Virus record (IMG/VR): IMGVR_UViG_3300047284_000355
Span: 1-27,288 of that record
Direction: 5' to 3' (one strand)
Origin: a virus
Length of the DNA: 27,288 nt
Below are positions 1 to 27,288 of the stretch, piece after piece (the first letter of the stretch is position 1; every line of letters begins with the position of its first letter). The notes below the pieces were generated by a model. That model had not been told where the DNA came from and made no database searches. It worked only from the letters and a program-made list of their open reading frames with translations. Both the position numbers and the translations under genes were made by a program.

Positions 1-195
1 GGCAACGCGGTTATCCACGATACGGGCCCGATCGGAAGCGCGACACGGCAAAATATGGCCACGTCCGCCATCGTCTATTGTGCGGCTTCTGACGTGCTGA
101 GCGTTCAGCTCGTGCCCAGCGTCAACGTGACGCTTGACGCCATCGCAGAGGCCAGCGCCAACGCCAGCCCGATTCTGCACATCGTCAGTCTATAG
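1..195 (+). CDS. C-terminal end of a phage tail/adsorption structural protein (partial)
   Basis: The frame is open from base 1 to a TAG at 193-195, giving 64 residues of the C-terminus of a longer protein; the start lies outside the window. The visible part is beta-rich, rich in Val, Ala and Ser, ends in HIVSL, and contains a segment SVQLVPSVNV. This resembles the C1q/TNF-like jelly-roll ends of phage tail or receptor-binding proteins, and the tail protein at 26222-27118 ends in a similar way (TIARL). The next gene is a tail-assembly-chaperone-like gene, which commonly follows a tail fibre gene, so a tail tip or fibre role is inferred. The exact family is not recognised. Confidence 0.6.
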   Translation, partial: GNAVIHDTGPIGSATRQNMATSAIVYCAASDVLSVQLVPSVNVTLDAIAEASANASPILHIVSL

Positions 196-203
196 GAGAC
201 GCC

Positions 204-500
204 ATGTACTACCGCATCTACGACCTCGCCACACTTACCACGCAGTATACCGACGACCTCGGGAATCTCTATGAGGACATCGGCGACGCACCATTCGAGG
301 ACGTGCCCAGTGCCGACGAAGCCGTCGCCATGGTGCGCACGGAGCGCAACGCAAGGCTGTCTGATTGCGACTGGACACAGCTTGCTGACTGTCCGCTCCC
401 CGCGCCGACGGTGACCGAGTGGCGCATCTACCGGCAGGAACTCCGTGATTTGATGGGCGACTTTGCATGGAACGTCTCGACATGGCCAAGCAAGCCGTGA
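204..500 (+). CDS. Phage tail assembly chaperone-like protein (Phage_TAC / tail fibre assembly type)
   Basis: 98 residues, with AGGAG nine bases before the ATG. The C-terminal half has the pattern known from phage tail assembly chaperone/fibre assembly domains: a run RTERNARLSDCDW, then LADCPLP, then W-RIYRQELRDL. In that family R-x-x-R-N-x-L-L-x-x-[ST]DW is followed by a proline-rich turn and W-x-x-Y-R-Q-x-L-R-D. Such proteins act in tail fibre maturation and are usually encoded directly after the fibre or baseplate gene, as here. The N-terminal half (YYRIYDLATL) is a small beta domain. It is the last gene before a non-coding region with hairpins and so probably ends the late tail operon. 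Confidence 0.7.
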   Translation: MYYRIYDLATLTTQYTDDLGNLYEDIGDAPFEDVPSADEAVAMVRTERNARLSDCDWTQLADCPLPAPTVTEWRIYRQELRDLMGDFAWNVSTWPSKP

Positions 501-506
501 TATACT
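477..506 (+). promoter_or_regulatory. Candidate sigma70-type promoter at the end of the chaperone gene
   Basis: TCGACA (477-482) matches the -35 consensus at 5 of 6 positions. It is followed after 18 bases by TATACT (501-506), with TG one base upstream of the hexamer (extended -10). Transcription would begin near 513, inside the non-coding region. A second TATACT with an extended TG lies at 580-585 but has no good -35. Assignment is by motif only. Confidence 0.4.
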
Positions 507-628
507 AAAGATGCTCACGGCTCATGGGCAACTCACACTCGCCACCACGCCGCTCCCGCCACATGGGGCGGCGTTGTGGTATACTGTGAGCGTAGCAATC
601 GGCTACAGTATGTCCACATGTATATATC

Positions 629-669
629 ACACCGAACCCCGCACTGCCTGATAGTGCGGGGTTCGGTGT
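629..669 (+). terminator. Strong 16-bp hairpin, probable terminator of the late tail operon
   Basis: ACACCGAACCCCGCAC (629-644) is perfectly complementary to 654-669, with a 9-base loop (645-653). There is no T-tract after the stem, so a canonical rho-independent terminator is not complete. Its position after the last tail gene and before the early promoter argues for termination or 3'-end protection. It is palindromic and would act the same way on the opposite strand. Confidence 0.6.
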
Positions 670-709
670 CGTCACGTGGGGTGATGCAAGAGCAGTATAG
701 CAGGCTCTA

Positions 710-731
710 AAAAACTCGTCAAAAACTCGTC
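710..731. repeat. Tandem 11-base direct repeat upstream of the early promoter
   Basis: AAAAACTCGTC occurs at 710-720 and again at 721-731, and is followed by a degenerate start of a third unit (GAAAATT). It lies about 20 bases upstream of the -35 of the early promoter. Spacing of one helical turn suggests a protein-binding site such as an operator or activator site. The binding protein is unknown. Confidence 0.55.
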
Positions 732-751
732 GAAAATTGGTCTATTTTGTG

Positions 752-781
752 TTGCATTTGTGTTGACGATTGTGCTATAAT
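752..781 (+). promoter_or_regulatory. Early-operon promoter (TTGCAT - 18 - TATAAT, extended -10)
   Basis: TATAAT at 776-781 is preceded by TG at 773-774 (extended -10), and TTGCAT at 752-757 is a fair -35 with an 18-base spacer. The expected start is near 788, about 40 bases before the first early gene. The leader would open with a small hairpin, GGTTC (792-796) against GAACC (802-806), just before the Shine-Dalgarno AAGGAG. Confidence 0.65.
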
Positions 782-826
782 GTGTTCATAAGGTTCAGAG
801 AGAACCGAAACGAAGGAGAAAGAGCC

Positions 827-1138
827 ATGAGCACCATCAGCCGCCAAATCATCACCGCCGCCGTCAACGTCACCGAGAGCGACGCCTACAGCGCGAGCGA
901 CATCGCCGCCGCCATGCTGGACGTGGTGTGGCGCGACGCCGACGACTGGACTGTGGAGTTTGTTCGCGAGGTGATGACCACGGTGATTTTCGTTGTCAGC
1001 ACTGACGACAACGACGAGTACGCCGACGTTGCCGACATCATCACCACTGCAGCGCGCGCTATCATGACCGGCGCGGCACGCGCTGAGGATGAGCAGGGCT
1101 GGGTTGACGTGGATGACATCGAGGTTGAGTTCGCCTAG
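827..1138 (+). CDS. Small acidic early protein, unknown function
   Basis: 103 residues. The ATG at 827 is chosen over an upstream in-frame codon because AAGGAGA (813-819) precedes it at good spacing. The product is strongly acidic and rich in Asp, Glu and Ala, with a hydrophobic central stretch (MTTVIFVVS) and an acidic C-terminus (WVDVDDIEVEF). It is the first gene after the early promoter, a place where phages often encode host-takeover proteins; that role is only an inference. The N-terminus contains NVTES, also found near the start of the product at 1530. Its stop lies only a few bases before a hammerhead ribozyme. No family is recognised. Confidence 0.75.
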   Translation: MSTISRQIITAAVNVTESDAYSASDIAAAMLDVVWRDADDWTVEFVREVMTTVIFVVSTDDNDEYADVADIITTAARAIMTGAARAEDEQGWVDVDDIEVEFA

Positions 1139-1143
1139 TCCCA

Positions 1144-1207
1144 CGACGAAACCGGCGGCGATGACCTCAAAGCCGGTCTGCTGGTGAGTGCCAGCACTGA
1201 TGAGTCG
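1144..1207 (+). ncRNA. Type II hammerhead ribozyme, copy 1
   Basis: All core elements are present in the order of a type II (stem II open) hammerhead. Stem II 3' strand CGAC (1144-1147) is followed by GAAA (1148-1151). Stem III is A1151-C1156 with G1172-T1177, with loop 1157-1171. H17 is C1178, the predicted cleavage site. Stem I is 1179-1184 with 1191-1196 (6 bp, loop TGAGTG), followed by CTGATGA (1197-1203). Stem II 5' strand GTCG (1204-1207) closes with 1144-1147. Cleavage after C1178 would separate the message of the gene at 827 from that at 1223. The downstream product would start with stem I and carry AAGGAG shortly after. Activity is inferred from structure; no required core base is missing. 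Confidence 0.9.
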
Positions 1208-1222
1208 CAGAAGGAGAATCCC

Positions 1223-1444
1223 ATGAGCAATCTCGCAACGTTCCCAGTCCGCATCCGCACCCAGTTCGAGCTTGACCAAATCGCCGCCGCGTACCGCATC
1301 GCACAGGAAATGGCCACCGACATGCCGCCCTCACAGCTGCAGTTCATGGCGGACGTGTTCAGCGGTGTGGCAGAGGCCAACGACGACGACATCGCTCGGG
1401 GCATGGCGCAGGCGTTCTTGGACACACTGGAGACCATCGGATAG
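1223..1444 (+). CDS. Small early protein between two hammerhead ribozymes, unknown function
   Basis: 73 residues. The ATG at 1223 follows AAGGAG (1211-1216); an earlier in-frame codon at 1184 lies inside the ribozyme stem and is rejected. The product looks helical and acidic (FELDQIAAAYRIAQEMA, then DDDIARGMAQAFLDTLETIG) with no membrane segment or known motif. Its message would be bounded by ribozyme cleavage at 1178 and 1482, giving a discrete RNA of about 300 bases with hairpins at both ends. The function is unknown. Confidence 0.75.
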   Translation: MSNLATFPVRIRTQFELDQIAAAYRIAQEMATDMPPSQLQFMADVFSGVAEANDDDIARGMAQAFLDTLETIG

Positions 1445-1447
1445 CCA

Positions 1448-1510
1448 CGACGAAACCGGCGGCGATGACCTCAAAGCCGGTCGCTGGGTGAGACCCAGCC
1501 TGATGAGTCG
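1448..1510 (+). ncRNA. Type II hammerhead ribozyme, copy 2
   Basis: This is the same architecture as copy 1. CGAC (1448-1451) precedes GAAA (1452-1455). Stem III is 1455-1460 with 1476-1481, and C1482 is H17. Stem I is 1483-1488 with 1494-1499 (plus a possible T1489-A1493 pair), then CTGATGA (1500-1506) and GTCG (1507-1510). The 38 bases 1445-1482 are identical to 1141-1178, whereas stem I differs at four pairs while staying fully paired (for example T-A becomes G-C next to the cleavage site). This compensatory change is strong evidence for a selected RNA fold. Cleavage after 1482 would free the message starting at the gene at 1530. Confidence 0.9.
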
Positions 1511-1529
1511 ATAGACAAAGGAGGACCCC

Positions 1530-1838
1530 ATGAGCAAGGTGATTTTTCTCGAGCGCGCCATCCTGAACGTCACGGAGAGCGCCGATCGCTGGGTGGCAGG
1601 CTATGCCGCCATCATCACGACACCTGAGGAGACCTACGCCCTGCAGGTGCGCAAGGTCGACCTGACCAAGCTGCCGTACGTGAGCGAGGAGGCGATCGGC
1701 TACGTCATGTGCGCACTGTGGGCGCACACTGCGACGGGCATGGAGAGCGTGGCCACATGGTGGTGCAACGTCCACGAAGTCGGCAAGCACGTCGGCGAGC
1801 TGCTCCAGCAGGAGGTGACCGTATCATGGCACCAGTAG
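1530..1838 (+). CDS. Small early protein, unknown function
   Basis: 102 residues. A strong AAAGGAGG precedes the ATG, and this Shine-Dalgarno sequence lies just downstream of the second hammerhead ribozyme. The sequence shows an N-terminal beta stretch, a repeated NVTES motif shared with the product at 827, and a Trp/Cys-containing C-terminal half (MCALWAHTATGMESVATWWC). No transmembrane helix is obvious and no family is recognised. It overlaps the next gene by 13 bases, so downstream genes are translationally coupled rather than separated by ribozymes. Confidence 0.75.
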   Translation: MSKVIFLERAILNVTESADRWVAGYAAIITTPEETYALQVRKVDLTKLPYVSEEAIGYVMCALWAHTATGMESVATWWCNVHEVGKHVGELLQQEVTVSWHQ

Positions 1839-2017
1839 ACAAAGAGTTTGCCAAGCTCGTCACCTGGCTCATTCAGTGGCGAGCCATGGTAGCCCAGCAC
1901 ATCGCCGACGGTGTGCTGACTGAGGAGCAGGCGGATACCATCGACCGCTCGACCGTACTGGAGATTGACCGCCTGCGCCGGTTGCGACGGCGCCGTATCG
2001 AGGAGGTTGCACCATGA
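1826..2017 (+). CDS. Small basic-tailed early protein, unknown function
   Basis: 63 residues. The ATG at 1826 is placed by AGGAGGTGACC directly upstream; earlier in-frame starts lie deep inside the preceding gene without a binding site. The protein is helical (FAKLVTWLIQWRAMVAQHIADG, then EEQADTIDRSTVLEIDRL) and ends in an arginine-rich stretch RRLRRRRIEE, which could contact nucleic acid. No family is recognised. Confidence 0.65.
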   Translation: MAPVDKEFAKLVTWLIQWRAMVAQHIADGVLTEEQADTIDRSTVLEIDRLRRLRRRRIEEVAP

Positions 2018-2115
2018 TTGACTGGGCAGCAGTATTTGTAGCAGTGGTGACGTTCGCTGGAGTAGTGGCAGGCGCGTGGCTGGGAGAGAAGTTCGAAGAT
2101 TGGAGAGAGCGATAA
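2014..2115 (+). CDS. Very small single-pass membrane protein (33 aa)
   Basis: ATG at 2014 overlaps the previous stop (ATGA) and follows AGGAGG at 2000-2005. One hydrophobic segment (about residues 4-25, AAVFVAVVTFAGVVAGAWLG) is followed by a charged tail EKFEDWRER, predicting an inner-membrane protein with a cytoplasmic tail. Such mini-membrane proteins are frequent in phage early regions. The function is unknown. Confidence 0.55.
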   Translation: MIDWAAVFVAVVTFAGVVAGAWLGEKFEDWRER

Positions 2116-2393
2116 TGCAAAAGTACATTGTGTGTTCATTCATTGGCACCGCTGTCCGCTGGGTGACAGCACAGCCGCCCGAATTCACCGGTGTCTATGA
2201 CACCGATAGGTACGGGGAATTGCAGAATTTTTCGGTGTGTGACACCAGCGTCGGTGACGCCGTCTTCCACACCGACGTGTGGGGGCGTCGGGCGGAGTAC
2301 ACCGTCGTTGTCAACGACATCACCTATGGGAATGCGGAGTATCCGGACGAGTACGTATTCGTCGCCCGCTGGAAGCAGTGGGTGACAGAATGA
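2115..2393 (+). CDS. Hypothetical early protein
   Basis: 92 residues. The ATG at 2115 overlaps the preceding TAA by one base (TAATG), indicating coupled translation; the preceding GGAGAGAG region can serve as ribosome binding site. The product is beta-rich with many Val, Tyr and Asp residues and the pattern AEYPDEYVFVARWKQWV at the end. No motif allows a family assignment. Confidence 0.65.
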   Translation: MQKYIVCSFIGTAVRWVTAQPPEFTGVYDTDRYGELQNFSVCDTSVGDAVFHTDVWGRRAEYTVVVNDITYGNAEYPDEYVFVARWKQWVTE

Positions 2394-2683
2394 AACAGTT
2401 TTTCTTTGTCAAGCCCATGGCCACCGACATGCACATCACCGTGTCACAGCGCGGTGAGCCCATCGAGGTGATGACGCCCAACATGGACGGGTACACGGTG
2501 CTGGCGGAGTGGCGCATCGAAATCACGGTGGGCGGGGCTCCGCTCCTGTACAAGCGGATCATGATGCCGCCCAATGCGCACGAGCACGACGTGATGGTCA
2601 TGGTGGACACCGTCATCGGCATTGAGTTCACTGAGGGCATGTGCTCAGTGAAAGGATTCGAAGTACAGGAAGGAGACTACTAG
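2390..2683 (+). CDS. Hypothetical early protein
   Basis: 97 residues. The ATG at 2390 overlaps the previous TGA. The sequence is beta-rich (KQFFFVKPMATDMHITVSQRG) with an amphipathic Met/Val-rich centre and an acidic end. No signal peptide, membrane helix or catalytic motif is seen. It belongs to the coupled early operon; its function is unknown. Confidence 0.65.
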   Translation: MKQFFFVKPMATDMHITVSQRGEPIEVMTPNMDGYTVLAEWRIEITVGGAPLLYKRIMMPPNAHEHDVMVMVDTVIGIEFTEGMCSVKGFEVQEGDY

Positions 2684-2685
2684 TC

Positions 2686-2880
2686 ATGGCAGAAGCAGTA
2701 ATCGCAATTGCAATCATGGCGTGCGTCTGTATGCTCGCCGCTACGATTGTCAGCGCCCTTGCATGGTACGAGCGCTATAGCGCAAAGTGGCACCATGAGA
2801 TGATGCTGGAGAGCTACGCCGACGGCTGGGACGCCGCCTGCGAGGTGCTCCGCCAGCGAGAGGAGCAACGACGTGGATAA
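2686..2880 (+). CDS. Small N-terminally anchored membrane protein
   Basis: 64 residues. The ATG at 2686 is supported by GGAAGGAG at 2668-2675. Residues 2-26 form one hydrophobic helix (AVIAIAIMACVCMLAATIVSAL). A soluble helix of about 38 residues rich in Glu, Arg, Tyr and Trp follows. An inner-membrane anchor with a cytoplasmic helical tail is likely. No family is recognised. Confidence 0.65.
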   Translation: MAEAVIAIAIMACVCMLAATIVSALAWYERYSAKWHHEMMLESYADGWDAACEVLRQREEQRRG

Positions 2881-3028
2881 GCTCGCACAGATTCAGGCGC
2901 TGCTCGAAGAGCGCAACGCACTCAACCGCCAGCTCGACTATATCACAGAAAAGGCGGTGCGGGCACAGTACATCAAGCGCATCGCCGCCATCGGCGCGCA
3001 GATTGAACGGATGAAGGAGCAGCGATGA
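2873..3028 (+). CDS. Short coiled-coil protein with a GTG start
   Basis: 51 residues, from GTG 2873 (AGGAG at 2861-2865) to TGA 3026-3028. The sequence is almost entirely one amphipathic helix (LAQIQALLEERNALNRQL, then RIAAIGAQIERMKEQR) and should form a coiled coil. It overlaps both neighbours slightly, like the other genes in this operon. The function is unknown. Confidence 0.6.
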   Translation: MDKLAQIQALLEERNALNRQLDYITEKAVRAQYIKRIAAIGAQIERMKEQR

Positions 3029-3213
3029 CCCCGAAGAACCATTTGCACGTCCGAGCCGACGCAGAGTTCGACAGCGCCATCACGGCACTCATCGAAGCGC
3101 TGGCCAAGCGTGACGGCGTCAAGCCCACGAAGTCCACCGCAGTTCGCCGAGCCGTCATCTACATGGAGCGCATGATGCGCACCGCTGAGAAGGAGCAAAA
3201 CGATGTCAAGTGA
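3025..3213 (+). CDS. Ribbon-helix-helix-like small protein
   Basis: 62 residues with AAGGAG before the ATG. An N-terminal beta strand (LHVRADAEFD) is followed by two helices and the segment KPTKSTAVRRAV. This matches the strand-helix-turn-helix layout of Arc/MetJ-type (RHH) DNA-binding proteins, including the Ser and Arg-rich start of the second helix. A role as an early-operon regulator or replication accessory is inferred. It directly precedes and overlaps the SSB-like gene. Confidence 0.55.
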   Translation: MTPKNHLHVRADAEFDSAITALIEALAKRDGVKPTKSTAVRRAVIYMERMMRTAEKEQNDVK

Positions 3214-4075
3214 TTTCACCCTCCCCGGCTACCAGCCCGAAGTCATCGCCGAACCCGGCGACCGCTACCCGCTCATCTACTGGCTCAACACGACCAAGCT
3301 TGGCGGTGTGGTCGGCGCATGGCACACCGGCGATTTCTCCGAGCTCCCCGCCCCGTGGAGCCGCGTCGAGCGGTTCGACAACGAGGAGCATGGCTTTGAG
3401 ACGCAAAGCCTCACCTTCGTGCCGCTCCGCATGCGCCAGCAGTGGTACCTGAACTACACCACGCCGCAGGGCGACACCGTCATCAAGGCGGTGCCACACT
3501 ACATGGACGCGGTGTCGGGCAAGACGTTCCTCGAAAAGCACGGCGGTGGCATGTACCTGGGTATCCGCAGTGCGAGCCAAGTGCTGGCCATGGTGCAGGG
3601 CATTGACCGCCCCGTGGTCGTGCAGACGAAGGGCATGGTCGCCATGCACGCGTTTAAGCGTGTCACCAAGAAGAGCCCTGGCGGCGAGGTCTACCGCATG
3701 GTCAATGCGATGCTGGGCGTGGCCAATCAGACCCGCAAGGGCGCCGACCTCATCCCGCACTTTGCGTTTTGGGTGACACTCAAAACTCCGCTGAACGCCA
3801 AGGGCAAGATTGCCACGGCAGAGGTGGGAGCAGGTGCTATCATCGTCTACCCTCAGCTGGACATGAAGCCCGAGGACATTACTCGGGAGCACCTCGTACA
3901 ACGCTTCGTCGGGCGTGACAAGCTTCAGCTCGCCCATGCCATGTACCTCGACGGGGAGGCGTGGGCCAACGAGCCACCACGCAATGACTTCGAGAGCGAG
4001 GCGGTGGCCATGCCGGAGCCACGTCCGGCGGTGAATGCGCCCCAGCCGATCGGTGAGGAAGATAGCCCGTTCTAA
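3203..4075 (+). CDS. Putative single-stranded DNA-binding protein with an acidic tip
   Basis: 290 residues; AAGGAG precedes the ATG. The body is a large beta/alpha domain without an obvious match I can name. The last 40 residues are a Pro/Ala/Glu-rich flexible tail ending in GEEDSPF. Bacterial SSB proteins end in a flexible linker and an acidic tip of the type DDDIPF that recruits replication proteins, and the tail here matches this layout (acidic residues then Pro-Phe at the very end). Replication genes follow downstream. I infer a phage SSB or annealing-type protein; a general scaffold or unrelated DNA-binding role remains possible. Confidence 0.5.
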   Translation: MSSDFTLPGYQPEVIAEPGDRYPLIYWLNTTKLGGVVGAWHTGDFSELPAPWSRVERFDNEEHGFETQSLTFVPLRMRQQWYLNYTTPQGDTVIKAVPHYMDAVSGKTFLEKHGGGMYLGIRSASQVLAMVQGIDRPVVVQTKGMVAMHAFKRVTKKSPGGEVYRMVNAMLGVANQTRKGADLIPHFAFWVTLKTPLNAKGKIATAEVGAGAIIVYPQLDMKPEDITREHLVQRFVGRDKLQLAHAMYLDGEAWANEPPRNDFESEAVAMPEPRPAVNAPQPIGEEDSPF

Positions 4076-4085
4076 GAGAATCACC

Positions 4086-4121
4086 GCTCCCCGCTCTATG
4101 TCACGATGCAGGGCGGGGAGC
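4086..4121. repeat. Palindromic element, copy 1
   Basis: GCTCCCCGCTCT (4086-4097) pairs with 4110-4121 (12 bp including one G-T pair), with loop 4098-4109. It fills the gap between the SSB-like gene and the next gene and ends 14 bases before the start codon's GGGAGGAG. Copies occur at 4399-4432 and 4758-4787. Copy 3 has the same orientation and copy 2 is reversed. Confidence 0.8.
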
Positions 4122-4142
4122 AAGCAGGGAGGAGATGGAGTG

Positions 4143-4391
4143 ATGGATGAGTTTTTTCATGTACAGTCATACGAAGCGCTGAGGCAGCTCATTGCACAGC
4201 GACAAGGCACAGTTATGTATCACACTCCATTGCCCGATGATGAGTATCACTGTCGCATCGTCATTGAAAATGACATCGTTGACGTATACGGCAGAATCAG
4301 CAATGTTGTCCTCAATGAGCAGTATCGCCCACGCAATTTTGACATTAGAGTTACCTCAGTGATTCATATGCCAGACCAAGTAACTCGCTAA
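4143..4391 (+). CDS. Hypothetical accessory protein
   Basis: 82 residues. The ATG at 4143 is supported by GGGAGGAG upstream; earlier in-frame codons run through the hairpin element and are rejected. The coding sequence is visibly AT-richer than the flanking replication genes. The product is acidic with a beta pattern (CRIVIENDIVDVYGRISNVVL). No family is recognised. It is one of two genes set between copies of the palindromic element, which suggests a small accessory insertion. Confidence 0.6.
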   Translation: MDEFFHVQSYEALRQLIAQRQGTVMYHTPLPDDEYHCRIVIENDIVDVYGRISNVVLNEQYRPRNFDIRVTSVIHMPDQVTR

Positions 4392-4398
4392 GCCACCA

Positions 4399-4432
4399 CT
4401 CCCCGCTCTGCATCATGACACAGAGCGGGGAG
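4399..4432. repeat. Palindromic element, copy 2 (reversed orientation)
   Basis: CTCCCCGCTCTG (4399-4410) pairs perfectly with 4421-4432 around a 10-base loop. The centre reads TGCATCATGACA, which is the reverse complement of the centre of copies 1 and 3 (TGTCACGATGCA) with one change, so this copy is inverted. It is followed by GCAAGCAGAGAGGAGAT, nearly the same as after copy 1, which supplies the Shine-Dalgarno sequence for the next gene. Confidence 0.8.
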
Positions 4433-4451
4433 CAAGCAGAGAGGAGATAGC

Positions 4452-4748
4452 ATGAACGCAAAGCAGGAATTTGTTAAACACACTTCTGACAGGGAGGTCA
4501 AGTGTGCGATTGTGACCAGGTATGATGACGACACGGTAGTTGCATCGCTCAAAGTTGGACACACGAACGATGACTATCAAGAATTTTTGCGCCTGCTCGA
4601 TTTTGAGTATGATGATGGGTATGGCCTCATGGAACTACAAGGCACTATCTGGTATGTAGACGGTACGCACTCAGATCGCGGGGAGTACGATGGGCTTGAG
4701 TGGTGGGAGTACATGGGAGCGCCGACAATCCCGGAATCATTGCAGTAG
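4452..4748 (+). CDS. Hypothetical accessory protein, acidic
   Basis: 98 residues with GAGGAG before the ATG. It is strongly acidic and aromatic, with paired Asp/Tyr clusters (FEYDDGYGLMELQGTIWYVDG) and a C-terminal WWEYMG segment. Acidic small phage proteins can mimic DNA, as in anti-restriction proteins, but there is no specific motif to support that here. It lies between palindromic element copies 2 and 3. Confidence 0.6.
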   Translation: MNAKQEFVKHTSDREVKCAIVTRYDDDTVVASLKVGHTNDDYQEFLRLLDFEYDDGYGLMELQGTIWYVDGTHSDRGEYDGLEWWEYMGAPTIPESLQ

Positions 4749-4757
4749 CCACCGCTC

Positions 4758-4793
4758 CCCCGCTCTGTGTCACGATGCAGGGCGGGGTTCTTT
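4758..4793 (+). terminator. Palindromic element copy 3, terminator-like
   Basis: CCCCGCTCT (4758-4766) pairs with 4779-4787 (9 bp, one G-T), followed by TTCTTT (4788-4793). This is the only one of the three copies followed by a T-rich stretch, and it lies just upstream of a promoter. It therefore looks like a rho-independent terminator isolating the next gene pair. The core TGTCACGATGCAGGGCGGGG is identical to copy 1. Confidence 0.65.
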
Positions 4794-4819
4794 CATCGCT
4801 CGGCGGTGTGTGTTATAAT
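4791..4819 (+). promoter_or_regulatory. Extended -10 promoter of the RHH/GNAT pair
   Basis: TATAAT at 4814-4819 has TG at 4811-4812 (extended -10). The -35 region 17 bases upstream is weak (TTTCAT, 4791-4796). Transcription would start near 4826, about 20 bases before the RHH gene. The early-operon promoter uses the same extended -10 type. Confidence 0.6.
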
Positions 4820-4844
4820 GTATCTACTATTGTATGGAGGGATT

Positions 4845-5021
4845 ATGCCCGCACGAAAAGACAAAGTGACCGCACCGCATCAGTACATGAGCGTGCGCTT
4901 GCCCGTGCCAGTGATTGAAGCGCTGTCACGCATGGCAGACCAAAAGAAAGTCAGTCGTAATCGCTTGGTTATCCAAGCACTCATCAAGCTGGCTAAGCGC
5001 CACATCGAGGAGGCGAAGTGA
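4845..5021 (+). CDS. CopG-like ribbon-helix-helix protein, candidate antitoxin/regulator
   Basis: 58 residues; the ATG at 4845 has GGAGG at 4836-4840. The basic N-terminus is followed by the strand QYMSVRLPVPV, helix 1 (IEALSRMADQKK) and helix 2 (SRNRLVIQALIKLAKRHIEEAK), the classic CopG/Arc RHH arrangement that binds DNA as a dimer. It has its own promoter and a terminator upstream, and its stop overlaps the start of a GNAT acetyltransferase gene. RHH-GNAT pairs are known as type II toxin-antitoxin modules (AtaR/AtaT, TacA/TacT), in which the RHH partner neutralises the enzyme and represses the operon. That role is inferred from context; a simple phage regulator is possible. Confidence 0.7.
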   Translation: MPARKDKVTAPHQYMSVRLPVPVIEALSRMADQKKVSRNRLVIQALIKLAKRHIEEAK

Positions 5022-5596
5022 TGAAGTTGGGTCGATATAATTGCGCCACTGGATTGATTTCTGTGCTGTATCAGCATGGCGACTTGATTGTGCGAACATC
5101 AAGTATTTTGGATTGGAGTTTGGTCGATAAGCTCCAAAAGGAAAACTCGTTCGCAGTCGGATTTATTCAGGACACTATCTGGGAGAAGTATGTTTGGGGC
5201 GGTGAGCGCAACTTTATTGTTCTTATCTGCGAAAAAAATAACGATCCAGTTGGATATATATTGATTACTCCTGGTCATGGAGCCATGACATACGCAAAGA
5301 TTCAACAAATCGTTGTACGAAGTGATGCACGACGGCTTGATTATGGTACGGCTCTGCTCACTGTGGCACGCGATTTTTGCGAAACATTTTCGCTTCGTGG
5401 GTTTACTCTTCGATGTCGCACTGATTTAGAGAGTAATTATTTTTGGAGGGCATTGGGTTTTGTACAGTATGGAACGTGGCAAAAAGGAAAAGTTAATCAT
5501 GTTGGAATGAAAGCCAGCAATGATATTAACTTGTGGCGAATTGACTTGAACTCAAATCTGATAATGTTGCCATGCTTTATTGAGGAACAATCATGA
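5021..5596 (+). CDS. GNAT-family N-acetyltransferase (possible toxin partner)
   Basis: 191 residues. The ATG at 5021 overlaps the previous stop (TGATG); AGGAGG lies 7 bases upstream, so a GTG at 5018 is less likely. The central part shows the GNAT core: VGYILITPG (strand 4), IQQIVVRSDARRLDYGTALLTVA (strand and acetyl-CoA loop) and SNYFWRALGFVQYG (the N-x-x-x-x-F-[WY]-x-x-x-G-F motif of strand 5). The loop is degenerate at its first basic position (LDYGTA where R/Q-x-x-G-x-G/A is usual). The coding sequence is clearly AT-richer than its neighbours, a sign of separate ancestry. Substrates may be aminoacyl-tRNA if it is a toxin, or a host protein or small molecule. Confidence 0.75.
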   Translation: MKLGRYNCATGLISVLYQHGDLIVRTSSILDWSLVDKLQKENSFAVGFIQDTIWEKYVWGGERNFIVLICEKNNDPVGYILITPGHGAMTYAKIQQIVVRSDARRLDYGTALLTVARDFCETFSLRGFTLRCRTDLESNYFWRALGFVQYGTWQKGKVNHVGMKASNDINLWRIDLNSNLIMLPCFIEEQS

Positions 5597-7779
5597 CTCA
5601 ATCCACCGCAGAAGCGGTGCTGGCACGTCTCAGAGACATTGTAGAGGTCGGAGACGGTCGGTACCGCGCTAATTCCCCATATCGCCCAAACTCGGACTCA
5701 CAGAGCTTTGCATTGACCATCCACGGGCCAGAGCATGGCGTGTGGTTCGACCACGTCAGCCAGCAGAGTGGCACGCTGTATCAGCTCGCCAAGCACCTCG
5801 GCGTGGCACTGCCAGAGCAAGGCCCCGTCAGTGACACTAAGGCGGCGAAGACGTTCGAGCAGTTTGCGCAGGATCATGGCGTGGACGTGGCTGTGTATGA
5901 ACGGGCGGGGTGGCGGGCAACGACGTATCAGCGATTGCCCGCCATTGCGTTTGAGACAAAGACGGGAGTGCGCTACCGCCTGCTGTCGGGGTCAAGCAAG
6001 TACAAAAGCGTCATGGGGTATAAGCCGTGCTGGTATCGTCTTGACGAAGCCATCGCACTGGCCAAAGAAAAGAATGCGCCGCTCGTACTCTGTAATGGCG
6101 AAGCGTCCACCGTGCCCGCACAGGCTATGGGAGTGCCTGCAACGTGCGTTACGGGCGGAGCGGAACGTCAGATACCAGAAGCACTATTACAAGAGCTTAC
6201 AGAGGCGTACAGCGGCGATATTGTCATTGCGCTTGACTGCGACGAAAAGGGGCGTACATCGGCACGCAAGCTACACGCCCAGCTTAAGACGGTGGCCACG
6301 CTCCAGCCACGCATGGTTGACCTGAAGCTCGGCGACAAAGGCGACATCGCCGACTACCTGCGGTTGTGGTCGCCCGTTGATTTGTACGCCTTGCCAGACA
6401 TCGCCAAGCAAGAGTACATCACCGCCTTGCCACGCTCTATCACGGCGGCGGAGCTCCAACACGTCGAGGTGCCCCCACTCGAGTACCTGATTGACGAATT
6501 GATGGTGCCCGGGTGCTACCTGCTGGCAGGCGCACCGAAGAGCCGTAAAAGCTTCGTGGCTCTGCACATGGCCATCGCCATCGCATCGGGCGGAACCGTG
6601 TTTGGGCGGTTCAATGTGCCAAAGAAGTACGGCGTGTTGTACCTTGACTTGGAGATGAGCCAGAACTCTGTCTACCGCCGTGTGAAGACGATGATGCAGC
6701 AGGGTATGGTGTGGCCAAAGAATCTGCATTTCATGTTCAACGATGCTTGGACATTTCGTGGAGTCGAAGCCGGTGCGCACCTCGACAACTGGTTGGACGT
6801 GCATACCGACGTGCGAGTCGTAATCATCGACGTGCTTGCACAGTGGAAGGAGCCGGTTGACCCACGCACGCCTGTCTACACCGCCGACTACGATGCACTG
6901 AAGTTTATCCAGCGCATTGCTACACGGCGCAACATTGCCATCATCGTGGTGCACCATACGAACAAGTCGAAGATGAGCAAGGGCGACAACCCGTTCGATA
7001 AAATCAGCGGGTCAACTGGCATCCAAGGCGCGGTCGATGCCATGTGGCTCCTCGTGCGTGATCCTGAAAACCCCATGGCCACCACGTTGCAAATGACTGA
7101 CCGCAATATCTTTGACATTGACCGCGTTGACCTCATCTGGGACGACTACCTAGGATGTCACACCGTTGACCCACGAGCGAAGCTCCTGCAAGGCGCAACC
7201 GCAGAGCGCAAAGCGGTGTACCAAGCACTGGCGGATCATGGCGCCACGATGACTCCTGCAGAGCTTGCCAGCATCGTCGGGAAGAGCGATGCGAACGTAA
7301 AGAAGATGTTGTCACGGCTCGTACAAGACCAGCTCGTTGAGAAGGTGGGATATGGCCGGTATAAGACTATCCCTATTATAAATAACGGTTACTCTGGTTA
7401 CTCTGGTAATTCTAGTTACTCTGGTTACTCTGGTTACTCTATAGATGAGAGTAACCAAGAGAGTAATCAGAGAGTAACCGAAGAGTACCCAAGAGTAACC
7501 GGGAGTAACTCAAGAGTAACTACGGGGTTTGAGGCAATACAATCACCTAAACCCCCCAAGAGTAACCAGAGTAACCAATATTTGTATAGAGAGCACATCA
7601 TCAGAGAGCTGGGGCGCAAGGTTATATTGGAGAATGTGCTGATTCCAAGCTTTGCCAGTCGCATTGAATGGCCTGCGGTGCGTGCAGAACTGCAAGCCAT
7701 GGTCGACGCTGGAGAGCTTCGCAGTATATCGACGGCACGGGGTATTGCCTATCAAGTGGCATCGCTCGCCACATCGTAA
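5593..7779 (+). CDS. Bifunctional primase-helicase (TOPRIM + RecA-like hexameric helicase)
   Basis: 728 residues, ATG overlapping the previous stop. The N-terminal part (1-90) resembles the zinc-finger region of phage primases but lacks cysteines. A TOPRIM domain lies at about 160-225, with Glu in LCNGEAS and Asp pair in IALDCDEKG. A RepA/DnaB-like ATPase spans about 290-510: Walker A GAPKSRKS (313-320), Walker B VVIIDVL (409-415) and HHTNKS (454-459). A winged helix follows at 530-590 (MTPAELASIVGKSDANVKKMLSRL). Residues 599-660 are a low-complexity linker encoded by a 9-bp repeat array, followed by a second small helical domain. It should prime and unwind DNA at the phage fork. No DNA polymerase is present in the window, so a host or off-window polymerase is implied. 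Confidence 0.85.
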   Translation: MTQSTAEAVLARLRDIVEVGDGRYRANSPYRPNSDSQSFALTIHGPEHGVWFDHVSQQSGTLYQLAKHLGVALPEQGPVSDTKAAKTFEQFAQDHGVDVAVYERAGWRATTYQRLPAIAFETKTGVRYRLLSGSSKYKSVMGYKPCWYRLDEAIALAKEKNAPLVLCNGEASTVPAQAMGVPATCVTGGAERQIPEALLQELTEAYSGDIVIALDCDEKGRTSARKLHAQLKTVATLQPRMVDLKLGDKGDIADYLRLWSPVDLYALPDIAKQEYITALPRSITAAELQHVEVPPLEYLIDELMVPGCYLLAGAPKSRKSFVALHMAIAIASGGTVFGRFNVPKKYGVLYLDLEMSQNSVYRRVKTMMQQGMVWPKNLHFMFNDAWTFRGVEAGAHLDNWLDVHTDVRVVIIDVLAQWKEPVDPRTPVYTADYDALKFIQRIATRRNIAIIVVHHTNKSKMSKGDNPFDKISGSTGIQGAVDAMWLLVRDPENPMATTLQMTDRNIFDIDRVDLIWDDYLGCHTVDPRAKLLQGATAERKAVYQALADHGATMTPAELASIVGKSDANVKKMLSRLVQDQLVEKVGYGRYKTIPIINNGYSGYSGNSSYSGYSGYSIDESNQESNQRVTEEYPRVTGSNSRVTTGFEAIQSPKPPKSNQSNQYLYREHIIRELGRKVILENVLIPSFASRIEWPAVRAELQAMVDAGELRSISTARGIAYQVASLATS
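7387..7440. repeat. Six tandem 9-bp repeats (GGTTACTCT), left half of an iteron-like array
   Basis: Units start at 7387, 7396, 7405 (GGTAATTCT), 7414 (AGTTACTCT), 7423 and 7432. Because 9 is divisible by 3, they encode a repeated Tyr-Ser-Gly peptide within the primase-helicase. An AT-rich stretch precedes the array (7361-7386). The right half of the array carries the same unit in inverted orientation. Confidence 0.85.
7448..7576. repeat. Nine inverted copies (AGAGTAACC), right half of the iteron-like array
   Basis: Units begin at 7448, 7460, 7471, 7482, 7492, 7502, 7513, 7559 and 7568; most match AGAGTAACC and a few differ by one or two bases. The first seven are spaced 10-12 bases apart, about one helical turn, and fall in all three codon phases of the host gene. 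Selection is therefore more likely on DNA than on the peptide. This suggests repeated protein-binding sites such as an origin, operator or segregation site. Confidence 0.85.
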
Positions 7780-7795
7780 AAAATAGGAGTGACTT

Positions 7796-8062
7796 ATGCC
7801 CGAAATCACTGTTTATTCAAAGCTAGCAGCGCTAGCAGAGATTCAGCGCCAATACTACCAAGATGACCCTCAGCCTGTGCGCTACGGGGCGCATGTCTAC
7901 CGCATCGAGAACCTGGGACTGGACACGTCCGACGACGGCTGGTGTACGTGCTGCGACGTGTACCAAGCACTGCGAGACAGCACCGTCATCGCCATGTGGC
8001 CAACGTGGCACGACTGGGAAGACCACGGCATCGGCGAAGCGATACAAAGGGAGATTCTATGA
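7796..8062 (+). CDS. Hypothetical protein
   Basis: 88 residues; AGGAG precedes the ATG. Features are an N-terminal helix (YSKLAALAEIQRQYY), a CTCC cysteine pair near the middle (DDGWCTCCDVYQAL) and a Trp-rich acidic end. The two cysteines alone are insufficient for a zinc finger call. It sits right after the primase-helicase and overlaps the next gene, implying a replication-linked operon. No family is recognised. Confidence 0.65.
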   Translation: MPEITVYSKLAALAEIQRQYYQDDPQPVRYGAHVYRIENLGLDTSDDGWCTCCDVYQALRDSTVIAMWPTWHDWEDHGIGEAIQREIL

Positions 8063-8481
8063 CCACCACAGAGTGCCTTGTCTGCAAGGCTGATGCCGTG
8101 CAGCCCCCCTATCCTCAGCTCTGCATTACGTGCAAAGCGCACGGCATCAGCTGGGCCCTACGTCGGATTAGCGCGGAGTGCGACGCACTGTCTGCACAGT
8201 GGGGGAGCGCCGTGGCCGCACTGAGTGAGACCGAGCAAGTCCGCTTCACCAAGCTTCTCGAGGCGTGGAGCGACCTCACGTTGCCAGCGACGTACAGAGC
8301 CAAGCAAGAAGCATCGACCGCCTTTTGGAAGCGCGTCAATGCCACCATCGCCAAGGGCGACGCATTCGGCGATGCCGTGGCACGGTGGCGACAGCACCAG
8401 CGCCGTGACGGTGATCGGTTGGCACTGCGCATCCAGCAGGCATGGCTGGAACGTGATGGCCAAGGGGAGATGGATATATGA
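8059..8481 (+). CDS. Zinc-ribbon-containing hypothetical protein
   Basis: 140 residues. The ATG at 8059 overlaps the previous stop, with AAGGGAG upstream; earlier in-frame codons lie inside the preceding gene. Residues 6-25 hold two CxxC pairs (CLVCKA and CITCKA), a typical zinc ribbon. The rest is helical and basic/aromatic (WRQHQRRDGDRLALRIQQAWLERDG). A nucleic-acid or protein-binding adaptor in the replication operon is inferred. No family name is justified. Confidence 0.7.
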   Translation: MTTTECLVCKADAVQPPYPQLCITCKAHGISWALRRISAECDALSAQWGSAVAALSETEQVRFTKLLEAWSDLTLPATYRAKQEASTAFWKRVNATIAKGDAFGDAVARWRQHQRRDGDRLALRIQQAWLERDGQGEMDI

Positions 8482-9725
8482 GACCGAGCATCGTCAAAGA
8501 CCCGCACGTCGTCAAGCAAGTGCGAGCCATGCGCCTGCGTGGTGAGAGCGTGAATCAAATATCGCGCCGCCTCGGCATCTCACGCCCGACCGTGAGTAAG
8601 ATTGTCAAAAAGCACCGCATCACTCCGCTCAAGCAGACACCCGCATGGATGGAACGCCTAAGGGCGCGACGGCAGGAACTCCGCCAGCGCATCGCCGAGG
8701 CACCACGAAACGCACTGCCGTGGACAGCCAGCGAGGAGGCGTGGCTGATTGAGAATGCCAGCAACACCAACGCACAGCTCGCAGCGCTTCACCTTGGCCG
8801 CACCGACGAAGCCGTGCGCAAAAAAGCACAGCTGCTCGGCGCTGAGTTGCTGATTAGCACTAGCTGGACGAAAGACGAAGACGACTACCTGCGCAATTAC
8901 TTCGACCGCAAGAGCATCAAGGATATTGCCAAGCACCTCGACCGTGGCTATTACGGTGTGAGGAAGCGCATGATAGCGCTGGGCCTTGGCACCAAGCTCG
9001 ACCAAATCGATAATCGCATCACTGCGCAAGACATCGCCTTGCGCCTTGGCGTCGATGTGGACGCATCGCGCGAGTGGATGCGCCAGCAACGCCTTCCCTG
9101 TGAACTCATCGGGAAGTGGCTGGTCACCGATGAGGGAGCGGTCACCGAGTGGCTCGAATCGGGCAACATCTTGCGTGCCGATCGGGCGGCACTCGACTAC
9201 CGCGACCGCATCATGTACGACCGCGCAATTGCGGAGCACTACACCACGGCGTACCTGCGCTCACTCGATGTGCCCGCATTGTCGGCCATGAATCTTTACG
9301 TGCGCAACGAGGAGGGGCGGCGCCTTCTTCCGCAAGCACTCCGCACCGGCGTGGCCCCCAGTGCGGAGACGACGTACTACCGCAAGAGTGCCGTGTGGGC
9401 ATGGTGCTACTACGTGGGCCACGTCGTGCCCGAAACCATCGCCGACCCCGACCTCGCCGACGTGATGACCGCATGGCTCACGGAGTTTGTCACCACGCTG
9501 GAACTACGCAAGTACATTGCGAAACGAGAGCAAAACCATTGGGGGACAAACAAGGGATTCCCCCAGTCCGTCATTCGCAGTCGCGTATACAACCGCGCCG
9601 AGGTTGTGACATGGCTTCGTGCGCATGGCAAGCACGACATCGCCCACCGATTGACCCGTGGCGCTATCCTGTGCTACGATGACCTCATCAGAGACCGGCG
9701 GAGCCGGAGCAAGGGGGCGCAATGA
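8478..9725 (+). CDS. Multi-domain HTH/Myb-like DNA-binding protein
   Basis: 415 residues. Domain order: an N-terminal resolvase-type helix-turn-helix (about 8-45, VRAMRLRGESVNQISRRLGISRPTVSKIVKKH); two SANT/Myb-like repeats starting PWTASEEAWL (about 81-120) and SWTKDEDDYLRNYF (about 128-168), each with a second and third helix ending in an RKK or RKR motif; an excisionase-like winged HTH (about 181-227, ITAQDIALRLGV to DEGAVTEWLES); and a C-terminal helical region with another HTH-like segment near 370-395. Several DNA-binding units in one chain point to a transcription regulator or an origin/packaging-site binding factor. It could be the protein that recognises the repeat arrays, but nothing in the sequence proves that. 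Confidence 0.7.
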   Translation: MRPSIVKDPHVVKQVRAMRLRGESVNQISRRLGISRPTVSKIVKKHRITPLKQTPAWMERLRARRQELRQRIAEAPRNALPWTASEEAWLIENASNTNAQLAALHLGRTDEAVRKKAQLLGAELLISTSWTKDEDDYLRNYFDRKSIKDIAKHLDRGYYGVRKRMIALGLGTKLDQIDNRITAQDIALRLGVDVDASREWMRQQRLPCELIGKWLVTDEGAVTEWLESGNILRADRAALDYRDRIMYDRAIAEHYTTAYLRSLDVPALSAMNLYVRNEEGRRLLPQALRTGVAPSAETTYYRKSAVWAWCYYVGHVVPETIADPDLADVMTAWLTEFVTTLELRKYIAKREQNHWGTNKGFPQSVIRSRVYNRAEVVTWLRAHGKHDIAHRLTRGAILCYDDLIRDRRSRSKGAQ

Positions 9726-9997
9726 GACGCGCAGCCAAAGTCGATTTAAATCAGCGTGTCATCGTGGAAGCACTCCGCCGTGTCGGGGCGTCCGTCATCG
9801 ACCTGTCAGCGGTCGGCGATGGATGCCCCGATTTGCTCGTGGGATACCGTGGCCATACGTGGCTCATCGAGGTCAAGAGCGCACGGGGCAAGCTAACGCC
9901 TGCACAGAAAGTGAGGCATGCGGAGTGGAACGGCTTCCCCATCGCCGTGGTCAAGACGGTGGAGGAGGCGTGGCTGCTGATTGGTGCGGTGCGATGA
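9722..9997 (+). CDS. VRR-NUC-like / Holliday-junction-resolvase-type nuclease
   Basis: 91 residues; the ATG overlaps the previous stop and follows AAGGGGG. A PD-(D/E)xK core is visible: GDGCPDLLVGYRG (catalytic Asp after Pro) then WLIEVKSARGKLTPAQKVRHAEW (E-x-K). The layout fits VRR-NUC/phage resolvase-like nucleases of about 90-100 residues, which act on branched or nicked DNA during replication and packaging. The context beside replication genes fits. Confidence 0.85.
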   Translation: MRRAAKVDLNQRVIVEALRRVGASVIDLSAVGDGCPDLLVGYRGHTWLIEVKSARGKLTPAQKVRHAEWNGFPIAVVKTVEEAWLLIGAVR

Positions 9998-10221
9998 GCA
10001 TCCGCTGGCGGCGCACCATCGGGCGCTGGGAGTACTATCTATGGCTGGCCCCGTCCGGCAGGTATGAACTCTGTCGGACGATGCCAGACGATGCGGCGGA
10101 CGACGTGGTGGCACGAGGTCGCATCTACGGAGAGATGAGTGCCAGCGAGGTGCTGGCCTACGTCATAGAGGAGCTGAGGGAGATAGCTGATGAGATGGAG
10201 AAGACCGTTGAGCCACAGTGA
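9994..10221 (+). CDS. Hypothetical protein
   Basis: 75 residues; the ATG overlaps the TGA of the nuclease gene. It starts with an aromatic basic beta segment (IRWRRTIGRWEYYLWLAPSGRYEL) and ends in an acidic helix (SEVLAYVIEELREIADEMEKTVEP). No known motif is recognised. It shares the nuclease operon and is probably co-translated with it. Confidence 0.6.
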   Translation: MSIRWRRTIGRWEYYLWLAPSGRYELCRTMPDDAADDVVARGRIYGEMSASEVLAYVIEELREIADEMEKTVEPQ

Positions 10222-10324
10222 GACGGCCACATTAATTCTGCTGTGCTGTGCCAGCGCCGTGCTCGTCATCGTGACGACGGTGGGTGGCATCGTGGCCAAG
10301 CACTGGGGAGGCGATGATGAGTAA
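10208..10324 (+). CDS. Small membrane protein with a TTG start (38 aa)
   Basis: A TTG at 10208, with GGAG 7 bases upstream, opens a 38-residue frame ending in TAA at 10322-10324. Residues 6-31 are a hydrophobic helix (TLILLCCASAVLVIVTTVGGIV), followed by KHWGGDDE. It bridges the gap between the gene at 9994 and thyX with overlaps on both sides, as expected for a real coupled gene. The unusual start codon keeps confidence moderate. Confidence 0.5.
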   Translation: MSHSETATLILLCCASAVLVIVTTVGGIVAKHWGGDDE

Positions 10325-11015
10325 CTTTACGCAACGTTACATTGACGTGGACGATATGGGGCATGTCGAACTGATTGACGCCATGATCCTGCCAGCACTT
10401 GCTAAAGTGGACATGACAGCACGGGTCAGCATGGCCGGCGATGCCCAACCTCGCACGGACGATGAGCGGGCAAAGTTGGCCACGTATCTGGCGACGCATC
10501 ACCATATGTCACCGTTCCGCCACAGCGTGATTACTCTGTGTGTTGAAGCGCCCGAGTTCGTCGCCAGACAGTGGTACAAGCACATCATCGGCGCTGAGTA
10601 CGCCTTCAAAGACACTCCATGGAACGAAGTCAGCATGCGCTACGTAGTGACGGACGACGTGTATATGCCGAGTGAGTGGCACCGGCAGGCGCCCAAGAAA
10701 AAGCAGGGCGCCAGCGACGAGGTGCACGAGAATAGCGACGTGATGCGCATCGCCTACGAGGAAGCCGTGCGCACAGCGGTGCAGACGTACAATTTAATGA
10801 TTGAGTGTGGCGTGGCCAGAGAAGAAGCCCGCATGGTGCTCCCACTCAGCATCAAGACGCGCTTCTATTGGACCGCGTCGCTCCAAGCGCTGGCGCACTT
10901 CGTTGCGCTGCGTAGTGCGCCCGATGCGCAAAGCCATATCCGCCGCTATGCGGAAGCGGTGGAGGCAATCTGCGTGGAGCACTTCGCGACCGTGTGGGAG
11001 GTGCTCCGTGATTGA
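10317..11015 (+). CDS. thyX: FAD-dependent thymidylate synthase ThyX
   Basis: 232 residues from ATG 10317 (ATG 10314 is equally in frame; GGGGAGG precedes both). ThyX converts dUMP to dTMP with methylene-tetrahydrofolate, FAD and NADPH. Recognisable parts are the HMSPFRH motif (63-69), the ThyX signature in a spaced form RQWYKH (84-89) then WNEVSMRYV (102-110), and the C-terminal VLPLSIKTRFYWTASLQALAHFVALR (174-199). In the signature the usual Arg after KH is Ile (KHII), and an insertion separates it from WNE. Such spaced variants occur in phage ThyX, so activity is still expected. The phage also encodes dCTP deaminase, which supplies its substrate line. Confidence 0.9.
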   Translation: MSNFTQRYIDVDDMGHVELIDAMILPALAKVDMTARVSMAGDAQPRTDDERAKLATYLATHHHMSPFRHSVITLCVEAPEFVARQWYKHIIGAEYAFKDTPWNEVSMRYVVTDDVYMPSEWHRQAPKKKQGASDEVHENSDVMRIAYEEAVRTAVQTYNLMIECGVAREEARMVLPLSIKTRFYWTASLQALAHFVALRSAPDAQSHIRRYAEAVEAICVEHFATVWEVLRD

Positions 11016-11121
11016 AATGACCATCATGGCAGTAGCAGTATGCATCACCGTTGTATCATATGCGCTCCTCGTTGCCATCGGTGCCATAGCCTACAAGAAT
11101 TATCGGAGTCACAATGATTGA
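11008..11121 (+). CDS. Small single-pass membrane protein with a GTG start (37 aa)
   Basis: GTG at 11008, with GGGAGG at 10996-11001, runs to TGA 11119-11121 and overlaps the end of thyX. One hydrophobic helix (IMAVAVCITVVSYALLVAIGAIA) is followed by a short basic/polar tail YKNYRSHND. It is the second tiny membrane protein flanking thyX. It might act with the following exported lysozyme-like protein, but no function can be assigned. Confidence 0.55.
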   Translation: MIEMTIMAVAVCITVVSYALLVAIGAIAYKNYRSHND

Positions 11122-11554
11122 AATATTGCTCGGCCTCGTCTGTGCGTTGGGCATGTGCCACGTGGAGCACATCGCCATCACACCGGAAGCCGCCGCCGTG
11201 GCCACGTGCGAAAGCGGCGACACCGTCACGCTGGGCTCACTCGACTGGGGCGCTACCAACGTCAACATCGACGGCACGACGGACGGCGGGGCGTGGCAGA
11301 TTAATGACTACTGGATTTGGAACCCAGCCGATCGGTGGATGATGCGCCCCATCGCACAGCGCCTCGGCATGGTCAGCGACGATGTCCTGCGGGCATGGCC
11401 ACACATCGCCGACGCACCGCCCGCCGTGCAGTACGCCGCCTTCGAGGTGATATGGAGTGACGGCTATGGGTGGCAACATTGGTCAGCATCCAAGCCGTGC
11501 TGGGAGCAGTGGCTGGACATCGACGAGACAGGGAGGGCAACATGGCGCTACTAA
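11114..11554 (+). CDS. Lysozyme/transglycosylase-like exported protein
   Basis: 146 residues. The N-terminus (residues 1-22, IEILLGLVCALGM) looks like a signal peptide or membrane anchor. Then comes CESGD (32-36), with the likely catalytic Glu33, and TTDGGAWQIND (55-65), which matches the Glu...GxxQIN pattern of goose-type/SLT/Rpf-like muralytic folds. Trp-rich helices follow (YGWQHWSASKPCWEQW). It should cleave the glycan backbone of peptidoglycan. It is far from the amidase and holin genes and sits within the nucleotide-metabolism operon, so it may serve entry or act as a second lysin. The catalytic role is inferred from these motifs. Confidence 0.65.
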   Translation: MIEILLGLVCALGMCHVEHIAITPEAAAVATCESGDTVTLGSLDWGATNVNIDGTTDGGAWQINDYWIWNPADRWMMRPIAQRLGMVSDDVLRAWPHIADAPPAVQYAAFEVIWSDGYGWQHWSASKPCWEQWLDIDETGRATWRY

Positions 11555-12090
11555 ACGATAGGCAAATTCTGGAACGATGCTACGCACAGCGCATGATTGA
11601 GCCGTGCCAGATGCACAGCTCCCACGGCATCAGCCACGGCATCAGTAGCTTCGGCTACGATATGCGCGTGGCCACCGAGTGGACATGGTTCACTCAGCAC
11701 GCCACGGTGCTCGACCCCAAGCACGTCACGGAGTCGCAGGTGCATCGCGCGACGGCTGAGTCGATTACCATGCAGCCCGGTGACTTCGTGCTGTGCCGGA
11801 GCGTGGAGTACTTCCGCATTCCCGATGACATCATGGTGGTCGTGCTGGGCAAGTCGACGTACGCCCGCTGTGGCATCATCGTCAATGTGACTCCGCTCGA
11901 GCCCGGCTGGGAGGGCCATGTCACCATTGAGCTGAGCAACACCAACACGGTGCCCGTCAAAGTGTACGGCAACGAGGGCATTGCACAGTGCCTGTTCTAT
12001 CACGGCGACCGTCCGACGATTACGTACGCCGATCGGCGGGGCAAGTACCAAGGACAGCTGGGCGTGACGTTGCCAAGGAGCGGGGAATGA
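11542..12090 (+). CDS. dcd: dCTP deaminase
   Basis: 182 residues. The ATG at 11542 follows AGGGAGG and overlaps the previous gene by 13 bases; earlier in-frame codons sit inside that gene. dCTP deaminase converts dCTP to dUTP as a trimer of the dUTPase fold. Visible hallmarks are SSFGYDMRV (35-43), GKSTYARCG (103-111, with the Ser/Arg pair), PLEPGWEGHVTIELSNT (118-134, catalytic Glu130) and the C-terminal GKYQGQLG (167-174). Length is typical for the family. With ThyX downstream in the pathway, the phage can shift cytosine nucleotides toward dTTP. No separate dUTPase is seen here; host dUTPase or a bifunctional Dcd would close the gap. Confidence 0.9.
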   Translation: MALLNDRQILERCYAQRMIEPCQMHSSHGISHGISSFGYDMRVATEWTWFTQHATVLDPKHVTESQVHRATAESITMQPGDFVLCRSVEYFRIPDDIMVVVLGKSTYARCGIIVNVTPLEPGWEGHVTIELSNTNTVPVKVYGNEGIAQCLFYHGDRPTITYADRRGKYQGQLGVTLPRSGE

Positions 12091-12368
12091 TGATGCACTT
12101 CAACACGAAGCCACTCACTCTTGATGAAGTCATCGCCGAACACGGCGACCGCATTGTGCGTGTGCACTACAGCATCGACAGCGCCGACATGCTGCCAACA
12201 CTGGTAATCAAAGTAACGGACAGATATTTGACCACACTTCGCTACATCAATGCAAACAATCTCTGGCAACTCCAAGCCTACACGTTGGACGCATCAATCC
12301 ACGAGCCACGCAACGACGATGCGGTACGCCGTGTTCTTGATGTAGTGCGAAAGATGGGAGCACCATGA
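12087..12368 (+). CDS. Hypothetical protein
   Basis: 93 residues. Three consecutive in-frame ATGs lie at 12087, 12090 and 12093; AAGGAG at 12075-12080 best fits the first. The product is mixed alpha/beta with TLDEVIAEHGDRIVRVHYSIDS and ends in DDAVRRVLDVVRKMG. It contains no recognisable catalytic pattern. Overlaps with dcd and the methyltransferase show coupled translation. Confidence 0.6.
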   Translation: MMMHFNTKPLTLDEVIAEHGDRIVRVHYSIDSADMLPTLVIKVTDRYLTTLRYINANNLWQLQAYTLDASIHEPRNDDAVRRVLDVVRKMGAP

Positions 12369-13870
12369 ACTACGAACTCCACCTCGGCGACAATCGTGAG
12401 GTACTCCGCTCCATGCCGTCCGACAGTGTGGACAGCATCGTCACCGATCCGCCGTATGAGCTCGGCTTTATGGGGAAGCGATGGGATAGCACGGGCATCG
12501 CCTACGACCAATCACTGTGGGCGGAGTGCCTGCGAGTGTTGAAACCAGGTGGGCACTTGATTGCGTTCGGTGGTACTCGGACATATCACCGCATGACCGT
12601 CGCCATTGAGGATGCAGGCTTTGAGATACGGGATTGTATTCAATGGATATATGGCTCGGGATTCCCGAAAAGCCTTGACGTGAGCAAGGCGATTGATAAG
12701 CAGGCAGGGGCGGAGCGGGAGGTGGTGGGCACTAGCGCCAACGGCATAGCAGGCGGAACCGGTAAACATGCAGGCGAATCGGAAAAATATGGATTTGCTA
12801 AAGAATACAACATCACCGCTCCTGCCACGCCCGAAGCCCAGCAGTGGCACGGCTTTGGCACTGCGCTCAAGCCCGCAAACGAACCCGCCGTGCTTGCACG
12901 GAAGCCACTGTCAGGCACGGTGGCGGACAATGTGCTGACGTGGGGATGCGGTGCGCTGAACATTGACGGGTGCAGGGTGGGGAATGAGGAGCGAATAAAT
13001 CAGGGAATGTCATCATTAGGGGTAATGCACGATGATGATTGGCAACCAAAAAATGTGTCAAGTACGGTCAGTGGACGTTGGCCTGCCAACGTCATCCTCG
13101 ATGAGGAGGCGGCGCAGATGCTGGATGCACAGAGTGGGCACGGCGCATCACGATTTTTTTATATTGCAAAATCATCGAAAGCGGAGCGGGAGGCGGGGCT
13201 TGACTGTATATGTACCGTAAAGTACAATGTTGATAGGTCTATTTTAGGAGGCTTATCATGGAAAGACGTAAGTACGGTAGCGGTTCAATTACTGCAAAAG
13301 GTTACATCCGAATTGGCAATGCTGAAATGGCACATCGACGAGTATGGCGAAAACATTACGGCGCAGTACCCGTCGGATTCTTTATTCATCACATCAATGG
13401 AGATAAGCAAGACAACCGCATTGAAAACTTGCAACTTGTTGATGCACTTACTCACAAACGAATCCATAGCGGATGCGAATTGCGAGATGGGCAATGGTTC
13501 AAGCCATGCAAAAAGTGCGGAGAGTTTAAGAGCGTGGATTCTGAATACTACAAACGGAAAGATGGAATTAGCCCTTGGTGTCGTCAATGTTGTATTGACA
13601 ACGCTGTCGCAAATAAACAAAAAAGAGCCACAGCAAAGAAACAACAGTCATAGCACCGTCAAGCCCATTACGCTCATGCGCTACCTCGTCCGCATGGTCA
13701 CGCCCCGTGGTGGCGTCGTGCTTGACCCGTTCATGGGCAGTGGTACGACGGGGTGCGCCGCCATGCTGGAGGGGATGAACTTCATCGGCATCGACATCAC
13801 TCCGGAGTACAAAGACATCGCCGAGCGACGCATTGAGTATTGGGCATCGCAAAACCCGATGGAGCTCTAA
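12365..13870 (+). CDS. Beta-class DNA methyltransferase interrupted by an HNH-gene insertion
   Basis: 501 residues, S-adenosylmethionine-dependent N4-cytosine or N6-adenine methyltransferase. Motif IV TDPPYELGF (27-35) precedes the target-recognition region, and motif I LDPFMGSGTTG (453-463) is near the C-terminus, giving the IV-TRD-I order of the beta class. Conserved phage-MTase blocks RFFYIAKSSKAEREAGLD (263-280) and HSTVKPITLMRYL (429-441) are separated by about 148 unrelated residues. These coincide with a nested HNH gene in another frame and have visibly AT-richer codons. The methyltransferase frame is open across the insertion (444 bases), so a full-length product with an insertion loop can be translated. 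Whether it is active is uncertain. Confidence 0.8.
   Translation: MNYELHLGDNREVLRSMPSDSVDSIVTDPPYELGFMGKRWDSTGIAYDQSLWAECLRVLKPGGHLIAFGGTRTYHRMTVAIEDAGFEIRDCIQWIYGSGFPKSLDVSKAIDKQAGAEREVVGTSANGIAGGTGKHAGESEKYGFAKEYNITAPATPEAQQWHGFGTALKPANEPAVLARKPLSGTVADNVLTWGCGALNIDGCRVGNEERINQGMSSLGVMHDDDWQPKNVSSTVSGRWPANVILDEEAAQMLDAQSGHGASRFFYIAKSSKAEREAGLDCICTVKYNVDRSILGGLSWKDVSTVAVQLLQKVTSELAMLKWHIDEYGENITAQYPSDSLFITSMEISKTTALKTCNLLMHLLTNESIADANCEMGNGSSHAKSAESLRAWILNTTNGKMELALGVVNVVLTTLSQINKKEPQQRNNSHSTVKPITLMRYLVRMVTPRGGVVLDPFMGSGTTGCAAMLEGMNFIGIDITPEYKDIAERRIEYWASQNPMEL
13200..13228 (+). promoter_or_regulatory. Internal promoter of the nested HNH gene
   Basis: TTGACT (13200-13205) and TACAAT (13223-13228) are separated by exactly 17 bases, close to the sigma70 consensus. 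The -35 is formed by conserved methyltransferase codons at the insertion boundary, and the -10 lies in inserted DNA. AGGAGG (13246-13251) and the HNH start codon follow within 30 bases. Confidence 0.6.
13258..13653 (+). CDS. HNH homing-type endonuclease nested in the methyltransferase gene
   Basis: 131 residues with AGGAGG 6 bases before the ATG, in the +2 frame relative to the methyltransferase. The central HNH motif is HHINGDKQDNRIENLQLV (about 44-61), preceded by a GYIRI-MAHRRVWRKHYG region typical of HNH_3/AP2-like homing enzymes. Two cysteine pairs (CKKC near 84-87 and CRQC near 107-110) form a probable zinc ribbon. Its codons are AT-richer than the host gene. There is too little extra sequence for a group I intron, since the insertion is hardly longer than the ORF. 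It should cut near the equivalent insertion site in uninserted methyltransferase alleles, a homing behaviour inferred from the family. Confidence 0.85.
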   Translation: MERRKYGSGSITAKGYIRIGNAEMAHRRVWRKHYGAVPVGFFIHHINGDKQDNRIENLQLVDALTHKRIHSGCELRDGQWFKPCKKCGEFKSVDSEYYKRKDGISPWCRQCCIDNAVANKQKRATAKKQQS

Positions 13871-13871
13871 T

Positions 13872-13900
13872 CTTGACACCGCCCTGACAATGGAAGTAGG
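13872..13900. repeat. Dispersed 29-bp repeat, copy A
   Basis: CTTGACACC (13872-13880) and TGACAATGGAAGTAGG (13885-13900) recur with identical spacing at 19680-19708; 26 of 29 positions match. This copy lies between the methyltransferase stop and the next start codon, and provides part of the GGGAGG ribosome binding site. Read in the register of the other copy it gives LDTALTMEVG before a stop, so it may be a coding relic. Confidence 0.75.
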
Positions 13901-13908
13901 GAGGTGAT

Positions 13909-14220
13909 ATGACACAACCACAAAAACTCGCAGGCATCCCCAGCACCTACGGTGGCTGGCAAGTGCAAGTCATCGCCGACGCCACGGGTGCGCTATACAT
14001 CTCGCAGCTCGGCAAGATGCCACGGGGCAAGGTCTGGGCATTTCGAGTTTGGCGCAAAGCCACCGCTGCATCGCCGACCGCCACGCTGGTGCTCACACTG
14101 ACCGCTGGGAACAACGCTTCACTGTCCGTGGTAGACGGTGTGCTGTACGCAGTCGAGATTCGCAAGGGCGGAAGCATTTGGCTCAACGCCGTTCCCGGCT
14201 TTGCACCGCTAAGGTCGTAG
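13909..14220 (+). CDS. Hypothetical protein at the start of the lysis/late block
   Basis: 103 residues; GGGAGG precedes the ATG. The product is beta-rich with many Ala, Val, Thr and Gly residues (TATLVLTLTAGNNASLSVVDGVLYAVEIRKG) and no signal peptide. This composition is typical of small virion or decoration-type beta proteins, but no family can be named. It immediately precedes the amidase gene. Confidence 0.6.
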   Translation: MTQPQKLAGIPSTYGGWQVQVIADATGALYISQLGKMPRGKVWAFRVWRKATAASPTATLVLTLTAGNNASLSVVDGVLYAVEIRKGGSIWLNAVPGFAPLRS

Positions 14221-14221
14221 C

Positions 14222-14773
14222 ATGGCCACATTTCGGAGCGACATTCGACAGTGGAAGAGCGTAGATGAATTCCGTGCGCACCTCAGTGCTCACCATCCCA
14301 GCGTGGCATGGTGGGCGCTTGGCGTGACGCTGCATCACACATGGAAACCACGACGTCAGGATTGGCGTGGCCTTCGCACGCTCGAAGCCATCCGCAAGTT
14401 CTACATGAGCAAGGGCTGGGACTCGGGCCCACATCTGTTCATCGCCTACGGCTCGCCCGATCCCGCCGACGACGGCATCTGGCAACTCACCGCCCTGAAC
14501 GAGCGGGGCATTCACGCTGGCTACCCAGCCAACAACCGCCATTGGGGCATTGAGGTGGTGGGCGACTACGACAAGGAGCCGTGGTCGATGCCACTGCACG
14601 ACTTGATGGAGGGCACGACGCTGGCGCTGCTTGATTGGCGTGGCATCGCCGTGGGCAGTGAGTCACTCAAGGGACACCGCGAGTGGGGCAGTCCCAAGAC
14701 GTGCCCGGGCCGTGCCATCAACATGGACATCATCCGCAGGGACTTTGCACAAGCACAGACGAGGGAGCAATGA
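14222..14773 (+). CDS. N-acetylmuramoyl-L-alanine amidase endolysin (Amidase_2/PGRP)
   Basis: 183 residues. Zinc-dependent amidase that splits the bond between N-acetylmuramic acid and L-alanine. Visible signatures: VTLHHTWKP (35-43) supplies the first His ligand; FIAYGSPDPADDGIWQLTALNERGIHAG (73-100) is the typical fold core; HWGIEVVGD (107-115); and GHREWGSPKTCPGRAI (151-166) supplies His152 and Cys161, matching the H...H...C ligand set of T7 lysozyme. There is no signal peptide and no cell-wall-binding domain, so release depends on a holin. The following two small membrane-protein genes are the likely partners. Confidence 0.9.
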   Translation: MATFRSDIRQWKSVDEFRAHLSAHHPSVAWWALGVTLHHTWKPRRQDWRGLRTLEAIRKFYMSKGWDSGPHLFIAYGSPDPADDGIWQLTALNERGIHAGYPANNRHWGIEVVGDYDKEPWSMPLHDLMEGTTLALLDWRGIAVGSESLKGHREWGSPKTCPGRAINMDIIRRDFAQAQTREQ

Positions 14774-14976
14774 CAGAGTCAGTCGAGGTCAAGCTGGCAC
14801 GGCTTGAGGAGAAAATTGACCAAGTACTCAGGCGCTTGGAAAGTGGCGACCGACAATTCAGAGAGCTGGATGACCGTGTTGCTGAACTTGAGAAGAACGT
14901 CAACCGACTATGGGGCGGCATTGCGCTGGCCACCGTGTTGATTCCGCTTATTATTCGTTACCTGATGGGAGGCTGA
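14770..14976 (+). CDS. XhlA-like coiled-coil membrane protein, lysis accessory
   Basis: 68 residues; the ATG at 14770 overlaps the amidase stop, with GAGGGAG upstream. Residues 5-45 are a heptad coiled coil (VKLARLEEKIDQVLRRLESG, then FRELDDRVAELEKNVNRL). A single C-terminal membrane helix follows (GGIALATVLIPLIIRYLMG). This layout matches the hemolysin XhlA family, which acts with a holin in phage lysis. The lysis-cassette position supports it. Confidence 0.75.
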   Translation: MTESVEVKLARLEEKIDQVLRRLESGDRQFRELDDRVAELEKNVNRLWGGIALATVLIPLIIRYLMGG

Positions 14977-14977
14977 T

Positions 14978-15157
14978 ATGGTAAAGCGCTGGTATGAATC
15001 CAAGACCCTGTGGGTCAATGTCCTGACGTTGCTCGCCATGATCCTCAGCGCCGTGATGCAGTGGCCAGAGCTGCAGAGCATCGCCCCGCAAATCGCCGTG
15101 GCGCTGAGCTTGGTCAACATTGCTTTGCGCTTCATCACTGACAGCAAGCTGGTGTAG
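14978..15157 (+). CDS. Probable holin
   Basis: 59 residues from ATG 14978 to TAG 15155-15157. A charged N-terminus KRWYESKTLW is followed by two hydrophobic segments (VNVLTLLAMILSAVM and IAPQIAVALSLVNIALRFI) separated by a short polar turn, ending in TDSKLV. The start SKT-W-VNVL and end RF-TDSKL are typical of a common small phage holin group. It would form membrane lesions that release the amidase. GGGAGG precedes it. Confidence 0.75.
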   Translation: MVKRWYESKTLWVNVLTLLAMILSAVMQWPELQSIAPQIAVALSLVNIALRFITDSKLV

Positions 15158-15159
15158 CC

Positions 15160-15561
15160 ATGGCACTGCGCAGTCGAGCGGTGGCCATTCGTGCCACCGA
15201 AGTGCTAGACGCCATTGAGGAGCTCGGCTTCCTGAACAAAGCCTGCGAGGCGCTCGGCTTCGACCGCAAGCAACTGTGGCGCATGATTGACCGTGACCCC
15301 GCTTTTGCTGAGCAAGTACAACGGGCGGTGGAGCGGGGCAGGGTCAAGCGCAAAGACTGGCTCGAGTCGCTTGCGTACAGCATGGCGCCCGAGAATCCGA
15401 CCATGGTAATGTTCCTTCTCAAGCGGGAAGACCCCAGCTACAGAGAGTCCTACAATGTTACGACCAGCTCCACACCAACTGACTACGTCATCGACCTCAG
15501 CACCCCCAGTGAGAGTCCTGCACTCTACGCAGACCCCGCCCCAGCGGAGGTTCTGGAGTGA
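15160..15561 (+). CDS. Terminase small subunit
   Basis: 133 residues. The N-terminal helical domain contains a helix-turn-helix (EVLDAIEELGFLNKACEALGFDRKQLWRMIDRDPAF) typical of small terminase DNA-recognition domains. The middle helix QVQRAVERGRVKRKDWLESLAYS and the segment MFLLKREDPSYRES follow the usual pattern (…FLLK…P..YR). It binds the packaging site and stimulates the large subunit. The 3' end overlaps the proposed large-subunit start by 107 bases. Confidence 0.8.
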   Translation: MALRSRAVAIRATEVLDAIEELGFLNKACEALGFDRKQLWRMIDRDPAFAEQVQRAVERGRVKRKDWLESLAYSMAPENPTMVMFLLKREDPSYRESYNVTTSSTPTDYVIDLSTPSESPALYADPAPAEVLE

Positions 15562-16643
15562 TGCGCACCGCTTTCGACTTTTCGTTGGTGGTCGTGGCAG
15601 TGGCAAGACGCGAGCCGGTGCAGTGGAGGTGCTTCGCCAGCCACCCGGCACGACGTCGCTCATCATCGCCCCGACGTATCCCATGCTCCGACTCGGCGCC
15701 ATGGAAACCATGCTGAACCTAGTCGGCAAGATGGGAGTGGGCATATCGTGGAATAAGTCAGACCTCGAGCTGAAGCTCCTCGGTGACCGGCGCATCATCT
15801 TCCGCAGTGCCGACAATCCCGATCGGCTGCGTGGTGCGAACGTCGGATTCCTGTGGCTCGACGAGGCGGCGATGATGGATGCACAGATTTGGCCCACCGC
15901 TATCGCCACGTTGCGCCATGCTCCGGGCAGTGCCATTGCCACGACGACGCCACGGGGCAAGGACTGGCTGTATGAGCTGTGGACGACGGGCGGCGCCGAC
16001 TACAGCATCACAGAGAGTGCCACGACTGACAATGTCTTTCTGCCGTCGCACTTCGTGGAGACGTTGCGCCAGTCGATGACCTCCGAGATGTACGCACAGG
16101 AAGTACAGGGGCAATTCATCGACCCGCTGGGCTCACTGTTTCAGCGGCACTGGTTCACCGCCGTTCCCGTACTGGGACTTGGCGGCGTCTACCAAGCAAA
16201 GCGCCGACTACACGGCCAGTGTGCGAGCGGCGATGCACGACGGCGTGGTCTATCTTGACGGCGGTATCCACATGAAAGCGGAGTGGCCAGACGTGCGCAA
16301 AGTCATCGTCGCCACCATGCTGTCAGAACGCAGTGATACACAGGTCGGCATCGAAGAGGCACTGCAAGGGCTCGCCGCTGTGCAGGAACTGCGCCGCATG
16401 CCAGAGTTGAGCGGAGTCACCTTCCGTGGCATCAAGGTGGACAAAGACAAGGTGTCGAGAGCCATGCCGTGGGCGGCACGAGCCGAAGCGGGGACGGTGA
16501 AGCTCGTGGCGGGCCAGTGGGTCAAGCCGTTTATTGACGAGGTCGTTGCCTTCCCGACCGCACCACATGACGACTACGTGGACGCCGCATCGGGAGCGGT
16601 GATGATGATGAGTAAGCCGAAGATTCAGTGGGAGATACTATGA
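15455..16643 (+). CDS. Terminase large subunit, with a +1 frame offset
   Basis: ATP-driven packaging motor and nuclease. Frame 1 (15455-16168) gives the ATPase: Walker A GGRGSGKT (45-52), Walker B GFLWLDEA (131-138) and coupling motif TTTPRG (163-168), then HWFTAVP. The conserved nuclease start YWDLAASTKQSADYTA is only read one base further on (from 16170), and the nuclease continues to 16643 with the second acidic motif HDDYVDAAS. Skipping G16169 after CCC (16166-16168) joins the two into 395 residues. Unshifted, frame 1 ends at 16258 after a non-conserved tail. Either programmed +1 shifting at CCC-G or an indel explains this. The start at 15455 is weakly supported and an internal GTG at 15509 is possible. 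Confidence 0.8.
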
Positions 16644-18637
16644 CCTATAACTCGTTGCCCGCATGGTTCGAGCAATTGCGTCGGGGCGGGCGCATCGCTA
16701 CCACTGCGGATGCCTACAGCGTGTCCCCACTGCTGTACCGTGCCACGAACCTCCGTGCCGATGCACTCAGCTCGGTGCCGTACCGCCTGACGTACCAAGG
16801 AGAAGACGCAGAGTGGCCATTCGTGCAAAACCCCGCCCAGCTCATCAAGGACATTGAGCGAGCATTGTGCCTCACCGGCGGCGCCTATCTCTACAAGATT
16901 TACAAGGGCAAGCGCCTCACTGGCTTTGTTCCACTCAACCCGACCACGATGAATGTGGCACTCATGACCGACAAAGCGACGCTCGAGAATCCACTCCTTG
17001 GCGCTAGCTTCGTGCAGACGGTGAATGGCAAGTCGTATGGGCCATGGAGTATCGCCGACGTGGTGTACTTCCGTGAGCCCAGCTATCTTGACGACATCGG
17101 GCCCGGCATCGCTCCGGCGCACGTTGCACTGGCCAACGCAAAGCTGGAGCACTATCTATCCCGCTTTGCCTCGGCATTTTTCGAAGGCGGCGCACAGCCG
17201 GTGACCATTATGAACTTGCCCGAGCACATGGACGAGGCTGAGTTCCAGCGCTTCCGCACGGAAATGCGCTCGACCATTGGCGGCGGGATTATCAACGCGT
17301 TTAAGATGATTTTCATGCGGGCACCCGATATTAAGATTGAGCAGTTAACCCCGCCGATCAATACCATGCAGATGCCCGAGCTGTACGAGCGAGTCATCAC
17401 CAGCGTCGGCATGGCGTACGGCGTACCCCGCACCATGCTTGAAGCCAGCGCCGCCAACTATGCTACCGCAGAGTCTGACCGACAAAGCTTTTGGCGCGAA
17501 ACCGTGATTCCCCGCCTCAGCATGTACGAAGCGGTGCTCAATGCGCAGGTCTTTGCCCCGCTTGGCTGGAAAATCAGCTTTCAGCCGGAGATGATGGATG
17601 TGATGCAGGTGGATGAGGCAAGCCGCGCCGGATCACTGCTTCAGCTTGTCCAGGCTGGCGTACCGCTCCGTGGAGCAATGACCATCCTCGGCTACGACGG
17701 CATCGACGAGGCGCTTGGCGCTGTCCCCGCCGCTCCTGCACTGCCAGAACCACCGCCCGACACACCGCCGGACGAAGTGATTGCACCGCCGGACAATGTG
17801 GCCAAGCGTGCGGAACATTGGGAGTTGCTTGCAAAAAAACTTGAGCGTCGCATCAAAGCTGGCAAGAGCGCCGTGTGCAGCTTTGAGAGCGACGCTATCA
17901 GTCAAGATGAGGTCAAGTCCGTAATGGCGCGTATCACCCCGCACATCACCGTTCACGAGGCACGCCACATTGTGGACGAGGTCAAGGCGGTAGACGATAT
18001 GACGGACGACGAGCGCCGCATCTACGACAAGCTGGTGGATGAGTTCCGCAAGCGTGGCGAGGCATGGGTGCGCAAGATTCTCCGCAATGAAAACGTCGAC
18101 CCGACACTGGCCGACATTGTCGCACCGGTGCTCAATGCGGAGTTGAGCCGTGTGGCTCAAGCACAGATTGACACCATTGGGAATGACATCGGCGTGCCAG
18201 CGACCGACGCCGCACAAGACCGTGTGGTGGATTGGTTGGTGGACTACGTGCCAATGGAGACGAGGCTCATCGACGCCACGACCGCAGAGCGCATCAAGAA
18301 AGTCATTGACGTATACCGTCAGACATCGGGCATGACGTCGCAGGACGTGGCCGACATGATCCGCCCGAGCGTTGACCCTGCCCGAGCGTTGATGATTGCG
18401 CGGACGGAAACGGTGCGAGCACAGACACAGGCCAATGTCATCTACCAAGGGTATCTGCGTGAGCGTGGTCTGAACTACGAGCGCACATGGATAACGGAAC
18501 GAGATGACATTACGTGTCCAATATGTGGCCCGCTTGACGGTACACCAGAGTCAACGTGGCCAGCAGACGTGGCAGGTGGTCCGCCTGGACATCCGAACTG
18601 CCGATGCTCTACCGCACTGCGATTGGTGAAATCATGA
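16640..18637 (+). CDS. Portal protein fused to a MuF/SPP1 gp7-like minor head domain
   Basis: 665 residues; the ATG overlaps the terminase stop (GGAGA upstream). Residues 1 to about 370 follow the HK97-type portal: SVSPLLYRATNLRADALSSVPYRL, the central FYREP/GIAPAHVALANAKL helix and the tail end TPPINTMQMPELYERVITSVGMAYGVPRTML. A Pro-rich linker (about 375-400) leads to a helical region. At the C-terminus is a MuF domain: ARTETVRAQTQANVIYQGY and WITERDDITCPICGPLDGT, then HPNCRC (Cys626, 629, 654, 656). The portal forms the dodecameric DNA gate; the MuF part is usually a separate gene product injected with or bound to the portal. Confidence 0.85.
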   Translation: MTYNSLPAWFEQLRRGGRIATTADAYSVSPLLYRATNLRADALSSVPYRLTYQGEDAEWPFVQNPAQLIKDIERALCLTGGAYLYKIYKGKRLTGFVPLNPTTMNVALMTDKATLENPLLGASFVQTVNGKSYGPWSIADVVYFREPSYLDDIGPGIAPAHVALANAKLEHYLSRFASAFFEGGAQPVTIMNLPEHMDEAEFQRFRTEMRSTIGGGIINAFKMIFMRAPDIKIEQLTPPINTMQMPELYERVITSVGMAYGVPRTMLEASAANYATAESDRQSFWRETVIPRLSMYEAVLNAQVFAPLGWKISFQPEMMDVMQVDEASRAGSLLQLVQAGVPLRGAMTILGYDGIDEALGAVPAAPALPEPPPDTPPDEVIAPPDNVAKRAEHWELLAKKLERRIKAGKSAVCSFESDAISQDEVKSVMARITPHITVHEARHIVDEVKAVDDMTDDERRIYDKLVDEFRKRGEAWVRKILRNENVDPTLADIVAPVLNAELSRVAQAQIDTIGNDIGVPATDAAQDRVVDWLVDYVPMETRLIDATTAERIKKVIDVYRQTSGMTSQDVADMIRPSVDPARALMIARTETVRAQTQANVIYQGYLRERGLNYERTWITERDDITCPICGPLDGTPESTWPADVAGGPPGHPNCRCSTALRLVKS

Positions 18638-19095
18638 AGCTCGACATCGACGTGATTGCCAACGTTTCACTCGGTGCCTACCGTGAAGCGGTGCGTACCA
18701 TCACGCTGGCGTATGCGAAGAGCGTCGAAGGCGAAATCCAGACGCAAAAGCCACCGCCACCAAAGAAGGGAGCGCAGGTCTACAAGTCGGAGAAACAGCG
18801 CCGCTTCGTGATGACCATGATTTCACAGGGCAAAATCACGGTGCCCTACGTGCGTGGTCGTGGCTCTTCACTCGCAGGGAGTCAGAACCTCAGTCAGTCC
18901 TACCGAGTCACGTTGGACGGTGACGAAGCGGTGCTCTACAGCGCCGCCAGCTACGCTCCCTACGTCATCGGCGATGAGCAGGCACCGATACATCAAAAGC
19001 GCTGGCTCACCGCCAGCAACGCCGCCCGCATCGTGGCCGATCGGGGAGAGCTTGACCAGATTGTGCGCAACACGCTGGAAGGGATGAAGTTGTAA
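18634..19095 (+). CDS. Putative neck/tail-completion protein (HK97 gp10-like pattern)
   Basis: 153 residues; the ATG at 18634 overlaps the portal stop. The middle contains QRRFVMTMISQGKITVPYVRGRG then SQSYRVT, and AVLYSAASYAPYVIGDEQAPIHQKRW follows. This is the pattern of small phage neck or minor tail proteins, where YA-xxV-x-G-xQA-x-H-xxRW is common. It sits unusually early, between the portal and the capsid-protease gene. The name is tentative. Confidence 0.5.
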   Translation: MKLDIDVIANVSLGAYREAVRTITLAYAKSVEGEIQTQKPPPPKKGAQVYKSEKQRRFVMTMISQGKITVPYVRGRGSSLAGSQNLSQSYRVTLDGDEAVLYSAASYAPYVIGDEQAPIHQKRWLTASNAARIVADRGELDQIVRNTLEGMKL

Positions 19096-21332
19096 TGCCG
19101 TACTACATGGAAGCCGTCGAAGGGGAGTTCTGCGTGTTCAAGGAAGGACGGGACGAACCGCTGGAGTGCTACGACCGCGAGGCACAAGCGGAGGCGTACC
19201 TTACCGCCCTGAACATCGCCACAGCGGATGAAAACTACAAGGCGGAATCGGATACCTACGTTCCACCCGAAGCCGTCGCAGAGAACGCACGCCGTGCGCT
19301 CGAAGTGCGAGCGGAGAAGCCACCAAGTCAGCGAGGCATGACGCCGATTGGTCTTGCTCGAGCGAGGCAACTTGCCAATCGTCAGCCGGTGTCAGTCGCT
19401 ACGTTACGCCGCATGGTGGCGTACTTCGAGCGCCACGAGGTGGACAAACAGGGTGAGACGTGGGCGGAGCAGGGCAAGGGCTGGCAGGCATGGCAAGGCT
19501 GGGGAGGCGATGAGGGCTGGGCGTGGGCTCGGCGCATTGTAGAGAGAGAGGACAGTATGGACGAGGAAACCAAGGCGCTGCACGTCATGGTGCACGTTGA
19601 AGTCACAGAGGATGGCCATGAAGACGAAGCGCAAGCCGAAGCCGAAATGGAGCAGGGCATTGCGGACATTGTTGAAGCCCTTGACACCCCTATGACAATG
19701 GAAGTAGGAGGGCAGTACGTGGACGTTATCAAATCACATCCGCAGGCGGTGAAAGCCGTCGACGACTACATCATCAAGGGACGCGGCGTGGTCTACGGCG
19801 GGGCAGACCTGACCAAAGACCGCTTTACCGCAGACACCGACTTCGGCGGGTCACGGCCGTTCGAAGGCATGCCCGTGTTTTATGACCATGCACTCGGCGG
19901 CATCAAGTCGCAAATCGGCACGGTCAAAGCATGGGTACCCACTGATGACGGCATCGACGTGGAGATTGAGCTTGATCGCCGCCACAAGTACGCCGCCGAC
20001 GTGATGAAACTCGTGGAAGCTGGAGCGCTTGGACTCAGCACCGGCGCGGTGTCGCACTTGGTCGTACGACAGCCCATCAAGGGCGGCTACGAAATCAAGC
20101 GCTGGCACGTCGCTGAAATTAGCCTCACTCCCGAGCCCGCAGAACCCCGCACCATTACCGAAGTCAAGAGCGAAGAGGACGCCGCGTCGAGCATGGCTGA
20201 CGCACTGTCAACGCCTGACGATACAGAGACGATTCCAGCAGACACCGCATCACCAGAGGAGACCAAAGCCATGCCAGAAGGCATCATGGACAGCGCTCGC
20301 CACGACGAGCCACAGATGAAGACCGCACTTCCCGCCGCACCTGCAGAGAATCCGTTCGATAGCAACGAGTACTACCGCGCATACAAGCGCTTCATCGATG
20401 TGAAGAACCCCATCGAAAAGCAGGACGACAGCGCCGACGTGTTCACCACGCTGCGCAATGCCACCAAGTCCTACGCCGTCAAGACGCAAACCGAAGGCAC
20501 CAACAACGACGGTGGCTTCACGGTTCCGACCGCAGTCAACCGCATGGTCGTCGCCCGCCGTGACGAATCCAGCTTGCTTGGTCAGTTTCGCTTCATGCGC
20601 GTCACCACGGACACGTGGAAAGTGGTTGTGCCTGCCCAGTCGACCAAGGCAACCGCCGCGATCGTCGGAGAAGGCGTCACTGCTACCGCCAGCGAGCCGA
20701 ACATTGCCAACTCGAAGACCATCCAGCTGTACAAAGACACGCTCGAGTTCGCCATCACCGAAGAGCTCCTTGCTGACACCGCCAGCAACTACGAAGAGTT
20801 CCTCATGAACGAAATCGCTCGCGCCATGGCCGTCAGCGTGAACACGTTCATCATCAAGGGCACGGGCTCGAGCCAGCCATACGGCATCACTGCCCGCGTA
20901 ACCAACGATATTCCACTCAGTGCCACTGTGGCCACTTCGGCGCAGGTGCTCAACGTGTCAACGGGCATCAACGGCTCGTACATGACTAACGGCGAGACCG
21001 GCTTCGTGATGCGCAATGCCACATGGGGCGCCATCCGCGGTCTTGACCTTGCCAACACCGGCATGATTCTGACCAGCATGGAAGGCGGCGTACGACGTAT
21101 CGAGTCGTGGCCGGTCGCACTCAGCGAGCAGGTCGACGCCTACGGCACGTCCACCAACGAGCCTATCATCTTCGGCAACTTCAGCTACTATGCCTTTGCA
21201 GAGCGCACCGCTGGCGTGCAAATCGAGCGCGACTACAACCCGCGCACCGGTGTCACCTACATGATCGCCAAGTGGCGCTTCGGTGGTGACGTGACTCAGC
21301 CAGAGGCCTTCGCCATCGGTAAGCATGCGTAG
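19095..21332 (+). CDS. Prohead protease - major capsid protein fusion (HK97 type)
   Basis: 745 residues starting in a TAATG overlap. Residues about 55-150 hold a helical domain found in phage head maturation proteins (SQRGMTPIGLARARQL, then RRMVAYFERHEVDKQGETW and WQGWGGDEGWAWARRI). Residues about 205-360 form an HK97-family prohead protease: GRGVVYGGADLTKDRF, His265 in FYDHALGG, Ser315 in GLSTGAVSH and His338/Glu341 in RWHVAEISL. An acidic, Pro/Thr-rich linker (about 360-420) leads to the HK97-fold capsid protein (about 421-745). Cleavage in that linker would release the mature capsid protein. An ATG at 19557 with AGAGAGG upstream could give a shorter form. Fusion makes a separate scaffold unnecessary. 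Confidence 0.85.
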   Translation: MPYYMEAVEGEFCVFKEGRDEPLECYDREAQAEAYLTALNIATADENYKAESDTYVPPEAVAENARRALEVRAEKPPSQRGMTPIGLARARQLANRQPVSVATLRRMVAYFERHEVDKQGETWAEQGKGWQAWQGWGGDEGWAWARRIVEREDSMDEETKALHVMVHVEVTEDGHEDEAQAEAEMEQGIADIVEALDTPMTMEVGGQYVDVIKSHPQAVKAVDDYIIKGRGVVYGGADLTKDRFTADTDFGGSRPFEGMPVFYDHALGGIKSQIGTVKAWVPTDDGIDVEIELDRRHKYAADVMKLVEAGALGLSTGAVSHLVVRQPIKGGYEIKRWHVAEISLTPEPAEPRTITEVKSEEDAASSMADALSTPDDTETIPADTASPEETKAMPEGIMDSARHDEPQMKTALPAAPAENPFDSNEYYRAYKRFIDVKNPIEKQDDSADVFTTLRNATKSYAVKTQTEGTNNDGGFTVPTAVNRMVVARRDESSLLGQFRFMRVTTDTWKVVVPAQSTKATAAIVGEGVTATASEPNIANSKTIQLYKDTLEFAITEELLADTASNYEEFLMNEIARAMAVSVNTFIIKGTGSSQPYGITARVTNDIPLSATVATSAQVLNVSTGINGSYMTNGETGFVMRNATWGAIRGLDLANTGMILTSMEGGVRRIESWPVALSEQVDAYGTSTNEPIIFGNFSYYAFAERTAGVQIERDYNPRTGVTYMIAKWRFGGDVTQPEAFAIGKHA
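19680..19708. repeat. Dispersed 29-bp repeat, copy B
   Basis: This copy lies inside the protease-capsid gene, encoding LDTPMTMEVG near residues 196-205, just before the protease domain. It matches 13872-13900 at 26 of 29 positions. The differences fall mostly at four adjacent bases that change two residues (Pro-Met to Ala-Leu). Confidence 0.75.
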
Positions 21333-21341
21333 TAATACCAC

Positions 21342-21371
21342 GAGTGCGCTGATGGATTCATCAGCGCACTC
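21342..21371 (+). terminator. Perfect 13-bp hairpin after the capsid gene
   Basis: GAGTGCGCTGATG (21342-21354) pairs fully with 21359-21371 around the loop GATT. It starts 9 bases after the capsid stop and ends before the next Shine-Dalgarno sequence. There is no T-tract, so it may attenuate transcription or protect the 3' end of the abundant capsid mRNA rather than terminate fully. Confidence 0.65.
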
Positions 21372-21383
21372 ATTGGAGAGACA

Positions 21384-21572
21384 ATGAAGATTCAGTTACT
21401 CTACGCAGTGGCACAGATTGGAGAGCGTGGCGAGCTCATCATTCACGGAGCGGGCGACATCGTCGACTTTGACGACTACGAGGCGAAGACGTTGGTTGAG
21501 CAAGGACAAGCCGTTGCACTGGATGAGCCCGAGCCCACGCCCGTCAAGCGAGTTCCGAAAAAGGTGCTCTAA
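21384..21572 (+). CDS. Small hypothetical head protein
   Basis: 62 residues; GGAGAG precedes the ATG. The N-terminal strand IQLLYAVAQIGERGELI is followed by DIVDFDDYEAKTLVEQGQAVAL and a basic Pro/Lys end PVKRVPKKVL. Small proteins of this pattern (an [E/D]-x-x-A-x-x-L-[VI]-x-x-G-x-A motif) are often encoded right after phage capsid genes, but the function is unknown. It is two bases from the next gene. Confidence 0.65.
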   Translation: MKIQLLYAVAQIGERGELIIHGAGDIVDFDDYEAKTLVEQGQAVALDEPEPTPVKRVPKKVL

Positions 21573-21574
21573 AC

Positions 21575-22189
21575 ATGGCATACATCACCACCGCACAGCT
21601 CAAGTCGTATCTGGGCATCACGGTCAGCACCGATGACACGGAGCTGGGCTACATCCCCGACCGTGTCACTGCGGCGATTGATGCGTACTGTCACCGCCAC
21701 TTCGAGCCCGAGTCCGAACACGGGCCAGCGGCAAGCCACACCCACTACTTCACACCGCTTCTCGAGGTGGACGGCGGCGACCTGCTGGACTGGCAGACAC
21801 TGAACCTGCGGCACGACCTCGCAGAGCTCACCAGCATCACCAATGGCGACGGCACCGCAATTGCGGCAGGTGATGTGGTGCTTCTGCCGTTGAACGTAAC
21901 GCCGACCAGCTTTATCCGCATCAAATCGGGCATCAATAAAACGTGGGCATACACCACGAGCCCTGAAGGTGCCGTGCAGGTCGCTGGGAAGTGGAGCTAC
22001 AGCCTTAACGTCCCTGAAGACGTCAAAGCGGCGGCACTTCGCTGGGGCGCACACCTCTACCGCCTGCGCACGGGTGCCACGTCGGTGCCAGCCGATGTAA
22101 CCATCAGCGCCGACGGCAGTGCCTTTGCATCGAACCGCATCCCGAGCGACGTGGCCCAACTCCTTCGTCCGTACATTCGGAGGTCGTAG
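21575..22189 (+). CDS. Head-tail connector / head completion adaptor
   Basis: 204 residues. The opening TTAQLKSYLGITVSTDDTELGYIPDRVTAAIDAYCHRHFEP is the classic start of gp6-like/DNA-packaging adaptor proteins that form the ring under the portal. It is rich in short helices followed by an inserted beta domain, then helices (VPEDVKAAALRWGAHLYRLR). Position after the capsid gene fits a head completion role. Confidence 0.8.
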   Translation: MAYITTAQLKSYLGITVSTDDTELGYIPDRVTAAIDAYCHRHFEPESEHGPAASHTHYFTPLLEVDGGDLLDWQTLNLRHDLAELTSITNGDGTAIAAGDVVLLPLNVTPTSFIRIKSGINKTWAYTTSPEGAVQVAGKWSYSLNVPEDVKAAALRWGAHLYRLRTGATSVPADVTISADGSAFASNRIPSDVAQLLRPYIRRS

Positions 22190-22190
22190 C

Positions 22191-22643
22191 ATGGGAAGCC
22201 AGCTCGACAGCATCCTCGACGCTTTGCAGGCGATGACCATCACCGGCTACAGCTACACGGTCTACCGTGGCTCCACGCTGAAGAACGTCATCGACATCGC
22301 CAACACGCCGTGCCGCATCATCTCGGCGATTGGCGTGCAAAGTGGGCGCACCGATCGGCTGACGTTCGGCACTGGGGCGCTGATGCGCACCGATTGGACA
22401 ATACAGGACACCGCCCTGATTCGCCCCGCATCGCTTGGCATTGGACTAAGCGACGTGGCGGCGACCATGGAGGGATACCTTGCGGCATACCACGAAGCCG
22501 TGCGAAGCGCTTTTGATGCCAACTCACGCTGGCTCATCACCGACGTGGCAGTGCGCAGCCAAGTGCTGGAGTGGCCAGCGGCGTCGGGCAATTTCTTTGA
22601 CGCAGTCGCGGCCACGCTTACCGTGACCGACATTATCGAGTAG
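22191..22643 (+). CDS. Neck / head closure-type protein
   Basis: 150 residues; the ATG at 22191 follows GGAGG (22179-22183) and overlaps the neighbouring stop region. The product is beta-rich with DSILDALQAMTITGYSYTVYRG at the start and VRSQVLEWPAASGNFFDAVAATLTVTDIIE at the end. No strong family motif is seen. Its place between the head completion gene and the tail-tube gene supports a head closure or tail terminator role, as in other siphoviruses. Confidence 0.6.
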   Translation: MGSQLDSILDALQAMTITGYSYTVYRGSTLKNVIDIANTPCRIISAIGVQSGRTDRLTFGTGALMRTDWTIQDTALIRPASLGIGLSDVAATMEGYLAAYHEAVRSAFDANSRWLITDVAVRSQVLEWPAASGNFFDAVAATLTVTDIIE

Positions 22644-22654
22644 GGAGATACATC

Positions 22655-23095
22655 ATGGCACAAACTACAGGGGCAGTCAGCGGAGCCGCCGCGGCGGTAT
22701 CCGTCAAAATCGGAGTCGGCGCCTACGTCGACCACTCAGGGTGGACGCAGAGCGTTGACGCAACGAGCGCAAGCATCACCAACGCCGAAGCCTACACCTT
22801 CGACGGAGACAATGCGATTATTCTGCTGGGCAAAGAGGAGCCCGTAGAGGTTACTGTGAACTTCCTCTACACCGAGGTGGCCACGGAGCTCTGGGAGCTC
22901 GCTGAAGCCGCATTCCAAGCCAAGAGCGCCGTGCAAGTCAAGTGGGAGCCGAAAGGCTCTTCGGGCAAGCAGATTGAGACGCTCGCAGGTGGCTATATCA
23001 CCAACATCGTCTACCCATCGGTCGCCGCGGACTCCGCAGGGCCTGTCGTCGCCGCCATCACCGTGCGTGCACCTGGCATCGGATACGCCGCATAG
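22655..23095 (+). CDS. Major tail (tube) protein
   Basis: 146 residues, GGGAGA upstream. An Ala/Gly-rich N-terminus is followed by beta strands typical of tube proteins (VSVKIGVGAYVDHSGWTQSV, NAIILLGKEEPVEVTVNFLYTE) with a helix WELAEAAFQAKSAVQVKW. Its position directly before a frameshifted chaperone pair and the tape measure gene is the standard place for the tube protein. A hairpin follows the gene, as after the capsid gene. Confidence 0.75.
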   Translation: MAQTTGAVSGAAAAVSVKIGVGAYVDHSGWTQSVDATSASITNAEAYTFDGDNAIILLGKEEPVEVTVNFLYTEVATELWELAEAAFQAKSAVQVKWEPKGSSGKQIETLAGGYITNIVYPSVAADSAGPVVAAITVRAPGIGYAA

Positions 23096-23102
23096 TCGGG
23101 CA

Positions 23103-23131
23103 GGGCGGCGTGTCGGGACACCACGTCGCCC
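23103..23131 (+). terminator. 10-bp hairpin after the tail-tube gene
   Basis: GGGCGGCGTG (23103-23112) pairs with CACGTCGCCC (23122-23131), with one G-T pair and a 9-base loop. It begins 7 bases after the tail-tube stop. No T-tract follows, so attenuation or mRNA protection is more likely than full termination. Confidence 0.55.
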
Positions 23132-23169
23132 AGCCATCACTCTGTGTCCCCGCTATGAAGAGGTGTCCC

Positions 23170-23400
23170 ATGTCAAACATCACCGAGTACACCGTCAATC
23201 CGGACGAGATTTATCTTGACGATGTGGCTGAGCTGAGTGATGCACTGAAAGCCACTGACTTTCGCCGTGTCAACGCCGTGCTGGTGCGCTGTGTCACCGA
23301 CGTCGACGGCAATCCGATCGAACGGGTCAAAGCGACGCACGCCGTGAAGTTGGCCAAGCGCATCATTGAGGCAATCAGCGAGGGCGACGCGGGAAACTAA
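23170..23400 (+). CDS. Tail assembly chaperone, unshifted form (lambda gpG-like)
   Basis: 76 residues. The ATG at 23170 follows GAGGTG; earlier in-frame codons lie in the hairpin region. The product has a helical C-terminus (RVKATHAVKLAKRIIEAISEGDAGN). Near its stop lies the slippery heptamer GGGAAAC (23391-23397), in phase as G-GGA-AAC. A fraction of ribosomes would shift -1 and continue into the next frame. Gene order tube - chaperone - tape measure is the standard siphovirus order. The chaperones guide tail-tube polymerisation around the tape measure. Confidence 0.85.
   Translation: MSNITEYTVNPDEIYLDDVAELSDALKATDFRRVNAVLVRCVTDVDGNPIERVKATHAVKLAKRIIEAISEGDAGN
23391..23397 (+). promoter_or_regulatory. 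Programmed -1 frameshift site GGGAAAC
   Basis: The heptamer fits X-XXY-YYZ in the zero frame (gcG GGA AAC, stop TAA immediately after). After a -1 shift the ribosome would read CTA from 23397 and continue without a stop to 23597. This is one of the well-established slippery sequences used by phage tail chaperone genes. Confidence 0.85.
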
Positions 23401-23597
23401 GGACGGCAGTGCTGGCGCATCTCTGGACACAGGCAGAAATGCCATTTGCATACCTTGAACTGATGTTGTGTCGAGATGTCTACCACTGCCCGCCAAGTCA
23501 GCTCCCACCGTGGCATAAAATTCGCCAGCATCTTATCTGTATGGACGCTGAAGCGCACATCCGATTGGTAGAGGCGAGGAAGGCAAAGCGTGGCTGA
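23397..23597 (+). CDS. Tail chaperone extension reached by -1 frameshift (lambda GT-like)
   Basis: Read from the slippery site, this frame adds about 66 residues (AVLAHLWTQAEMPFAYLELMLCRDVYHCPPSQLPPW and a basic end) to the short chaperone, giving a fusion of about 142 residues. A GTG at 23409 could be an independent start but has a poor binding site, and the slippery sequence explains expression. It ends in an overlap with the tape measure start. The low-abundance fused form is known in other phages to be required for tail assembly. Confidence 0.8.
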   Translation, partial: LRTAVLAHLWTQAEMPFAYLELMLCRDVYHCPPSQLPPWHKIRQHLICMDAEAHIRLVEARKAKRG

Positions 23598-25341
23598 AAC
23601 CGTAGTAATTAGATTTAAGGGCGAAGATGATTTGACGCCCGTCGCCAACAAAGTCGCCGACAGTGTCAGCAAGGTCGACGACAGTGCGAAGCGCGCTGGC
23701 AAAGGCTTTTCTGCGCTTGGTGAAATCGCCGTGGGCGCACTGCGAGGCATCGGTGAGGCGGCGCTGAACATCGGCGCAAGCGCACTCAGCGGTACCTTTG
23801 ATTTTTTCAAGACCGCCGTGCAGGGCAGTGCAGAGTATCAAGCCGCACTTGCACAGACTGAAGCGGTCATCGCCTCAACCGGCATGGCGGCGGGGTTCAC
23901 TGCGCAGGACATGGAAAAGCTGGCACGAGGCCTGTCCGCAGTGAGCGGCGAGAGTTTGTTCACCGATGACCAGCTCCTTGGTGCACAGAACGTCTTGGCT
24001 ACGTTCACGAACATTCAGGGCATTAACTTTAGTTCTGCTACGCAAGCCATCGCCGACCTCAGCCAAGCCATGGGGCAAGACCTGCAAAGCTCAGCGGTGC
24101 AAGTCGGCAAAGCGCTCAACGATCCGGTGCAAGGCATCAGTGCTTTGCAACGAGTCGGCGTGAGCTTCACCGAAGACCAGAAGCGAGTAGTGGAATCACT
24201 CGTAGAGATGGGCGACACCTCCGAAGCCCAGCGGCTCATCCTGAAAGAACTCGAACGGCAGTTCGGTGGGAGCGCCGCCGCCGCCGCACAAACTTTTAGC
24301 GGACAGATGACGGTGATGACTGAACAGATCGAGGACGCAAAGGGCGCCATCGGCGATGCACTCCTTCCGCTCCTCACGGAGATGGTCAGCATCTTCGGCA
24401 CGCATCTCCTGCCGACGCTTCGTGAAAGCACCGCCTCCATCGGCGCATTCTTTCAAGGCATCAGCGATAGCGGCGGCGTCATGGCCACCATTAACGGCAT
24501 CAAAGCATCGTTCCAGCGCCTCGTGGCGACCAATCCGATTCTGCAGCGCCTGGTTGTGCTCGGCGGCGAGGTGTCCGCCGCATTCGCTACGCTCTACGCT
24601 GGTATCACGGAGCTCGCCGCCGACCCCGCCTTGCAGAAGTGGGGTGGATTCGCACTGCAAATCCTTGAGAAGGTGGCGCTGGTCATTATCGACAGCTTGG
24701 TGCTGGCTTTTCAGATACTGCGAGTCACTATCGACGTAGCGGTCGATGTCATCAAAGTTTTTGCCACTGCCATGGAGCCGATTTGGTCGGTGGTGTACCC
24801 GAAGATTGTCGCAGTACTCACTGCCATCTCCCAGCTCCTCAGAGGTGACTTCGCAGGCGCATGGCAGACGGTGAAAAACGTAGTGGTGACTGCGTGGACG
24901 GAGGTGTACAACGTGGTGTCACGTGTCATCACCGACCTGTACAACCGCGTGCGCAGCTTTATCGGCGACATCCTCGGCACTGCAATAAACATCGGCAAAG
25001 ACATTGTCAACGGCATCGCCACGGGCATCATGCAGGCAAAGGCGTCAGTGGAAAGGGCGCTCAGGTCAGTCATCGATGCCGCCATCCAGAAAATCAAGGA
25101 TATGCTTGGCATTTCATCGCCGAGCAAAGCCATGGCCAGCATGATCGGCGTGCCCATGGTGCAAGGCATCATCTCTGGCAGTGCAACCGGCGTACAGCGC
25201 GCCGTGCAGGCGCCGCCTGCAGAAGCGTCGCAGACCGTGCAAAACTTCTACCTCACTGCGAACTACCAGACAACGCAGAGCCAGTCATCGGTGCGCAATG
25301 ACTTGCGGGCCATGCAGCTCCTTGCGGGAGGCGTCGCCTAA
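23590..25341 (+). CDS. Tape measure protein
   Basis: 583 residues; GTG start with AGGAAGG upstream, overlapping the previous stop. It is long, helical and Ala/Gly-rich with a hydrophobic middle (FALQILEKVALVIIDSLVLAFQILRV) and the usual signatures of siphovirus tape measures: LNDPVQGISALQRVGVSFTEDQKRVVESLVE, TFSGQMTVMTEQIEDAKGAIGDALLPLL and C-terminal IKDMLGISSPSKAMASMIG. It sets tail length; at about 0.15 nm per residue a tail near 85-90 nm is expected. It is the largest gene of the tail block. Confidence 0.9.
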   Translation: MAETVVIRFKGEDDLTPVANKVADSVSKVDDSAKRAGKGFSALGEIAVGALRGIGEAALNIGASALSGTFDFFKTAVQGSAEYQAALAQTEAVIASTGMAAGFTAQDMEKLARGLSAVSGESLFTDDQLLGAQNVLATFTNIQGINFSSATQAIADLSQAMGQDLQSSAVQVGKALNDPVQGISALQRVGVSFTEDQKRVVESLVEMGDTSEAQRLILKELERQFGGSAAAAAQTFSGQMTVMTEQIEDAKGAIGDALLPLLTEMVSIFGTHLLPTLRESTASIGAFFQGISDSGGVMATINGIKASFQRLVATNPILQRLVVLGGEVSAAFATLYAGITELAADPALQKWGGFALQILEKVALVIIDSLVLAFQILRVTIDVAVDVIKVFATAMEPIWSVVYPKIVAVLTAISQLLRGDFAGAWQTVKNVVVTAWTEVYNVVSRVITDLYNRVRSFIGDILGTAINIGKDIVNGIATGIMQAKASVERALRSVIDAAIQKIKDMLGISSPSKAMASMIGVPMVQGIISGSATGVQRAVQAPPAEASQTVQNFYLTANYQTTQSQSSVRNDLRAMQLLAGGVA

Positions 25342-26219
25342 TGCCATACTCTATCACCTACACCACTGCGGGAACGACGTACGACCTCAACGGCGTTAAT
25401 GCGGGTATCGGGGTCACCGTGCGCTACTTGGGCGACCAAGGCTTCGGCATGGCGCCCATGCAACGCATCACTCAGCGTGGGCCACTTCAGCAGGGTGACA
25501 CCGACGTGGGGTACCGCCTTGACCCACGCATCATCCAGCTTCCGCTCCTCGTGGAGGCGATGACGATGGACGCGGGCTATACCGCACGCAAAGGCTTGCT
25601 CAAGATTTTTACACCAGCGAACGGTGCGGGCATCCTCAGAGTGACGACCGATCTGTATGACCGTGCTATCCTCGTGGTGCCCATGGGCGGGCTGGATTTC
25701 AACCAAGACCCACAAAGCGGCTATCATATTCGTACGGTGGTGCAACTCCGTGCCGCTGACCCGACGTGGTATGACCCCACCATCGTCAACGCGGCGCAGA
25801 CACCGACGATTACTGGCACGCCCACGCCCGTCCCGCTGACCATCCCATGGACGGCTGGGTCAAGCTCTATCAACTCCACGCTGAACTTCACGTATGACGG
25901 CGATTTTATATCATACCCCATCATCAGCGTGACGGGGCCGATTACTGACCTGCTCATCACGCATACCACTACGGGGTATGTGATTGGTGTGACGGGCACT
26001 ATCATCGCAGGAGATACGTGGACGTTCGACTTACGCTACGGGCAAAAGACGGTTACCGACCAAGCGGGCGTTAATCAAATCGCAAACCTCACCAGCGGGT
26101 CGGCGCTGGCGGACTTTGCCATCATCCTCGGCGCCAACACCATCACGGTATCAGGCACCACGACGACATCAGCCAGCACGGTCAACATCACGTACTACAC
26201 ACGATATACAGGAGTATAG
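25341..26219 (+). CDS. Distal tail protein (Dit-like)
   Basis: 292 residues; TAATG overlap with the tape measure stop. The N-terminal domain includes MAPMQRITQRGPLQQGDTDVGYRLDPRIIQLPLLV and RILRVTTDL-type strands, matching Dit-like proteins that form the hexameric hub at the tail tip. The C-terminal half is a beta-sandwich with many Thr and Gly residues. Its position after the tape measure is as expected for siphoviruses. Confidence 0.75.
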   Translation: MPYSITYTTAGTTYDLNGVNAGIGVTVRYLGDQGFGMAPMQRITQRGPLQQGDTDVGYRLDPRIIQLPLLVEAMTMDAGYTARKGLLKIFTPANGAGILRVTTDLYDRAILVVPMGGLDFNQDPQSGYHIRTVVQLRAADPTWYDPTIVNAAQTPTITGTPTPVPLTIPWTAGSSSINSTLNFTYDGDFISYPIISVTGPITDLLITHTTTGYVIGVTGTIIAGDTWTFDLRYGQKTVTDQAGVNQIANLTSGSALADFAIILGANTITVSGTTTTSASTVNITYYTRYTGV

Positions 26220-26221
26220 GC

Positions 26222-27118
26222 ATGGCAGAGCAAAGCATGTTTTGGCCCACGACGGGCACGGGCGACGGAATCAGCGGAGGGTACACCGATGCACGACTGA
26301 AGACCATCTGGAAAGCAGCGCTGGGTAACGGGGTCTTGCAGTACCAAAACAACCTCACCGCTACGGGCACGGGCACGTCAACGCTGGCAGTCAATACGGG
26401 CGCCGCCGTAGTCGAGGGATACCTGTACGAAAACGACTCTAGCGCCTCTATCGCCACCGCATCGCTGGGCTCGGCGACGTATGGTCTGTACGTCATCGCC
26501 AACGAGGATGCTTCTGCGCTGGCAGTGTCACGCTCAGTGGCAGGTACTACGGTGGCGGCGAAGTCGACGCGGCTGGCGCTGAACTCCACGACGCCCGCAC
26601 AGCCGAACATCAAGATTGCCACGGTCGTGACATCGGGCGGAAGCATCACCAGCATCACGGCAGAAAATAATCGCTTTGCTTCCAGCCGTGTCAAGACGGT
26701 GGGCAGCAGCACGCTGGCGGTTGGAACGCGCACGACCAATCAAAGCATCGCCAACAACACGAACACGGTCATCACGTTCGGCTCGGTGACAAACTCCGAT
26801 TACGTGACGGGCGTAGCTGGCACGGGCGTTTTTACCATCAAGGAGTCGGGGGTATACAGCCTACAGGGCGGATATAACGTCACATACAATGCGACTGGCT
26901 ATCGCTCAAGCTGGGTCGCCATCAACGCCGCTATTCAGCTTGACACCATCGCTCAGTTCACAGCCACAGCGATTGGAACCTCGGGCACGTCGCGATATCT
27001 GATGGCCACGCAGTTTGAACTCGTCGCGGGTGACACCGTGGAGTTTTATACCTATCAGGACTCTGGCGGCGCGCTCAATCTTACTCGTGCACGGTGCACC
27101 ATCGCGAGGCTCGGATGA
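26222..27118 (+). CDS. Tail tip/fibre protein with a C-terminal jelly-roll-like domain
   Basis: 298 residues. The N-terminus MAEQSMFWPTTGTGDGISGGYTDARLKTIW resembles baseplate or tail-tip fibre proteins. A Ser/Thr/Ala-rich middle follows, and then a C-terminal domain from about residue 185 (ANNTNTVITFGS, FTIKESGVYSLQGGYNVTYNATG, FELVAGDTVEFYTYQDSGG) has the strand pattern of C1q/TNF-like adsorption domains. It may bind host surface. It overlaps the next gene by ATGA. Confidence 0.65.
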   Translation: MAEQSMFWPTTGTGDGISGGYTDARLKTIWKAALGNGVLQYQNNLTATGTGTSTLAVNTGAAVVEGYLYENDSSASIATASLGSATYGLYVIANEDASALAVSRSVAGTTVAAKSTRLALNSTTPAQPNIKIATVVTSGGSITSITAENNRFASSRVKTVGSSTLAVGTRTTNQSIANNTNTVITFGSVTNSDYVTGVAGTGVFTIKESGVYSLQGGYNVTYNATGYRSSWVAINAAIQLDTIAQFTATAIGTSGTSRYLMATQFELVAGDTVEFYTYQDSGGALNLTRARCTIARLG

Positions 27119-27288
27119 GCGTCAGCTATACAGTCATCGCGTACAGCAGTGCAGGCACACGGCTCTCCTACAGTGACGACGTGCTGTCGCTTGACTGCAC
27201 GCGAGCGGTAAACGGGATTGATATTTTTAACCTTACGTACCTGACCACCGCCAACTCCGTGCAGTACCTCGTGGCGGGCTCGATTGTC
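27115..27288 (+). CDS. Start of a further tail-tip protein (partial, runs off the window)
   Basis: The frame is open from ATG 27115 to the window end, 58 residues visible (SVSYTVIAYSSAGTRLSYSDDVLSLDC, then RAVNGIDIFNLTYL). The pattern resembles N-termini of phage tail hub proteins such as the siphovirus ReqiPepy6 Gp37-like family, but the fragment is too short for a firm name. The window ends before its stop. Confidence 0.5.
   Translation, partial: MSVSYTVIAYSSAGTRLSYSDDVLSLDCTRAVNGIDIFNLTYLTTANSVQYLVAGSIV

Follow-up and report, generated by a model that had tools for sequence, protein, structure and literature searches.

The early transcript of phage T7 is cut between genes at RNase III sites, leaving terminal hairpins. 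In prophages, clusters of type I, II, and III hammerhead ribozymes that flank single genes or short gene blocks have been reported, and it was proposed that long phage transcripts are cut by them into gene-length mRNAs, with cleavage seen both in vitro and in E. coli (Perreault et al. 2011; PMC3088659). Hammerheads have also been described as flanking small ORFs of unknown function, and the role of prokaryotic hammerheads is considered an open question (PMC6155905). In synthetic biology, RiboJ, a hammerhead-derived insulator placed upstream of a ribosome-binding site (RBS), raised transcript abundance about twofold (PMC6206723). Here we analysed a DNA stretch of 27,288 bases (hereafter the window), which is the whole IMG/VR virus record of an uncultured phage and also carries terminase, portal, and capsid genes, with emphasis on two hammerhead elements located between the first small genes of its apparent early operon.

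Two type II hammerhead elements in an early phage operon

The features of this region, all on the + strand, are as follows.

752-781, +: promoter-like site TTGCAT-18-TATAAT ahead of g1, read from the sequence
827-1138, +: g1, 103 aa, very acidic (net -18), the slot-1 gene, no family match
1141-1178, +: 5' half of ribozyme a, 38 nt (stem II 5' strand, GAA, stem III hairpin, and C1178), identical to 1445-1482
1144-1207, +: ribozyme a, type II hammerhead by core, stems, fold, and covariation; predicted cleavage between C1178 and U1179
1211-1216, +: Shine-Dalgarno (SD) sequence AAGGAG of g2, 3 nt past ribozyme a
1223-1444, +: g2, 73 aa; its orthologue in the related contig L024 is the first gene there
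1445-1482, +: 5' half of ribozyme b, 38 nt, ending in the cleavage base C1482, identical to 1141-1178
1448-1510, +: ribozyme b, type II hammerhead by core, stems, fold, and covariation; predicted cleavage between C1482 and G1483
1518-1524, +: SD sequence AAGGAGG of g3, 7 nt past ribozyme b
1530-1838, +: g3, 102 aa, conserved; in lineages A and B (see below) it immediately follows the last ribozyme

Both copies have the order CGAC-GAA-A...U-C-stem I hairpin-CUGAUGA-GUCG. Copy a reads CGAC-GAA-ACCGGC...GCCGGU-C-UGCUGG...CCAGCA-CUGAUGA-GUCG, and copy b has the same 5' half together with GCUGGG(U)/(A)CCCAGC as stem I. The type II core is complete in each (CUGAUGA, GAA, the A15.1-U16.1 pair, and C17 at position H17), and a stem scan and minimum-free-energy folding place three helices round it, with stem II (4 pairs) open and stems III (6 pairs) and I (6-8 pairs) closed by loops. 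When either domain is folded in isolation, its minimum-free-energy structure is exactly the three-way hammerhead; competing folds are predicted for both copies in longer sequence context. A strict motif scan returned these two elements in the window and none in 1000 Markov-1 simulated windows. By their sequence, both elements are real type II hammerhead ribozymes, for which self-cleavage is predicted, and the 38 bases that they share end precisely with the bases after which cleavage is predicted (C1178 and C1482).

The two elements share with the Rfam family Hammerhead_II (RF02276) the same core, open stem II, and order of parts. However, the Rfam model gave copy a only 28.5 bits, below the gathering score of 37, which is a library cut-off and not a mechanistic requirement (E-value 0.05 against all of Rfam and 1.2e-5 in a single-family search), and it did not report copy b. 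A covariance model built from ten hammerheads of related phages, with both window copies in its training set, scored copies a and b at 88.6 and 80.4 bits; it recovered 13 hammerheads, scoring 62-91 bits, from 11 phage records, and nothing else exceeded 28. Furthermore, the pseudoknot between loop I and the 3' tail that is common in type II hammerheads is absent here: among the 13 homologues, none of at least 4 bp was found above chance, the longest complementarity being 2-3 nt in most of them and 4 nt, a chance-level value, in L060. The speed of cleavage at low Mg2+ is therefore uncertain. Base pairing between the SD sequence and the loop of stem III (CCUC) was rejected as a candidate, as it amounts to 4 bp in copy b only and, judged by eye, is not conserved.

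A preliminary description of this DNA had reported two intact type II cores at 1144-1207 and 1448-1510, the first 38 bases being identical, in the gaps between tiny consecutive early genes. Our analyses agree on coordinates, core, stems, cleavage bases, and identity, and place both elements on the coding strand close to the beginning of the apparent early operon. The covariance-model check that it proposed had a divided outcome, in that the two copies score highly under the model that was trained on them and poorly or not at all under that of Rfam. It had also counted four changed base pairs in stem I. Both strands of this stem are indeed changed under either alignment reading, but the difference can equally be read as a one-pair shift, with one pair lost at the base and one gained near the loop, and hence possibly as fewer independent events. 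As to the strong promoter that it placed upstream, the site at 752-781 can be read by eye and was not flagged by a consensus promoter scan; three other phages (L022, L023, and L026) have TTGACA-17-TATAC/T at the same place.

No family was found for g1-g3 in Pfam or PHROGs, and the predicted structures of g1 and g3 were of low confidence and had no significant fold match. The promoter-first gene is often strongly acidic, with a net charge of -14.5 to -17.5 per 100 residues (window 827-1138; L059:992-1345; L027:2350-2823), which resembles DNA-mimic anti-restriction proteins, although g1 has neither a family nor a fold match. Several other features of the window were also recorded. Three near-identical long hairpins (CCCCGCTC-14 nt loop-GGGCGGGG) occupy successive early-gene gaps at 4089-4118, 4401-4430, and 4758-4787, the middle one being inverted so that its loop is nearly complementary to those of the other two; they may represent a second kind of intergenic element, and a hairpin pattern scan of relatives revealed GC-rich hairpins of similar shape with a different loop. 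Nine-base tandem repeats (GGTTACTCT) encoding GYS repeats are present at 7387-7520 near the end of an AAA-domain replication gene and are followed by a second array of similar units. The DNA methyltransferase gene at 12365-13870 has an apparent insertion of ~316 codons relative to L059, in which the counterparts of query residues 160 and 477 are nearly adjacent, and an HNH-like endonuclease ORF lies at 13258-13653 in a frame different from that of the methyltransferase gene. This insertion is possibly a homing element; no Rfam match to a group I intron was found for it in the window.

Homologues, covariation, and a relic hairpin

Relatives were gathered by protein (g11, tail fibre assembly gene, g3) and by DNA pattern; the cultured-phage collection contained none for either the early region or g11. 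The 11 records with hammerheads fall into four lineages, namely A (the window, L024, and L012), B (L022 and L023), C (L051, L058, and L062), and D (L059, L060, and L064). Only the window and L024 have two copies, and each of the other nine records has a single hammerhead, so the tandem layout that the preliminary description had presented is not the general form. Among the 12 distinct hammerhead sequences, standard pairs occupy 97.4% of pair cells, the covariation score is 0.467 (compared with 0.133 when shuffled and at most 0.148 when slid), and eight pairs, located in stems I and III, are changed on both sides. The earlier proposal that the fold is under selection is thus supported, now on the basis of 13 homologues beyond the comparison of the two window copies. 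Stem II is CGAC/GUCG in every copy of the four lineages. For five of the 13 (those of L058, L059, L060, L062, and L064), the search pattern itself prescribed stem II and some of the core, so conservation of these parts in them is partly a matter of ascertainment, whereas L022, L023, and L051 were found by protein and this stem II was not required for them. The first pattern matches L002-L021, apart from L012 and L015, lacked the rest of the motif and were rejected; broader-pattern matches in bacterial genomes (L065-L082) scored at most 25 bits and were treated as chance.

The position of the ribozyme relative to the surrounding genes is also constant. In all 13 cases, the stop codon of the upstream gene ends 3-5 nt before the ribozyme, and the distance from the ribozyme is 0-11 nt to the beginning of the SD sequence and 12-25 nt to the start codon. 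The predicted 5' end of the downstream message after cleavage is the stem I hairpin of 6-7 bp.

At the corresponding site ahead of g3 in the sister contigs L025-L027, the distal hairpin of stem III (CAGCGCCGUCACA-U-CGGCGGCGC) is still present and the catalytic core is not, which is most simply interpreted as a relic whose core was lost; the ribozyme would then be dispensable. L103, an otherwise different 80-kb phage that was found only via its 75%-identical gX, has a type II hammerhead at 467-557, placed like the others between a stop codon and an SD sequence; its core is CUGACGA and its stem II CGGC/GCCG. In a second copy in this phage, from 1856, 45 bases are identical to those of the first, but the core is broken. 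Several gene gaps of L103, between the hammerheads and beyond, also contain a repeated structured element (GCAACGCTCACCTGC...GTGAG...) with no Rfam match (1025-1059, 1426-1460, 2121-2155, and 4391-4425).

Gene replacement at ribozyme edges

The gene order is promoter-g1-ribozyme a-g2-ribozyme b-g3 in the window, promoter-g2-ribozyme a-gX-ribozyme b-g3 in L024, and promoter-gY-ribozyme a-gX in L012, where the contig ends. The g2 orthologue (85% identity), for which L024 was the only contig matched when g2 was searched elsewhere, lies after ribozyme a in the window and before ribozyme a in L024. The two records are collinear from g3 to g11 but differ in the promoter-proximal gene and in both slots bounded by ribozymes.

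We compared the flanks over 150 nt upstream and downstream of the ribozymes, the background for unrelated flanks being ~55-69% identity. Ribozyme b of the window and ribozyme a of L024 have 96% identity upstream and 65% downstream, whereas the comparison of the two b copies gives 67% upstream and 86% downstream. Likewise, identity is 63% upstream and 87% downstream for the a copies of L024 and L012, and 68% and 93%, respectively, for L022 and L023. Local alignment shows that homology restarts within 1 nt of the 5' edge of the ribozyme in both L012/L024 and L022/L023, and in the former pair it reaches 100% over 195 nt as against 86.6% over the preceding 3.5 kb. Judged from these alignments, homology between related phages breaks at the edge of the ribozyme or at its cleavage site, and different genes fill the same slots. 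However, the argument for swapping rests on a handful of contigs, and in other phage pairs gene replacements are also found at junctions that have no ribozyme, implying that the ribozyme is not the sole breakpoint. Gene boundaries are favoured breakpoints anyway.

Proposed function and comparison with known systems

Considering these observations, we suggest that the early transcript, as it is being made, is most likely cut by the type II hammerheads after C1178 and C1482 and that their function is insulation, a reading to which we assign a probability of about 0.6. The mechanism put forward in the preliminary description, in which cutting at these two bases gives separate messages, is plausible. 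After cleavage, the upstream message would terminate with the stem III hairpin and carry a 2',3'-cyclic phosphate, and the downstream message would start with a 5'-hydroxyl in the paired stem I hairpin, with the SD sequence directly next to it. The gene after a ribozyme would thereby obtain a constant 5' leader and the gene before it a constant 3' end, whatever the neighbouring slot holds. The type II layout suits such a role because cleavage splits the ribozyme into two hairpin halves, each self-contained, that have nothing but the 4-bp stem II in common. For the same reason, any 5' half should be compatible with any 3' half, and a working ribozyme would result when recombination takes place at the repeat; an identity of 38 bases that ends at the cleavage base is what would be expected if the two halves recombine freely. 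Judged from the relatives, the ribozymes may serve as standard self-cutting connectors between exchangeable early genes. Extending this, we tentatively consider a natural plug-in system, in which early genes would be exchanged in slots bounded by type II hammerheads with halves made interchangeable by a common stem II, recombination at the ribozyme swapping the genes and cleavage there insulating their expression; this wider scheme is possible but doubtful.

Other explanations should be weighed against insulation. The ribozyme might act as a translation-gated switch, with terminating and initiating ribosomes passing over the two stem II strands so that cleavage reports translation of the RNA. 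The uniformly tight spacing of stop codon and SD sequence that four lineages share with the unrelated phage L103 would fit this idea, but the packing of phage genes also predicts tight spacing and we saw no alternative structure common to the lineages, making such a switch unlikely. It might also be that the 38-nt repeat matters as DNA only, providing a short boundary for homologous recombination between early genes, with ribozyme activity incidental or lost. Homology does break at the element, and the fossil hairpin of L025-L027 still marks a break. However, the compensatory changes seen in stems I and III of 13 copies that all keep their core intact, and different sequences adopting the same fold across lineages, indicate selection on an RNA fold, and we regard a role in DNA only as quite improbable.

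A pair of ribozymes could, in addition, excise a 304-nt RNA (1179-1482) carrying g2, and this RNA could then be circularised, either by the ribozyme acting in reverse or by a ligase of the host, as happens with retrozymes and viroid-like RNAs. Joining of C1482 to U1179 would rebuild exactly ribozyme a because the 38-nt 5' halves are identical, and L024 has the same ribozyme pair round a different gene. This possibility appears very unlikely, since the prevalence of single hammerheads implies that a circle is not a shared function, and a ribozyme pair does not bound the unit in all members, as it would in retrozymes and viroid-like elements. Moreover, Perreault et al. sought circular products of such pairs and found none (PMC3088659), and we noticed no retroelement features.

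Insulation as the preferred reading can also be compared with the described systems. The preliminary description had taken the tandem use of hammerheads between phage genes as new, but this was already published in 2011 by Perreault et al. (PMC3088659), and the present locus resembles those clusters in having at least two close hammerheads on the same strand that flank a gene (g2) in a phage genome. It differs in that no pseudoknot was found and in the single stem II shared within these lineages. The text of that study does not deal with stop codons, SD sequences, insulation, or recombination, and, within the open-access literature, neither PMC3088659 nor PMC6155905 was found to describe a link to gene exchange, a constant location between stop codon and SD sequence, or the relic state. 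The boundary sequences at mosaic junctions of lambdoid phages (mentioned in PMC3029335) are similar as short conserved sequences at the edge of exchanged modules, whereas here the boundary sequence itself is a predicted ribozyme. As with the RNase III sites of T7, an early polycistronic phage transcript would be cut between genes to give terminal hairpins, but in T7 the cutter is a host protein and the end chemistry is different. The ribozyme of RiboJ is type III, derived from sTRSV with an added hairpin, and is placed after a promoter, whereas the elements here are natural type II ribozymes between genes. They lie directly upstream of the RBS, with a 5' hairpin predicted after cleavage, just as RiboJ cuts itself upstream of the RBS to give a hairpin leader whose sequence is fixed (PMC6206723). 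The clade offers natural comparisons, namely the same ribozyme behind different upstream genes, the same gene on either side of a ribozyme, and the relic-bearing sisters. If insulation is true, phages evolved a ribozyme insulator of the kind later invented by synthetic biology and coupled it to gene exchange.
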